From Magnetococcales bacterium (GTDB lineage: Bacteria; Pseudomonadota; Magnetococcia; Magnetococcales; JADFZT01), in contig JADFZT010000007.1 in the NCBI GenBank assembly GCA_015232395.1, forward strand, positions 1 to 64,000: a DNA stretch of 64,000 nt, read 5' to 3'. Positions 1 through 64,000 of this stretch are shown here, one piece after another; position 1 is the stretch's first letter, and each line of letters begins with the position of its first letter. Both the position numbers and the translations under genes were made by a program. A model generated the notes under the pieces. That model was not told the DNA's origin and made no database searches. It saw only the letters and a program-made list of their open reading frames with translations.

Positions 1-20
1 GGCAATCATCAGCTCCCTGG

Positions 21-40
21 ATCCCCGCATTCGCGGGGAT
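21..40. repeat. Short palindromic (REP-like) repeat
   Basis: An 8-bp perfect inverted repeat (ATCCCCGC / GCGGGGAT) closes on a 4-nt ATTC loop and is followed by GACGAG. This form is common among dispersed palindromic repeats in intergenic regions of many Proteobacteria. No gene is seen in bases 1-145. It could also act as a weak terminator for a transcript entering from the left, but no T run follows. Confidence 0.5.
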
Positions 41-145
41 GACGAGTCAGGGAAGAGTGTCCAATTTTGAGATAGAATTGCTATAGAGCGAGCCAAACGC
101 TTGTTCACTCTGTTCGGAAAGGGATGATGGCGTGGGAATGGGGGT

Positions 146-1693
146 TTAATTTCCAGCTGGAACGACGCTGTTTTCCCGTCTGGCCCGATCCTTTTTTTCC
201 CGCCACTGTTGCAGCACCCGCAAATTACGCTCCTCAATGCTGAGGGGATCCTCAGGCTTTTTATGGATGGCTGAGGGTTGCTGGGCGATGGGTTGGGTGA
301 TCGTAGCCGGTTGGGTTGTGCTTGGCTGGGGGATGGGTGCCGCAGGTGGGCTGACCAGAGGTTTTTGGCTGGTCGCGGGCTGGGTGCCGGGTTTCGTAGG
401 TGGGCTGACCAGGGGTTTTTGGCTGGTGGTGGATTTTGGAATGGGATTTTTTTGCTGGCCTGCCCGTTGAAATTGCAGTTTTTCTTCCGGGGTCAATCTG
501 CGCCCCACCTTGTAGGGCACCCCGTCAGGCTGGGCGATCATCTGTTCCACCATGGGCCAGTTGAGCATCACCGGGGTGCGGGGTCTGCGGGCCAGGGCTG
601 CGTTAATCGCCTCATGGGTCCAGCTCTGGAGGCTTTTTTGGGAGCGGCTGGCCAGCTCCTGGGTGATGGGGCGGTGGAGTTCCAGATAGAGTTCGCCATT
701 CAACCAACCCGCTTTGGCTGGACGATGCACAAACACCACCCGATCACCGACGTTGGCGCGCTTGAAAAGCCTGGGGATATCCTCGGGATAGAGACGGATG
801 CAGCCGTGGCTCACCCGGCGACCGATGCCGAAGGGCTGGTTGGTGCCGTGGATGAGATAGCTGGGCCAGTCGAGATAGAGGGCGTGGGTGCCCAGGGGAT
901 TATCGGGGCCGGGGCCCACCACCGGGGGAAGTCGCGGATCCTCCTTGCGTACCGATTGGGGCACATACCAGGAGGGGGCGGATTTTTTGCGCACGAGCTT
1001 GGTCCAGCCCACCGGGGTCTCAAATCCTTCCCGCCCCACCCCCACTGGATGGCTCCCCACCAAGCCCCGCTCCAGCCGCTGATAGAGGCGCATTTCCGGA
1101 AGATTGATCAATATTTTCCAGGGTTTGTCCGGCATGGGGATGATACGTTGCCGGGTAAAGCGCACCTGGGTACCTGCCGGGGGAAGCCAGGGGTTGATGC
1201 CGGGGTTGGCATCCATGATTTCGTTATAGCCGAGCCCCAATCCCCGGGCCAGCTCCAGGAGGGTTTCCCCCTGTTTGACTTGATAAAAATAAGGGCCATC
1301 CCCCATCACGTCATCCCCTCTGGTGGGGACGGGCCATTGCCAGGGGGCCTCGGGGGAGAGCTGCAAGTTGATGGCAAATGGCGTCGGTTCCGGCCCCAAA
1401 CGGGGAGTGGGAGTGGCAGGGGCTTCAACAGCTGGGGGGGGTGTCGCTTTTGGCCGTTCGGGAATGATGGGTATCTCGATCTCCGGCTCACCGGGGGGGG
1501 TGTCGGGAACGGCTTCCGGAATCTCGGTGGGGGCTGGTACCGAAATCGCGGGCAGGCTGACTTTTCTGCCAATTTTTTTGCGGTCGATCCCCCCCCAGGC
1601 AGGTAAAGCGGCCAGCAGGCACAGAAAAACCCCCAAACGCCCCAAGGTGGGGGGGGTGGGTTTTAGTAAACAAGAAAGGCGTTGGGTGGGCAT
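146..1693 (-). CDS. L,D-transpeptidase with LysM and YkuD domains
   Basis: This is a predicted exported peptidoglycan enzyme that would form 3-3 cross-links or attach proteins to peptidoglycan. The N-terminus has a hydrophobic signal segment (about residues 18-34), then a Pro-rich linker. A LysM domain (about 135-180, YQVKQGETLLELA) is followed by a YkuD catalytic domain (about 190-325). The family motif is present: HGT with His282, then SHGCIRL with His296 and catalytic Cys298. The C-terminal 120 residues are Pro/Gln/Thr-rich and contain a duplicated SQKPLVSPP motif, probably a wall-spanning or disordered tail. At 515 aa it is longer than the usual 300-aa enzyme because of the linker and tail. 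The start is ATG at 1693. Confidence 0.93.
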   Translation of the reverse strand: MPTQRLSCLLKPTPPTLGRLGVFLCLLAALPAWGGIDRKKIGRKVSLPAISVPAPTEIPEAVPDTPPGEPEIEIPIIPERPKATPPPAVEAPATPTPRLGPEPTPFAINLQLSPEAPWQWPVPTRGDDVMGDGPYFYQVKQGETLLELARGLGLGYNEIMDANPGINPWLPPAGTQVRFTRQRIIPMPDKPWKILINLPEMRLYQRLERGLVGSHPVGVGREGFETPVGWTKLVRKKSAPSWYVPQSVRKEDPRLPPVVGPGPDNPLGTHALYLDWPSYLIHGTNQPFGIGRRVSHGCIRLYPEDIPRLFKRANVGDRVVFVHRPAKAGWLNGELYLELHRPITQELASRSQKSLQSWTHEAINAALARRPRTPVMLNWPMVEQMIAQPDGVPYKVGRRLTPEEKLQFQRAGQQKNPIPKSTTSQKPLVSPPTKPGTQPATSQKPLVSPPAAPIPQPSTTQPATITQPIAQQPSAIHKKPEDPLSIEERNLRVLQQWREKKDRARRENSVVPAGN

Positions 1694-1767
1694 GATGCTG
1701 GGGAAGATAGCATAAAGTGTGCCGGGGAAAAGGCCATATTCCGAGATCGTTCAGCGAGGTGCCTGGG

Positions 1768-2835
1768 TTACTCGACTATTTTGGGGCCTGAGAGTTGGGG
1801 AAAGACGTCCCATTTGCCGGAAGTGTGGCGATAAGCCAACCTGGGGCAGGTTTTATTGTAGGCGGCGGTTTTGTTTTTGAGGTCGAGCACTTCCAGGTCG
1901 AAGCGGTTTTTGCGGCGGAGGGAGCGGGCATCATAGGCTTTGAGTTCGCTTTTGATTTCAGCACTCTCCTGGCTCAGCTCCTCATATTCCCGACGCAGGC
2001 GTTTGATCAAGGTGTTGGATTTGTTTTTCCGGTTGTAGACCGCTTGATACGCTTCCCGACGGCTGTTGAATTGTGCGATGCGGGCGTTAACCTGGTTCTT
2101 TTCAACCTTTTCATCTTCGATATAGCTGTTCAAATCGTCGTAGAGGCGATCCAGGGTGGAACGTTTCAGGAGACAATTGGCGGCGACGGCGTCGGATTTG
2201 GCCCGGGTGGTTCTGGCTGACGCGGCGGTGGGGCCGGTGAGCACCAGGCGCTGTTTTTTTTGATCGATGCGCCAATGATCATAAAGGGAGAGCACCGAGG
2301 TGCCTAGCAGGGGCAGGGTGCGGGTGGTGCCGACGGCGGCGGTGACGTTGTGTACGGTGAGGCCACCGATGGTGACTGACTTCAGGTGGACTTTGGGAGA
2401 TTGGGTGGTGGAGCCGTCGGCCAGGGTGGAGGTGACCACCCCCATGTCATCTCCGGGTCCGATGGCCCCTTTTTTCAGCAGTTCATCATAATACCCCTGG
2501 GGCATGATCATGATGTTGGCCCCGGTATCGAGAATAAACGGGAAGGTTTTCACCCCGTTGAGTTTGGCTTCCAACCAAAAAAGATCGCCCCTGCCATCCT
2601 GGGTGAGGGGAATTTCCCGGGTGGAGGTGGTTGTGGTGGGGAGGTTGACCTTTTGGGAGGGTTCGGGGGGTTTGGTGTCGCTGAAGTGCCATTTGCCGTT
2701 GGCATCCTGCCACTGATAAATCCCCCCATGGGCAGGGACGGACCCCCACAAAAAGAACACTGCCACCCATACCCCTGTCCATGACGAACCCATCGTTGGC
2801 AGATGGGATAAAACGGCTGAAAATGGGTTCGTCAT
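1768..2835 (-). CDS. DUF4124 / retropepsin-like aspartic protease
   Basis: The protein begins with a hydrophobic export segment (about residues 18-37). A DUF4124-type motif follows (GGIYQWQDANGKWHFSDT, about 38-55), as found in many small envelope proteins. The centre is a clan AA aspartic protease fold with catalytic Asp103 in ILDTGAN and a later LLGTSVLSLY segment typical of TIGR02281-like single-domain retropepsins. The last 130 residues are highly charged and probably coiled coil. Such enzymes act as homodimers in the periplasm, but the substrate here is unknown. It lies 22 bases downstream of the Sel1-repeat gene on the same strand, so the two are probably co-transcribed. Confidence 0.85.
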   Translation of the reverse strand: MTNPFSAVLSHLPTMGSSWTGVWVAVFFLWGSVPAHGGIYQWQDANGKWHFSDTKPPEPSQKVNLPTTTTSTREIPLTQDGRGDLFWLEAKLNGVKTFPFILDTGANIMIMPQGYYDELLKKGAIGPGDDMGVVTSTLADGSTTQSPKVHLKSVTIGGLTVHNVTAAVGTTRTLPLLGTSVLSLYDHWRIDQKKQRLVLTGPTAASARTTRAKSDAVAANCLLKRSTLDRLYDDLNSYIEDEKVEKNQVNARIAQFNSRREAYQAVYNRKNKSNTLIKRLRREYEELSQESAEIKSELKAYDARSLRRKNRFDLEVLDLKNKTAAYNKTCPRLAYRHTSGKWDVFPQLSGPKIVE

Positions 2836-2857
2836 GGGGGGTTTGTCCCTGGGTGGA

Positions 2858-4087
2858 TTACATGCTTTTGGGGGTGGATTTTTGAGAACTCTGTTTGGGA
2901 CGCCAGTTTTTCGCCTCTTCTTCTGCCTGGGCGATCTGTTCCGGGGTCATGTAACTGGCAGTGATGGTTTTGTTATCTTCAGCAAACTTAACCCCGGCTT
3001 GGCTTGCCAGGATAAAGGAGCGGTAGGCTTTGACCAGATTTTTTTCTCCCCCGGTGCCTGAGACGAGGAGATTGCCGAGTTTGAGGTGGGCTACCGGGTT
3101 GCCCTGGTCAGCAGCCATTTGATACCACTGCCGGGCTTTTTTAAAATCCTGCTTGCCTCCCAGGCCGTTGGCCAAGAGGGAGCCCAAGGAGGTTTGGGCG
3201 GAGGAGTCTCCCTTGTTGGCCGCTTTTTCATACCATTGTCTGGCTTTTATAAAGTCTTTTTTAACGCCCAGCCCACTGGCATACATGGAGGCCACCTGCA
3301 CCTGGGCCATGGTATCGTTTTGTTCAGCGGCTTTCAGGAACCATTGATAGGATACCTTGGGGCTGACCCGGATCCCCTCCCGCCCCTGACGATGAAACAG
3401 ACCCAGGTTGATTTGTGCCTGGACGTTGCCCCTTTCAGCAGCGATGCGATACCACTCCCGGGCCTTTGGGAAATCTCTCGGCACACCTCCATCCCCCCGT
3501 TCATAGATACGCCCCAGGTTGAAGGGGGCTATAGAGCTGCCTTGTTCCGTAGATTTTTCCAGCCAATGGATCGCTTTGGCGATGTCTTGTTTCACCCCTT
3601 TACCGGTGGCATACATGCTGCCCAGGTTAAACTGGGCTATGACCTGGTTTTGTTCGGCGGCTTGGGTGATCCAGTGGAGGGCTTTTTTGGGATCGGGGGG
3701 AACGCCGATGCCGTTGGCATACATGGAACCGATGCTGAGCTGGGCCATGGGATTTTTTTGTTCGGCGGCTTTTTCCAACCAGTGGGCGGCCTGGGTCGGA
3801 TTGGGGGGGATACCGAGACCATTGAGCAGCATGGTGCCGAGGTTGGCTTGGGCGTTGACGTTGCCTTGTTGGGCCGATTTTTCCAACCAGCTGGCGGCCA
3901 TGGCGGGGTTGCGGGGCAGACCATCCCCCTGAAAGTGGCGCACTCCCAGCTGCAACTGGGCTTGGGCATCTCCTCCCCGGGCGGCTTTTTGCAGCGCCTC
4001 CATCTCTCCTTCAGAAGCCTCAACCCCCCCCGCTCCCAGCCAGCCAAACAGAACCAGAACCATCCCCAGCGCAGCCAAACGATGCAT
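2858..4087 (-). CDS. Exported Sel1-repeat (TPR-like) protein
   Basis: An N-terminal signal peptide (about residues 1-24) is followed by roughly ten 36-residue Sel1 repeats with the consensus A...W...AA..G...AQ..LG..Y..G.GV..D. Sel1 repeats form a superhelical scaffold for protein-protein contact. Bacterial examples often sit in envelope or signalling complexes, and no enzymatic motif is visible. The gene heads a short minus-strand run with the aspartic protease downstream, so it may act as its scaffold or partner; that is inference from position only. The C-terminal tail is Lys/Ser-rich. The ATG at 4087 is preceded by GGAGGC. Confidence 0.9.
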   Translation of the reverse strand: MHRLAALGMVLVLFGWLGAGGVEASEGEMEALQKAARGGDAQAQLQLGVRHFQGDGLPRNPAMAASWLEKSAQQGNVNAQANLGTMLLNGLGIPPNPTQAAHWLEKAAEQKNPMAQLSIGSMYANGIGVPPDPKKALHWITQAAEQNQVIAQFNLGSMYATGKGVKQDIAKAIHWLEKSTEQGSSIAPFNLGRIYERGDGGVPRDFPKAREWYRIAAERGNVQAQINLGLFHRQGREGIRVSPKVSYQWFLKAAEQNDTMAQVQVASMYASGLGVKKDFIKARQWYEKAANKGDSSAQTSLGSLLANGLGGKQDFKKARQWYQMAADQGNPVAHLKLGNLLVSGTGGEKNLVKAYRSFILASQAGVKFAEDNKTITASYMTPEQIAQAEEEAKNWRPKQSSQKSTPKSM

Positions 4088-4168
4088 CGATGCCTCCTTT
4101 ATTTTTGTTAGGTTAAAAAGGGAATTTTTTCACACCTGCCAAGATCCCGTCAATCAAAGATTTCCCAG

Positions 4169-7100
4169 CTATTTTTCCGGCACCCCATCCACCCAGGCAT
4201 CCACATCCAGAGGCGGCCAGGGTTCCTGATCCACATCCCACCCCGCCTTCTTCAAATCCGCCAAATATCGATCCGCCACCTCATCCCCATGCCATTTTCT
4301 CACCGACTCCCCCGGCTTCAGAGAGAGATGCTCCGGCAGGACGCTGATGTCCGCCTCTGCTTTCACCAAGACATGCCGCAGGTGACGATAAAAGCGGTGG
4401 CTCTTGGCTTCCAGAGGTTCGGGCTTGGGTGGATCCTGGGCCAGCTCCTTCAGGGTTGCATATGGGAACCACTTTTCTTGAAAAAGTTCCCTGAACTCCG
4501 GCTCTTTTTCTCCATGAGCTTCCAAGGCTTCCAAAGCCTGCCGGGGGGTGACAAATAGCTTGGGGCTGCTGGCCGCATAGGTTTGCAAAAAAACCCATAC
4601 GGCCAGAAGATCCCAGTTCAGATCCAGAGCCAGATCCAGAGCCAGATCCAGAGCCCGAGCCAGAGCCAGATCCCGAGCCCGAGCCAGATCCAGAGCCCGA
4701 TCCCGAGCCCGAGCCAGAGCCAGAGCCCGAGCCCGAGCCCGAGCCAGAGCCCGAGCCAGAGCCCGATCCCGAGCCCGATCCAGAGCCCGAGCCAGAGCCC
4801 GATCCAGAGCCCGAGCCCGAGCCAGATCCCGAGCCCGAGCCCGAGCCCGAGCCAGATCCAGAGCCCGATCCAAATCCAGAGCCAGATCCAGAGCCCGATC
4901 CAAATCCAGAGCCAGATCCAGAGCCAGATCCAAATCCAGAGCCAGATCCATTTCCCCCATCAAGCCATCATAACTTTGAGTCAATACCCCCCAATAAAGA
5001 GACAACCCCTCCTCTATCGGATCACTTTCGGTCAAAGCCAGCCAGGAGTAAACCGGGGGGGGGGGAAATTGGCGGGCCAGGAAGTTAAGCCGATATGAGT
5101 AAAGATTTTTTAGTGCCGGGTGCGTCTGAGGATAGAAGGCATGTAGATCCAGCGTCCAGCGCAGATGATCCTCTTTTTTATTCCCCTCACCCCAACGACT
5201 TACCGCCCACTCTGACCCCATCCGTTGCCACTGATCAGAGAGCCATCCTTCGGGTAAAAGGGAAAAAAGAATCAGCTCATCTGCGGCCTTCTTGCCAGCC
5301 GGGAGCTTTTCGAAAGAGTTCGCCATGGCCTCCTGGGTAGCCTCCTGCCATAGCTCCCACTGTTGGGCTTTTTCATAGAACACCTCTACCCATTTATAAT
5401 CGAAATCAGCCAGAGCACGATGCCAATAGTGAAGCCAAACTTCACTCTTAAACTGAGGGGAAAAAGTAGGCTCCCCCTCCGCCATCAACCGATGGATAAA
5501 CTGGAAACGGCCTACCTCCTCTTTATTTGATCTCTTCTCTTTTAACCAGCTGTTGCGAAACACCTCCTCCTGGAAGCTCCCCCCCTGATGCTTGGTTTGC
5601 AAACCAAAAAAAGCAATCCCCACCTGCTGCCAAGCAGGAATATGGAGAAGATCCAGCAGCTCCACTTTAAGAAATGGAATCAGATCAAAGGAGTGATTCC
5701 CCAACTCCCGATAGATCCAGGAACCCACCAGGAACTCCTGGAAGGAGAGGTGGGAAAATTGGAGGATGTTCTCTTCCGGCTCCACCAGCAAACCGGAACG
5801 GGCCAGAAAAAAATGCAGCAGTTCATCTATCCGTTCCCGTTCAAAAGTCAGGGGGCAGCCCGGTTCATCCAGCCACGCCTTCAGCCACGCTACAAAGGCC
5901 TCCCTGGAAATCCGCAGATGGTAGGGTTTCTTCTCCTCCCTCTGCCTGGAAGAGTGGCCTTCATCCTCTCTTCCAGCCTCACCAATCTCCTGACGATGAA
6001 GATCCCTGGCCAACCGCTCCAGCACCCGCCATTTGTCGTTGGCCTCGAAGGGAGGGGAGACATCCTTTCCATGCCTGCGGCGTTCTGAATCAGCCAACCG
6101 CTTCTTAGCGTCCAACACCTCCAGGTAGGCTTCCACCATGGATTCATAGACCGCTACCTGGGAGTTGGGGAGCTTACCTTTAACATCGTGGATATAGGTA
6201 AGGCTGGCGAGATAGATGGGCCTTCTTTTCAGCCTCTGTAACCCCTTGAAGCTCTTCAAAGCTCTCGACAACACCCCCTGTTCCACCTCCTGTTTGATGT
6301 AGTCTTCAGGGTGGCGTGCGAGATACCAAAGTCGGGTATATTCGGCCACCTGATCATCATCGAAAGGACGCATAAAGCGGCGGGGAAAGTCGGCCGGAAC
6401 CTGGGGAGTAGACTTCCATCCCTCCCGTTTGGCAATTTCCTCCCATTTTTCTGAATTGGGAGCCGTAAAAGGAAGCTGCTCAAATCCAACCGGCCGCCCC
6501 GTCACCAGTATTGCCACACCTGGAAAACGGGCGGCAAAGGCATAGACTAAATCCCGCAACTGAGGCCGAATTCCTTCCCCAACCTCATCAACCCCATCAA
6601 AAGCGACGATAGCCCAGCCCATTCTCAAATAATACGTAGCAAAATCCAAGTCCACCGAAAACTTGCCCTTAGACTGCTTTTTCACCCGCTCTTGCCAAAG
6701 TATCAGCAAATCCTCAGTAGTTTTTATATCCGAGAGACTTAGCTCTCGAAGAATAAAAGGAATAATCAGGCGACGACCCAAGCGGGAGTTGAAGGAGTTG
6801 GGCTCCATCTGTGGGCAGGAAGCAGCGATCACCCGAACCAGCGCCGACTTCCCAGAACCTGGCAAACCGATCAAAACTGCACGACCATTAACCGCTCTGG
6901 GGGTAAATTCATCAGGATCAAAATCCACCAGCAGATCCTCGATTTCCTCCCCCTGATCCTTATCGAGAATCTCCTTGAAATTTTCTTTTCCCTCCTCCAG
7001 GGTCAGATCTTTTTTGGTATAATGCTCCCGCACAAAGATGGAAGCCAGCGCCATGGGGGTTTGCTGGTCGGCATCGGAGACCCCGGCAAAATCAGCACCG

Positions 7101-7243
7101 GTGTAGGTCTTAATCAGATAGTCGGCATAGTGATTGAACCACTCCCGCTGCTCGGAGCCATCGAAGGTTGGGGAGATCCAGCGGGTGGATGAGGCGATCT
7201 CCCCCAACACCCGTTCATAACCCTCCAGCTTCCATTCATCCAT
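4169..7243 (-). CDS. NACHT-family NTPase with dipeptide-repeat tract
   Basis: This is a 1024-residue STAND-type protein. The first 115 residues hold no recognised domain. The NACHT NTPase has Walker A GLPGSGKS (126-133) and Walker [10 protein letters not shown] (212-220, with the acidic cluster usual for NACHT), followed by a GRPVGF sensor-like motif. A helical region (about 260-760) follows, then about 110 residues (765-875) made almost entirely of alternating (L/R)(D/A) dipeptides, then a 145-residue acidic C-terminus. Bacterial NACHT proteins are known as antiphage sensors that oligomerise on detecting a phage product. Its start lies 16 bases after the KAP NTPase stop, so the two form a transcription unit. 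No nuclease, TIR or protease effector is recognisable by eye. Confidence 0.85.
4621..4950. repeat. 330-bp hexanucleotide repeat inside NACHT gene
   Basis: Fifty-five consecutive 6-bp units of the form GA(T/G)CC(A/C) (a few AATCCA) run without interruption. On the coding (minus) strand each unit varies at two positions only, giving codons CTG or CGG followed by GAT or GCT, hence alternating Leu/Arg and Asp/Ala. Because the unit is two codons, gain or loss of units keeps the reading frame, so the tract can change length without killing the gene. All four unit types (LD, LA, RD, RA) occur. Confidence 0.97.
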
Positions 7244-7259
7244 GATCGTTTTTCCCGGA

Positions 7260-8720
7260 TCAGATCAGATAGGGTTCGAGCTCTGCCGCCAGTTTGAACT
7301 GTTCCTCAAATTTCTTTTTAAATAACTTGATCGCCCCCGCCCGCCCAGCCCCCGCCCGCAACTGACGAAATCGGTCATCGTCCATGGGGGGTTCCTCTTT
7401 TTTCTTATCCAGCTCCCCTCCCCCCGAACTCCCAGCAGTGGTTCTTGGAGCTTCCACCAGGGGATTTTCCACTACCCGATGCAGATATCTCTGGGCCTCA
7501 TTCTGGGATCCCTTCCTATCCTTGAACACCTCCAAAAGGCTCACCAAACCGGCATCCGGATCCTGAAGCAACAATTCATAGGCATCAGGAAAATAAAACC
7601 GCAGCAGATGCACCAGGATCAATTTTTCAGTATCCGCCTGTTTATTCTCAGGATCCGTTTCGTCGCTGGAGACTAAAAATTGATAGTGTTTCAAACCATT
7701 CAGAGCGGTCTTGATCACCCGAGGGTTGGCGGGCAGAAGAGGCATCAAAAAATCAATCGCAGCCTCGCCCATATCCATCTCCAACTGACGCATCAGGCAA
7801 TAGACAAACCACCACAGCTCATCCTTTTCTGGTGCTGGCAAATGCAACCGTACCTGAAACAGCTTTTCCACATACTGAGCGGCTTCCGCCTGACCATACT
7901 CCCCCGCCTTGGCCACCGCCGACTCCACATGGGTGCGGTCGAGCCCAAAAACGAACACACAATGGCGACTGGAAAGATAGAGCTTGATCGCCTCCAGTAA
8001 TGAAAAAACCACCTGATCGTGGCAGCGATCCAGATCATCAATAAAGATCACCAAGCGCGCTTTGTCATCATCATTTTCGGGATTGACTACCTGCCGGACC
8101 GCTTTTTCAAATTGCAGGAAAAACCGCTGGGCATCCACCGGTTCGGAAAAACTCTCCCGCTGCTGCTTTCCGTGGGCTTTTTCCAGGTTGATGGTGATCT
8201 CTTTACCGACGGAGACCTTTTTGCCAGAGACCAAGTGCACTGCTGCATCCAGGAGGGAGCCCAGGGAGTTGAGGGCTGTGTCCATAGCCACATGGGTGGC
8301 TGAGGTGAGGTCTTTTTTAAGAAGTTGAAACCGAATCTGTTCGCGGATTTCGTGAAGCAGGGGAATAACCGGGTTGGGCTCGTTCTGATAGTGCCAAGGA
8401 TTAAACCAGACGGCCCGAACGCGCTCATCTGGGTTGGGTCGCAGCTTGGTCCAAGCCTGGAGCACATCAGGCAGACTTTGTTCCTCCAGGGTCTCCTTTT
8501 CTTCCTCTGGACTGGAGCCGGAACGCACCGCCAGAGGCTTCCCCCCCAACGAACGCATCAAGGTGCGCAGCATGGAGGTTTTGCCGGAGCCCCAAGCACC
8601 GCCGATGGTGAAGGCAAACGGGGTGCGGGCGTTGAGAATTAAATCTTGGGCCTTCACCGCAAACGGCACATAGCCCAGCTGCTCAATTTCAGTGGTCCAG
8701 TGGTCGTTGAGATAATCCAT
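7260..8720 (-). CDS. KAP-family P-loop NTPase
   Basis: The 486-residue protein has Walker A GGAWGSGKTS (about 39-48) near the N-terminus and Walker B LVIFIDDLDRC (about 225-236), the DDLDR signature of KAP NTPases. Many KAP proteins have two transmembrane helices inserted in the NTPase; none is obvious here, so this appears to be a soluble form. The C-terminus is Lys-rich and helical. KAP NTPases include phage-exclusion proteins (PifA) and are often seen in defence islands. It is the first gene of a two-gene unit with the NACHT NTPase, an unusual pairing of two STAND/P-loop proteins. The start ATG at 8720 is the only one that keeps the P-loop at the usual distance. Confidence 0.85.
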   Translation of the reverse strand: MDYLNDHWTTEIEQLGYVPFAVKAQDLILNARTPFAFTIGGAWGSGKTSMLRTLMRSLGGKPLAVRSGSSPEEEKETLEEQSLPDVLQAWTKLRPNPDERVRAVWFNPWHYQNEPNPVIPLLHEIREQIRFQLLKKDLTSATHVAMDTALNSLGSLLDAAVHLVSGKKVSVGKEITINLEKAHGKQQRESFSEPVDAQRFFLQFEKAVRQVVNPENDDDKARLVIFIDDLDRCHDQVVFSLLEAIKLYLSSRHCVFVFGLDRTHVESAVAKAGEYGQAEAAQYVEKLFQVRLHLPAPEKDELWWFVYCLMRQLEMDMGEAAIDFLMPLLPANPRVIKTALNGLKHYQFLVSSDETDPENKQADTEKLILVHLLRFYFPDAYELLLQDPDAGLVSLLEVFKDRKGSQNEAQRYLHRVVENPLVEAPRTTAGSSGGGELDKKKEEPPMDDDRFRQLRAGAGRAGAIKLFKKKFEEQFKLAAELEPYLI

Positions 8721-8746
8721 TCCCCACTCCCCAACAGGTTACGTCA

Positions 8747-9898
8747 CTACCCCTGATCCACCAGCATGCGTCTTAACAGGTGCAAAGCGGTCTGGCTCGA
8801 CTGGAAGCGGATGCGGTCGCGGTCGCCATTGTAAAAACCGTGGTGCTCCAACGCCCCCCCATCCCGGGAGACCGCTGCCAGATAGACCGTGCCGACCGGT
8901 TTTTCATCAGAACCCCCGGCAGGCCCCGCAATCCCCGTCACCGAAATGGCCAAATCACTCCCCGCCGCCCTTAGCGCTCCCCGAGCCATGGCCAACGCCA
9001 CCTCCGGACTCACCGCGCCACACCGCTCCAGCAGCACCGGCGGCACCTCCAAACAACGAAACTTCGCCTGGTCGCTGTAGGTCACATAGCCCGAAGAGAG
9101 ATAGTCGCTACACCCCGGCATCGCCGAAATTCGCGCCGTCACCAACCCCCCCGTGCAGGACTCCGACACCACCACCCGCACCCCGGACTCCCGCAACCGC
9201 TCCCCCACCAGATCTTCCAGAGGTCGCGGCTCGGTGGAATACATGCGACTGCCCAGGCGATTTTGAACGCGCCTTTTAAACTCATCCCCCATCAGGGCCG
9301 GCATAAAAAGCGCCGCGTCTCCATCCGGCAAATTGCGCACCGTGCATTGGCTGCGCTCCTCCTCCCCCATATAACGGGAAAGATCCAGAGGATCCCCAGC
9401 GCCCTCAATCATCCAGCAGCTGCCAGGTCGCCCCGCCCCCCGCCGGGCACTCTGACCCTCATCCCGACGCATGGCGTGCAACGCCCCCACCAACTCCCCG
9501 CGCAACGACCAGATCGACTCCTGAAAATAGGTCACCATCCGACCCCGGCGCTTGATGGCAAACCCCGCCGGGTGGCCCTCACTATTATAAAGAGGCCGCG
9601 CCCCCACCACCCGCAAGCGGTCCGACTCATCCCCATCCAACCCCAACGACAACCCCAAACTCGACAACACCGAACGACGCAGGCGTCCCCCACCCGGGCG
9701 GTTGCGGCCCTGGATCAGGATCAACTTATACTCCTCATCCACCTCGGTGGGATCAAAAGGCTCCCCCTTTTCCAGCTCCCGAATCCCCAGCTCCACAAAG
9801 CCGAAGGTCTCCAACAGCAGATCCAGATGCGGTCGTCCCGAAGGGGGCATGAAACTTTCCAACTCACTCCAGCGCGGCACCACCAACAAACATTTCAT
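8747..9898 (-). CDS. CinA-like protein, divergent N-terminal domain
   Basis: The C-terminal 160 residues are a clear CinA C domain (nicotinamide-mononucleotide amidase fold) with SESCTGG and VTGIAGPAGG motifs. The N-terminal 200 residues resemble the CinA molybdopterin-binding-like (COG1058) domain only weakly: a GHPAGFAIKRRGRMVTYF stretch corresponds to the APGF...LPGVP region, but the usual N-terminal active-site motifs are not visible. The amidase half should be functional in pyridine-nucleotide salvage; the N-terminal ADP-ribose pyrophosphatase activity may be lost. The chosen start overlaps the pgpA stop by four bases (ATGA), a sign of translational coupling. A longer reading with 15 extra residues is possible but lacks support. 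Confidence 0.85.
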   Translation of the reverse strand: MKCLLVVPRWSELESFMPPSGRPHLDLLLETFGFVELGIRELEKGEPFDPTEVDEEYKLILIQGRNRPGGGRLRRSVLSSLGLSLGLDGDESDRLRVVGARPLYNSEGHPAGFAIKRRGRMVTYFQESIWSLRGELVGALHAMRRDEGQSARRGAGRPGSCWMIEGAGDPLDLSRYMGEEERSQCTVRNLPDGDAALFMPALMGDEFKRRVQNRLGSRMYSTEPRPLEDLVGERLRESGVRVVVSESCTGGLVTARISAMPGCSDYLSSGYVTYSDQAKFRCLEVPPVLLERCGAVSPEVALAMARGALRAAGSDLAISVTGIAGPAGGSDEKPVGTVYLAAVSRDGGALEHHGFYNGDRDRIRFQSSQTALHLLRRMLVDQG

Positions 9899-10410
9899 GA
9901 CCCAATCACCTTGTCGATTATCGTCAACACAATTCCCGCCCAAACCCCGGCAGCCAAATCATCGGCCATAATCCCAACCCCCCCGGGAAGATGCCGGTCC
10001 AACCACCCCACCGGCCAGGGTTTTACGATGTCAAAATAACGAAAAAGAATAAATCCAAGCCCAATCCACAACCAACCCACCGGCATAAACAGCGTGGTCA
10101 GCAACATCCCAGCGGCTTCATCCACCACCACCTCTTTGGGATCCTTGTGACCCAAAGCCCGGCTCGCCACCTCCGACGCCCAAAATCCCACCGCCGTCAC
10201 CAACAAAAACACCCCACCCACCACCCACACCCCCCCCTCCAGAGCCAACACACACAGAGGGAGCGTTGCCAGGGTGCCGAAAGTGCCCGGAGCCTTGGGT
10301 AACCGCCCGACCCCCCCCAGGGTCGCAATTCCCACGGCCAACCGGCTCAAGCCGTTGGCGGGTAACTGTTTGTCACCTATATCCATGTCGCCATTGTGGG
10401 GGCTCGCCAT
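9895..10410 (-). CDS. pgpA: Phosphatidylglycerophosphatase A
   Basis: This is a membrane lipid phosphatase that converts phosphatidylglycerol phosphate to phosphatidylglycerol. Family motifs visible are APGTFGTLATLPL near the N-terminus, KEVVVDEAAGM in the centre and RYFDIVKPWPVGWLD followed by GVGIMADDLAAG, with four hydrophobic segments. The length of about 171 aa is normal for PgpA. The start is placed at ATG 10410, seven bases after the livF stop; ATG 10386 (MDIGDK) is an equally plausible start, and neither has a strong ribosome site. The gene overlaps cinA by four bases. Confidence 0.88.
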   Translation of the reverse strand: MASPHNGDMDIGDKQLPANGLSRLAVGIATLGGVGRLPKAPGTFGTLATLPLCVLALEGGVWVVGGVFLLVTAVGFWASEVASRALGHKDPKEVVVDEAAGMLLTTLFMPVGWLWIGLGFILFRYFDIVKPWPVGWLDRHLPGGVGIMADDLAAGVWAGIVLTIIDKVIGS

Positions 10411-10417
10411 GGGAAAA

Positions 10418-11158
10418 TCAATGTCCCCCCAAATAGGCTTTGCGCACGTCGGCATTTTGCAACAATTCCAAACCACTACCCGCCATCCGCACCCGGCCAT
10501 TAACCAGCACATAGCCCCGGTCCGCCAGCCGCAAAGCCTGGTTGGCATTTTGCTCCACCAAAAAAATCGTCGTCCCCTCCCGGGCGATCTCCTTCAAGGT
10601 GGAAAAAATCTGCTTGATGATCATCGGTGCCAATCCCAAACTCGGCTCATCCAGCAGCAGCAAGCGAGGACGGCTCATCAAGGCGCGCCCCATGGCCAAC
10701 ATCTGCTGCTCCCCCCCGGATAGCGTCCCGGCCCGCTGCTCCCGGCGATCCAACAGCCTGGGGAAAAGCGTAAATATTTTTTCCAGCTCCTGGTGCCCCT
10801 GGGCCTCATCCATCCGCTCACCCGCCGCCACCAACCCCATCTCCAGATTTTCGGCAACACTCATCCCCGAAAAAACCCGCCGCCCCTCCGGCACCAGGGA
10901 CAATCCCATCCGGGCAATCCGATGCGTAGGCAACCCGGTGATATCCCGACCATCAAAGACAATCTTCCCCTCACCCGCCCGGGGATTGCCAAACAGCGTC
11001 ATCAACAGCGTGGTCTTGCCCGCGCCATTGGCCCCGATCAGGGTGACGATCTCCCCCGGATGGACCGTCAAAGAGACCCCGGAAAGCGCCGACACCGGCC
11101 CATAAGCGGCATCCACCCCCTCCAGTTCCAACAATGCCTCCCCGCCCGCCCCCATCAT
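10418..11158 (-). CDS. livF: Branched-chain amino-acid ABC ATPase LivF
   Basis: This is the second ATPase of a LIV-type (HAAT family) importer. Walker A is GANGAGKTT, the ABC signature is LSGGEQQM, and Walker B is LLLLDEPSLGLAP, followed by the switch histidine region (FLVEQNA). The length of 246 aa is normal. It overlaps livG by ATGA, so translation is coupled. It is the last transporter gene before pgpA. Confidence 0.95.
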   Translation of the reverse strand: MMGAGGEALLELEGVDAAYGPVSALSGVSLTVHPGEIVTLIGANGAGKTTLLMTLFGNPRAGEGKIVFDGRDITGLPTHRIARMGLSLVPEGRRVFSGMSVAENLEMGLVAAGERMDEAQGHQELEKIFTLFPRLLDRREQRAGTLSGGEQQMLAMGRALMSRPRLLLLDEPSLGLAPMIIKQIFSTLKEIAREGTTIFLVEQNANQALRLADRGYVLVNGRVRMAGSGLELLQNADVRKAYLGGH

Positions 11159-12027
11159 GCAGACTCCTCTTCAGAAACACCCAGATAGGCCTCCAACACC
11201 TTGGGGTCGTTTTGAATCTGCTCCGGCGCGCCCCGCGCAATCACCTCACCATGATCCAACACCACCACCCGGTCGGAAATATCCATCACCAACCCCATGT
11301 CGTGCTCAATCAACAATACCGTCACCTGATGCTCATCCCGCAGGGTGCGGATCAGGGCGGACAGCTCCAGGGTTTCGTTGGGGTTCAATCCGGCGGCGGG
11401 CTCATCCAGGCAGATCAAGCGGGGGCCGATACACATGGCCCGGGCGATCTCCAAACGGCGCTGGTGACCATAGGGCAACTCCCCGGCCAGGCGATTGAGA
11501 TCCCCCTCCAAACCAAACACCTTCAACCAAAAATGGCCCCGCTCCACCGCTTCGGCCTCCGCTTGGCGATAAGCAGCCGTACGCACCACGCCTGATATAA
11601 TGTTGCGGTTGATGCGTCGATGTTGGGCGACCAGGAGATTTTCCATCACCGTCATCTCCTTGAAAAGCCGCACATGCTGAAAAGTGCGCGCCACGCCCGC
11701 CCGAGCCACCCGGTGGGAGCCGCCGAACATTTTATAAAACAGCCGCCTGCCAAAACGGGATGGGTGGAGAAAATCACCCGGCGCAAAGGGCTCCCCCAGC
11801 ACCGCCACCAGATCCACCAAATCCCCCCCCTCCCGGTCTCCCAGGTGAATATCCCCAGAGGTGGCCTTGTAAAAACCGGTGATGCAGTTAAACACCGTGG
11901 TCTTACCCGCACCATTGGGGCCGATCAGGGCGGTGATGGAACCTTCCGCCACCTGGAACGACACCCCCAAGAGGGCTTGAATGCCACCAAAGCGCATGGA
12001 GAGCTGATCCACCGAAAGCAGCGTCAT
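11155..12027 (-). CDS. livG: Branched-chain amino-acid ABC ATPase LivG
   Basis: The ATPase has Walker A GPNGAGKTT, a signature in the form ELPYGHQRR (the Y-G-H-Q-R variant typical of LivG) and Walker B LICLDEPAAGLNP. The start MTLLSVDQ at 12027 is chosen because it overlaps the livM stop by ATGA. The 24 extra upstream codons of the longer open frame would run into livM. Its usual role is pairing with LivF to energise the LivHM permease. At 290 aa it is slightly longer than Escherichia coli LivG because of an insertion near residues 65-105. Confidence 0.95.
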   Translation of the reverse strand: MTLLSVDQLSMRFGGIQALLGVSFQVAEGSITALIGPNGAGKTTVFNCITGFYKATSGDIHLGDREGGDLVDLVAVLGEPFAPGDFLHPSRFGRRLFYKMFGGSHRVARAGVARTFQHVRLFKEMTVMENLLVAQHRRINRNIISGVVRTAAYRQAEAEAVERGHFWLKVFGLEGDLNRLAGELPYGHQRRLEIARAMCIGPRLICLDEPAAGLNPNETLELSALIRTLRDEHQVTVLLIEHDMGLVMDISDRVVVLDHGEVIARGAPEQIQNDPKVLEAYLGVSEEESA

Positions 12028-13315
12028 GCCCCCGCCTCCCCGGCCTGCTTTGCTGAAAAGGCCGAACGGCGGCTGGCCAAAAAGCCCCTGGGTCGCCACA
12101 CCATCATCACCACCATGGCGATACCGAACATCAGCCCCCGATAGTCGGAAAAATCACGCAGCAGCTCCGGCAGGATGGTCAGCACCAAGGCAGCGATGAT
12201 CACCCCCCGGGTGGAACCCATCCCCCCCAGCACCACAATCGCCAAGATCAAGGCGGACTCAAAAAAGGTGAAGGATGTGGGATTGACAAACCCCTGGGAA
12301 GCGGCAAAAAAGACCCCACCAATCCCCCCCACCATCGCCCCCATGGCAAAAGCCGACAGTTTCACCATCACATGGTTGATACCCAAAGAGCGGCAGGCGA
12401 TCTCATCCTCCCGCAACGCCTCCCAAGCTCGACCAATGGGCATTCGGCGCAAACGGGAGAGGAAAAAAATCATCCCCACCACCACAATGAACAAAACCAG
12501 ATAGATAAAGATGTAGCGATAGCCGGAGGAGTAGTCGATTTCGAAATATTGATGGAACGGCACCCCCCCTTCTTTGGCGCGGCGAGTAAATTCCAGACCG
12601 AAAAACGAAGGATAGGGTGCCCGGATACCGTTGGGGCCGCCGGTAAATTCCATCCAGTTGTTGAGCACCAGGCGAATGATTTCACCAAAGCCCAAGGTGA
12701 CGATGGCCAGATAATCCCCGTGCATCCTGAGCACCGGAAACCCCAACATCACCCCAAAGCAGGCGGCGGTAAAGGCCCCAAACGGCAGCGCCCCCCAAAA
12801 GCCCAACCCCAGATATTGATGGCCCAAGGCATAGCCGTAGGCTCCAACGGCATAAAAAGCCACGAAGCCCAGATCCAACAGCCCCGCCAGCCCCACGACG
12901 ATATTCAACCCCAAGCCCAAAAGCACATAGATCAGCGCCAGAGCGGCCACATTCAACCAATATTTGGAGAGGAAAAAGGGCAGGATCAAGGCAGCCACCA
13001 CCAATCCCACCAGCAGCCAAGGGTTACCCCCATCCACACGGGCCACCACCACCCCGGCATCCCGCTTGCCGAATATTTTTTTCAGAAAAGGCCCCGCCAA
13101 GCCATGATTCAAGGCCAGGGAGATAGCCAGCCTCCCGAAAAAGACCCCTGCCACCAACCAGCCGGTGCGCTGCCAGGCAAAGTCCAATCCGTAGCCATTC
13201 AATACCAAGCCGGTCATGGGGCCAAAAATCAACAGCGCCACCAACCCCACCCGCAGAGCATCGGTCAAGGCCGCTCCCATTCCGTTTTGTTTGGGCTGCG
13301 CCCCTCCCATTGTCA

Positions 13316-13319
<4 letters not shown>
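12024..13319 (-). CDS. livM: Branched-chain amino-acid ABC permease LivM
   Basis: This polytopic permease has about ten hydrophobic segments. The conserved core GLGLNIVVGLAGLLDLGFVAF and the cytoplasmic coupling-loop motif GRAWEALREDEIACRSLG contact the ATPases. The N-terminal 100 residues form an extra hydrophobic extension typical of long LivM forms. Translation starts at GTG 13319 (overlapping the livH stop) or ATG 13316 three bases later. It is part of the coupled livHMGF unit. Confidence 0.93.
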
Positions 13320-14239
<920 letters not shown>

Positions 14240-14322
14240 CGGGGTTCAGGTCACTCCAGCGATTTGGGATCCATTGGGGTTAACACCTCACCGATACGAT
14301 TGAAATATTCACTTTATCCCGC

Positions 14323-15447
14323 TTATTCCACCTCGGCATACTTGCCGGAAGAATCCCACTGATACATCACATAGTCGGAAACCTGCAGATCCCCCTTGGC
14401 ATCCCAGGCTTTTTTACCCATCACGGTATCGACGCTGTTTTGATGGAGCCAGCGGGCCAGCTTTTCGCCATCGTCGCTGCCCGTAGCGGCCATGGCGGCG
14501 GCGATGGCTTGGAGGGTGGCGTAGGAGTAGAGGGTGTAGCCTTCCGGCTCATAACCTGCCTTGCGGAAGCTGTTGACCGCAGCGGCTCCGGCTTCGATCT
14601 TGCGGGGATCCGCACCGAAGGTCATGTAGACCCCCTGGGCATACTTGGCGCCACCGGCGGCGATCAAAAAGTCTTCGGAAACGATGCCATCCCCAGAGAC
14701 AAAATGGACATTGAGACCCTGTTCCTTAATCTGGCGCACCAGGGGGCCTGCCTCGGAGTGCAGTCCACCAAAATAGACCGCATCGGCCTTCACCGACTTG
14801 AGCTTGGTCACCAGGGCGTTGAAATCCTTCTCCCCCCGGGTCAGCCCTTCGTAGAGGACTTCCTTTTGACCCAATTTTTTCAGGTGGGCCTTCATGGCAT
14901 CGGCCAGCCCCTGACCGTAGGTGTCTTTGTCGTGCAGCACCGCCACCCGCTTGGCGCCTAGTTTATTCACCATAAATTCAGCCCCGACGACCCCTTGCTG
15001 ATCGTCCCGGCCACAGGTACGAAAGATGGTCGGCAGGCCCCGTTCGGTGACCATGGGATTGGTGGAAGCGGGGGTGATGCCCAAAACGCCGGCATCGGCA
15101 TAAACCTCGGAGGCGGGCATGGTGGAGGAGGAGCAAAAATGGCCGACCACCGCAGAAACCTCGTCAAAATCCACCAGGCGGTTGGCCACAGCCAGGGCCT
15201 GTTTGGGTTCGCAGGCGTCATCCCCTTTGAAAAGCTTTATTTTTTTACCATTGATGCCACCCGTGGCGTTGATGTCTTTGGCGGCCTGTTCCGCACCCTG
15301 CCAGAGCTGCTCACCAAAGGCGGCATAAGCGCCGCTGAAGGGACCAGCCACGCCGATTTTTGCTTCGCCACCCGCTTGGGCCTCTCCTGCCAGGGTAAAA
15401 ACCAGCCCTAACATCCCAAGCCAAACCAAACCCCTCATCTTTTTCAT
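14323..15447 (-). CDS. livK: Periplasmic branched-chain amino-acid binding protein
   Basis: This is a class I periplasmic solute-binding protein (LivK/LivJ type), with signal peptide MKKMRGLVWLGMLGLVFTLAG... cleaved near AQAG. The mature start AKIGVAGPFSGAYAAFGEQ is typical of the family, and a Cys pair (DDACEP / GHFCSS) probably forms a disulfide. The ATG at 15447 is preceded by GAGGTG at a good distance and puts the signal peptide at the very N-terminus, so the 29 additional codons of the longer frame are rejected. It heads the liv operon and is expected to bind Leu/Ile/Val or related amino acids. Confidence 0.94.
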   Translation of the reverse strand: MKKMRGLVWLGMLGLVFTLAGEAQAGGEAKIGVAGPFSGAYAAFGEQLWQGAEQAAKDINATGGINGKKIKLFKGDDACEPKQALAVANRLVDFDEVSAVVGHFCSSSTMPASEVYADAGVLGITPASTNPMVTERGLPTIFRTCGRDDQQGVVGAEFMVNKLGAKRVAVLHDKDTYGQGLADAMKAHLKKLGQKEVLYEGLTRGEKDFNALVTKLKSVKADAVYFGGLHSEAGPLVRQIKEQGLNVHFVSGDGIVSEDFLIAAGGAKYAQGVYMTFGADPRKIEAGAAAVNSFRKAGYEPEGYTLYSYATLQAIAAAMAATGSDDGEKLARWLHQNSVDTVMGKKAWDAKGDLQVSDYVMYQWDSSGKYAEVE

Positions 15448-15719
15448 GATGCGCCACCTCGTTCTTTGGTCGATAAATGGTATCTGTCGCATACTACAAC
15501 AACCTCGCGCCAATGTCCCGCCACCGCGAAACACCCCCGACTCTCCCCATTTCTCCTTGCCAACCCCCTGGGTATTCGATTGAATGCCCCACGTCGATAT
15601 TGAGACTAAAGACTTTCCCGGCTCTGTTGATCAGGCCAATCAGCTGAGCGATTTAATCTTCGGCCTCTTCATTGATAAAGCAACCGACCAATCCATCCGC
15701 CATCTGATCGACCAGGCTT

Positions 15720-17063
15720 TTGACCACGCCCTCTACCCCCAAAGTTTACGCCCCCATCCCCAGCCACCCAGCGGGGCGTGGTCTGTACCTGGCCCTTATT
15801 TCCGGGAGCCTTTTGGCTCTGGGCAGTGGGTTATGGCTCTTCAGTCAGGGGGATCCTTCCCCGGGTGGCCGCCTTCAGGACTTTCCCCTCCTCCATGCCC
15901 GGCTTGCCTTGCTGCTTTTTTTGGGCTCACCCCTTCTTTGGCTTGCGGGTCGCTCCAAGGAGCAAAATGTCCAAAGCATCGATCCCCATCCTCTCCAAAG
16001 CAGCAGAGCGTTTCACCCTTTCCCCAGATCGATTGGCCTGCTCTGGCTGGGTTTTGGCCTCACCCTGAGTCATTTACCGTGGGTGACCGGGCTTGGGCAA
16101 TTGTTCTTGAGCCTGCCCTTTGTGCTGGCCATGTTTCCGCTGCTTCGAGCCTTTTTGGGAAAGAGGGGAGAGTCTACCCGTGGTCCAGAGGAGTCATTGA
16201 TATCCAAACAGGCTCCCAGGGTAAAAATCAGCTTCCAGCTGGCCGCCCTTTTCCCCCTGGCCGCCGCCCCCTGGCTCCCCCTGGACAATCCCCAAGTGGC
16301 TCTCTGGATCGTCTGGTGCGGCCATCTGACCTACATCATCCCACTGATTCTGGAGCAAATTTCATATACCCCCGGGGGACGAACCATGGGGGACGGCATG
16401 ACCAAAACCCTGGCAGCCCTGACCGCTTTAGCCTGGATTGTTTCCACCTGTGCCGTATTGACGGGGCTGAATCCGGAGCACCCCCTCTCCCTGAGCCACA
16501 CCCTGCCCCCTTGGCCCTGGTGGCGCTTGGCGGGCGTGCCATGGTTTTTGGCTTTGATCACCCTGGCTATGGGCAGCGGACTTTGGCGGATGGTCAAAAA
16601 ACAGGGATTGACCTCCTTGAGCCTCGCCATGCTGTTGGGGGTCGCCTGTGCCCGACTCGCCGCCCTCCTCCTCATCATCCGCCCACTCACGGGATTGGAA
16701 ACAGCACTCCACCTCCTCACCATGGGGGCGCTTACCATTGGAATTTGGCGGCTTTTACCAGGCATATACGGGGCCATCCTACCGCCCGCCCCAGGCAAAT
16801 CCCCTCAGGCTGTTGAGCCCATTCCAGAGAGTGAGAACCCTCTATCCTTCGGGAGCGACACAGGAGTGACCCATCAATTATCGGATCGGTTTTTACGCTG
16901 GCTGATCTGGGGATGGCTGGGTGTGGTGCTGCTGAAAACAGGAGGGAGCCTTGGCTGGCTGGAGAGCAGCCGGCATGCCTGGATCGCTCTTCTGGGGGGA
17001 GGCATCCTGCTGCTCTGGGCTGGGCGTATGGTCAGAGTGGGGATAAGCTTTAGAATGAGATGA
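15720..17063 (+). CDS. Polytopic membrane protein, possibly NnrS-like
   Basis: The 447-residue protein has about twelve hydrophobic segments and is divergent from livK. The segment ETALHLLTMGALTIGIWRL recalls the HxLTxGAxG motif of NnrS, a heme/copper membrane protein that relieves nitrosative stress, and the overall topology agrees. The similarity is weak by eye, and several histidines expected in NnrS are not obvious. If correct, it would link to the H-NOX cluster functionally, but that is speculative. A strong intrinsic terminator follows. The 272-base gap to livK should hold both promoters. Start ATG 15720. Confidence 0.6.
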   Translation: MTTPSTPKVYAPIPSHPAGRGLYLALISGSLLALGSGLWLFSQGDPSPGGRLQDFPLLHARLALLLFLGSPLLWLAGRSKEQNVQSIDPHPLQSSRAFHPFPRSIGLLWLGFGLTLSHLPWVTGLGQLFLSLPFVLAMFPLLRAFLGKRGESTRGPEESLISKQAPRVKISFQLAALFPLAAAPWLPLDNPQVALWIVWCGHLTYIIPLILEQISYTPGGRTMGDGMTKTLAALTALAWIVSTCAVLTGLNPEHPLSLSHTLPPWPWWRLAGVPWFLALITLAMGSGLWRMVKKQGLTSLSLAMLLGVACARLAALLLIIRPLTGLETALHLLTMGALTIGIWRLLPGIYGAILPPAPGKSPQAVEPIPESENPLSFGSDTGVTHQLSDRFLRWLIWGWLGVVLLKTGGSLGWLESSRHAWIALLGGGILLLWAGRMVRVGISFRMR

Positions 17064-17256
17064 AAGGTAACGAACAGGATAGAAAGAGATGAAAGGGGAT
17101 GAACCCGCTGGAACAAGGGTTTGTCGTGTTGTCAGGAAACAAAGACAAAGCAAAGACAAGGCTAAAGGCAAAACCGTGGGGGCAAGCCGCCACACCCCCG
17201 GGGGGTGTGAAACAAGTTCAAAATCAAAAGACAGGATCAAATTCAAAAACAGAACC

Positions 17257-17295
17257 TTGGGGGAAAGAATTCCCCCAAACCCCCATCTTTTTTTT
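17257..17295 (+). terminator. Intrinsic terminator
   Basis: A 9-bp hairpin (TTGGGGGAA, loop AGAA, TTCCCCCAA) is followed after ten bases by a run of nine T at 17288-17296. Orientation and position fit termination of the plus-strand membrane-protein gene. On the opposite strand no T run follows. Confidence 0.75.
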
Positions 17296-17309
17296 AATAG
17301 TAAAACCTG

Positions 17310-17483
17310 CTATTCCGCCGGAATCTGCCGCGCCTCATCCAGCAACATCACCGGAATCTCATCCCGAATGGGAAACGCCAAACGCTCAGGACGACAAATC
17401 AACTCCTTCGTCTCCAAATCCAACTCCAACCCACCCTTGCACTGGGGGCAAACCAAAATGTCCATCAGCTCCGAATCAATCAT
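17310..17483 (-). CDS. Trm112 / YcaR-family small protein
   Basis: A 57-residue protein whose N-terminus reads [19 protein letters not shown], followed by a Cys-containing [25 protein letters not shown] segment. This is the Trm112-like (UPF0434) pattern: an N-terminal CPxC half-site and the FPIRD(E/G)IPVML signature. In bacteria the role is not settled; eukaryotic Trm112 activates methyltransferases. It lies 12 bases after recO on the same strand, so is probably co-transcribed. The stop TAG is at 17310-17312. Confidence 0.9.
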
Positions 17484-17495
17484 CAGCTCGTTCCC

Positions 17496-18251
17496 TTACG
17501 CCTCTTCCCCGTTCAGCCCCACAAAAGCCCGGCGAAACGAAGGATCACTCTTGAGAGCCTCACCCCCATGACGAGTGAGGCAGATGTTTTCCAGATGATA
17601 AAGCAAAGCCCCATCAGCCGGAGATAATAGATTGAAATCAGGGGGCCACGCCAGCTGTTCCATCGCGTTTTTCAAACCCTCACCCAAAGGCAAAAGCCGA
17701 TCAGCCCAAGGCTCACCACACCCGCGACACACCGCCCGACAACTCTTGGGGGAAAACCAGGCAAAATCCCCCTCACCCCCACACCCCGCACACCGATCCA
17801 ACTGCCAACCATACCCCAACTGCCTGAGCATCCGCCCCTGAAGCGCCACCGTCACCGTCAGTGGATCCCCCCCGGCATCCATCAAATCCAACCCCTCGGT
17901 CAGCTCCGCAAAAAAAACCGGCTGCGGCTCCCCCGGTGGACAGTGGCGATAAGCAATCTCCAACAACAGCTGTGCGGCAGCCAACCCCTTGGCATCGGTT
18001 TGAATATGATGCCGGGAAGTGTGAATCTCCACACCCGTCAAAGTCACCAACCCCCCGGAAGCGCGCCCCTGGCAGAGCACCTCCACCGTATGAAACCCCG
18101 CCAAAGCCGCCCGCTCCCCCCTGCGGCTCTTGCGCACCCCCTTGGCCAGAGCAGCCAAAAATCCCCGCTCCCGGGTCAAAAAATGGACCACCAGGGAAGT
18201 GTTCCGAAACGGAATCCGGCGCAACACCAAAGCCTCATCCCGAATCCGCAC
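17496..18251 (-). CDS. recO: DNA repair protein RecO
   Basis: This is the recombination mediator that helps load RecA with RecR in the RecFOR pathway. It has an N-terminal OB fold (residues about 1-80, DEALVLRRIPFRNTSLVVHFLT) and a C-terminal helical domain with a zinc-ribbon-like Cys cluster (CAGCGGEG ... CRAVCRGCGE). The 251-aa length is normal. The start is GTG at 18251 with a GAGGTGA ribosome site just upstream. It lies downstream of era in the conserved rnc-era-recO order. Confidence 0.95.
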   Translation of the reverse strand: MRIRDEALVLRRIPFRNTSLVVHFLTRERGFLAALAKGVRKSRRGERAALAGFHTVEVLCQGRASGGLVTLTGVEIHTSRHHIQTDAKGLAAAQLLLEIAYRHCPPGEPQPVFFAELTEGLDLMDAGGDPLTVTVALQGRMLRQLGYGWQLDRCAGCGGEGDFAWFSPKSCRAVCRGCGEPWADRLLPLGEGLKNAMEQLAWPPDFNLLSPADGALLYHLENICLTRHGGEALKSDPSFRRAFVGLNGEEA

Positions 18252-18339
18252 GTCACCTCACTCCAAACAATCCCACAGCCTCACCAAACAAACCCGCAGC
18301 CCCACTAACCACAGCCCCACGCCAAATCCACACCACGGC

Positions 18340-19287
18340 TCATTCCACCGAACCACTCCCCCCGCCCTTGCCATCCGGATAGCCCAGATCACCCAGCAGC
18401 TGGGGATTGGCATACCACTCTTTGCGCACCTTCACCCAAATCTCCAAAAACACCTTGGTGCCAAAAATCGTTTCCAACTCCAACCGGGCAGCCTGGCCGA
18501 CTTTTTTCAGCAACGCCCCCTTGTTACCAATCACAATCCCCTTTTGGGAATCCCGGCTCACCAAAACCACCGCCCCAATATCCAAAATAGGCGGGGCACC
18601 CGGCTTGCTCGCCTCCCGCTCCTCAAACCGCTCCACCCGCACCGCCAGAGAATAAGGCAGCTCCTGGTTGAGATTCATGAAAAGCTTTTCCCGGACAATT
18701 TCCCCGGCAAGGAATGATTCCGGCTGGTCGGTCAACTGACCTTCCGGAAAATAACGCGGACCCTCAGGCAAGGTTTGGCGGAGCACATCCACCAAGCGGG
18801 GAATGTTTTCACCCGTCAATGCAGAGACCGGCACCACCTCGGTCATGCCAATCCCGCGCTGGGAAAGCTCCGCAATGCGGGGAAGCAGGCTGGGCCGATC
18901 CACCAGATCCACCTTGTTGAGCGCCACCACCAAGGGAATATTTTCAGCCCTCGGCAGACGGGAAAGCACCTCCCAATCCGCCTCAAACGATTTTTTGGCC
19001 CCATCCATCACAAACAGAATCACCTCCACATCCTGGCAACTCTCCACAGCCACCTTCACCATGGAGCGGTTGAGCAGGTTGCGACCCGTGGCATGAATTC
19101 CCGGGGTATCCAGAAAAACCAGCTGCCCATCGGGGCGATTATGTACCCCCAAAATCCGGGTGCGGGTGGTCTGGGCCTTGTGGGTGACGATGGCGACCTT
19201 TTGACCCAAAATATGATTTAAAAGAGTGGACTTGCCCACATTGGGGCGACCGGCAATCGCGATAAATCCAGAGCGAAATTCTCCCAT
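18340..19287 (-). CDS. era: GTPase Era
   Basis: This is an essential GTPase for 16S rRNA maturation and 30S assembly. The GTPase domain has G1 GRPNVGKST, G3 DTPG, G4 NKVD and G5 SAL. The C-terminal KH domain is recognised by EIVREKLFMNLNQELPYS and the GNKGALLKKVGQAAR stretch that carries the GxxG loop. The 315-aa length is typical with a short Gly/Ser tail. It follows rnc by three bases. Confidence 0.97.
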   Translation of the reverse strand: MGEFRSGFIAIAGRPNVGKSTLLNHILGQKVAIVTHKAQTTRTRILGVHNRPDGQLVFLDTPGIHATGRNLLNRSMVKVAVESCQDVEVILFVMDGAKKSFEADWEVLSRLPRAENIPLVVALNKVDLVDRPSLLPRIAELSQRGIGMTEVVPVSALTGENIPRLVDVLRQTLPEGPRYFPEGQLTDQPESFLAGEIVREKLFMNLNQELPYSLAVRVERFEEREASKPGAPPILDIGAVVLVSRDSQKGIVIGNKGALLKKVGQAARLELETIFGTKVFLEIWVKVRKEWYANPQLLGDLGYPDGKGGGSGSVE

Positions 19288-19290
19288 CGT

Positions 19291-20148
19291 TCAGACCGCC
19301 TTCCGGGCATCATCCTGGAGGAGCAGCAACATCTCCCGAGCTGCTTCCTGTTCGGCGCGGCGTTTGGAAGAGCCGTTGCCCTCCCCCGACGGCAGAGGAA
19401 TTACATGACAACGTACGGAAAAAATTCGAGCGTGGGGAGGACCATCCACAGCAGTCACCTCATAGCTTGGCAAAGGTTCTCCCCGGGCTTGCAAGTGCTC
19501 CTGAAGGAGGGTTTTATAATCCTTCTCCTGGGCCTTTTCCAGCGCCTTCAGCCGGGGAGAAAAAAGTCGATCAACCACCTGGCGGGCTGCACCATAGCCG
19601 CCATCCAGAAAAATCGCCCCCAGGATCGCTTCCAACGCGCTGCCCAAGATCGATTTTTTTTCCCGGCCACCGCTCATCGCCTCGCCGCGGCCAAACAGAA
19701 TACGCTCTCCCAACCCCAACTCGGCACTCAACTCCCCCAGGGAGCGGGTGTTGACCAGAGAGGCCCGCCAGCCGGAAAGAAGCCCTTCAGCCGCCTTGGG
19801 AAAACGCTCATGGAGAAGCTCGGCGATGACAAGATCCAAAACCGAATCCCCAAGAAACTCCAATCGCTCGTTGTGCCAGGAGCCGCTTAAGCGATCTTTT
19901 TCGGGAGGGGGGGCAGAGCGATGGGTCAGGGCTTGACGCAGATAGTCGGGGTTTTGGAAGCGGTATTCCAGGCAGGTTTCAGGGGAGTCGGGATCCTCTC
20001 CCGGCAGGGTCAAGGCATCCATCTGATCCACCAACTCCAGGGGGGCCTCCACCCGGGATGCGCCCCCCGAGTGGGGAGAAGCAGAGTCAACATCCTGCAA
20101 TTCAGGGAGAATATCGGTCATCACCCTCCCGGAATCCGCATCGGTCAT
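19291..20148 (-). CDS. rnc: Ribonuclease III
   Basis: This double-strand-specific endoribonuclease processes rRNA and mRNAs. The catalytic domain carries the signature NERLEFLGDSVLDLVIAE and the second acidic site ESALGS-like SALEAILGAIFLDGG. A C-terminal dsRNA-binding domain (KTLLQEHLQARG ... KRRAEQEAAREMLLLL) follows. The N-terminus has about 50 extra residues not usual in RNase III; the start at 20148 overlaps the DUF4845 stop by ATGA, and ATG 20121 is an alternative. Confidence 0.96.
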   Translation of the reverse strand: MTDADSGRVMTDILPELQDVDSASPHSGGASRVEAPLELVDQMDALTLPGEDPDSPETCLEYRFQNPDYLRQALTHRSAPPPEKDRLSGSWHNERLEFLGDSVLDLVIAELLHERFPKAAEGLLSGWRASLVNTRSLGELSAELGLGERILFGRGEAMSGGREKKSILGSALEAILGAIFLDGGYGAARQVVDRLFSPRLKALEKAQEKDYKTLLQEHLQARGEPLPSYEVTAVDGPPHARIFSVRCHVIPLPSGEGNGSSKRRAEQEAAREMLLLLQDDARKAV

Positions 20149-20567
20149 TGAGGGGTCTCCACCTCGTACGTCCACTGCAACTCCTCATACTGCCCCATGG
20201 GAATCACAAAACCGGCGACATTGAAATGCATGTCTACCCGAAAATCGATATTCACCTTGTAGCCCTGGTTGCGACGGAGTTTTTTATAGACGAAAGTCCC
20301 CTCGTCGAGCTTCATCCGGGAGCGGTTGAGTTCATACTCGATCCGCTGCCGGACTTCCTTGTCGGTGAGGTCTGAATAGTCACCCGCCACCCGGTCGGCC
20401 AACTCCCGCAAAATGTGATATTCATACGCAGCGGGCACCAGGGTACCACCCACCATGACGATCCAGACGATCACCACGAGAATCACCAGGGTCTTGAGAC
20501 TGATCATCCCCGCCTGTGGATCCCGAATCCGATCCCATCTTCCCTTGGATGGCTGTTTACCCAGCAT
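20145..20567 (-). CDS. DUF4845 single-pass membrane protein
   Basis: A 140-residue protein with one N-terminal transmembrane helix (about residues 22-44, SLKTLVILVVIVWIVMVGG) and a small periplasmic domain. Size, topology and position between lepB and rnc match the DUF4845 family, found at this location in many Proteobacteria. Function is unknown; a role near signal peptidase is suggested only by synteny. It is translationally coupled to rnc. Confidence 0.85.
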   Translation of the reverse strand: MLGKQPSKGRWDRIRDPQAGMISLKTLVILVVIVWIVMVGGTLVPAAYEYHILRELADRVAGDYSDLTDKEVRQRIEYELNRSRMKLDEGTFVYKKLRRNQGYKVNIDFRVDMHFNVAGFVIPMGQYEELQWTYEVETPQ

Positions 20568-20617
20568 ATTTTTTTCCTCCGTTATCAGCGGCTCTCATCC
20601 ACCCGGCCCCACTGGCA

Positions 20618-21493
20618 TCACTCCACTGCCTGCCCCACCCGCTCCCAGCGCAGGCTACCCTCTTGACGATCCCAGGACCAGAACAGAAAAACGGCTTTAC
20701 CAACCAAACGATAGCCCGGCACAAAGCCCCAAAAACGGCTGTCGTTGCTGTTATCCCGGTTGTCTCCCAAGACAAAATAGTGGCCAGGGGGAATCACCTC
20801 TTCGGTGTTGTCTTCGGCAAAAACGAAGGGCCTCACCAAAATAGGATGGGGAGCCCCCGGCAGCATCTCCTGAAAATTGGCCGCTTCCACCTCATTGCCC
20901 CGCTCATCCCGATAGATAAAGGGGCCACCGGGTTGATACTCCACGGGGATGTCGTTGAGATAGAGCCGCTTGTTGCGGTAAACCACCTTGTCGCCAGGTA
21001 GCCCCACGATGCGTTTGATATAATCCTTGCTGGGATCCCTGGGATATTCAAACACCGCAATATCACCCCGCTCCGGCCCTTCTCCCATAAAAATCCGGGT
21101 GCGGGAATAGGGCACCCGCATGCCGTAAGCGGATTTATCGACAAAAAGATAATCCCCCACCAGCAGGGTCGGAATCATGGAGCCTGAGGGAATTTTGAAG
21201 GGTTCCAGAATGAAGGTGCGAATCAACAGGGCAAAACCCACCGCCATGACGATGGCATCATAATATTCAACCGCCAGACTTTCCCGCTTGAGAATATCCT
21301 CGCCCCAGACAAACAGAAAGATGCCCACACCAATCAGCACCAGAGCGATGATCGGGCCAATCTCCTCAGAGGCCTCTCTGGGAATCGGTTCACCGATCAC
21401 CACATAGCTGCCCAGCATAAAGAGACCAGCTGCGAGGAAAAGCGCCCCGTGCCAAAAATGTTTTTTCTTCCATGCCCTGGGCATCACTGTCAC
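20618..21493 (-). CDS. lepB: Signal peptidase I
   Basis: This inner-membrane serine protease removes signal peptides from Sec and Tat substrates. Two to three hydrophobic helices precede the catalytic motif PSGSMIPTLL (nucleophile Ser105) and the general base Lys160 in YIKRIVGLPGD. The box GDNRDNSNDSRFWGFVP completes the active site. The start is GTG 21493 or ATG 21484, three codons later; both lie just after the lepA stop. It is the usual lepA-lepB pair. Confidence 0.97.
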   Translation of the reverse strand: MTVMPRAWKKKHFWHGALFLAAGLFMLGSYVVIGEPIPREASEEIGPIIALVLIGVGIFLFVWGEDILKRESLAVEYYDAIVMAVGFALLIRTFILEPFKIPSGSMIPTLLVGDYLFVDKSAYGMRVPYSRTRIFMGEGPERGDIAVFEYPRDPSKDYIKRIVGLPGDKVVYRNKRLYLNDIPVEYQPGGPFIYRDERGNEVEAANFQEMLPGAPHPILVRPFVFAEDNTEEVIPPGHYFVLGDNRDNSNDSRFWGFVPGYRLVGKAVFLFWSWDRQEGSLRWERVGQAVE

Positions 21494-21496
21494 ACT

Positions 21497-23293
<1,797 letters not shown>

Positions 23294-23446
23294 GTACGGT
23301 AAGAACCCATTCCCACGGAAGCGGCCGACTACCAGTGAGATGTTCCACTCCCTGGTATGTGGCCTCTTGATGGCCGTGAATGATGAAAGCCGCCGTGGTG
23401 CTTTCTTCGGAGACAGGAAGGGGGATCCCCCCCTGATCGATTATTG

Positions 23447-23908
23447 TCAGTTGTAATCCCCCCGCTCGGATTTGGCCAGTTCCACGGTAGCCAAAACCGC
23501 TGTGCGGTGCAAAAGCGCCCGCTCGTTCCCCGACTTCGGGGTTTCAGAAAGGGTGCGCAATGCCTGATCCCGGGTTTCACGCAGCCTGCGCCGGGAATCC
23601 TCTACAGCTTCCTCTTCCAGATTGTCCGCCCCCAGATTTTTTTCCAGATCCCCCAGGGAGTCCAAAAGTTCATCGGTCTGGGCCAGCTGCTCCCGCCGCT
23701 GATAAGGGGTTGGCATCGCCTCGCCCGCAGCTTGAGTCGCAGTGGCAGGCGCCACATCCTCCACAGCGGTATTTTCACGCAATGCGGCAATAGTATCCAG
23801 TTGCTGGGCAAAATTTGCCCCTGAAACAGCACCGGTTTCCCGTCCTGCCCGACTCTTACCAACGCCGGTCAGGTTCCTGTCACTCTTGCCAACTCGGCGA
23901 ATACTCAT
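23447..23908 (-). CDS. FliX-like flagellar assembly regulator
   Basis: A 153-residue soluble, charged protein. The N-terminal SIRRVGK motif, the central RREQLAQTDELLDSLGDLEKNL helix and the C-terminal RTAVLATVELAK ending match the pattern of FliX, the trans-acting regulator of flagellar assembly known from Alphaproteobacteria. The similarity is by motif layout only. No flagellar gene is adjacent. The start at ATG 23908 follows GGGAGAGCTCC; an 8-residue longer reading is less likely. Confidence 0.6.
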   Translation of the reverse strand: MSIRRVGKSDRNLTGVGKSRAGRETGAVSGANFAQQLDTIAALRENTAVEDVAPATATQAAGEAMPTPYQRREQLAQTDELLDSLGDLEKNLGADNLEEEAVEDSRRRLRETRDQALRTLSETPKSGNERALLHRTAVLATVELAKSERGDYN

Positions 23909-24049
23909 GGAGCTCTCCCGCTGTCGGATCAATAAGGCCCACCGCTATAACATCTGTGGTTGCCTCCAGCGTATCAAACTTCATGCCAGGGAGGGAGTTT
24001 TTTCGAAAAAACCAACTCAGCTATCCCGCCAATCCCTCTTCCGGCTGAC

Positions 24050-25639
24050 TTAAACCCCCTGCCCGACAGACTCTTCACTCTTTTTGCCCGCTTCCCGTTT
24101 GCGGGTGAGTTTGTTCAAGCCATTCACAAAGGAGCGGGCTGAAGCAACGATGACATCGTTATCCGTACCCTGGCCGAGGACCGAACGACCATCCTGTTCC
24201 ATACGTACCGTCACCACGGCTTGGGCATCCAGACCACCGGTGATGGAGTGTACCTGATAATCGGTCAGATGTACCCGGTCGGCACCAGGAATCAAATGGC
24301 CCAAAGCCTTGTAGACCGCCTCCACCGAACCTTTTCCCCAGCTTGCCCCCTGAAAAGACTCCCCCCGAATTTCCATCTCGACCGCCGCGACCGGAGTATC
24401 CTGGGTGCCGGAGGCTACGTGCAGGCGAGTCAACTTGTAGAAATTATCCTGGCGCAACACCTCATCATCCACCAGGGCTTCGATATCCTCATCGAAGATC
24501 TCTTTCTTCTTGTCCGCCAGACTCTTAAAACGATGAAACACCCGATCGAGCTGTTCCCCATCCAGCTCATAGCCCAGATGTTCCAGCTTGTCCCGGAAGG
24601 CGTGACGACCGGAGTGCTTGCCCAGCACCATGCGGTTGGTGGAGAGTCCCACCGACTCCGGAGTCATGATTTCGTAGGTGGTGGCCTCCTTGAGGACACC
24701 ATCCTGATGAATGCCTGCCTCGTGGGCAAAAGCATTGGCGCCGACGATGGCTTTGTTGGGCTGTACCGCAAAACCGGTAATGTTGGAAACCAGCCGGGAG
24801 GCACGCATGATCTCCCGGGTGTTGATACGGGTGGGGTTTTCCAGATCGAGCCCGGTGCTTTCGGCCATGAGCTGACGCCGGGTGCGCAGGGTCATCACCA
24901 CCTCTTCCATGGAGGCGTTGCCCGCCCGCTCCCCCAAGCCGTTGATGGTGCACTCCACCTGCCGGGCACCATTAGCCACTGCGGCCAGGGAGTTGGCTAC
25001 CGCCAGCCCCAGATCGTTGTGGCAATGGACCGAAATGATCGCCTTGTGGACGTTGGGCACCCGCTCCACCAGCTGGCGAATCCGCTCGCCAAACTCAAAG
25101 GGCAGGGTATAGCCCACGGTATCGGGAATGTTGACCGTGGTGGCACCCGCCGCAATCACCGCCTCGACGATACGGCAGAGAAAGTCTATCTCCGTGCGTC
25201 CCGCATCCTCCGCCGACCATTCGATATTTTGCGTATATTTGCCCGCGTGCTTCACCGCCGCCACAGCCGCTTCCAACACTTCATCCGGCTGCATCCGCAG
25301 CTTATGGCGCATGTGGATGGGGCTGGTGGCGATAAAGGTGTGAATCCGGGGATCCACTGCCCCCTGCAAGGCCTCCCAGGCCCGATCGATATCGGCCAAC
25401 TTGGCCCGGGCAAGCCCTGCGACACTGCACTCCTTGATCGCCTTCGACACCCCCCGAACCGCCTCAAAGTCCCCGGTGGAGGCGATGGGAAAACCGGCTT
25501 CGATCACATCCACTCTCAGGCGTTCCAGCTGCCGGGCGATGCGCAGCTTTTCCTCCATGTTCATGGAGGCCCCAGGGGATTGTTCTCCATCCCGCAGGGT
25601 GGTATCGAATATGATGACGCGGTCGGTGGCCATGGCCAT
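24050..25639 (-). CDS. leuA: 2-isopropylmalate synthase
   Basis: This is the first committed step of leucine synthesis, condensing acetyl-CoA and 2-oxoisovalerate. The N-terminal TIM-barrel domain begins [19 protein letters not shown], has the metal-binding HCHND motif ([17 protein letters not shown]) and GLGERAGNA. The C-terminal regulatory domain (from about 390) ends with a glycine-rich leucine-feedback region. The start at ATG 25639 is five bases after AGGAG; the 25 upstream codons of the longer frame lack support. It lies at the end of the ilv-psd-pssA run, across a 179-base gap that I cannot assign. Confidence 0.97.
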
Positions 25640-25818
25640 CACTCCTTCAAAGCCTGTTGCACCAGGCTGCTTGTGGCCTGGATATAGCGTTAAGCGACTC
25701 TCTGCGAGCCTCACATATATTTATCTATGCTGCGACTCTCAACGATCTGTCTATGCTGCAATTCTCAAAATTCGCAAACCTCACCTGAAGACCAAAATCG
25801 ACCCATGACCACAGGCGC

Positions 25819-26613
25819 TTAGACGGTAAAATCCTTCACCTCATCCTCCTCCACCTCTTTGCCCTCGGCCAGGAGCTTGCGATACTCCTGGTGGCTCTGA
25901 ATGGCGGAGAGCAGATAGGCCCAACCGACGATGAAAAGGGTGACGGCCAGATGGATGGAGAGCAGGGTGATAAAAACCACGACCCCCACCAGGGTGAGAA
26001 AGGGTCGCTCCCGGTGCCAGGAAAAATCCTTGAGAGAGCGAAAACGCACCTGGCTCACCATGAGAATGCCCAGGATATAGACCAACCCCAGGGGTAGCCA
26101 ACGATAGAGCCCCGCCCCTTGGGAATCTGCCTGGAGATCAACCCCGATCTCCAGATAAAACAGCAGTGTCGCCGCCAGCACGGCCGCTGCAGCCGGAACC
26201 GGCAACCCCTGGAAATAGCGTTTGGTGATTTTTTCGTCCTGGTGGTAGTGCTGGACGTTAAACCGGGCCAGTCGCAGGGCGCCACATACGGTAAAAAGAA
26301 AGGCCCCCGCCCACCCCAGGCGATTGAAAGGGGTCAGCGCCCACTGGTGGATCAAAACCGCTGGCGCAATACCAAAAGAGAGAAAATCCGCCAGGCTGTC
26401 ATACTCTTTGCCAAAAGCCGAAACGGCATTCAGAGCCCTGGCCACCCGCCCATCCAGACCATCGAAGATGCCTGCTGCGATAATCGCCAGCGCCCCCTGC
26501 TCATAGCGCCCGGTCAAACCCGCCATCACCGCATAAAAGCCGAAAAACATCCCCCCCGTGGTCAAAAGACTCGGAAGAAGGTAGGCCCCTCGCTTTTGTT
26601 TGACGTCAACCAT
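25819..26613 (-). CDS. pssA: Phosphatidylserine synthase
   Basis: This CDP-alcohol phosphatidyltransferase makes phosphatidylserine from CDP-diacylglycerol and serine. The signature DGLDGRVARALNAVSAFGKEYDSLADF (D-G-x2-A-R-x8-G-x3-D-x3-D pattern) is intact, with about eight hydrophobic helices. ATG 26613 is preceded by GGAG at four bases and overlaps the psd stop by eight bases, so translation is coupled with psd, which uses its product. Confidence 0.95.
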   Translation of the reverse strand: MVDVKQKRGAYLLPSLLTTGGMFFGFYAVMAGLTGRYEQGALAIIAAGIFDGLDGRVARALNAVSAFGKEYDSLADFLSFGIAPAVLIHQWALTPFNRLGWAGAFLFTVCGALRLARFNVQHYHQDEKITKRYFQGLPVPAAAAVLAATLLFYLEIGVDLQADSQGAGLYRWLPLGLVYILGILMVSQVRFRSLKDFSWHRERPFLTLVGVVVFITLLSIHLAVTLFIVGWAYLLSAIQSHQEYRKLLAEGKEVEEDEVKDFTV

Positions 26614-27265
26614 GATCTCCATCCAATACCGCGATGACGGTTTCCCCCGCCCGGGTCGTGTCCCCAAGAGTCACCCCGGGTTTGGCCGAGAGGGGCAGAT
26701 AGACATCCACCCGGGAACCAAAACGGATCAAACCAAACCGCTCCCCCCGGACAAGCTCCTGCCCCTGATCAAGATGACAGACAATGCGCCGAGCCACCAG
26801 CCCTGCTACCTGGGTAAATGGCAACCGACCTCCATCTGCCATCTCCAGCAGGATATCCATCCGCTCATTTTCGGTGGAGGCTTTGTCCAGGGCGGCATTC
26901 AAAAACTTCCCCGGATGGTATTGGGTCTCAAGCACGCGCCCCTGGACCGGAGACCGATTGACATGAACATTAAACACATTCATAAAAATCGAAATTTTTC
27001 GGGCTGGCTCCCCAGAGAGGGGGGCGGCGGCGACCTCTTCGATCACAATCACCCGGCCATCAGCTGGCGCAATCACCTGCCCCGGACCATCAGGGGTTTC
27101 GCGTTCGGGATCCCGAAAAAACCAGATACACCAAGCAGTGAGAATCCACAGCCCGATATCCCCGATCACCACCGGGCAAAACCAGCTCCCCAAAGCTGCC
27201 ACACCTGCAAAAGCGGCAATAAAGGGAAACCCCTCCTTTGCCACCGGACTCCGCCAACCCGCCAT
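26606..27265 (-). CDS. psd: Phosphatidylserine decarboxylase
   Basis: This pyruvoyl enzyme converts phosphatidylserine to phosphatidylethanolamine. An N-terminal membrane segment (about residues 12-50) is followed by FFRDPERETP and NVFNVHVNRSPVQG family motifs. The self-cleavage site GS lies in RFGSRVDVYLP, close to the C-terminus, giving a short alpha chain. At 219 aa it is the short (type II-like) Psd. It forms an enzyme pair with pssA. Confidence 0.96.
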   Translation of the reverse strand: MAGWRSPVAKEGFPFIAAFAGVAALGSWFCPVVIGDIGLWILTAWCIWFFRDPERETPDGPGQVIAPADGRVIVIEEVAAAPLSGEPARKISIFMNVFNVHVNRSPVQGRVLETQYHPGKFLNAALDKASTENERMDILLEMADGGRLPFTQVAGLVARRIVCHLDQGQELVRGERFGLIRFGSRVDVYLPLSAKPGVTLGDTTRAGETVIAVLDGDHG

Positions 27266-27394
27266 TCAAAACCCCTTTTCGAATCCTGAAGCAAAGATTG
27301 TTTGAAGTGACTGCCCACTCGAAATAAACACCTGCCGACAGCGCCCCCATGCCTGGACGCTTCACAGCCACGCACCTCTATCCCATCCAAACGC

Positions 27395-27437
27395 CCCGCC
27401 GGATGGCTGGAGCCAAACTTCCCATCCATCCGGCGGG
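27395..27437 (-). terminator. Stem-loop downstream of ilvC
   Basis: A 12-bp perfect inverted repeat (CCCGCCGGATGG at 27395-27406, CCATCCGGCGGG at 27426-27437) with a 19-nt loop lies 15 bases beyond the ilvC stop. On the minus strand only GCGTTTGG follows, so it is either a weak terminator or an mRNA 3'-end stabilising hairpin between ilvC and psd. Confidence 0.5.
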
Positions 27438-27451
27438 AAAAGCCAAGTCGA

Positions 27452-29030
<1,579 letters not shown>

Positions 29031-29042
29031 CGCCCACTCCCC

Positions 29043-30737
29043 TTACAGAAGGATCATTTCATTCAAGGCCGCCCCAGCCGGCACCATGGGATAGACATTG
29101 GCTTCGCGGTTGACGCGAAAATCCATGATCACAGGGCCAGGGGTATCAAAAGCCTCGCGGATCACCGGCTCCACCTCCCGGGGACGATCCGCCTTGAGCC
29201 CGACGGCCCCGTAAGCCTCGGCCAACTTGATGAAGTCAGGCTGCACCGACATGTCGGACTCGGCATAGCGGCGTTCGTAAAAAAATTCCTGCCACTGACG
29301 CACCATACCCAAAAAGCCGTTATTGATGATGGCGATTTTGATGGGCAGGCGATATTGGAGGATGGTCGCCATCTCCTGGATATTCATCTGGATGGAGCCC
29401 TCACCGGTGACGGTGATCACCAGTCGTCCGGGATCCGCCAACTGGGCACCGATGGCCGCAGGCAATCCATAGCCCATGGTGCCAAGTCCCCCGGAGGTCA
29501 ACCAGCGCCGGGGTTTTTCAAAGCCATAAAATTGCGCTGCCCACATCTGATGCTGGCCCACGTCAGTTGCAACAATGGCCCGACCCTCGCTCAATTCATG
29601 GAGCTTTTGAATAACAAACTGAGCCTCGGTGGTGCCTTTTTTCTGAGTGTAGGCCAGACAATCCTTGGCCCGCCACTCTTCGATCTCTTTCCACCAAGGC
29701 TCAAGGCTGGGCTGCTTTTCCTTGAATGCAGCCTCTTTCACTTCCGGCAACATCCGCTCCAACACATTTTTGATGTCCCCGACAATGGGGCAATCCACCG
29801 TGACATTTTTGGAGATGGAGGTGGGATCCACATCCACATGGATGATATCCGCTTCCGGGGCAAATTCAGAAATTTTGCCCGTCACCCGGTCATCAAAACG
29901 GGCCCCAATCGCCACCAGCAAGTCGCAACGGTGCACCGCCATATTGGCTTCATAGGTGCCGTGCATGCCCAACATTCCCACGAAGAGCGGATCCGATGCA
30001 GGAATCGCCCCCAAACCCATCAGGGTGTTGGTGATGGGTGCGCCCACGATTCGGGCAAGCTCCGTCAACTCGGTAGAAGCATTGGAGAGAATCACCCCTC
30101 CCCCGGTATAGAACAGGGGCCGCTTGGCGTTGCGGATCATCTTCACCGCCCGGCGGATCTGACCTGTATGGCCTTTCACCGTCGGCTTGTAGGAGCGAAT
30201 CTTCACCTCCCCACGGTGGGTCTTGTAGGGCGCAGTCGCGGCGGTGATATCCTTGGGGATATCCACCAAAACCGGCCCCGGTCGCCCCGTGGCGGCGATG
30301 TGAAACGCCTCCTGGAGAATCCGCGCCAGGTCGTTGACATCCTTGACCAGATAGTTGTGCTTGGTCGCGGAACGGGTAATCCCAACGGTGTCGGCCTCTT
30401 GAAAGGCGTCGTTGCCAATCATCGGCGAAGGCACCTGACCGGAGATGCAAACCATGGGAATGGAGTCCATGTAAGCGGTGGCCAACCCCGTTACCGCGTT
30501 GGTCGCCCCGGGGCCGGAGGTCACCAGGGCCACCCCGACCTCGCCACTCACCCGGGCATAGCCGTCGGCAGCATGCAGGGCACCCTGCTCGTGCCGGGTC
30601 AGGATATGCTCCAGCTTTTTTTCTTTAAAAATAGCGTCGTAGATGTTCAGCACGGCACCGCCCGGATAGCCAAAAATTGTCTTGACACCCAGGTCCAGCA
30701 GGCTGCGTACGATGATTTCTGATCCTGTCAACTCCAC
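29043..30737 (-). CDS. ilvB: Acetolactate synthase large subunit
   Basis: This thiamine-diphosphate and FAD-dependent catalytic subunit has N-terminal FGYPGGAVLNIYD and the catalytic Glu in RHEQGALHAADGYAR. The C-terminal ThDP motif runs GEGSIQMNIQEMATILQY...IAIINN (GDG variant GEG). The start is placed at GTG 30737, which has AGGAG seven bases upstream and begins VELTGSEIIV. The longer open frame begins at TTG and adds 16 residues without similarity. It is the first gene of the ilvBNC run; no leader peptide or attenuator was recognised in the 233 bases upstream. Confidence 0.97.
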   Translation of the reverse strand: MELTGSEIIVRSLLDLGVKTIFGYPGGAVLNIYDAIFKEKKLEHILTRHEQGALHAADGYARVSGEVGVALVTSGPGATNAVTGLATAYMDSIPMVCISGQVPSPMIGNDAFQEADTVGITRSATKHNYLVKDVNDLARILQEAFHIAATGRPGPVLVDIPKDITAATAPYKTHRGEVKIRSYKPTVKGHTGQIRRAVKMIRNAKRPLFYTGGGVILSNASTELTELARIVGAPITNTLMGLGAIPASDPLFVGMLGMHGTYEANMAVHRCDLLVAIGARFDDRVTGKISEFAPEADIIHVDVDPTSISKNVTVDCPIVGDIKNVLERMLPEVKEAAFKEKQPSLEPWWKEIEEWRAKDCLAYTQKKGTTEAQFVIQKLHELSEGRAIVATDVGQHQMWAAQFYGFEKPRRWLTSGGLGTMGYGLPAAIGAQLADPGRLVITVTGEGSIQMNIQEMATILQYRLPIKIAIINNGFLGMVRQWQEFFYERRYAESDMSVQPDFIKLAEAYGAVGLKADRPREVEPVIREAFDTPGPVIMDFRVNREANVYPMVPAGAALNEMILL

Positions 30738-30970
30738 CTTATCACTCCTGGAAATGAGATCCCCCCTCAAAAGGGCTTTCTCCAAAGACCAACCGAAAGA
30801 ATATGAAGTTCCTGATGGATGGTGTCAACAGGGGTATCAGGGGCTGGTCAAAAAGGCTGACATTCGTTTGTTGGTGCCGGGGTCCATCCATAACCTGAAA
30901 ACCCCGCTCAAACCCCTTCCCAGCGACTTGAGAAACCCGGGCCATGACGCCAAACCCAAGCCCTGACGGG

Positions 30971-32965
30971 TCAAAATCCTTTGGCCAGGTTATCGATCAC
31001 CTCAAGCAAGCGGTTTTTGCGGATGGGTTTGGCCAGATGCAGGGTGCACCCCGCCTCCAGGGCTTCCCTCTCCATATCCTGGAAGGCGTGGGCGGTGAGG
31101 GCGATGATCGGGGTGATGGGACTTCCTTGATCACTCTCCCAGCCCCGAATCCGCCGGGTGGCTTGCAGGCCATCCATCACCGGCATCTGCAGATCCATCA
31201 GCACCAGATCAAAACTCTCCTGCATAAATCGGGTAACCGCCTCTTCGCCGTTGCTGACCGATTCCACCGTATGGGGACTCTTTCGGAGAAACACCTCGAT
31301 CAACAGGCGATTGTCTTCCGCGTCATCGGCCAACAATATTCGCAATCCTGGTCCGTTGGATATCCCACCATATTGCGAATGGCTTCGAGCCGCCACTGAT
31401 CCAAGCTTGGGAGCAGATCGCCGCTCTTGAGGAATGCTCTCTTTGGGAACAGACTCTACCTCACCCACTGCAACCGGAGGCAGGCGCAAGGTAAAAGAGA
31501 AGGTACTCCCCTCCCCCACCCGGCTTTCCGCCTGCATCCGCCCCCCCATGGCTTCCACCAACCGGGAACAGATGGTCAAGCCCAGACCGGTACCGCCATA
31601 CTGCCGGGTCATGGAGGCGTCCACCTGGGTAAAGGGCTGAAAAATGGTTTCCAGCTTTTCGGGGGGGATTCCGATGCCCGAATCGATCACGGAAAAAGTA
31701 TGGAGCCCCTCCTCATCACCGACCACCTGGAGGCAAACCTTCCCCTGCCCGGTAAACTTGATGGCATTGTTGAGGAGATTGATCACCACCTGCCGCAGAC
31801 GCCCCGGATCTCCCCTGACCCAGGTGGAAGGGAGGTTGGGCCATTCACGGATGAGATCGATCCCCTTTTCCCGAGCCATCAGATCCAGAAGATCCGCAGT
31901 TGACTCCAACAGGTTGTTCAGATCGAAATGAACTGATTCCAAAACCAATTCCCCAGCTTCCACCCGGGAAAGATCGAGAATATCGTTGACCAGGGCGAGC
32001 AGAGATTCTCCGGCATGGTGGGAACGTTCCAGATAGTTGCGCTGTTGCTGGTTCAAGTTTGTATCCAGCAGCAGCTCCCCCATGCCGAGAATGGCATTGA
32101 TGGGGGTACGGATTTCGTGACTCATGGTCGCCAGAAAGAGGCTCTTGGCCCGATTGGCGGCTTCCGCCTCCTGCTTTTCCAGCTGAATCCGCTCCGCCTC
32201 CTTACGCTGGGTGATATCCCGAATCACGATGGAAAAATAGCGCTGATTCCCCTCACTCCAGATCCCCAGGGAAACCTCAACGGGAAACACCTCACCATTT
32301 TTTTTGAGTCCCAGACTTTCCATATTGGGTGCCGGAAACCCCTCCTCCTGTCGCCGGGTGCGTTCCAATCCCCAGCCGTTACCATGGGGCGGCCCATCTT
32401 CTGACGCGCCTTTACTGGATTGAGGGATGAGCAGAGAGACCGGACGCCCTATTATTTCATCACACAAGTAGCCGAATAACGTTTCGGCCCCCCGGTTCCA
32501 AAAAGTGACCTGGCTATCCTCATTGACGGCAACAATGGCATCGTGGGTGGATTGGGTGATGGCCCGGAAACGGGATTCGCTCTCCACCAACATCCGGCGA
32601 CTGCGGCGCTCGTCGGCCAATTGTCGGGGCAGCCAGCGGCGAATCAGGATGATCAATACCGCAATCCCGGCCACGACGTTCATAAATTTGGGAATAAAGA
32701 TATAGTGGGGCTGGGAAAGAAGCGAAAAAATCCACTCCGGCAGAATGCCAAATTTCGAATTAAAATAGAGACCGAAATAGAGGCTTTCGAAAAAAGTGCG
32801 AAAGGCATCGATGGCGAGCACGGTCAGGAGTGTCGCAATCACTGCCCCATGGGCCCGGCGGTTTTTCAGGTGGGCCAGATAAAGCACCAGGATCAGGGAC
32901 CAGAGAAAGACCAGGATCCAGTAGGAGATGGGGGTAAAAATCTGAAAAAAACCGGGATCTTTCAC
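30971..32965 (-). CDS. Hybrid sensor histidine kinase (PAS-HK-REC)
   Basis: The 664-residue membrane-anchored kinase has three N-terminal hydrophobic segments (to about residue 110), a PAS domain (about 130-260, with PAC-like [14 protein letters not shown]), and HisKA with phosphoacceptor in [18 protein letters not shown]. The HATPase domain has N box [10 protein letters not shown]1 DSGIGIP and G2 GGTGLGL. A C-terminal receiver has Asp in [13 protein letters not shown]. The signal is unknown. It is monocistronic between ilvB and the zeta-toxin remnant. Confidence 0.95.
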
Positions 32966-33077
32966 GTGTGTCTTCTAAGGGCGTGTGTCTTCTGAGAGTC
33001 AAGATGGCGTTGTTGCGGAAACGCCCCCAACCTTCCAAAGCGTAAAGGCAGAGGCATATGGTTGAATCTGGCAGCTA

Positions 33078-33266
33078 TCAGGGCAGTTCAGGAATGACAA
33101 TCTCTTCTGCTGGCACCCAGACGATTTGACCGTTTTCCGTGCCGACCACCGGCAACCCCATGTTTTTATGATAAATCATGGCATTGCGAACCCCCCGCTT
33201 GATCGCTTGGAGATACTCTTCCTGCTCGGCGAGAAGTTCGTCGGAAATTGGTTGCTTATCAGACAT
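33078..33266 (-). CDS. Small conserved protein next to zeta-like gene
   Basis: A 62-residue acidic protein (MSDKQPISDELLAEQEEYL start). Its ATG overlaps the stop of the upstream zeta-toxin-like fragment by eight bases, so it was originally the second gene of that pair. Small proteins of this kind often accompany zeta/AAA kinases and may be the antitoxin partner, but no family is recognised with certainty. The reading frame is intact although the upstream gene is broken. Confidence 0.6.
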   Translation of the reverse strand: MSDKQPISDELLAEQEEYLQAIKRGVRNAMIYHKNMGLPVVGTENGQIVWVPAEEIVIPELP

Positions 33267-33461
33267 TTGCCATCTCCTTGATCCGTTTCCACAAGAGATC
33301 ATCATACACATGGATGGTGTTGTGTCCAACACCAAATGCCAAGGGTCGGGACTTCCCCACCTTAGGAAGGCGATCCGACCCCCCAACAGTTCGGATGCAC
33401 AAGTGGACTTCCCCGCGCCATTGGGGCCGGCAATCACCACCAGTCCGGGCTGCTTTTCCAT
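33259..33461 (-). pseudogene. Zeta-toxin-like kinase remnant
   Basis: The first 28 codons read MEKQPGLVVIAGPNGAGKST.., the P-loop start of zeta-toxin/AAA kinases. After about codon 35 the frame no longer makes sense and a second frame gives a convincing C-terminus, FGVGHNTIHVYDDLLWKRI followed by stop. The two ends are only about 200 bases apart, whereas an intact zeta-like kinase needs about 570, so most of the core has been deleted with a frame change. It is non-functional as a kinase. Confidence 0.7.
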
Positions 33462-33531
33462 CTGTACTTCTCTCGATTCAAAACCGATTCACCGCCCCAT
33501 CCGACACCGGGAGCGGTGAACCGGCCAAAAA

Positions 33532-34830
33532 TCAACCCCGCTGATCCATATCCACATAGTCCCGGGTCTTGGCACCCACATAGAGCTGTCTCGGGCGACC
33601 GATGGATTGACCCTTTTCGGAGATCATCTCCATCCACTGGGTGATCCAGCCCACGGTGCGGGCCACGGCAAAAATCACCGTGAACATGTTGTTGGGAATA
33701 CCGATGGCGGACTGGATGATGCCGGAATAGAAGTCCACGTTGGGATAGAGCTTGCGAGCCTTGAAGTATTCATCCTCCTGGGCGATACGCTCCAGCTCCA
33801 GGGCCACCTTGAAGAGGGGATCGTTCTCCCGACCCAGCTCTTCCAACACGTCATGGGCCGATTTCTTGAGCACCTTGGCCCGGGGATCATAATTTTTATA
33901 GACCCGGTGACCAAAACCCATCAGACGAAACGGATCGTCGGGATCCTTGGCCCGCTTGATGAAGCCGGGAATATTTTCCACGGAGCCTATTTCGTTGAGC
34001 ATGTTCAGGACCGCTTCGTTGGCCCCACCGTGGGCAGGCCCCCAAAGCGCCCCGATGCCCGCTGAAGCGGCGGCAAAAGGGTTGGCCTGGGAGGAACCGG
34101 CCAGGCGTACCGTGGAGGTGGAGGCGTTCTGCTCGTGATCGGCATGGAGGATGAAGATCTGGTCCATGGCCTTGATCAGCACCGGCGACATGTGAAAATC
34201 TTCGCAGGGAACGGCAAACAGCATGCGCAGAAAATTTTCGGTATAGCCCAGATCGTTTTTGGGATAGATGAAGGGCTGGCCGATGGAATATTTGTAGGAG
34301 GCCGCCGCGATGGTGGGAATCTTGGCGATCAGGCGAAAGGCGGAAATTTCCCGATGCCGGGGATCACTGATATCCAGAGAGTCGTGATAAAAGGCTGAAA
34401 GCGCCCCCACCACCCCCACCATAATCGCCATGGGATGGGCATCCCGACGATATCCCCGATAAAAATTGAGCATCTGCTCATGAAGCATGGTGTGGCTGTC
34501 GACAATGCCCTCAAACTCGGCAAACTGGGCGGCGTTGGGCAGCTCACCGTTCATCAGGAGATAGCACACCTCCAGATAGCTGCTCTTTTCTGCCAGCTGC
34601 TCAATGGGGTAGCCCCGATAGAGCAAAACCCCCTTGGCACCGTCGATAAAGGTGATTTGACTTTCGCAGGAAGCGGTGGACCGAAACCCCGGATCCAAGG
34701 TAAAGAGGCCAAATTCCTTGAAAAATTTGGTGATGTCCACCACCCCCGGTCCCTCGGACCCGTTGATGATGGGCAACTCCATTTCCTTACCTGTACGATT
34801 GTCACGAATCGTTAACGATTTGTCGGCCAT
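33532..34830 (-). CDS. gltA: Citrate synthase
   Basis: The TCA-cycle entry enzyme is 432 aa, the hexameric type II length. Motifs include [25 protein letters not shown], the catalytic His in [15 protein letters not shown] and [14 protein letters not shown] with the active-site His, and the catalytic Asp in [10 protein letters not shown]. It is read divergently from the GTPase gene; the 180-base gap should hold both promoters. Confidence 0.98.
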
Positions 34831-35011
34831 GTTCTACCCCACTTTTTTTTCGGGTGGCAAAAAGGTACATTACAAAACGGACTGGTTGGATCAGAGGCTG
34901 ACAGGGCGTCACAGACCCCCTATCGACCTCTCTCCATCCCTTCATACCCCAAAAGCCTATCTCAAACAGCGCGGAAAGCGTACCATTTTTCCCAGGACCG
35001 TGGAGATCGAC

Positions 35012-36499
35012 ATGTTCATCAGACAAAATGCTCAGATCGAAAGAAGGATTCAAAGCCTGGAGAAGCATCTCAAACAGGAAAACCCGGTTCTGTTGCGGGT
35101 GGTGCAAAGTTTTCGGGATTTGGACCGGGTGGCCTATGGTATGGGCCTGCTTAACCGGGACGAATCTTTTGCAACCCGGGTCTCCTGGTGGCCCCTGATC
35201 TCAATCCTGGGTACATTCTCCTCGGGTAAATCCAGCTTTATCAACTCCTATCTCGGCCAAAAGCTGCAACGCACCGGCAACCAGGCGGTAGACGACAAGT
35301 TTACCGTGATCTGCTACAGCAAGGAGGAGAAGGTCCGCACCCTGCCAGGCATTGCCCTGGATGCCGACCCCCGTTTCCCCTTCTATCAGATCAGCGAGGA
35401 TGTGGAGGATGTGGCCAGCGGCGAAGGTCGCCGGATCGATGCCTATCTGCAACTGAAAACCTGTCCCACCCCGGAACTCCAGGGACGGATTCTCATCGAC
35501 TCTCCCGGTTTCGACGCCGATGCCCAGCGCAACTCCACCCTGCGCATCACCGATCACATCATGGATCTGTCGGATCTGGTCCTGGTCTTTTTCGATGCCC
35601 GCCATCCGGAACCGGGGGCGATGAAAGATACCCTGGACCACTTGGTGGCCAACACCATCCACCGCCACGACTCCAATAAGTTTCTTTTTATCCTCAACCA
35701 GATCGACTGCACCGCCCAGGACGACAATCTGGAAGAGGTGGTGGCTGCCTGGCAGCGGGCTCTCTCCCAATCCGGCCTGATGGCAGGGCGTTTTTACCAA
35801 ATTTATAACAAGGATATCGCCCATCCCATCCCCGACGAAGCGATTCGGGCCCGTTTTGAAGGCAAGCTTGAAGAAGAGATGGCCGAACTCAAGGAGCGCA
35901 TCCACCGGGTGGAAGTGGACCGGGCCTACCGAATCATCGGCACCCTGGAAAACACCGCCAAAATGATCTCCGACGAATCGGTCACCAAGCTTACCGATCT
36001 CCTGGCCCGCTGGCGCAGTGGTGTTCTCACCATGAACAGCATCCTCTTCGGAAGCTTGGCTGTGATCGTCGGCATTGTTTCCGTGGTCAACGACATCAGC
36101 CTCATGCCTCCCAGCATGGATGAATGGATGGCTCGGGACATGCTGACCCAGGTGATCAACATCCTGTCGGTACTGGCCACCCTGGGTGCGGTGGGTTATG
36201 TACACCACCTGGTGCGCAAAATGGTCGCCTGGAACATCAGCCGCAAAATCCCCAAAGAGATCGACCGCCCCGAGCTTCAAGATGCAGTCAGCAAGGGTTT
36301 TGCCTTCAACACCGGCTCCATGCTCAACTCCATCTTCCGCAGTGGTCCCAAAGGCTGGGGGATGATGAGCAAAAACAAAATCCGCAAGGTCCAGAAAGAT
36401 ACCGACGCCTTTGTTCAGGATCTCAACGATCAGTTTACCAATCCCTCAGGCAAAGCCGGGGCCTCCAACCCCCAAATTCCTCAGGTGGATGCGGACTGA
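35012..36499 (+). CDS. Dynamin/EHD-like membrane GTPase
   Basis: The 495-residue protein has a GTPase domain with P-loop GTFSSGKSS (67-75), G3 DSPGFD (163-168) and G4 NQID (229-232). The SFINSYLG after the P-loop is typical of bacterial dynamin-like proteins. A helical region follows, then two transmembrane helices (about 350-370 and 395-415) and a basic C-terminus. Such proteins remodel or fuse membranes; the substrate membrane is unknown. The start ATG 35012 follows GGAG at six bases; the longer frame overlaps gltA on the other strand and is rejected. Confidence 0.82.
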   Translation: MFIRQNAQIERRIQSLEKHLKQENPVLLRVVQSFRDLDRVAYGMGLLNRDESFATRVSWWPLISILGTFSSGKSSFINSYLGQKLQRTGNQAVDDKFTVICYSKEEKVRTLPGIALDADPRFPFYQISEDVEDVASGEGRRIDAYLQLKTCPTPELQGRILIDSPGFDADAQRNSTLRITDHIMDLSDLVLVFFDARHPEPGAMKDTLDHLVANTIHRHDSNKFLFILNQIDCTAQDDNLEEVVAAWQRALSQSGLMAGRFYQIYNKDIAHPIPDEAIRARFEGKLEEEMAELKERIHRVEVDRAYRIIGTLENTAKMISDESVTKLTDLLARWRSGVLTMNSILFGSLAVIVGIVSVVNDISLMPPSMDEWMARDMLTQVINILSVLATLGAVGYVHHLVRKMVAWNISRKIPKEIDRPELQDAVSKGFAFNTGSMLNSIFRSGPKGWGMMSKNKIRKVQKDTDAFVQDLNDQFTNPSGKAGASNPQIPQVDAD

Positions 36500-36513
36500 T
36501 TCGGCCACACCTT

Positions 36514-36556
36514 CGCATCGGGATCCAAAAGGGGCTCGCCCCAGGATCCCGATGCG
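36514..36556. repeat. Strong 13-bp inverted repeat with nested hairpin
   Basis: CGCATCGGGATCC (36514-36526) pairs perfectly with GGATCCCGATGCG (36544-36556), and the 17-nt loop itself contains GGGGC TC GCCCC. It lies between the GTPase and the next kinase gene, both on plus. There is no T run, so it is not a standard terminator; it may be an mRNA stabiliser, a Rho-independent-like end, or a dispersed palindromic repeat. Confidence 0.6.
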
Positions 36557-36638
36557 GGGAACCTACTTCCGGTCGGCCTCTTTGGATCCTGCGACCTGAC
36601 CAACCACCCCTATCCCCGAAACCCGATCGGCACAGGGC

Positions 36639-39323
36639 ATGAGTAGTCCACGCCTTACGATTCTCAACCGCATTCCGTTGTCTCTGAAGATGTTCCTTGC
36701 AACGGTCCTGGTTGGAATCGCTACCTGGGGTGTTCTGGACTATTGGCAGACCGGCCACGTCAAAGCCACCTTTCAAAACTATCTCCAGGAGCGTGTCCGG
36801 GAGCGGGCCCAGGAAAACCGGGTCATTTTTGACCACCACGTCAAAAGCCATCATCAGGCCGTGCGACTCCTCGCTGCGCAAAAAAATCTCCTGGATTATC
36901 TCGAAGCCTATCCCCTGGAAAGCCAACCCTTTGCTGAAATTATTTTTCATCAGCGGCCTCCGGATTGGCTACCCCGGCATACCGTACTGAGAATTTTGGT
37001 GCCCTTGCGTTTTGCCCTGCTTTTGGGTCCCAAAGGGCAGGTCAAAGAGGTGTATCAAGCGCAGATGGAGCCGCCACCGGCGACCCTATTGCAACCTTCC
37101 CGACTGCTGCAACACCTGAGTCACAACCAAACCTTTCTGACACGAATAGATGACCTGCCCTTTCTCATCACCTCGGAAACCGTCACCGACTCCCAAGGGC
37201 AGCCCAAGGCGACCCTGATGCTCGCCAACCCCCTGGATCACACCTTTCTTTCCGATGCACTGCTCAATCCAGGTCGCAAATATATGGGGATTGTCGCCCT
37301 CCTCGAAGGAGAGACCCCGCGAATCATCGCCTCCAACCAACCGACTCTGGTGCCACCGGGCATCTCTCTTGGTGGGGCTCGTAATAAATTTTTGGTTGAG
37401 GGGGAAGAGCCCTTCGACTACGGCTCTTCAGACCTGATGGTACGGCTCATCACCCTGGTCTCCCCGGAAGAGTTCGAATCGATGAGCGGCACCATTTTGC
37501 TGGCTGAACGGCAACAACGGGCCATCACCGCGTTCGTATTGATTCTCTCCTGCGTGATCATCGTCATCCACATCGCCCGTCAGATTGAACGGGTGACCCG
37601 GGGTATCATCGACTTTTCCTGGAACGCTCTGGGCATCAAACCCCAGGCGATGCAAAACAAGGATGAGCTTCACATTTTAGCCGAGCAGTTCAAGCACCTG
37701 ACGAAGGAGATCATCCTCACCCGGGACAATCTCCAGGAGGAACTCCACGAGCGGGAACGGGCCGAAGCGGAAATCCGCAAGCTTTCCCAGGCGGTGGAGC
37801 AGAGCCCGGCTGGGGTGATGATTGTCGATCCTGATGGCCGCATTCTCTATGTCAACCAGCAGTTTACCCAACTCACCGGCTACCAGGCCCAAGAGGCAGT
37901 CGGGCAGGATTTCGGCTTTCCGGATTCCGACGACTTTCCACCGAAAATCCGCCGTGAGGTGATGAACACCGTCGCTTCCGGTCGCACCTGGCGGGGGGAG
38001 CTGCAACGCCATCGTCGCAACGGTGACTCCTATTGGGAAGCCAACACCATCTCCCCCATCCGGGATGCCCGCTTGGAGATCACCCATCTGCTGGCCATCA
38101 AGGAGGATATCTCCAAGGATATCGAAATAGAGGTCAATCGGGAGCAGGCCAAGGCTGCCGCTGAAGCGGCCAACCAGATGAAAAATGATTTTTTAGCCAA
38201 CATTACCCACGAATTTCGCACCCCCCTGGCCACCATTACCGGCTGTTCCAAATTGATCCTGGAAGGGGAGTTGGGCCCGATTCAGAAAGGACAGAAAAAA
38301 TATCTCAAAAATGTCCTCGAAAGCGCCGACAACCTGACGTCGATGATCGACGACCTGCTGGATCTTTCCAAGGTGGATACCGAGCAGTTTATCCTGGAAA
38401 AAAGCCCCTTCAACCTCCCCCGATTGGTCCGCAGTGCCCGGGAAACCATCCTTCCCCAAGCCAGCGAAAAAGGGCTGGAGCTGCTCTGCCACATCGCCCC
38501 GGAAACCCCCTGCACGGTCATTGGCGACCCCATCCGCATGCGACAGGTGCTGCTGCATATTTTGCGTAATGGTATCAAGTTTACTCCCAAGGGCCGGGTC
38601 ACTCTGAAGGTGGAAAATCCATCCAGCCAAGGGAATAATACAGCCACCATCCGCTTTACCATCCGGGACACCGGTATCGGCATTCCAGAGGAAAAACAGG
38701 ATGCCATCTTCGGCGCTTTCACCCAGGGGGACTCTTCAGCCTCTCGCAGCTATGGGGGGTCCGGTCTGGGCTTGGCGATTTCCAAACGGTTGGTAGAGCT
38801 GATGGGGGGGCAGATTCATGTGGAGAGTCAGATGGATGAGGGCAGCGCCTTCATTCTGGAGGTGCCCTTCGAACGCCCCTCTGAGGGCAGTGGTGAAGAA
38901 ATCCTCGAGATGATGCACCGGGGAGCCAAGGTTTTGGTCGCGGGCCGTAATCCCCTGGAGCGGATGATTTTAACCAAGCTCCTCACCAGCATGGAGCTGG
39001 AGGTGACCGAAGCTGCCCATTGCGACACCACCCGTGAAACCCTCACGGTCAACGGTGCCCCCCCCTACCAGCTTCTCTTTCTCGATTGCGCCTACTCCCC
39101 GGAAAATGCCACCAAAGCGATTCAGGAACTACGCCAAACAGTGGGGCTTGCGCACCTGCCCGTTATACTCTTTTCCTCCGATGAGGCCCCGACCAAAGAT
39201 AACAGCCACCTCCCTCCCGCTGTTTTCCATCTCCCCAAACCGATCCAAAAAGCCGCCCTCTGCCAAACCGTGAATGAGGCTTTCAGCTTAAGATCGTCCG
39301 ATCAAAAAGGGTCGGAGATATAG
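36639..39323 (+). CDS. Hybrid sensor histidine kinase with degenerate receiver
   Basis: The 894-residue kinase has a first TM at about 15-35, a large periplasmic sensor (about 36-290, similar in length to a double-Cache domain), a second TM at about 295-315, a linker coiled coil and a PAS domain (about 385-500). HisKA has FLANITHEFRTPLATITG; the HATPase has N box HILRNGIKF, DTGIGIP and GGSGLGL. The final 130 residues look like a receiver (LLFLDCAYSP, KPIQK) but the acidic pair that binds magnesium is replaced by AGRN, so phosphorylation is doubtful. The signal is unknown. Confidence 0.93.
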   Translation: MSSPRLTILNRIPLSLKMFLATVLVGIATWGVLDYWQTGHVKATFQNYLQERVRERAQENRVIFDHHVKSHHQAVRLLAAQKNLLDYLEAYPLESQPFAEIIFHQRPPDWLPRHTVLRILVPLRFALLLGPKGQVKEVYQAQMEPPPATLLQPSRLLQHLSHNQTFLTRIDDLPFLITSETVTDSQGQPKATLMLANPLDHTFLSDALLNPGRKYMGIVALLEGETPRIIASNQPTLVPPGISLGGARNKFLVEGEEPFDYGSSDLMVRLITLVSPEEFESMSGTILLAERQQRAITAFVLILSCVIIVIHIARQIERVTRGIIDFSWNALGIKPQAMQNKDELHILAEQFKHLTKEIILTRDNLQEELHERERAEAEIRKLSQAVEQSPAGVMIVDPDGRILYVNQQFTQLTGYQAQEAVGQDFGFPDSDDFPPKIRREVMNTVASGRTWRGELQRHRRNGDSYWEANTISPIRDARLEITHLLAIKEDISKDIEIEVNREQAKAAAEAANQMKNDFLANITHEFRTPLATITGCSKLILEGELGPIQKGQKKYLKNVLESADNLTSMIDDLLDLSKVDTEQFILEKSPFNLPRLVRSARETILPQASEKGLELLCHIAPETPCTVIGDPIRMRQVLLHILRNGIKFTPKGRVTLKVENPSSQGNNTATIRFTIRDTGIGIPEEKQDAIFGAFTQGDSSASRSYGGSGLGLAISKRLVELMGGQIHVESQMDEGSAFILEVPFERPSEGSGEEILEMMHRGAKVLVAGRNPLERMILTKLLTSMELEVTEAAHCDTTRETLTVNGAPPYQLLFLDCAYSPENATKAIQELRQTVGLAHLPVILFSSDEAPTKDNSHLPPAVFHLPKPIQKAALCQTVNEAFSLRSSDQKGSEI

Positions 39324-39634
39324 CCGTTCCAATTCAAGGAGGGCACACACGCGTGGCCCGGACAGGCGAATACCCTCATTAGGATCACCCGGGATATGGT
39401 CAGCCGTACGAACCCCACCTCCGAACCAGGACCAGGATGGATCAAAATCTTGGAGTACGTAGCGTTACCAATGGGGAATCAATCGCGGGCCAACAAGGCG
39501 GGAGCTATCGAAAAGCTTTACCTAAAGAGGCGACATCAGCCGTTTCCCCGAACAACGCAGGCAGACTGGACTTCAGCCGCAGAGGGGATGATTTTGGCCA
39601 GGAAATGCCTGCAACGGGAGAGAAGAGGAGAGCG
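39324..39634. other. Gene-free stretch between kinase and fur
   Basis: No convincing gene. A plus-strand frame from ATG 39437 gives a Gly/Ser/Arg-rich peptide, but it runs on into sequence antisense to fur and its third codon positions are not GC-rich as in neighbouring genes. The region probably holds the ends of two convergent transcripts. Confidence 0.5.
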
Positions 39635-40069
39635 TTATTTTTTTTCTTTGTTGGGACATTTGGGATCCAGGCAATCCACATAGAGGTAGAGCGCGTGATC
39701 CTGAACCTGGAAGCCCCTTTCCATGGCGATCTCTTTTTGCCTTTTTTCGATCCCCTCATCATAAAACTCTTCCACCTTGCCACACTGCAGGCAGACCAGG
39801 TGATCGTGGTGGTCTCCTTGATTGACTTCGAAGACTGCCTTGCCGCTTTCGAAGTGGTGGCGCACCAGCAGCCCCGCATGCTCAAACTGGGTGAGCACCC
39901 GGTAGATGGTGGCAAGCCCGATCTCTTCCCCTTCGGAAAGAAGACGCCGGTAGACATCCTCAGCGGTCATGTGGGGGCCTCCCTGATCAGACAGGAAGAG
40001 GTCCAGCACCTTGAGCCTGGGGATGGTGGCCTTGAGGCCTGCTTTTTTCAGGTTTACTTGTGAATCCAT
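39635..40069 (-). CDS. fur: Ferric uptake regulator Fur
   Basis: The 144-residue metalloregulator has a winged helix (KATIPRLKVLDLFL, TAEDVYRRL, GLATIYRVLTQFEHAGLL) and a metal-binding dimer domain with HHFESGKAVFEV, GDHHDHLVCLQCGKVEEF (metal His cluster and CxxC) and a final CLDPKCPNKEKK CxxxxC pair. All positions expected for Fur rather than Zur or PerR are present as far as can be judged. It is expected to repress iron-uptake genes with Fe2+. Confidence 0.95.
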   Translation of the reverse strand: MDSQVNLKKAGLKATIPRLKVLDLFLSDQGGPHMTAEDVYRRLLSEGEEIGLATIYRVLTQFEHAGLLVRHHFESGKAVFEVNQGDHHDHLVCLQCGKVEEFYDEGIEKRQKEIAMERGFQVQDHALYLYVDCLDPKCPNKEKK

Positions 40070-40471
40070 GGTGGCGCTTCCCAGCCAGGAAAATCAACAG
40101 GGGGTGCCCAAGTTTGGGCTTTTTCGCATACTCCCACTCTCTCATCAAAATTTCAAGTGCCAGGAACCGCTGAAGTTCTCTTTACCTGCCCGAATCTCTC
40201 AATATTCCGGGATAACTTCTGACAATTTTCCCTGCCAGGCTTTTGATAACCATACCATTTTTTTCTTTCAAGCCCCTGCCATTCCCCCCATCTTCGGCCT
40301 TTTTTCCATCGCCTGCATTCCAGCACTTTCCCTTGGGAACCTCCATTTCATCAGGGTGTCCTACTCTATTGCACCCTGTTGTTTGACCTGTCACCATAAC
40401 CTGTAGAACAAACCCCACAGTCCACCTTCAATGGCGACGGGGTTACCATTCTTTAAGAGGGATCCAATCCG
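40070..40471. other. Intergenic region between fur and hydrolase
   Basis: 402 bases without a supportable gene. It is divergent between fur and the hydrolase gene, so both promoters should lie here. An AT-rich tract (40240-40275) is the likeliest promoter zone. No clear 19-bp Fur box was recognised by eye. Confidence 0.5.
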
Positions 40472-41335
40472 ATGAAAAAAACCGCAGGCCTCCTTTCCGC
40501 TCTCTTTCTTCTCTTTTTGGTGACGCCACTCCGAGCCGATGTATTGATTTTGGCCCACGGCTATTCGGGTAATGCCCTCTCCTGGGAAAGAAGCGGGGTT
40601 GTTTCCATTTTAGAGGCCCACGGCTGGCCCCGTGCAGGCATGCTTACAGTGGGTGGCCCCAACGGGATTCACCTGGCTCCGGCTCCAGGGGCCAATGCGG
40701 CCAATAAGGTCTATGTGGTCAACATGCCTTCGGAAGCCCCCATCCTGGTACAGACCCAACAACTGGAAGGGATGTTAAACCTGATCGCCCAACGCCATCC
40801 GGATGAAGATCTCATTCTGGCCGGGCATTCAGTGGGGGGCGTGGTCGCCCGCCTGGCCCTCGTGCGCAGTGGCGGCCCCAACGTCAAAGCGCTCATCACC
40901 ATCGCCTCTCCCCATCTGGGCACCCCCCGGGCCGAGCAAGCCCTGGATGTGACCGATAGTGACGGCCCCCTGGATATCATCAAAGAGTTCTTTGGCGGTG
41001 GAACCTATAACTATCTCGAATATTCCCGCCCTCTGCTGGTGGATATCATCCGCCCCCGTCCCGGCACCCTGCTCCACTGGCTCAACCTGCAACCCCACCC
41101 GGCAGTGACCTATGTTTCGGTCATTCGCAGCCAATCTTTCCCGCTGATGGGGGATGTGTTGGTGCCCGGTTACAGCCAGGATATGAATAACATCCTCCCC
41201 CTCAGAGGCCGCTCCCGGGTGATTCCCACAGCTACCGGCCACTCCCTGACCCCTGGGGATGGCATGCTGCTGGTCAATGTTCTGGCTCATATTCAAGCCC
41301 CGGTGGAAGAGACCACAAAAAAAGATCCTGAATAA
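40472..41335 (+). CDS. Secreted lipase/esterase-like alpha/beta hydrolase
   Basis: A signal peptide (MKKTAGLLSALFLLFLVTPLRA) precedes an alpha/beta hydrolase. The oxyanion region is LAHGYSGNALSW, the nucleophile elbow is AGHSVGG (Ser about 119), and the catalytic His is probably in TATGHSLTPGDG near the C-terminus, with Asp in between. ASPHLGTPRAEQ is the usual SPHxGT motif of lipases and PGAP1-like proteins. It is probably periplasmic and lipid-directed; the substrate is unknown. GAGGG precedes the start. Confidence 0.85.
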   Translation: MKKTAGLLSALFLLFLVTPLRADVLILAHGYSGNALSWERSGVVSILEAHGWPRAGMLTVGGPNGIHLAPAPGANAANKVYVVNMPSEAPILVQTQQLEGMLNLIAQRHPDEDLILAGHSVGGVVARLALVRSGGPNVKALITIASPHLGTPRAEQALDVTDSDGPLDIIKEFFGGGTYNYLEYSRPLLVDIIRPRPGTLLHWLNLQPHPAVTYVSVIRSQSFPLMGDVLVPGYSQDMNNILPLRGRSRVIPTATGHSLTPGDGMLLVNVLAHIQAPVEETTKKDPE

Positions 41336-41395
41336 GAATCATTTCTTGTTGGATGATGCACGCATCAGATGTATTATTGTCGGCTCTGTCCCCTG

Positions 41396-41463
41396 CCATC
41401 CCTTGAGCGGTGATTTTCAGGTATTCACATCGTGACTGAAGATACACCCGCCTCAAGGGATGG
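41396..41463 (+). promoter_or_regulatory. Structured leader upstream of dmeF
   Basis: A 12-bp perfect inverted repeat (CCATCCCTTGAG at 41396-41407, CTCAAGGGATGG at 41452-41463) continues for three more pairs past a single bulged base. A second stem (TTTTCAG at 41414-41420 with CTGAAGA at 41436-41442) can form within the loop. The whole 68-nt element ends 58 bases before the metal-exporter start. It may be a metal-responsive RNA leader, a regulator binding site or an attenuator. Confidence 0.55.
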
Positions 41464-41521
41464 TCCGGATCACTGATGGGGCGTAACCAATACATCCTGC
41501 CAACAAAAATGAGCTTGTTGA

Positions 41522-42583
41522 ATGAACGGACACGATCTCAATGCATGGACGCATGGGCACGTTTTTGGTCTCGACGTTAAACAAAAAGGGGAAGCCCGCA
41601 CCTACTGGGTCATTGGCCTGACCCTGATCACCATGACGGTGGAGCTTGTGGCAGGCCATATCACCGGCTCCATGGCTTTGACTGCCGACGGCTGGCACAT
41701 GAGCACCCACGCAGCCGCTCTCTCCATCACCGCCTTTGCCTATGTATTTGCCCGCAAACATGTCCAAAACCCCCGATTCACCTTCGGCACCGGCAAGGTC
41801 GGATCATTGGGAGGGTTTACCAGCGCAGTCGCCCTGGCCCTGGTTGCCGTACTCATGGCCGTGGAGTCCCTGGATCGGCTGATCACCCCCATTCCGGTCA
41901 ATTTTCAATCGGCTTTGATGGTCGCCGCTCTCGGTTTGGTGGTGAATGTGGTGAGCGCCTGGATGCTGGGTGGGGCGGATCATCATCATGGGCATGGACA
42001 CGGGCATGGACACGGGCATGGACACGGACATGGGCACGGACATGGACATGATGACAATCACGATCACGCAGAAGATCACGGTCACGACCATGGGCATGCG
42101 CACGCCAACCAGGCGGATTCCCCCCACTCCGAACAGCCCCACCATAAGGATCACAACCTCCGGGCGGCTTACCTCCATGTACTGGCGGATGCCTTGACCT
42201 CTGTCACCGCCTTGATCGCACTCACCTGTGGCATGTATCTGGGCTGGGTGTGGATGGACCCCTTCATGGGTATCGTCGGATCGGTTGTGATCGGCTTTTG
42301 GTCTTATGGCCTACTCAGAGAGACCGGGCAGGTGCTACTGGATGCCGAGGGCAACACCGGCTGGCGGGAAAAGAGTCTCAAGGCCCTGAACGACACATCG
42401 GAAGAGCTTTGCGAAATTGCTGATTTTCACCGCTGGCGGGTAGGTCCATCAAGCCACGCCTGCATCGTCTCCCTGGTGACCCACGATCCCAAACCGACCA
42501 GCCACTATCGGGAGCGTCTGGAAAAACTTCCCGGCCTGGATCATGTCACGGTAGAGGTCCACCACTGCCAAACCTGCCAGTAA
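41522..42583 (+). CDS. dmeF: CDF-family Co/Ni efflux transporter (DmeF type)
   Basis: This cation diffusion facilitator has six TM segments. The MTVELVAGHITGSMALTADGWHM sequence has the metal-site Asp/His, and the second site is in the YLHVLADALTSVTAL segment (HxxxD). Between TM4 and TM5 there is a very long His-rich loop (about residues 155-220, a run of Gly-His repeats). The N-terminus (HDLNAWTHGHVFG) matches DmeF, the Co2+/Ni2+ exporter. No DmeR-type repressor gene is adjacent, so the structured leader may be the control element. The start has a weak ribosome site. Confidence 0.92.
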   Translation: MNGHDLNAWTHGHVFGLDVKQKGEARTYWVIGLTLITMTVELVAGHITGSMALTADGWHMSTHAAALSITAFAYVFARKHVQNPRFTFGTGKVGSLGGFTSAVALALVAVLMAVESLDRLITPIPVNFQSALMVAALGLVVNVVSAWMLGGADHHHGHGHGHGHGHGHGHGHGHGHDDNHDHAEDHGHDHGHAHANQADSPHSEQPHHKDHNLRAAYLHVLADALTSVTALIALTCGMYLGWVWMDPFMGIVGSVVIGFWSYGLLRETGQVLLDAEGNTGWREKSLKALNDTSEELCEIADFHRWRVGPSSHACIVSLVTHDPKPTSHYRERLEKLPGLDHVTVEVHHCQTCQ

Positions 42584-42713
42584 ACCTCCCCACTTTTGGG
42601 GGTTCTGCTGCCCTTTCCGATCCCTCAAGCCCCCTCCCCCGGTCGAATTTGCTTGGATGCCAAGAGGGGATTGGCTACCATTTGCCACTTCTTTGTCTTC
42701 AGTGGGAGAGATC

Positions 42714-43484
42714 ATGGCAAAACGCGGCTTTCTGACAAGTGGGGTAGTGCTGATTGGGTTGCTGACTCTGGTGTGGTTTTCTTCACCGGCGGTTTCCGGC
42801 AATTCCTCAGGTGGTTCCCGCCCCAGCTCCCACTCCGAGCTTTGGGAAATCACCCAGGGGGGGCTTCTCTACGACAACTGGGCCATCGTCCAGGACACCC
42901 CCCTCCCCCAATCCACCCACCCCAGCTATCCCATTGAAGGCCAGGAAAAGGGTCCGACTACCTGGCTTTGCCACACCTGTCACGGCTGGGACTACAAGGG
43001 GCGGGACGGTGTGTATGGCTTGGGAAATCATTTTACCGGCATCAAGGGGCTGCGCCGGATGGTGGGGAAGCCGGTGGAAAAAATCGTTGGCATCATCCGG
43101 GACGATATCCACCAGTTTTCACCTGAGATGATTTCGGAAGCTTCGGAAAAACGCCTGGCGGCTTTTTTGAGTCGGGGGCAGGTGGATATGGACCTCTTCA
43201 TCGACCCTGACACCAACAAAGCATTGGGGATCGCCCAGAACGGCGAGCAATTTTATCAGTCGATCTGTGCGATCTGTCATGGCCCCTCGGGTAGAGCGAT
43301 CAATCTGGGGCAGGAGAACGCTCCGATTTATCTGGGGACGGTAGCCAATCGCAATCCCTGGAAGGCACTTCACAAAATCCGCAACGGCCAACCCGGTGCG
43401 ATCATGATCTCCTTCATGACCCTCCTGGATGTGCAGGATCAGCTGGATATTCTTTCCCACAGCCAGAGACTTCCCCGACGCTGA
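42714..43484 (+). CDS. Diheme c-type cytochrome
   Basis: A 256-residue exported protein with signal peptide (MAKRGFLTSGVVLIGLLTLVWFSS..). Two CxxCH heme sites are seen: CHTCH (about residue 85) and CAICH (about residue 185). The axial Met ligands are probably in the FMTLLD or later segments. It is likely a periplasmic electron carrier; the partner is unknown. The start ATG 42714 follows GGGAGAG. Confidence 0.88.
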   Translation: MAKRGFLTSGVVLIGLLTLVWFSSPAVSGNSSGGSRPSSHSELWEITQGGLLYDNWAIVQDTPLPQSTHPSYPIEGQEKGPTTWLCHTCHGWDYKGRDGVYGLGNHFTGIKGLRRMVGKPVEKIVGIIRDDIHQFSPEMISEASEKRLAAFLSRGQVDMDLFIDPDTNKALGIAQNGEQFYQSICAICHGPSGRAINLGQENAPIYLGTVANRNPWKALHKIRNGQPGAIMISFMTLLDVQDQLDILSHSQRLPRR

Positions 43485-43716
43485 TACCGGCCTCTCTCCA
43501 ATCCCGTAGAGACAAAAGCCCCGGCCCAAGGAAAAATGATGATATTTTTCCAAATAAAACAACTGCTTATCAAGAACCCTCCCCACCATCTGCAAACTAT
43601 ATCATGGCAGGTCTGGACATCGGCAAACGGGTGGGGTAAGTTGTGTGCGGATTTCAGCTCCCGGGCTTTGGGTTTTACCCAACAAAGCCACCCCAAGGGG
43701 TCTGAAATAATGGTCG

Positions 43717-43994
<278 letters not shown>

Positions 43995-44862
43995 TTTTCT
44001 GTCTGCTTGATAGAGGCATGCCCCAAGAGATCCCTGATTTCAGACAAAGGCACACCACTGGAAACCAACCAAGCTGCACAGGTGTGCCGAAGATCATGCA
44101 CCCGAAAATCGTCAATCCCGGCCAGTTGACAAGCCTTTCGGAAGCTGTTTTTGACAGATCCCAGCCGGTTTCCATCCAGATGAGCAAAAACCCAAGGTGA
44201 GTGGGGGCAGTGGGCCGCCCTGAACCTTGCACGGCTCAACAGCGCCGCCCGTGCCGTTTCATTGATGGGAACCGACCGGCGCTTTCCGGCCTTGGTGTGC
44301 TCCCCTTCCATGTGGATCAAGCCCCCATGAAAATCCACCCTGGACCACTCCAGTCCCAAAAGCTCCCCCCGACGGCAACCCGTATGCAACGCCAACAGGA
44401 TGAAATCGGCCAAGTGTGTCGCTCGAACAACCTTCCCGGTTGCCTCAACCAGAGCCACTGCTTCTGCTGGACTGATCCAACGAAGTCGACCTTCTGGCAA
44501 AGGGGGGACTCTCCCCTTGACCGGATTAGGAATCATCCATCCCAATTCATCCTGTGCGAATGAAATCGCACGATTGAACAAAGCCAACTCCCGCCGAATG
44601 GTGTGCATTCCACACCCCTCTGACTCCCGAAACTTGCGGAACTGAAGAAGATCCGCACCCACGATCCTGTCCAGTCTTTGGCCTGTGAAAAACCGATACA
44701 GCGCCTTTGCTCCATACTGGTCCAACTGCCAACTCTTTTTAATCTCTCTAGTGGCCTCCAAATATTTCAACATCACTTCATCGAAAGTGCGGGGCGGTTG
44801 CGCGCCCCAGGTTGCCGCATGGAAATCATCAAGTTTCCATTTGGCGAAGGAATTGTCCATAT

Positions 44863-46092
44863 TTAACTTGAATAGTTAATGTCAATAAAATAGTTCCACT
44901 CGCCATGAAAGGCGTCTTTGGTGAGGTTAACCGCTTTCATTTCCTCATCGGAAACCTTAACCCCTTTGGGATAGCTATCTGTATCCAGTTCTGCCTTAAT
45001 TGTAAGTTCACCCTTGGTTGTGGTGTTCCCGAGCAGATTGACGATCACCTCATGACTTGTCAGAGGTTTTCCGCGCCAGTTCATGGTGATGTGGCAGAAC
45101 ATACGGTGCTCGATCTTGTTCCACTTGCTGGTCCCAGGGGGGAAATGGCAAACATGAATCCGCAGTCCGGTTTCGTTGGCCAAGTTCTGTAAGGCAACTT
45201 TCCAGAGCCGGACCCGGTAGCCGTTACTTCCTCCGCAATCGGCGGTGATTAGCATTTCCGTGGCGGTGGGGTACATCTTCGCCCCCATTTTGTACCACCA
45301 TCGCCGGATACTTTCGACCGCAAATTCAGCCGTATCGTGGTCGGTGCCAACACTGACCCAGCCCACGTTTGCCGTCTGGTCATAAACGCCGTATGGATTG
45401 ACCTTTCCCAATTCCTTGTCGGCAAAATCGTGAACACGGACCGGCTCTGGCTTTCCCTTGGGATTCCATTCCCGACCGCCGTTTTTGAAGTCGCCCACCA
45501 ACTCCTTTTTCTTGGTGTCGATGGAGATGACCGGCTGGCGCCGCCTTTGGAAATCCATGACCTGATTGTTGATGTGCTCAAACTGGGCATCCCGATCCGG
45601 ATGTCGTGATCCTTCCCGTTTTTTCTGGTTTGCCTGCAGGCTGTATCCAAGAACTTCCAATAAATCAGCCACCTTCTGCCGCCCAATGACATGACCCTGA
45701 TTTCCAAGGGCAGACGTAAGCTGGCGAACACTCTTGCAAGTCCAGCGTAAGGGAGATTCCGGGTCGCCACGGGACATAGGATCAACCAACCGCTCCAGAT
45801 CTGCCAGTAGCGTTGGATCGTTTTCGGTGACCCGTTTGCGTCCACCACCGGGAGAACGAACCCGCTTCGACAGTGCCTTGGCTCCCTTTCCAGATTTGGC
45901 CGCCGCCAATTCTCGAATGCCTTGGTGAACCGTAGTACGCGAAACGCCGGTGGCTCTGGAAATACACGAAATTCCCCCTCGGCCAAGAGCATTGGCCTCG
46001 GCGGCAGCCCATAACCGGCGGGTCCGTTCATCCAGCACGGTCTTCAGCGATTCATACTTCTCACGAATGACATGATCTGTGTCTCCGGTCAT
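44863..46092 (-). CDS. ISAzo13-family transposase
   Basis: The 409-residue protein has an N-terminal helix-turn-helix (SRATGVSRTTVHQGIRELA) and a DDE-type core (VISIDTKKKELVGDF, MLITADCGGSNG, STSKWNKIEHRMF) with the SPGGGRKRV and GTSKWNKIEHR signatures of ISAzo13. It overlaps the upstream Mor-like gene by ATGA. The 3' end is two bases from the integrase start. Terminal inverted repeats were not identified, so the element borders are open. Confidence 0.88.
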   Translation of the reverse strand: MTGDTDHVIREKYESLKTVLDERTRRLWAAAEANALGRGGISCISRATGVSRTTVHQGIRELAAAKSGKGAKALSKRVRSPGGGRKRVTENDPTLLADLERLVDPMSRGDPESPLRWTCKSVRQLTSALGNQGHVIGRQKVADLLEVLGYSLQANQKKREGSRHPDRDAQFEHINNQVMDFQRRRQPVISIDTKKKELVGDFKNGGREWNPKGKPEPVRVHDFADKELGKVNPYGVYDQTANVGWVSVGTDHDTAEFAVESIRRWWYKMGAKMYPTATEMLITADCGGSNGYRVRLWKVALQNLANETGLRIHVCHFPPGTSKWNKIEHRMFCHITMNWRGKPLTSHEVIVNLLGNTTTKGELTIKAELDTDSYPKGVKVSDEEMKAVNLTKDAFHGEWNYFIDINYSS

Positions 46093-46286
46093 GCATCCAG
46101 GTTATCGCCGGCCCATAGAATGTTCAAGTTATTTGTGGACAGCTCCTTAGGTAGCCGGACATCTGTTCCACCAAACGCCTCGACAAGCTTCAATGCGGCA
46201 TCAAGACCGATCTCCCTGCCTACCCCTTGAAAAGATGCTGGAAGATCCTCAAGGCGAACTGAGGATAGCGTTTTGGAAGACATCAT
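46089..46286 (-). CDS. Small Mor-like protein coupled to transposase
   Basis: The 65-residue protein contains GREIGLDAALKLVEAFGG followed by TDVRLPKEL, which resembles the N-terminal part of the Mor transcription activator family of Mu-like phages. The helix-turn-helix half of Mor is missing. Its stop overlaps the transposase start (ATGA), so it is translated together with it. It may be a truncated regulator or a coupling leader; function not established. Confidence 0.5.
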   Translation of the reverse strand: MMSSKTLSSVRLEDLPASFQGVGREIGLDAALKLVEAFGGTDVRLPKELSTNNLNILWAGDNLDA

Positions 46287-46318
46287 AAGGTGGGCTCTCC
46301 AACTCCCTTCGGTTTAGG

Positions 46319-46351
46319 CCGGGCTGGAGCTCGAAGGCGCTCGATGCCCGG
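46319..46351. repeat. Palindromic repeat, copy A (flanks higBA)
   Basis: A 33-nt element, CCGGGC...GCCCGG at the ends, with GGCGCTCGAT inside. It is nearly identical to copy B at 47041-47073, whose ends are TCGGGC...GCCCGA, so the closing base pair is changed on both sides. Similarity also covers the preceding CCCTTCGG..TTT. The two copies bracket the higBA pair. Confidence 0.7.
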
Positions 46352-46358
46352 TGCAGAG

Positions 46359-46646
46359 TCAAGCCGCCTTAAAGGTGGCAACCTGGATATTACCCACCTT
46401 CTGTTCTGCTTTCCACAGGTCATAAAGCATCTGCTGGGAGAGCCAGCTTTCGGGGCTGCCGCCGAAGGCTTTGGCCAACCGTATGGCCATTTCGGGGGAG
46501 ATACCGGAACGGCCATTGAGCACAGCCGACAGGGTTTTGCGGGTAATGCCAAGCCCTTCTGCCGCCTTGGTCACCGACAGCCCCAGGGGCTCCAAACAAA
46601 GCTCTCGAATCACTTCACCGGGGTGGGGTGGGTTGTGCATGCGCAT
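46359..46646 (-). CDS. higA: HigA-family antitoxin
   Basis: A 95-residue protein of the HigA family. [23 protein letters not shown] and the helix-turn-helix [25 protein letters not shown] are the clear markers. It binds and neutralises the toxin and represses the operon. It is second in the operon, 12 bases after higB, the toxin-first order that is typical of hig loci. Stop at 46359. Confidence 0.93.
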
Positions 46647-46658
46647 GGTGGTTGCCCC

Positions 46659-46937
46659 TCAATGGTAGTCCAGATAATCCACGTCTACGGCGTCTTTTCC
46701 CTCAAACCGGAAGGTCACCCGCCAGTTGCCTGAAACGGAAACGGCGTAATGCCCTTTCAGGCTTCCCCCAAGCGCATGGAGCCCCAAGCCGGGCAAATCC
46801 ATATCTTCAGGGCTACCGCTCGCCTCCAACCGGGCCAGGATGACACGAAGGCGCTTGAGGTGTTCCGGCTTGATCTTCCGTTTGGAACCGGTCTCGAAAA
46901 ACGCTCTCAATCCCTTATGCCGGAAGTGTCGAATCAT
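46659..46937 (-). CDS. higB: HigB-family mRNA interferase toxin
   Basis: The 92-residue RelE-superfamily ribosome-dependent endonuclease has N-terminal MIRHFRHKGLRAFF, central RLRVILARLEAS, and the C-terminal GHYAVSVSGNWRVTFRFEG...VDYLDYH, all typical of HigB (graT type). Catalytic-type His/Arg positions are present. The gene precedes higA and starts about 60 bases downstream of a terminator-like hairpin, so the promoter is in the 46938-46998 gap. Confidence 0.93.
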   Translation of the reverse strand: MIRHFRHKGLRAFFETGSKRKIKPEHLKRLRVILARLEASGSPEDMDLPGLGLHALGGSLKGHYAVSVSGNWRVTFRFEGKDAVDVDYLDYH

Positions 46938-46998
46938 GGGCTAAGTGTAACCAGGAACGTGTCAGGTAGCAATTACGTAAAGAGACCAAAAACAAAAA

Positions 46999-47034
46999 AC
47001 CCGAAGGGAAGGCCGCACGCCTCACCCTTCGGGT
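46999..47034. terminator. Bidirectional terminator upstream of higB
   Basis: A 10-bp stem (ACCCGAAGGG / CCCTTCGGGT) with a 16-nt loop. T4 follows on plus and T6 on minus. It probably insulates the higBA promoter from outside transcription. Confidence 0.7.
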
Positions 47035-47040
47035 TTTCGG

Positions 47041-47073
47041 TCGGGCTGGCGCTCAAAGGCGCTCGATGCCCGA
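47041..47073. repeat. Palindromic repeat, copy B (flanks higBA)
   Basis: Second copy of the 33-nt palindromic repeat described at 46319. It lies 104 bases upstream of higB on the far side of the terminator. Confidence 0.7.
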
Positions 47074-47224
47074 CCAGCCCCCCCATGGGGAGGGGAATGG
47101 ATGTGCCAGAATTGTGTCAGCCCAGGATCATCCTCACATTTTCCATAGCCAATATTGACAGAATGGGAACGAAACCATCATGGCAACTTGTTGTTTTTGA
47201 AGATTAACATGCCTGCTGTTGAAG

Positions 47225-47494
47225 ATGGGGTGCTAGGGGTCGGAGGTTCGAACCCTCTCGCCCCGACCATTTTTTCCTGAAAAATCAGGCAGCTGGGATT
47301 CATTCCCAACTGCCTTTTTTATTGCCCTCGCCCTTGCCCTTGCCCTCGCCCTCGCCCTTGGAAAAATGTGCCGCCCTTGGGAAAATGCACCGATTTTGTG
47401 CCATGCATTCCCACCCCCCACCCCATCTTTTCTTTCCAGGCCATCCAAGACACGAACAGCTCAGCGTACATTCTCTTGGGACAGATGGGCATAT
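47225..47494. repeat. Right island repeat (attR with int 3' stub)
   Basis: A copy of 43749-43994: tRNA-Pro 3' half with CCA, terminator, hexamer array (six GCCCT(C/T) units at 47324-47359) and the last 11 codons of an integrase, whose ending reads AHLSQENVR against AHLAQENVR in the intact gene. It must derive from a second, diverged element, the rest of which is gone. Confidence 0.9.
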
Positions 47495-47716
47495 ATATGA
47501 CATGCCCGTCACCAAGACCGCCATTGCCGTCTCCACCGTCCTTAGGACGAAACCACCCCCAATCAGATCAAGATATTGGCCCTACTCACCACCCTGGAGG
47601 AGAAACACCCGGCCCTGTTCCCGACCGATGATTCAGCCCCCAAGCTCCGGATGATCGGAATCCGAAACGCTTCCATCCGAAATTCCTGGTTGAGTATAGG
47701 CCGCCACCACTGTTTT
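47495..47716. other. Unassigned stretch beyond island
   Basis: 222 bases with no recognised gene. Short reading frames on both strands show no family. It may be the remnant of the older element or host flank. It contains the 3' end of the PilZ operon's transcript. No clear terminator was found. Confidence 0.4.
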
Positions 47717-48475
47717 TTATGTTTTGCCAAACAGCTCTTTGCGTTTTTCAATCCGCCGTCTTTGGAGGGCAGTGACGAGATTTTCGAAAAGTTGGGCTTG
47801 TTTGCTTGAACTGATCAAAAACTGAAGCCGGAAACTGATATTTCCAGCCACGGGTATCTGTTGAAGAATTTTGGCCTTTGCTGTCGCCTGAATCCCCCGC
47901 TCCTTCCAGTCAACCACCACTTCAATACGAGCATTGTTGGACATTTTTGGAACCGGACCCAGGGTGACCAGACGCATTCCACCTATGCTCAGATCCAGAG
48001 GGTTGGCTAGAAAAGAGATCCCGGAAGGGCGAATCACTTTTACCGTCAATCTCCAGGAAGGCTCCACATCCACCCGGAAAGCCGTTCTTTTTTGGCGGTT
48101 CAGGAACAGTTTTTCAGGTACTGAAAGACGAATGCAGCGGGTTGGGCTCATTTCCAAAAATTTGACCTGCGCCTCAGCCACATGCCGGGTGGTGAAAAAA
48201 TGGAGATTCACATATTCACTTCGACGAATGCGGATATTTCCCACTGGCGGATCCAGCGGTCCGATTTCCAAAAACCGTCCGGCCACAATATCCTCCATCC
48301 GCTCCAGTTCGTTTTCAAATCGGGAGTAAAATAAAATCGCATCATTGCTCATCTCCACCTGGACAGGATGACCTTCCGTTAAGGCGGCAGCAAGCAGTTT
48401 GGTGCATTCCGATGCATTCCCAACAATCAATTCATAGGGTTCTAAAGCAGGTTGATTGGCCATTTTTTCCACCAT
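47717..48475 (-). CDS. YcgR-like PilZ-domain c-di-GMP receptor
   Basis: The 252-residue protein has an N-terminal YcgR-like beta domain (about 15-120) and a C-terminal PilZ domain with the c-di-GMP motifs complete: RTAFR (Arg130, Arg134) and DLSIGG (Asp161, Ser163, Gly166). YcgR proteins bind c-di-GMP and brake the flagellar motor. It is the last gene of the signalling operon. The start could be ATG 48475 or ATG 48463; the latter has GGTGG upstream. Confidence 0.88.
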   Translation of the reverse strand: MVEKMANQPALEPYELIVGNASECTKLLAAALTEGHPVQVEMSNDAILFYSRFENELERMEDIVAGRFLEIGPLDPPVGNIRIRRSEYVNLHFFTTRHVAEAQVKFLEMSPTRCIRLSVPEKLFLNRQKRTAFRVDVEPSWRLTVKVIRPSGISFLANPLDLSIGGMRLVTLGPVPKMSNNARIEVVVDWKERGIQATAKAKILQQIPVAGNISFRLQFLISSSKQAQLFENLVTALQRRRIEKRKELFGKT

Positions 48476-48484
48476 TTGCGATGC

Positions 48485-49135
48485 CTACAGCCCGGAGACC
48501 CAAACTCGCGACAGCTCCAGAAAGCGGCAGATGTGGCTGATGTTGTGCTTGTCTTTGAAACCCACTTCATCGGAATAACGAAAATTCATCTGTGAAAATC
48601 GTGTATAATCAAATTTTTTAATGGAGGCGTTCCAACACTCCTGTGAGACGTTCACCCAGTTTTTGTCTCCGGAAAAGCTTTCAGCTGTTCGTTTTAAATG
48701 GTCCGGCAGACTTTGCAGGCGGGCACAGTCGTTCATGCCGCTGCCAATGTAGTTCACCTTACCAGTGGCATCCTGAAAGGGAATGACCACTCCATTGTGT
48801 ACCGAAAGCCGAATTCCGGAAAAAACCTGACTGGCCTGCCGACTTTTGAATAAAATGATGTTTCTGAGACCCAGAGCCAGAATAGGGGCATATCCCATCA
48901 GGCTTTCGTGGAGGATTAGATAACAACCATCTCCGGTCGGGACCATACCACGGACAATTTCCCGCTCATCCAGAACGGCCGGAATGCCGATAAAATGAAT
49001 CGCATCGATGATGCCGTGGTTGATGATGGAAACAGTCGTGAACTGATCCTCATCCCTCAAAGTGGAAAAATCGACCACATCCAACAACAGAATGTCGGTT
49101 ATGATTCGGCGCGGTTGTTTGAAGGTCAAGCTCAT
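48485..49135 (-). CDS. Class III nucleotide cyclase-like protein
   Basis: The 216-residue protein matches the cyclase homology domain: ILLLDVVDFSTL (first metal Asp19), TGDGCYLIL (second metal Asp69) and MNDCARL with the transition-state Asn135 and Arg139. The purine-selecting Lys before GD is not present (MVPTGD), so substrate (ATP or GTP) cannot be read from it and activity may be altered. No sensor domain is fused. The start ATG 49135 follows GAGGA. The longer frame overlaps the H-NOX gene and is rejected. It lies 31 bases after the H-NOX-PilZ gene. Confidence 0.78.
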   Translation of the reverse strand: MSLTFKQPRRIITDILLLDVVDFSTLRDEDQFTTVSIINHGIIDAIHFIGIPAVLDEREIVRGMVPTGDGCYLILHESLMGYAPILALGLRNIILFKSRQASQVFSGIRLSVHNGVVIPFQDATGKVNYIGSGMNDCARLQSLPDHLKRTAESFSGDKNWVNVSQECWNASIKKFDYTRFSQMNFRYSDEVGFKDKHNISHICRFLELSRVWVSGL

Positions 49136-49166
49136 GTCGGTCCTCAGAAAAAAGCGGTTTACCCGA

Positions 49167-50426
49167 CTACTGAATGCGTTCCCGCAGATCCCGAAGTACT
49201 TCCAATTGAATTTGCATGATGTATTGCTCCATGGTGGCCAGATCCTTGGTTGAAATGTCACTAAAGACCAACCGCATGATTTGCCGATCAGCTTTTGATG
49301 AAATTCCCAGAAGCTCTCCGGTAGGCTTGAGTTCCACTTGGCGCTGCTCAAGATCTCCCAGGAATGGATCCCAATTTTTTACGGCCAGAGAGAGTTCCAA
49401 CTCCAGGTTTTGGTAGAGTTCATCCTCTTTGAAAAAATGGGATGATGGACTCTCCACACTGATGCCACTCATGGAAATATCCAGCAAACGTGTTGTGAGC
49501 GTTTGCTCTGCAGAACGGATGATCACCGACACCTCTTCGCCAGGTTCAATTCGGACAGCAGCACGTTGTCCTACCTGTCCTTCAGCATAGACAATATGGC
49601 TGAGGGTCAAGCTCATGGTTTGCCAGTTGATGCCCTTGACCCGACCACGCAGGCCGATATCCACCCAAGGGCTGGACATGAAAGTGACCCCCTCGGCTTG
49701 AGCTGCGACCAGTTGGGTTCGGGGCGCTTTGATCAGAATGGCATTTTCAGAATATTTCAAAAGCAGAGCGGGATAGGAAATGGGCACTCCCTTGTAGAGG
49801 TTGAACAGCTTCAGGTCACCGCCATGATTCAATATTTCCTTGATTTCATGATTGGCGCCCACTTCCGACTCACCATGGACCCCCAGTAACCGTACATTGA
49901 TGCGACAAAGGCGTCCTTTTTTCAGCATGCAAATGTTTTCGTGGATATCCACCTGTTCGCCAAAATAGTCTGCAAGCCCCATAACAATCCCTTTGACCAC
50001 CCCACATAATTTTCTTGGGGATTGATAGGCGATGGCTACTTCGTTGCTCCGCAAACGCACGCAGCGGATATCCGGCGGTTGCAGCTGGGGGTTGTAGGAG
50101 TGCAAAGCAGAGTGGATGAGGTGCTTGGTGTTTTCGATGACATCGAGAGTTTTCCAACCGGGCTGGATAAGCCCCAAAAGCCCCCCAGTCTCCACAAGCG
50201 TTTTGGCCATGAACCGGCCAAACGCCACCATGGCCTGATAGGGGTCCAGATTCAGCTGGGCTGCCATACTTTGAAAGAGTGAGACGAAGACTTCATCGGG
50301 ATAGATCATCCCCACATGAAAAGCCCTGGGGCGCTGGTTGATATTGGCCACCACAGCAGCCCAGCTTTTGCCATCAGCCCTGGAGAGAAAAAACTCCTGC
50401 AATTTATGGAAAACGAATCCATGCAT
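49167..50426 (-). CDS. H-NOX heme sensor fused to PilZ domain
   Basis: The N-terminus (1-180) is an H-NOX (HNOB) domain: MHGFVFHKLQEFF start, DPYQAMVAFGRFMAKTL, heme-ligand His105 in LIHSALHSY, and the heme-propionate motif YxSxR (Tyr134, Ser136, Arg138) spaced from His105 exactly as in known H-NOX proteins. CMLKKGRLCRI closes the domain. Residues about 200-285 resemble the YcgR N-domain, and a PilZ domain follows with RAAVR (Arg288, Arg292) and DISMSG (Asp316, Ser318, Gly321), the c-di-GMP contacts. The C-terminus is a helix. H-NOX proteins bind NO (sometimes O2). A direct H-NOX-PilZ fusion would join gas sensing to c-di-GMP response. AAGGAGTGA precedes the start. Confidence 0.88.
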   Translation of the reverse strand: MHGFVFHKLQEFFLSRADGKSWAAVVANINQRPRAFHVGMIYPDEVFVSLFQSMAAQLNLDPYQAMVAFGRFMAKTLVETGGLLGLIQPGWKTLDVIENTKHLIHSALHSYNPQLQPPDIRCVRLRSNEVAIAYQSPRKLCGVVKGIVMGLADYFGEQVDIHENICMLKKGRLCRINVRLLGVHGESEVGANHEIKEILNHGGDLKLFNLYKGVPISYPALLLKYSENAILIKAPRTQLVAAQAEGVTFMSSPWVDIGLRGRVKGINWQTMSLTLSHIVYAEGQVGQRAAVRIEPGEEVSVIIRSAEQTLTTRLLDISMSGISVESPSSHFFKEDELYQNLELELSLAVKNWDPFLGDLEQRQVELKPTGELLGISSKADRQIMRLVFSDISTKDLATMEQYIMQIQLEVLRDLRERIQ

Positions 50427-50432
50427 CGGGAG

Positions 50433-51323
50433 TCACTCCTTTTTTGGAGGAGACGGCTGGTGGATGACCAGGACCAGGGAGTGGGATCCATCCAGGCCTG
50501 AAGCATCTCCTTGTTGGAGAATGGAGCCGGAGACCATCAGCGTGACCTCCTTTCCCGCCTGTGTCGAAAAGGTCTGAGGAATATTGCGCTGGGGACCCTG
50601 ATGGAGAATCCGGGTCATCAAATCGGTCAGGTCACTCTCTGGAAAAAGCTCACTGACATAAGATCCCAACAGCGCCTCTTCACTCCGGCCCAGAAACTTG
50701 ACCGTGGCTGGATTGACAGAGGTCACCAATCCCTCCCCGGTACAAACCAACAACCCTTCCGACAGGGAAGACACGAGATTTTCCAAATACCAACGGGCCA
50801 TGGCGTGCTCTTCAACCTGTCTTTCCAGATCGCTCTGGAGACGCCGCAGACGATCATCTTCCCGCCAGCTGTTGCAGGCGTTACGAGCCAGCTGAAGGAT
50901 TTCTTCACGGGTTAAGGGTTTGCGAGCCAGGAGTACATCATGGCGGATGCTTTCCTGAATTTCGTCAACGGATCTATCGCTATAGGCGGTTACGATAACG
51001 ATGTAGATCCGATCATCCATGGCCCGGATACGGCGTGCTGCTTCCAGACCATCGATACCGGGGGGCATGCGGATATCCACAAAGGCCACCTGGAATGGGT
51101 GATTGTCCGCAAGGGCTTCCCGAACCCGTTCCACCCCTTCCTCTCCTTGGGTGGCAGTGGTGACCTGGTAAATGGGTTTTGGCTCCCCAATGGATTCAGA
51201 GTTGGCCGCAAAGCCATCAAGCAGGGATGGCTCCTCTCTGGAAGGAGAAAAAATGTCCTGATAGACCTCCAATAGCTGCTGGTCGTCATCCAAAACCAAA
51301 ATTCGGTGGGTGGCATGGGACAT
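50433..51323 (-). CDS. Response regulator REC-PAS, first paralog
   Basis: The 296-residue protein has a receiver (acidic pair LDDD, phosphoacceptor Asp83 in FVDIRMPPG, Lys in ARKPLT) with about 25 unusual residues inserted after the first helix. A helix follows, then a PAS domain (about 165-265) with no output domain. Its homologue is the next gene upstream. It may pass on phosphoryl state or bind a ligand through PAS. GGAGG precedes the ATG. Confidence 0.87.
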   Translation of the reverse strand: MSHATHRILVLDDDQQLLEVYQDIFSPSREEPSLLDGFAANSESIGEPKPIYQVTTATQGEEGVERVREALADNHPFQVAFVDIRMPPGIDGLEAARRIRAMDDRIYIVIVTAYSDRSVDEIQESIRHDVLLARKPLTREEILQLARNACNSWREDDRLRRLQSDLERQVEEHAMARWYLENLVSSLSEGLLVCTGEGLVTSVNPATVKFLGRSEEALLGSYVSELFPESDLTDLMTRILHQGPQRNIPQTFSTQAGKEVTLMVSGSILQQGDASGLDGSHSLVLVIHQPSPPKKE

Positions 51324-51350
51324 GGGAGTTCCTCCTTGAGACTTACTTCA

Positions 51351-52247
51351 TCACGGCGTTACGTTTTTCAGGACGGTCAAATCATTCAATACCAATAAAA
51401 CCGACTGTTCCCGCCCATCCGTGGAGCAGATGGTGGTGCCACTCATGAGAATCGGGAGTGTAGAACGGTCGGCGCGAACCAACGTTTTGTGGATATGCCG
51501 GGGTTTGGCGTTGGTCTCGACGATACGTCGCACCAACTGACTGACATCGGTTTGCCGGAACAGAATACCCACCCCCTTCATGGTCAGATCCCACGGTTTG
51601 TATCCACTCATTCGGATAGCTGCAGGATTCATATACCGGATTCGGCCAAATGGTGAGCAGACGATGATTCCTTCGTTGAGGCAGGAGATGATGTCGGTGA
51701 AGTACCAACGCATCGCATCCAGGTTTTCCACTTGATGTTCCAGCCGGTTTTGCTCCTGCAAATGGGCTTGCTGGGCTTCCCAGCTCAGGCAGCCATTTCT
51801 TGCCAGCTGGTAAATTTCATCCCCGGCCAATGGCTTGCGGGTAAAGATCACGTCATGGGAGAGGGTTTCCTGGATCTCCTCGATATGTTTATCGCTGTAG
51901 GCTGTGACGATGATGATGTGGATTCGTTCGTCCAACTCCCGAATGCGTCTGGCTGTCTCCAGGCCATTGATTCCTGGAGGCATGCGGATGTCGATAAAGG
52001 CCACCGCAAACGGGGCTTTCTGAGCAAGGGACTCCACTACCAGCAAAACAGCATCCAATCCCTGGTTAGCGGTTTTGACCTGAAACGGAGTTCGCTGCTC
52101 AGGAGGGGCCTCCTTTGAAGATGAAGAGTGGACAAAACTATCCAATTGGGACATCCCACTCGATGGCTGTGTGGGAGAAAGAATTTCCCGATAACTATCC
52201 ACTATGTTTTGATCGTCATCGACCACCAACACGTTTCGGTTTGTCAT
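51351..52247 (-). CDS. Response regulator REC-PAS, second paralog
   Basis: The 298-residue protein has the same layout as its neighbour: VVDDD start, the same inserted loop, phosphoacceptor in FIDIRMPPG, Lys in TRKPLAG, then linker and PAS (about 170-290). The two are probably a tandem duplication. The start at ATG 52247 has GGAG upstream and overlaps the histidine-kinase gene by 32 bases; the longer frame is not supported. Confidence 0.87.
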   Translation of the reverse strand: MTNRNVLVVDDDQNIVDSYREILSPTQPSSGMSQLDSFVHSSSSKEAPPEQRTPFQVKTANQGLDAVLLVVESLAQKAPFAVAFIDIRMPPGINGLETARRIRELDERIHIIIVTAYSDKHIEEIQETLSHDVIFTRKPLAGDEIYQLARNGCLSWEAQQAHLQEQNRLEHQVENLDAMRWYFTDIISCLNEGIIVCSPFGRIRYMNPAAIRMSGYKPWDLTMKGVGILFRQTDVSQLVRRIVETNAKPRHIHKTLVRADRSTLPILMSGTTICSTDGREQSVLLVLNDLTVLKNVTP

Positions 52248-53859
52248 GGCTATTCTCCAGACACGATTTTGGCAACCGAATGACCATTTCCGCTCCTGTG
52301 TTGAGCCCCCGGCTTTCAGCATGAATCGAACCGTTCAGGGATTGGATGAAAGTGGCCGCCGAATGCAATCCATAGCCGGTCCCACGGTTTTTGGTTGTGA
52401 AACCAAAGGAAAAAATATTTTCCAGCTGTTCGTGGGCAATGCCTTGGCCATTGTCTACCACCCGAATTTCCAAACCGTTGGAGTCGGACTGGGCGGTGAT
52501 TTGTATCAAACCTTCCACCGTCTCGGAGCGTCTACGCTCCAAGATGGATTCAGCACTGTTTTTGACCAGGTTGACTAGAAACTGCACCATTTGGCTGCGT
52601 GGCATATTGAGTTCATACAGGGATAAATCGGTGCTGATCTGCGTGCGAATTTGGTGTTTGTCCAAGTGGTCCAGTTGTAGCCGCAGGGCATTGTCCACCA
52701 GTTCCGCCAAGTTGAAACGGGAACTGTGAATGGCTGGTTGGGCCGTTTCCTGGTGTATTTTGATGATTTCTGAAATGTGGTTCACACCCTGCTGAATGGT
52801 CTGGGATTCCTTGCTGAAGAGGCCGGCCCCCAAATGTTTCAAGCGCTCACCGACCTCAACGAGCACCCCTTCCAAAGCATTCAATATATTGTGATCGCTC
52901 TCCCCCTGTTGCCTCTTATTGACCAATAACGTATTGAAATCCATAAAAATAGCCGCCATTTTTTCCAATTCCCGGCTGGCCGTCACCATTTTTTCCGCCC
53001 GATGGGAAATACTCATGATGGCATTGCCGATATTGTGGAGGATGGCCACGCTCATTTCAGCCACACCTGATTGGAATGAGGCAAAATGCTCCTGCTGCTC
53101 CAGACGGCGGCGTTCGGTAATGTCCCGGATGACACCGACGAAATAGCGTTTGCCTGCCCGGCTCCAGGTGGTGAGGGACATTTCCATGGGAAAAATTTGA
53201 CCATTTTTCCGCTGGCCTTCCAGTTCCAACACCTGGCCTGCCAGATTGCTGTGTCCGGATTGGCTGACACGCCTAAGCCCTTCGCTGTGGGACAGGCGGT
53301 ATTTTTCCGGCATGAGCATCGTCACCGGTTGGTTGAAAACCTCCGACTCCCCGTAACCGAAAACCTCTTCAGCCCCCAGGTTCCAAAACAGGATACAACC
53401 GGTTTCATCGGCGGTGATGATGGCCTCATTGACCGAGTTGACGATAAACCGCAACTCCTCACTGTTGGCCCGGATTTCTTTTTCGATGTTGTATTTGTGC
53501 AGGGCGATTTCGATGTTGGATTTTAATTCCCGGGAATCAAACGGCTTGAGCAGGTAACCGTAGGGTTCGGTCAACTTGGCACGGGCGAGGGTCTGCTTGT
53601 CGGTGTGGGCGGTGAGGTAGACGATGGGTATGTCCTGGTTGGCCCGAATTCGAGTGGCGGCTTCTATACCATCCATTTTTCCCTTGAGCCGGATATCCAT
53701 GAGAACCAGTTTGGGGTGGCTTTTCATGGCCAGAGTGACCGCCTCCTCACCGGTTTCCACCACTCCGGCGACGTGGTAACCAAGATCCAATAGCGACTCC
53801 TCAAGGGCCATGGCTGTGATCCCTTCATCTTCCACCACCAGGATTCCGTCACCGTTCAT
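52216..53859 (-). CDS. REC-PAS-histidine kinase
   Basis: A 547-residue soluble protein. The N-terminal receiver has Asp55 in LVLMDIRLKG; PAS follows (about 140-260, ending FVGVIRDITERRRLE). The kinase has phosphoacceptor His in ILHNIGNAI, N box LVKNSAES, VVDNGQGI and GTGYGLHSA. A kinase that starts with a receiver can be switched by another kinase, probably the one encoded just upstream. No membrane helix. Confidence 0.92.
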   Translation of the reverse strand: MNGDGILVVEDEGITAMALEESLLDLGYHVAGVVETGEEAVTLAMKSHPKLVLMDIRLKGKMDGIEAATRIRANQDIPIVYLTAHTDKQTLARAKLTEPYGYLLKPFDSRELKSNIEIALHKYNIEKEIRANSEELRFIVNSVNEAIITADETGCILFWNLGAEEVFGYGESEVFNQPVTMLMPEKYRLSHSEGLRRVSQSGHSNLAGQVLELEGQRKNGQIFPMEMSLTTWSRAGKRYFVGVIRDITERRRLEQQEHFASFQSGVAEMSVAILHNIGNAIMSISHRAEKMVTASRELEKMAAIFMDFNTLLVNKRQQGESDHNILNALEGVLVEVGERLKHLGAGLFSKESQTIQQGVNHISEIIKIHQETAQPAIHSSRFNLAELVDNALRLQLDHLDKHQIRTQISTDLSLYELNMPRSQMVQFLVNLVKNSAESILERRRSETVEGLIQITAQSDSNGLEIRVVDNGQGIAHEQLENIFSFGFTTKNRGTGYGLHSAATFIQSLNGSIHAESRGLNTGAEMVIRLPKSCLENSHDKPKRVGGR

Positions 53860-53861
53860 GG

Positions 53862-55889
53862 TTACCTCCCCAAATATCGCACCCTGACCCGTGTTCCAGG
53901 CTGATTATTTTTCCAATTCACCTCACCATTTAACTGCCGGACCAACGTTTTCACCAGCTGGATACCCAGAGAACCATCCCTGGGACTATCTAAGTCAAAG
54001 TCGAAACCCGAGCCATTGTCGATCACCGTCATGTCGATCCAGTTGTTGATTATCTGGCAGAGCAGGATTTTTATCGTCCCACCCTTTTTATTAAAAGCAT
54101 GTTTGAGGCTGTTGGAGATCAACTCATTGAGGATCAGGCCGCAGGGAATGGCCTGTTCTATCTTGAGAAATACGGGCGACAAAGTCAGCTTGAGGCGGAT
54201 ATTTTTTTCCTTGGCGCCATAGGAAAGAAAAAGGTTTGTTGCCAATTCCTGTATATAGTCGGCCAGATTAACCCGGCTCAAATTTTCGGAACGATAGAGG
54301 CGCTCATGGATTTGAGCCATGGAGCGTATGCGGTCACGGCTGGCTTCCAGAGCTGCCAAGGCGTTTTTTTTGGAGGCTTTCTTTTTTTTCAGGCGGCTGG
54401 CCTGAAGTTGCAGCAATCCGGAAATGATTTGAATGTTGTTTTTGACCCGGTGGTGCACTTCCTTGAGCAAGGCCTCTTTTTCTGCCAATGAGCGTTGGGT
54501 CTCTTCCTGAATTCTCATCCGGTCGGATATGTCGCTGAAATTGACTACAAAACCGATATTTTTTCCGTAGCGCAAAATGGGGTAGGAGTGAAACTCCACT
54601 GGGAAATGGGTGCCGTTTTTGCGAAAAAAAATCTCCCCATCACCATGGATACCGGTCGCTTTGGAAATGGGATCGAGGATGGGACAATCCTTGACTGGAT
54701 GATGTGGACCGTTACGGGTGGTGCAGTGAATGAGTTGATGGGCATTTTTTCCCAAAAGTTCGCCAGGAGAATCATAGCCCAACAGCTTCAGGCAGGCGCG
54801 GTTGACCAAGGTAAAGTTACCGTGGAGATCCGTTTCAAAAATACCCTCTCCCGTCGCTTCCAGCAGAAGCCGTATTTTTTCTTCCCGCTCCCGGATAATT
54901 GTTTCGGCTTTTTTGTGTTTGGTGATGTCCCGCCAACTGGAGCGGCTGTAGTGGATGTGGCCCTGCCTGTCCCGAACACTGGTAACGTTGAGAATGACCC
55001 AAAGTTTGGAGCCATCTTTGGTCCGAAAAACAAGTTCGGCGTTCTGGACACTGCCGGTCGTTTGAAACTGCTTGAAAATTTCCCGGGATTTATTGCGGCA
55101 GCTCGGATGATAGAGATCAAATATGGGGTGATGGATGATCTCTTCCTTGGAAAACCCCGTTTTGTCGATCAGGGTTTGGTTGCATCGGACAATGTGAGTG
55201 GTTTTGGAATCCACCGACGCAAGCATGTCCGGCGCATTGTCATAGAGATCCTGGTAGAGCCGTTCAGATTCGAGAATTTTTTCTTTGGAGCGTTTATTGC
55301 GGATGGCAATGGCGAAAAGTTCAGCGATCCGGCTGACATTTTTCAGACAATAATGATCGTAGGGATGGTCGGCATTGGCCAGTCCGATTTGGCCCACCAA
55401 CTCACCGCCGATGATAACCGGAACCGAAAGGTAGCGCTCGATGGGGATATGCCCTTCGGGGGTTCCCCCTGATGAGGGGTGGTTTTGGGGATCATTGGTA
55501 AAAAAACCCTGCCGTGTGTTCAGGGAGACGCCCCAAAGCTTCGGGAAGGTAAGGTCTGGATCTGGAGGAAAAACGATCTTGTCTTTGAGTGCAGTAATGG
55601 AGCACTCCCGGCCCATCATGTCGGTGAGGGTATGGGCGACCAGATCTTTGGTATCAGGATCGATCTCACCGACATATCCGTGTCTGCTTGCGGAAACTTT
55701 GAGGGAAACCTCCAGCACTTTGCCAGCCATGGCTTCGATGGTGAAGTCATCAGACATCAGGTGGCGGGATAGTGTAGCCAGGGCGTTACTGATTTTCAGC
55801 TCAAGGCTCAACCTGTTGCCAGCATCTCTGCGATCAGGCAGCTCAGCTGTCGTAAGAAAAGCAGCGGTATCGGGGGAGTCAAGCGACAT
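53862..55889 (-). CDS. GAF-PAS-PAS sensor histidine kinase (HisKA_2)
   Basis: A 675-residue cytoplasmic kinase. It has an N-terminal GAF-like domain (about 30-195), PAS (about 205-325), PAS (about 335-460), then a HisKA_2 domain with His in EVHHRVKNNIQIISGLLQLQ and an HATPase with NELISNSLKHAF and DNGSGF. It is the first gene of the seven-gene minus-strand unit and follows the next gene's start by two bases, so is coupled. No output receiver is fused. Confidence 0.93.
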   Translation of the reverse strand: MSLDSPDTAAFLTTAELPDRRDAGNRLSLELKISNALATLSRHLMSDDFTIEAMAGKVLEVSLKVSASRHGYVGEIDPDTKDLVAHTLTDMMGRECSITALKDKIVFPPDPDLTFPKLWGVSLNTRQGFFTNDPQNHPSSGGTPEGHIPIERYLSVPVIIGGELVGQIGLANADHPYDHYCLKNVSRIAELFAIAIRNKRSKEKILESERLYQDLYDNAPDMLASVDSKTTHIVRCNQTLIDKTGFSKEEIIHHPIFDLYHPSCRNKSREIFKQFQTTGSVQNAELVFRTKDGSKLWVILNVTSVRDRQGHIHYSRSSWRDITKHKKAETIIREREEKIRLLLEATGEGIFETDLHGNFTLVNRACLKLLGYDSPGELLGKNAHQLIHCTTRNGPHHPVKDCPILDPISKATGIHGDGEIFFRKNGTHFPVEFHSYPILRYGKNIGFVVNFSDISDRMRIQEETQRSLAEKEALLKEVHHRVKNNIQIISGLLQLQASRLKKKKASKKNALAALEASRDRIRSMAQIHERLYRSENLSRVNLADYIQELATNLFLSYGAKEKNIRLKLTLSPVFLKIEQAIPCGLILNELISNSLKHAFNKKGGTIKILLCQIINNWIDMTVIDNGSGFDFDLDSPRDGSLGIQLVKTLVRQLNGEVNWKNNQPGTRVRVRYLGR

Positions 55890-56662
55890 GGCCTCTGTCC
55901 AGAAATGATGACCGTTCGTCCCTTCCTAGGACAAACTGTCCCCTTAACGATGACCGGTCCACTTCGTGACCGGCGGCCTTCACTGGACATTTTTTTTAGA
56001 GTTTAAGTAATTTGAGTATTGTGAAAACAGAAAAGTTCCAAACGTCATGGATGTTCGTGCCGCTTGGAGAGTGTGACCTTACCCAATTCCCGAGGTATGT
56101 GGTTGGAATACGGATCGGGGCAGACGGAAAAAAATTCATCCTGCCAGTTTCACCATGTTGTGGGGTTACGATTGAAATGACATAGAAGAAAAGAAGGAAA
56201 AAACCAAAAAAAGTCAAAAAAATCCAGCATTTGTCCATTTTCCCGTGCCATTCCATGCGGCCTGGGATTTTGGACGGATTGGCCGGATTTTGTGCGTTTG
56301 GTCCACTTGGTTTGGCATTTTTGGGCGGGAAGGGGTGCGTTTTGGGCGGGTTTTGGGTGTTGGGGGGGGTGGGGCGGTCAAAAGAGCCTCAGAGTGGCGG
56401 TGTATCAGGGGTTTCGGTTGGTTTTGGTGTGCGTGCCTGGGGCTTTGGTGGGGGGGGGTGGGTGAGCGTGTAAGGGGTTTTTTCTTTCTCGGATGCTTTG
56501 GAAGTCCGGCACCACCCGCCATCCGAGTTAATGCAGTGTATTGATATCTATACTAAAAACACTAATTTCCACCCCAGGTGTCTATTTTTTCTTCTCGGAT
56601 GGCCGTCTGGGGTGTCTATTTGAGGCTTGTCGGTAGCTATCGCCCGCTTTTCTCGGACGCTA
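55890..56662. other. Long gene-free region before prophage
   Basis: About 770 bases without a convincing gene. It should contain the promoter of the signalling operon (55890-56100) and, further right, G-rich sequence whose open frames give only low-complexity translation. The repeats described at 56486 are the one clear signal. The left end of the Mu-like prophage probably falls in 56250-56660. Confidence 0.5.
56486..56659. repeat. Repeated TTCTCGGAYG motif, candidate phage end sites
   Basis: TTCTCGGATG occurs at 56486 and 56592, TTCTCGGACG at 56650, and the inverse CATCCGAG at 56520. A second motif, GGTGTCTATTT, occurs near 56577 and 56611. Clusters of short direct repeats near a Mu-like phage end are usually transposase-binding sites. 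Confidence 0.4.
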
Positions 56663-56878
56663 TTATTTGGTCACCTTCTTCACCGTCACGCCTAGCGGGC
56701 TGGGCGAGCCCACCACAATCGGTGGGACCCACTTCACCCTCAATTTTCGCTTCTCCGGCTGGGAGCGTGGGCCGGTCCAGAAGCCGTGCCAGTGCGCGCG
56801 GCAGCCGCTGGATTCAGAAATAGACGGCTTATGGGGTTTCGATAGCTGGATACGGCGGGGGATACATCCCCGTCCTGA
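56663..56878 (-). pseudogene. C-terminal fragment with HWHxFWTGPR motif
   Basis: A minus-strand frame without a start codon (upstream stop near 56879) encodes GCRAHWHGFWTGPRSQP then LRVKWVPPIVVG. The RxHWHxxWxGP...WxPPI pattern is the C-terminal signature of a family that includes AcrVA2-like proteins. It overlaps the end of the next gene in another frame, so either the two were one gene and a frameshift has split them, or it is a remnant. Confidence 0.5.
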
Positions 56879-57380
56879 TCAGGAACGCAAACCAGGATGC
56901 CCAGGGGATTCCGTGGTGATTTTTCGCTGTTGCCGGGTCAGACTCCCACTTTTTCCACTGCGAAAGGTTTTTTCCTACCAATTCAGCGGCTCCCTGTTTT
57001 GTCAGCCCGGCCACCTTGACAGACCCCTTGAGTTGCCACCTGGTCGGGCCTGTCCACCCCTCCTCTGGGGTGGCCCAGATCATTTTGTGGCGCTCCGGGT
57101 TCTGCTCTCTGGGGCCGCTCCAATCGCTATCCGTGCGAAAATACGCCCCGGGCAATCCCGGGATGTCGCTGGTGAGTTTGATCGAGCCGGGGTCGCCCCT
57201 CCTGACGCTCCGGACAGCATGGAAGTAAGCGGTCTCCGCCTCTAGGGGGGTCTCCGGGTAGAAAAAGCCTCTTTCCATCTGGCCGAACGTGGCTTGCCCC
57301 GCGCCAGGGCCTCTGGTTGCAAAGTTGACCTTTAGGGGGAAATGCCAAACTTCGCCGCCAAATTTTATCCAGAAACGCAT
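56829..57380 (-). CDS. Phage protein with C-terminal HTH-like region
   Basis: A 183-residue protein. The C-terminal 65 residues (GLTKQGAAELVGKNLSQWKKWES then IPWASWFAFLIRTG) look like a Cro/XRE helix-turn-helix of the kind found in short phage regulators. The N-terminal part is not recognised. AGGGAT precedes the start. It is read with the gene upstream of it. Any DNA target is unknown. Confidence 0.6.
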   Translation of the reverse strand: MRFWIKFGGEVWHFPLKVNFATRGPGAGQATFGQMERGFFYPETPLEAETAYFHAVRSVRRGDPGSIKLTSDIPGLPGAYFRTDSDWSGPREQNPERHKMIWATPEEGWTGPTRWQLKGSVKVAGLTKQGAAELVGKNLSQWKKWESDPATAKNHHGIPWASWFAFLIRTGMYPPPYPAIETP

Positions 57381-57436
57381 GTCGATCCCTCTGGTTTGAG
57401 GTTTGCCGGGATACGCTCCCGGCGGGCGGCTACCGA

Positions 57437-57772
57437 TTAAAATTCCGCTTCATCCCAGTCGCCATTTTCACTCGCCTGAAGCAGCATCGCCTCCTCGGCA
57501 ATCCAGCCAGAGGGGAGATTGTCGAGAGTCATGGCGCGGCGAAACTCGCCAACGTCGTGTGACACGCGGCGGTCGTATCCCTCGGAAACCCACGCGTCCC
57601 GCTCGGCTCTGGAGGTGAACGAATAGAGCGCACCAGCGATGCGGGTGTTGTCTGTCAGGTCCTCGTGGATGCTGTGCTGATTTTCGAGTCGGTGGGTCAG
57701 GCTGGAAATCTGGCTCGAGTCGGCGGTGGTCTGGGTTCCGTCAAGGTAAGTAAAGGCGTAGGACTTGGCCAT
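57437..57772 (-). CDS. Hypothetical protein
   Basis: A 111-residue acidic soluble protein (start MAKSYAFTYLDGTQT) with no recognised domain. It is first in a two-gene minus-strand unit. A good AGGAG lies before the start, and a 10-bp dyad (57827-57851) lies 55 bases upstream. Confidence 0.7.
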   Translation of the reverse strand: MAKSYAFTYLDGTQTTADSSQISSLTHRLENQHSIHEDLTDNTRIAGALYSFTSRAERDAWVSEGYDRRVSHDVGEFRRAMTLDNLPSGWIAEEAMLLQASENGDWDEAEF

Positions 57773-57826
57773 CTGTCTTCTCCTCGTAAGGTGTCGATCT
57801 GGGGAACTCCCTGATCTGTTGAAATA

Positions 57827-57851
57827 AGTTTAGCTCGTTTTGAGCTAAACT
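57827..57851. promoter_or_regulatory. Perfect 10-bp dyad, possible operator
   Basis: AGTTTAGCTC and GAGCTAAACT flank a 5-base spacer. It is placed in the upstream region of the 57772 gene, where a repressor site would be expected. No T run makes it a terminator. It could be bound by the prophage repressor or an HTH protein of the cluster. Confidence 0.45.
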
Positions 57852-57970
57852 ATCAAGGGGAAAATGATGGGAGAGGTGTTTTTTTTGAGTGGGTTGTTTT
57901 TTAGCCCCGCCCGAGCCGTTTCCATCTGCACAGACGCACCCAGGGTGAAAACCCCACTTTAGATTGGGCC

Positions 57971-57997
57971 AAAAAAAACCCGCCAAAGCGGGGCGGG
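57971..57997 (-). terminator. Intrinsic terminator
   Basis: On minus: a six-base-pair stem (CCCGCC/GGCGGG, seven-base loop) followed by eight T. It closes the minus-strand group ending at 58124 and separates it from the 57772 unit. The 350-base gap 57773-58123 contains this, the dyad and no gene. Confidence 0.85.
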
Positions 57998-58123
57998 TGC
58001 GAGAGAGTTTTTTGTGTGTGGACAGGCCGCACCACCAACCTTTTAGAGGCAGTGCTCGTAATGGTCTGCTCACCACCATTTTGTCCACACAAACAAAATG
58101 GTCTATCCCAACCAAAGCGGGAT

Positions 58124-58489
58124 TTATGGACTCACCTGCCACACCCGGATACCCAGCCCGTGATAGCCGATGATGCCCATGAGCCGGTCCAGATATTTTT
58201 GTTCTTTCCCGGGCTTTTCCAGGATCAGCAAAATCCCCGGTTTTTTCCCGGTCATTTTGGCGTAGTGGAGAGACTGCCCCACCGCCTGGTAGAGCTTCCC
58301 GGCAAAATCCGCTTCCACCGCATACTCATCGGTGAGGCAGTCCACCCGCGTCCGATCTGCCAACCTAACCTCGGCTTCACCCCCCATCTCCTGGCACCAC
58401 CGCTCCTGATACCACGCCTCATGATGCAGCCGGGCGGCATCGGCGGGGAGGGAGAGAAAAACAAAAAAAATGAGAGCAAGCCAGCGCAT
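58124..58489 (-). CDS. Exported hypothetical protein, phage accessory
   Basis: The 121-residue protein has a signal peptide (MRWLALIFFVFLSLPADA). The segment RVDCLTDEYAVEADFAGKL then TGKKPGILLILE resembles small conserved proteins carried by plasmids and phages, and has the D...ExD..K spacing of PD-(D/E)xK folds. An exported nuclease-like fold is unusual, so function is left open. GAGGG precedes the start. Confidence 0.6.
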   Translation of the reverse strand: MRWLALIFFVFLSLPADAARLHHEAWYQERWCQEMGGEAEVRLADRTRVDCLTDEYAVEADFAGKLYQAVGQSLHYAKMTGKKPGILLILEKPGKEQKYLDRLMGIIGYHGLGIRVWQVSP

Positions 58490-58571
58490 GCCCTCATAAT
58501 ATGTAAATGATCATCTAAGATCCACAACAAACAACCAACGAGATCAAAAAAAAGACATCACCCATCGTTGG

Positions 58572-58946
58572 TTATTTTGCGGAGATTTCCGCTATCCCGT
58601 CCCGGATATGCCCGGCAGCCCTGGCGCAAGCGTCGATCACACTGCCACAGGTGGCGCACAGGGTCATCTCGGTCGCCGCCATGCGGACATGGTAATACCG
58701 GGAGCGGTGGAGCCCTTGGGACTCCTCTCTCAGTGTCTTGGCTTTAGGCAGTATGGTCCGCATTTTCCGCCCGCACCCCTTCATATCGTAGGTGCGCATG
58801 TCGGCCATGGTCAGCCCCTCTGCCAGTAGCGCCAGCTGCCCGCCCCAGATCCTGCTGGCCTTTTGCTGCTCGGTCTCGCTCCAGCTGGTGGCGGGGGCAG
58901 CCATAAGGATGGCTAGCAGGATCAAAAGTTGAGCTGTCTTTTTCAT
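58572..58946 (-). CDS. Exported hypothetical protein
   Basis: A 124-residue protein with a signal peptide (MKKTAQLLILLAILMAAPATS) and four Cys (GCGRK, LCATCGS, DACAR) that could form disulfides. No known family. It is part of the accessory block and stands two bases from the next gene, so is translated with it. Confidence 0.65.
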   Translation of the reverse strand: MKKTAQLLILLAILMAAPATSWSETEQQKASRIWGGQLALLAEGLTMADMRTYDMKGCGRKMRTILPKAKTLREESQGLHRSRYYHVRMAATEMTLCATCGSVIDACARAAGHIRDGIAEISAK

Positions 58947-58948
58947 GG

Positions 58949-59614
58949 CTATCCCTGACCCTCTTTCCAGTCACTGCAAAGAATGGCGTCATGCTGCCCG
59001 GCTTCAGCGTAAAATTCATTTCCAATCTGCATGTGCCGCACTTCGTGTTTTCTGGGACGAAAGCTTTTGTTTCTGTGATAGGCAAAGGCGAATCCTGGAA
59101 TTGGGTGGCCGGTTTTGTGCTTCTTTTGAATGAAAATTTCATCCATCAACCTCCCTCCCGCCTCCGGTTGAACTTTGCCCCGTAAAGAAAAATAAACTTC
59201 ATCTACCGCATCAATCGTATCGCCTCTCATCAGGCCGGATTCATTAATCACGTATCTTCTTTTAAAGTAGTAATGAATGTTCTTGAGGGTTGCGTTGTGC
59301 TGGTGTATTTCAATATCCGGGTGAATGCGGTGAATCGCATCCATCAACTTGTCGACATTATGCCCAAACTTCCGAGCTTTTTTTTCAGCAACCTTAAAGT
59401 GTTCCTCCAAATTTGAGGGTTCCTCGGGAAATTCAGATAATTTATTTTGCAATATCAGTAACTTAAAAAGCTGCTCAACACCCAGCCAAAGCAAGTTGCA
59501 AGCGCCACCATAAAACCAGTTAAACCACAAGCACCTGCCTTCAATATAGTTTTTATCGGCTTGGTTCAACCAAGAGCCCAAAACAGAGCAAGATTTGAAG
59601 CATTTTTTATTCAC
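58949..59614 (-). CDS. Hypothetical protein, AT-rich gene
   Basis: A 221-residue helical protein. The N-terminal GACNLLWLGVEQLFKLLIL and KFGHNVDKLMDAI segments faintly resemble HEPN folds, but no RxxxxH nuclease motif is certain. Base composition is more AT-rich than surrounding genes, pointing to recent acquisition. Start is GTG 59614 with AGAGGTG upstream. Confidence 0.6.
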   Translation of the reverse strand: MNKKCFKSCSVLGSWLNQADKNYIEGRCLWFNWFYGGACNLLWLGVEQLFKLLILQNKLSEFPEEPSNLEEHFKVAEKKARKFGHNVDKLMDAIHRIHPDIEIHQHNATLKNIHYYFKRRYVINESGLMRGDTIDAVDEVYFSLRGKVQPEAGGRLMDEIFIQKKHKTGHPIPGFAFAYHRNKSFRPRKHEVRHMQIGNEFYAEAGQHDAILCSDWKEGQG

Positions 59615-59623
59615 AACACCTCT

Positions 59624-59983
59624 CTAAAAAAACCTCAACTCAAACAAGTTCCACGTCTTTCCTTGATCCATTGTCTTGGTTTTGCAATTCCACTGCTCTT
59701 TTACAGTCGCTCCAAACTCGTTTTGAGCGTTCACCTTGCCCGTCACATCCCACCCATACCCCCCTTCAACATGAAACGTCGGTGTGAGATAATCGTATGG
59801 AAATTCAGCAGAGTCTGGATTTTTCAGCTTTTGCTTGACAAAGGTTTGGCAGGCTGTGATTGCTTCGACTGCGCGCGGCCCCTTCTTGCTGAAAAAGATT
59901 TGACCAATCATTGAGGTTGCCACAAGCAAAAGCACAGCCACCCCCAACAAACCACCAACACTAAAACCTTTTTTTCTGGCCAT
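59624..59983 (-). CDS. Single-TM hypothetical protein
   Basis: 119 residues with an N-terminal membrane helix (about 10-30) and a small outer domain containing CQTFVKQKLKNPDSAEFP and KVNAQNEFGA, a pattern found in small proteins of phages and enterobacteria (VDAQNSFGA family). No function known. It sits 9 bases upstream of the GTG-started gene. Confidence 0.65.
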   Translation of the reverse strand: MARKKGFSVGGLLGVAVLLLVATSMIGQIFFSKKGPRAVEAITACQTFVKQKLKNPDSAEFPYDYLTPTFHVEGGYGWDVTGKVNAQNEFGATVKEQWNCKTKTMDQGKTWNLFELRFF

Positions 59984-60070
59984 TAATTAAGCTCCTGTCA
60001 AGATACCCCAATAATTATTTTATTGCATGCAAAGTATCAAAAAATCAATCCTGCAATCAACCAAATTTTT

Positions 60071-60442
60071 TTAGCCTTTCGACTCCTCCACCAACACCCC
60101 CACCGCCTCCCCATACTGCCCTCTGGTGATCTCGCTCGCCTTCCGCACCCCCAACCGCCGATGCACCCGCGCCCACACCCCCTGCCACGGCTGCCCCGTC
60201 CGCTTCACCACCCCCATCACCATCAGCGACAGGCTCTCCCTCTGCTCCGGGGTGATGGGGCTCAAGAGTTGCGCCTCAATCCGCTCCAGCTCCCCCCGCA
60301 CCCGCACCGCTTCCGCCCGATAGTACCCCCCCATCCCGAGAGCCCCCAGCAGGCCCCCTATATAGAGTAGTGTCAGCAGCGTATTTTTTTTGGGCCTTTT
60401 CCGGCTGGCCTGGAGTAAATTTTTCAGCTCTGTGTCTGGCAT
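60071..60442 (-). CDS. TM protein with ORF6C-like region
   Basis: A 123-residue protein with one membrane helix (about 22-42). The C-terminal ITPEQRESLSLMVMG then PWQGVWARVHRRLGVRKASEI resembles the ORF6C domain of phage regulators. The start MPDTELK is preceded by GGGGGGC; ATG 60457 five codons earlier is less likely. Confidence 0.6.
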   Translation of the reverse strand: MPDTELKNLLQASRKRPKKNTLLTLLYIGGLLGALGMGGYYRAEAVRVRGELERIEAQLLSPITPEQRESLSLMVMGVVKRTGQPWQGVWARVHRRLGVRKASEITRGQYGEAVGVLVEESKG

Positions 60443-60530
60443 AATAAAGCCCCCCATGGGATCAAATTCCCCTCATCCCAGGGAGCCTACCACATCCGTC
60501 AAGACCTTTTTCGTGGGGCCGGGAAAAAGG

Positions 60531-60998
60531 TCAGCTCGCCAGCTCAAAAAGCTCCCGCATCTCCTCAAGGTCCACCACCGCTCCCCCCGCCTTTCCCCCC
60601 TCCGCCCGCCTTCTCTCCACCGCTCGTTTGCACAGCGCCACCACCAGCGGCCGCATGGCCCCCGCCCGGATATCCGAGCCTTCCCCCTTCAGGTGGCCCT
60701 CCACCGCATCCATCGCCTGGATGATCATCGCCGCGTCAATCTCCGGATAACCCGGTATCGAGCCGTCGCCGGGGCGGGGCGTCTCTTCTTCGCCCGCCCG
60801 CATCGACCCCTCTCCGGTGGCAAGCCACAATAAATTTAGCTCGGATGCCTGGGCGACTGCGATAAGTTTAGACAGTGAGGGCTCCCCTTTTCCGGCCAAA
60901 TAGTGGCGGATAGCTGTGTCTGAGATGCCTGTTTTCCTGGCAAAACTTCTCAAGCTGTCTTTCCCTATAGCTATTTTGATCCGCTCAGAAAATGTCAC
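60531..60998 (-). CDS. Prophage XRE-type repressor
   Basis: A 155-residue protein with an N-terminal helix-turn-helix (SLRSFARKTGISDTAIRHYL). An E-rich linker and a helical C-terminus follow that lacks the LexA Ser/Lys pair. Its divergent orientation to the Ner-like gene is the Mu c/ner arrangement, so it is probably the lysogeny repressor of the early promoter. Start is GTG 60998. Confidence 0.83.
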   Translation of the reverse strand: MTFSERIKIAIGKDSLRSFARKTGISDTAIRHYLAGKGEPSLSKLIAVAQASELNLLWLATGEGSMRAGEEETPRPGDGSIPGYPEIDAAMIIQAMDAVEGHLKGEGSDIRAGAMRPLVVALCKRAVERRRAEGGKAGGAVVDLEEMRELFELAS

Positions 60999-61120
60999 AT
61001 CTAACCCCGTGGCGAAAAATAGTCACCGCCAATGCAATAAATATGTTTACAGTGCAACAAATGTGTGGCATATCTATATCCAACATTTCATTTAGACATG
61101 ATCATTCGGGACTCAAGCTG

Positions 61121-61441
61121 ATGAAAATGCCCCCAAAAAACCGCGATTGGACCCCAAGGGAAGTCAAAGCCGCGTTGCAGTTGGCGGGCACTCCCATCTC
61201 TGATTTGGCGCAAACCCACAGCTACCACACCAGAGCCTTCAGTGTGGTTTTGGAGCGCCCCATGCCCCACCTGGAACAACTCATCGCCGACGCCATCGGC
61301 ATCAAACCCCGCCGCATCTGGCCCAGCCGCTACGACGGCCAAGGCCGCACTCTGAGGCCTGATATCAAGGGTCGAGGTGGACGCTCTCAGAATACCACGA
61401 CTGCCGATCCCTGCAACATCTATGCGAGGGAGGTCGCATAG
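61121..61441 (+). CDS. ner: Ner-like transcriptional regulator
   Basis: Residues 10-75 (DWTPREVKAALQLAGTPISD then FSVVLERPMPHLEQLIADAIG and KPRRIWPSRYD) are the Ner/Nlp fold, the Mu early negative regulator. The C-terminal 30 residues are low in complexity. ATG 61121 or 61127 is chosen; the longer frame reaching back across the repressor start is rejected. About 120 bases separate it from the repressor and should hold the early promoter and operators. Confidence 0.85.
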   Translation: MKMPPKNRDWTPREVKAALQLAGTPISDLAQTHSYHTRAFSVVLERPMPHLEQLIADAIGIKPRRIWPSRYDGQGRTLRPDIKGRGGRSQNTTTADPCNIYAREVA

Positions 61442-61443
61442 CC

Positions 61444-61902
61444 ATGCCCCGCCCCCGCAAAAAGCGCCAAGCCCATCCGGATCAGCTGGTGTTGGAGGGT
61501 CTTTTCGAGATCCCCAGAGCTCCAGCCCCCAGAGCCGGTTCCCTGGATTATGCCACCGAGATGCGTCTAGCCATCAGCCGCGCCATCCGGGAGAGCAGCA
61601 AGGATCGGGACGAGATCGCCATGGAGATGTCGAGATTGACCGGCAAGCCCATCTCCAAAGCCAAGCTCGACGCCTGGACCGCTGAATCGAAGGAAGGCCA
61701 CCGCTTCCCCTTCGAGTTTGCCGCCGCCTTCGAGGAGGTCACCAGCTCCACCAGTCTCCAGGAGCTGCTGGCCCAAAAGCGCGGCTCCACCGTGCTGGTG
61801 GGGGAGGAAGTGCTTTTGGCCAAGATGGGCCAGCTGGACCGGATCGAGCAGCAAGCTCGGGAAGAAAAGCGCAAACTGAAAAAAAAGCTGGGAATCGGAT
61901 AA
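61444..61902 (+). CDS. Mu-like phage early protein
   Basis: A 152-residue protein with basic N-terminus (MPRPRKKRQAHPDQLVLEG) and Lys-rich C-terminus. Central DYATEMRLAISRAIRESSKDRDEIA helices are seen in early proteins of Mu-like phages that lie between ner and the transposase. No activity is known. It starts directly after the ner stop. Confidence 0.75.
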   Translation: MPRPRKKRQAHPDQLVLEGLFEIPRAPAPRAGSLDYATEMRLAISRAIRESSKDRDEIAMEMSRLTGKPISKAKLDAWTAESKEGHRFPFEFAAAFEEVTSSTSLQELLAQKRGSTVLVGEEVLLAKMGQLDRIEQQAREEKRKLKKKLGIG

Positions 61903-62145
61903 GTGGCCACCCCCCGCAAAAAATATGCCGCCGTCCCCCTGGAGCAGCCCCCGCCATTGATCGCGGAAGCTCCACAGAGGCGGCGGCTGGAAGGGGCGGC
62001 GGCGGTGATTGATCTGATCATCTATTCCGATCCCACCTCATTGGCCCCCGAGACCGAATTTCACGCCCTGCGCCTGGCCCGGGATCTGGTGGTGGAGCAT
62101 ATGGAGCAGGCCGGGCAGCAGGCTCAAGGGGTGCCGAAATCATGA
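61903..62145 (+). CDS. Small Mu-like phage early protein
   Basis: 80 residues, starting at GTG directly after the preceding TAA. The middle (AAAVIDLIIYSDPTSLAPETEF) is helical. No family recognised. The stop overlaps the next ATG. Confidence 0.65.
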   Translation: MATPRKKYAAVPLEQPPPLIAEAPQRRRLEGAAAVIDLIIYSDPTSLAPETEFHALRLARDLVVEHMEQAGQQAQGVPKS

Positions 62146-62732
62146 CCACCCTCCAAGAGCTGGTCAAAGAGTTCCAGCGCCACCATGGTTCATCAGTGGC
62201 GGGGGTGATCGAGGCTGGCAAAGTGCTGATCCGCGTCAAGAAAAACACCAAATTTGGGCACTATCTCCCCCTGGTGGAGGCCTTGGGCATCTCCAACACC
62301 ACTGCCCAGCGCTACATCAAAGTTGCAAAAGATCCAAGGTTGTCAAATGCGGCCATTTGGCCGCATTTGCCGCAAGGCCTTAGAATTCTTTATGAGATTT
62401 CCAAGCTTAAAGACCCTCAATTTCAACAGGGTCTAGCCACAAACCAAATCACGCCCCACATGGAACACAAAGACGTGGAGCGGCTGAGGCGGGGTGAACA
62501 AAAACCCTCACCCCCCCCGGAAGGCCCCACCAAAACCATCCAGACGCCCCTTTCCCGTGGCGAGCGGTGGCTTTTGGCGGCCTTTCTGGAGAACGCCCTC
62601 TCCGAGATGGAGCCAGACGATCTAGCCTTCATGGTGGTGAAATACACTGAAAAGCACACCATCCACGATCTGGATCCAGCCGGGCTGAAACCAAAACAGC
62701 TCCTGAAAAAGCTCCGGAAGGGGCTCCGATGA
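62142..62732 (+). CDS. DUF3102-like phage protein
   Basis: A 196-residue protein. The N-terminal region (VIEAGKVLIRVKKNTKFGHYLPLVEALGISNTTAQRYIKV pattern) matches DUF3102-type proteins, which resemble ParB-like helix-turn-helix folds. The C-terminus is basic. It overlaps both neighbours (ATGA before, ATGA after), so the early genes are translated as one unit. Confidence 0.75.
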   Translation: MTTLQELVKEFQRHHGSSVAGVIEAGKVLIRVKKNTKFGHYLPLVEALGISNTTAQRYIKVAKDPRLSNAAIWPHLPQGLRILYEISKLKDPQFQQGLATNQITPHMEHKDVERLRRGEQKPSPPPEGPTKTIQTPLSRGERWLLAAFLENALSEMEPDDLAFMVVKYTEKHTIHDLDPAGLKPKQLLKKLRKGLR

Positions 62733-64000
62733 GGCAAGCCGCTCCCACCCCCTGGTATTCCGCCCGGGATCTAGCTGCCCTGGCCCTCCCGAACCTCCCC
62801 GGATCGGAGAGAAATCTCCGGGATAAGGCGATCCGGGAGGAGTGGCGATCCACCGAAAGAAAAGGCAAGGGTGGCGGCTCTCTCTATCATCTATCGAGCC
62901 TGCCCATTCCCGCTCAAGCCGCCTGGGTCGAGCAGCATCGGGAGACCATCACCCTGAAAGTCGCCCAGGAACTCCACCCGGAGGTGGCCCTGCTCGCCGC
63001 CCACATCATCGGTGAACGGGAAAAACCCACCCTGGCAGCCCTCGCCCAGATCCACCACCCCCCCCGAGTTGAGAGCAGGGAAAGGGGTTTGGTGAAATAT
63101 CAGAGAGCGCCAGGCTACGCCCAAAAAACCGCAGAGGGCCGCCGGGAAATTTTGCGCTTGCTCCAGGAATATCAGTCACTTTCCGGCAGAAATCACCGCA
63201 AGATCGACACTATCACCCGCTTTTGCGAGCTGGTCGAGGCCCACCTGGTCCCCCTGCCAGAGAGCGCCGCAGATCTAAAGCCCACCCCCCGCACCCTCCA
63301 GCGCTGGGAAAAGGATTATCGGGCCAAGGGTATCGCCGGATTGTTGCCTGCTTTCGGCAACCGGAAAAACAAATGGTCCCTGCCAGAGCTACAGCAGCAA
63401 GTGGTGGTGGGGATGCTGGTGGATCATCCCCACGCCTCCATTAGCTTGATCCATGAGGCGCTGAAAACCCGTTTCGGATCGGAAGCGGTTCCATCCCCTT
63501 CATCCGTCAAAAGATTTCGTATGGCCTGGATCAAGAAAAACGCCTCTTACTGGCTCTTTCTTACCGATCCGGATCAGTGGCGCTCCAAAAAGATGGCCGC
63601 GCCGGGATCGATGTCCCAAGACGTTATCCGCATCAATCAAAGATGGGAGATGGACTCCACCCCCGCTGACGTCATCCTCTCCGACGGCAAACGCCACCAG
63701 ATCATCGGCGTTATCGACATCTACACCCGACGGGTCAAATTTCATGTCAGTCGGGTGTCGAAATCTACTGCTATCACGTCGCTGATCCGTCGCGCCATCC
63801 TCGATTGGGGCGTTCCGGAAGAGATCAAAACCGACAACGGCCAGGACTATGTGGCCAAGCATACGGTACGGGTGCTGGAAGATCTCAAGATAAAACAATC
63901 CCTTTGCGAGCCTTTCAGCCCCTGGATGAAACCCCATATTGAAAGGGTTTTCCGCACCTTCAGCCATGGCATTGTTGAGCTACTCCCCGGCTTCATCGGT
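62729..64000 (+). CDS. MuA-type DDE transposase (partial, 3' end outside)
   Basis: 424 codons run off the window without a stop. The N-terminus (PTPWYSARDLAALALPNLP) is the MuA I-beta-type winged helix that binds the enhancer, followed by end-binding domains (about 110-270). The catalytic core has Asp309 in WEMDSTP, Asp369 in IKTDNGQDY and Glu405 in KPHIERVFRTF, the DDE triad. It is expected to cut phage ends and join them to target DNA with MuB. About 250 more residues are expected past the edge. Confidence 0.93.
   Translation, partial: MRQAAPTPWYSARDLAALALPNLPGSERNLRDKAIREEWRSTERKGKGGGSLYHLSSLPIPAQAAWVEQHRETITLKVAQELHPEVALLAAHIIGEREKPTLAALAQIHHPPRVESRERGLVKYQRAPGYAQKTAEGRREILRLLQEYQSLSGRNHRKIDTITRFCELVEAHLVPLPESAADLKPTPRTLQRWEKDYRAKGIAGLLPAFGNRKNKWSLPELQQQVVVGMLVDHPHASISLIHEALKTRFGSEAVPSPSSVKRFRMAWIKKNASYWLFLTDPDQWRSKKMAAPGSMSQDVIRINQRWEMDSTPADVILSDGKRHQIIGVIDIYTRRVKFHVSRVSKSTAITSLIRRAILDWGVPEEIKTDNGQDYVAKHTVRVLEDLKIKQSLCEPFSPWMKPHIERVFRTFSHGIVELLPGFIG

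Follow-up and report, generated by a model that had tools for sequence, protein, structure and literature searches.

An H-NOX domain joined to a YcgR/MotI-type c-di-GMP receptor in Magnetococcales, with repeated loss of the heme ligand

The 64,000-nucleotide stretch of Magnetococcales DNA analysed here (the window) encodes, on its minus strand, a single polypeptide in which an H-NOX domain is followed by a YcgR/MotI-type c-di-GMP receptor, both halves carrying intact signature motifs. The gene forms part of an operon and the architecture, which most simply goes back to a single fusion event, is conserved across the order; within the family the proximal histidine expected to bind heme has been lost repeatedly, with the H-NOX domain kept under purifying selection.

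The fusion gene and its predicted structure

The open reading frame runs from 50426 to 49167 (minus strand), with an ATG start and a GGAG ribosome-binding site, and both of its Pfam matches exceed the curated cut-offs: HNOB over residues 2-162 (E=2.1e-25, 90 bits against a cut-off of 25.5, 162 of the 163 profile positions) and PilZ over residues 288-405 (E=4.3e-6, 27.4 bits against 22.5). The domain search thus finds in one reading frame the two domains that an earlier note on this DNA had read from the letters, and the residues named there (His105 with Tyr134/Ser136/Arg138 at the given spacing in the H-NOX domain, intact RxxxR and DxSxxG motifs in the PilZ domain) are all present and align with functional residues of solved proteins or of family members. 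The best solved matches in a phmmer search are Shewanella H-NOX structures, which cover residues 1-179 (4u9b, E=7e-13). The gene comprises:

49167..50426, minus: H-NOX-YcgR(PilZ) fusion gene, 419 residues (HNOB 2e-25; PilZ 4e-6; AlphaFold2 pLDDT 85.6; 46 homologous fusion genes, Magnetococcales)
49884..50426, minus: H-NOX domain, residues 1-181 (Pfam HNOB; Foldseek and phmmer, 4u9b)
50112..50114, minus: His105, predicted proximal heme ligand (aligned to Shewanella H-NOX His103)
50013..50027, minus: YxSxR heme-propionate motif, YQSPR 134-138 (Y134-Q-S136-P-R138; sequence, alignments)
50004..50006, minus: Cys141, predicted zinc ligand (C-E-C-C site; alignment to Shewanella zinc ligands)
49938..49940, minus: Glu163, predicted zinc ligand
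49929..49931, minus: Cys166, predicted zinc ligand
49905..49907, minus: Cys174, predicted zinc ligand
49572..49856, minus: YcgR-N-like beta domain, residues 191-285 (AlphaFold2 secondary structure, Foldseek)
49254..49571, minus: PilZ domain, residues 286-391 (Pfam PilZ; match in 26 of 26 aligned members)
49551..49565, minus: c-di-GMP motif RxxxR, RAAVR 288-292 (both arginines, R288 and R292, invariant in 47 of 47 fusions)
49464..49481, minus: c-di-GMP motif DxSxxG, DISMSG 316-321 (D316 to G321; [D/N]xSxxG in nearly all members)
49173..49250, minus: C-terminal helix, residues 393-418 (AlphaFold2)

The position nine residues beyond the YxSxR tyrosine, which we take to be that of Tyr140 in the O2-binding Thermoanaerobacter H-NOX, is occupied by Val143 in the window copy (mapped by motif spacing) and by Leu, Met, Ile or Phe in its relatives, tyrosine not being common there. 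The dependence of O2 binding on this distal tyrosine is an established rule for H-NOX proteins, also given in PMC12329717 and PMC8738867. Since the window copy has a valine instead, O2 sensing is unlikely and NO is the expected ligand, so that of the two inputs offered in the earlier note (NO or O2) only the first is retained for this protein. As far as its sequence goes, the window copy has every feature of an NO-type H-NOX. Additionally, it carries Cys141, Cys166 and Cys174, with Glu163 as the fourth position of a predicted zinc site; these C-E-C-C positions align with the zinc ligands C139/H161/C164/C172 of the Shewanella H-NOX (PMC7108781), the glutamate standing where stand-alone H-NOX proteins have His or Gln.

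An AlphaFold2 model of the fusion, built from 26 aligned sequences, reached a mean pLDDT of 85.6 and a pTM of 0.58, the latter too low to rely on how the two halves are placed with respect to each other. The N-terminal half had H-NOX as its Foldseek match (4u9b; TM, normalised by target length, 0.88), and the matches of the C-terminal half were MotI/DgrA, YcgR with c-di-GMP, PP4397 and VCA0042 (5vx6, 5y6f, 3kyf and 2rde). In the model, residues ~191-391 are therefore a YcgR/MotI-type pair of beta domains and not a bare PilZ domain, the YcgR-N-like part having no match in the Pfam search; structure prediction upholds the fusion and its H-NOX half as first described, and the PilZ label of the other half turns out to be incomplete. 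A two-domain receptor of this kind suggests a motility output, and the genome holds FliG as well as 50 GGDEF and 32 cNMP-binding hits, so that motor, c-di-GMP and cNMP machinery are all present. It is the modelled fold, nonetheless, that suggests the flagellar motor as the target, and the same fold is also common to PilZ proteins without flagellar action, which counts against the motor reading.

Conservation across the order and loss of the heme ligand

The fusion is present in 42 of the 48 Magnetococcales genomes, as 47 genes (one is cut by a contig end, leaving 46 alignable), and an architecture shared by 47 homologous genes is far beyond chance. A 43rd genome has a 73-residue fragment of it, and the five genomes without any match are 57-78% complete. 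All fusion homologues in named genomes belong to Magnetococcales bacteria, and neither 351 other Pseudomonadota genomes nor samples of 385 and 369 genomes from two classes (which partly overlap the phylum sample, giving about a thousand genomes in all, all of them Pseudomonadota) contained a fusion, only separate H-NOX or PilZ proteins; the survey of the architecture that had been proposed thus places it, among the Pseudomonadota genomes covered, in a single order. In the H-NOX domain tree, from which two very long branches were set aside, the 46 fusions lie on one side of a branch with 100/100 support and 13 stand-alone H-NOX proteins on the other, so that the fusion most simply arose once and became near-universal in the order. 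Three other YcgR/PilZ proteins of Magnetococcales (L061, L062 and L063) share their C-terminal half with the fusion and have a different, apparently helical N-terminus, from which it seems that the sensor half may have been swapped. The PilZ gene near mamAB that PMC5088516 mentions was left aside, no tie between it and this family having been found.

The combined NO and c-di-GMP reading, as put forward for the window copy, does not extend to the family. His105 is kept in 12 of the 46 alignable fusions and replaced in the other 34, by Leu (23), Phe (4), Gln (3), Val (2), Pro or Trp, so that heme/NO sensing would be the property of a minority that includes the window copy. By contrast, the proximal histidine is present in all 14 stand-alone H-NOX proteins of our comparison, and was absolutely conserved in a survey of 598 H-NOX sequences (PMC7108781). 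At least five independent changes are needed to account for the loss on the H-NOX domain tree, a single His-less clade being rejected (AU p=2e-5). An alignment error can be ruled out, since the flanking columns E98, P118, R121, R124 and Y134 align without doubt. We also considered His72 and His99 as replacement ligands, but neither is confined to the His-less members, each being found together with His105 as well (His72 in 6 of the 12 His-bearing fusions, and in 4 of the 14 stand-alone proteins), leaving no clear substitute. In two genomes (G031 and G037) the fusions L016 and L017 have a histidine at position 105 and are nested among Leu-bearing sisters, a pattern compatible with regain or with several parallel losses.

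Loss of the ligand has not been followed by decay of the domain, a possibility rejected by pairwise dN/dS values of ~0.05-0.15 for the His-less H-NOX domains, similar to or below those of the PilZ half. In the 34 His-less fusions Tyr134 is kept in 34, Ser136 in 33 and Arg138 in 31, and the C-E-C-C set is found in 42 of the 46 fusions. The retention of both the YxSxR residues and the C-E-C-C set, under strong purifying selection, indicates that the His-less H-NOX domain is maintained for a role outside canonical sensing by heme. It also bears on the idea that the H-NOX domain of the window copy is a non-sensing structural relic: the repeated loss of the ligand across the family would fit such a fate, but with selection this strong even in the His-less members, and with all motifs intact in the window copy itself, we regard it as very improbable.

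Judged from these sequences, most members of the family are probably not heme-NO sensors, and in the His-less members the H-NOX domain most likely senses thiol or redox state without heme, or serves as a partner subunit. Two studied proteins provide leads by analogy: the heme-free H-NOX of Vibrio cholerae responds to oxidation of the cysteines that match the C-E-C-C site of the fusion (PMC7108781), and the Caulobacter H-NOX responds to oxidation of those same cysteines irrespective of heme (PMC12329717). A third lead is given by V4R sensor domains, in which zinc is held by three cysteines and one glutamate (PMC10715001).

This last likeness could be taken further, the His-less pocket binding another small hydrophobic ligand in the manner of V4R domains, so that for these members the name H-NOX would be historical. 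V4R domains such as those of MopR and PoxR have a related fold, the zinc ligands of the V4R phenol sensors (PMC10715001) spell the same C/E/C/C letters, and the V4R profile is matched, at best with E=3e-8, by 19 of 26 members of the fusion family. Against this, HNOB is matched by all 26 aligned fusion relatives, at best with 9e-27 against 3e-8 for V4R, and scores far better in the window copy; the YxSxR residues are kept in 31-34 of the 34 His-less fusions, and a His-poor profile (A2) matches the Shewanella H-NOX at 1e-24. We therefore consider a V4R-like role distinctly improbable.

A closer competitor extends the thiol chemistry to the whole family, the window copy included: the H-NOX half would be mainly a heme-independent zinc-thiol redox sensor, with heme, if bound, secondary and cysteine oxidation switching the YcgR module. 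Magnetococcales live at oxic-anoxic boundaries, a habitat in keeping with a redox sensor. The C-E-C-C set is present in 33 of the 34 His-less and 9 of the 12 His-bearing fusions, the low dN/dS of the His-less domains points the same way, and the Caulobacter protein does bind heme, yet answers only to cysteine oxidation (PMC12329717). What weighs against it is the clade of the window copy (G000), which groups with the copies of two other genomes (G015, 53% identity, and G023, 48%; support 94/98): all three keep His105 and YxSxR exactly, and the G023 copy has L-E-P-S at the zinc positions, having lost the cysteines and kept the heme site, which favours heme in this clade. We hold this family-wide zinc-thiol alternative to be somewhat unlikely. 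The genomes G000 and G015 each have, in addition, a second fusion, which is His-less.

The operon and its cyclase-like gene

The fusion is the fifth gene of a seven-gene run on the minus strand (GAF-PAS-PAS kinase, response regulator-PAS-kinase, two response regulator-PAS proteins, H-NOX-YcgR, cyclase-like protein and PilZ protein), separated in gene order by 2 nt, an overlap, 27, 6, 31 and 9 nt:

53862..55889, minus: GAF-PAS-PAS-HisKA_2 histidine kinase, likely the first gene of the operon (Pfam; 2-nt gap to the next gene)
52216..53859, minus: response regulator-PAS-histidine kinase (Pfam)
51351..52247, minus: response regulator-PAS protein, paralogue of the next gene (Pfam)
50433..51323, minus: response regulator-PAS protein, its stop 6 nt upstream of the fusion start (Pfam)
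48485..49135, minus: class III nucleotidyl cyclase-like protein, 216 residues, 31 nt downstream of the fusion (Foldseek, conserved motifs)
47717..48475, minus: second PilZ protein, 252 residues, with RTAFR and DLSIGG (Pfam PilZ, 6e-5)

The earlier note had overlooked the last two genes. The response regulator-PAS gene directly upstream of the fusion is conserved beside the orthologous fusions of G015 and G023, and lies within ~8 kb of that of G007; the second PilZ gene has an orthologue next to the fusion of G023, where it is encoded on the opposite strand. The neighbours of the common His-less copy also recur, the commonest of them at 23 of 43 loci.

The cyclase-like protein matched no Pfam family at E<=0.1, and hence not Guanylate_cyc, so it is named from its fold and motifs. 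Its model, the one good model of five and built from an alignment of only four sequences, matched the class III cyclases Cya2 (2w01, 8e-8), Rv1900c and soluble guanylate cyclase in Foldseek, with E about 1e-7. The metal aspartates D19 and D69, together with N135 and R139, are invariant in the four orthologues. Class III cyclases canonically have Lys/Asp at the purine-specificity positions for ATP and Glu/Cys for GTP; here these positions are non-canonical (Val65 and Asn128, by motif spacing), which makes both the product and the activity of the predicted cyclase uncertain.

Four of the 48 Magnetococcales genomes have an orthologue of the cyclase, in every case in the gene neighbourhood of an H-NOX-PilZ copy: in G000, G015 and G023 it is the gene directly after the fusion, and in G007 it lies ~2 kb further on, past one gene of the opposite strand. 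Neither His105 nor YxSxR survives in the G007 fusion, and retention of the cyclase therefore does not depend on heme. An origin of the cyclase in Pycsar or other defence systems was rejected, there being no PADLOC match and no effector gene. Distant relatives of the operon cyclase form the N-terminal, class III cyclase-like domain of ~1,000-residue proteins in three genomes (L102, L103, L104 and L106, in G012, G024 and G031), followed in L102, by eye, by an apparent NACHT-type ATPase.

The gene pair also allows the fusion to be read chiefly as a partner-docking adaptor, its H-NOX half regulating the cyclase in trans and its YcgR half targeting or tuning it by c-di-GMP, as a split, c-di-GMP-gated system resembling guanylate cyclase. 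The cyclase is adjacent to the fusion throughout the clade of the window copy and, beyond that clade, the order holds a close orthologue in a single genome, Foldseek brings up soluble guanylate cyclase and Cya2, and stand-alone H-NOX proteins do act in trans on partner enzymes (PMC8846402). Nevertheless, 38 of the 42 genomes have the fusion without the cyclase, and the substrate residues of the predicted enzyme are non-canonical; we judge the adaptor role to be unlikely.

Elsewhere in the window, a small mobile island (43717-47494) ends ~220 nt from the last operon gene. It is bounded by direct repeats of 93% identity (43749-43994 and 47225-47494), the first of which starts inside the tRNA-Pro gene, and contains:

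43717-43793: tRNA-Pro
43961-44860: tyrosine integrase
44863-46092: ISAzo13-type DDE transposase
46359-46937: HigB/HigA-like toxin-antitoxin pair

The right end of the window is phage-like in appearance; an open reading frame there (62142-62732) has no Pfam match, and its start resembles, by eye, phage-type DUF3102 proteins.

Proposed mechanism and relation to known systems

For the window copy, we rate as the leading explanation, with about an even chance, a mechanism in which NO at the heme changes both the c-di-GMP response of the YcgR half and its docking on a target, with the cyclase as a partner or second output. The polypeptide would be a sensor-effector, with an H-NOX domain placed ahead of a YcgR/MotI-type c-di-GMP receptor. 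From His105 and YxSxR, and from the missing distal tyrosine, we infer a ferrous heme that would take up NO but no O2. The bound NO would strain or sever the bond between iron and His105 and thereby shift the H-NOX subdomains, and this shift would alter how the YcgR-N/PilZ module answers to c-di-GMP and docks on its target, which from the YcgR/MotI fold would most likely be the flagellar motor. The cyclase encoded 31 nt downstream would be a likely partner or second output, under control of the H-NOX half in trans, its product being made or withheld as in a split soluble guanylate cyclase. In most other Magnetococcales, where the fusion lacks the heme ligand and keeps the predicted C-E-C-C zinc site, sensing of thiol/redox state or of another ligand independently of heme, or service as a partner subunit, is more likely.

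The window copy shares with stand-alone NO-sensing H-NOX proteins of facultative anaerobes (Shewanella SO2144, Vibrio cholerae, Legionella Hnox1) the fold, the proximal histidine, YxSxR, the lack of a distal tyrosine and the three cysteines of what is here a predicted zinc site. Those proteins, however, signal to a separate kinase or diguanylate cyclase, whereas the Magnetococcales domain is covalently fused to a c-di-GMP receptor. With the flagellar brakes YcgR and MotI (DgrA) the fusion shares the YcgR-N beta domain followed by PilZ, with RxxxR and [D/N]xSxxG, and we know of no member of that group with an H-NOX domain. The H-NOX-MCP fusions of obligate anaerobes similarly join H-NOX directly to a signalling output, but bind O2 through the distal tyrosine and have a chemotaxis output in place of PilZ. 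Soluble guanylate cyclase likewise combines H-NOX with a class III cyclase, which in the window are neighbouring genes for separate polypeptides, without HNOBA or a coiled coil and with a c-di-GMP receptor domain in addition; the two fusions of G000 and of G015, one with and one without the heme ligand, presumably recall its alpha and beta subunits. A full-text literature search, mostly outside subscription journals, returned no description of an H-NOX/HNOB-PilZ/YcgR fusion, in agreement with the earlier note, which knew of no description of this effector type, and a review suggests an association of HNOB with c-di-GMP signalling only through GGDEF proteins, besides two-component auxiliary proteins (PMC8846402). 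Domain databases may list the HNOB-PilZ architecture without comment.

At the scale of the order, a possible but still doubtful reading is that H-NOX, once a heme-based NO sensor acting in trans, was built into a c-di-GMP flagellar brake as its input domain, and that the heme ligand was then repeatedly dropped and the zinc-thiol site kept. The resulting heme-free redox brake could belong to the core of (magneto-)aerotaxis, with the heme-bearing, cyclase-coupled version kept in few lineages.

Known bacterial H-NOX proteins change c-di-GMP levels via separate enzymes; the fusion would act on the receptor itself and, if this is true, would connect NO or redox state directly with a c-di-GMP effector. 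The pairing of an H-NOX gene with a class III cyclase gene is rare in bacteria and resembles a split guanylate cyclase. Since the family ranges, within one protein, from members with the heme site intact to members that lack the ligand, it forms a natural series in which the contributions of heme and of the zinc cysteines to H-NOX signalling can be tested apart, and the fusion is a candidate component of the way magnetotactic cocci adjust their swimming at the oxic-anoxic boundary.
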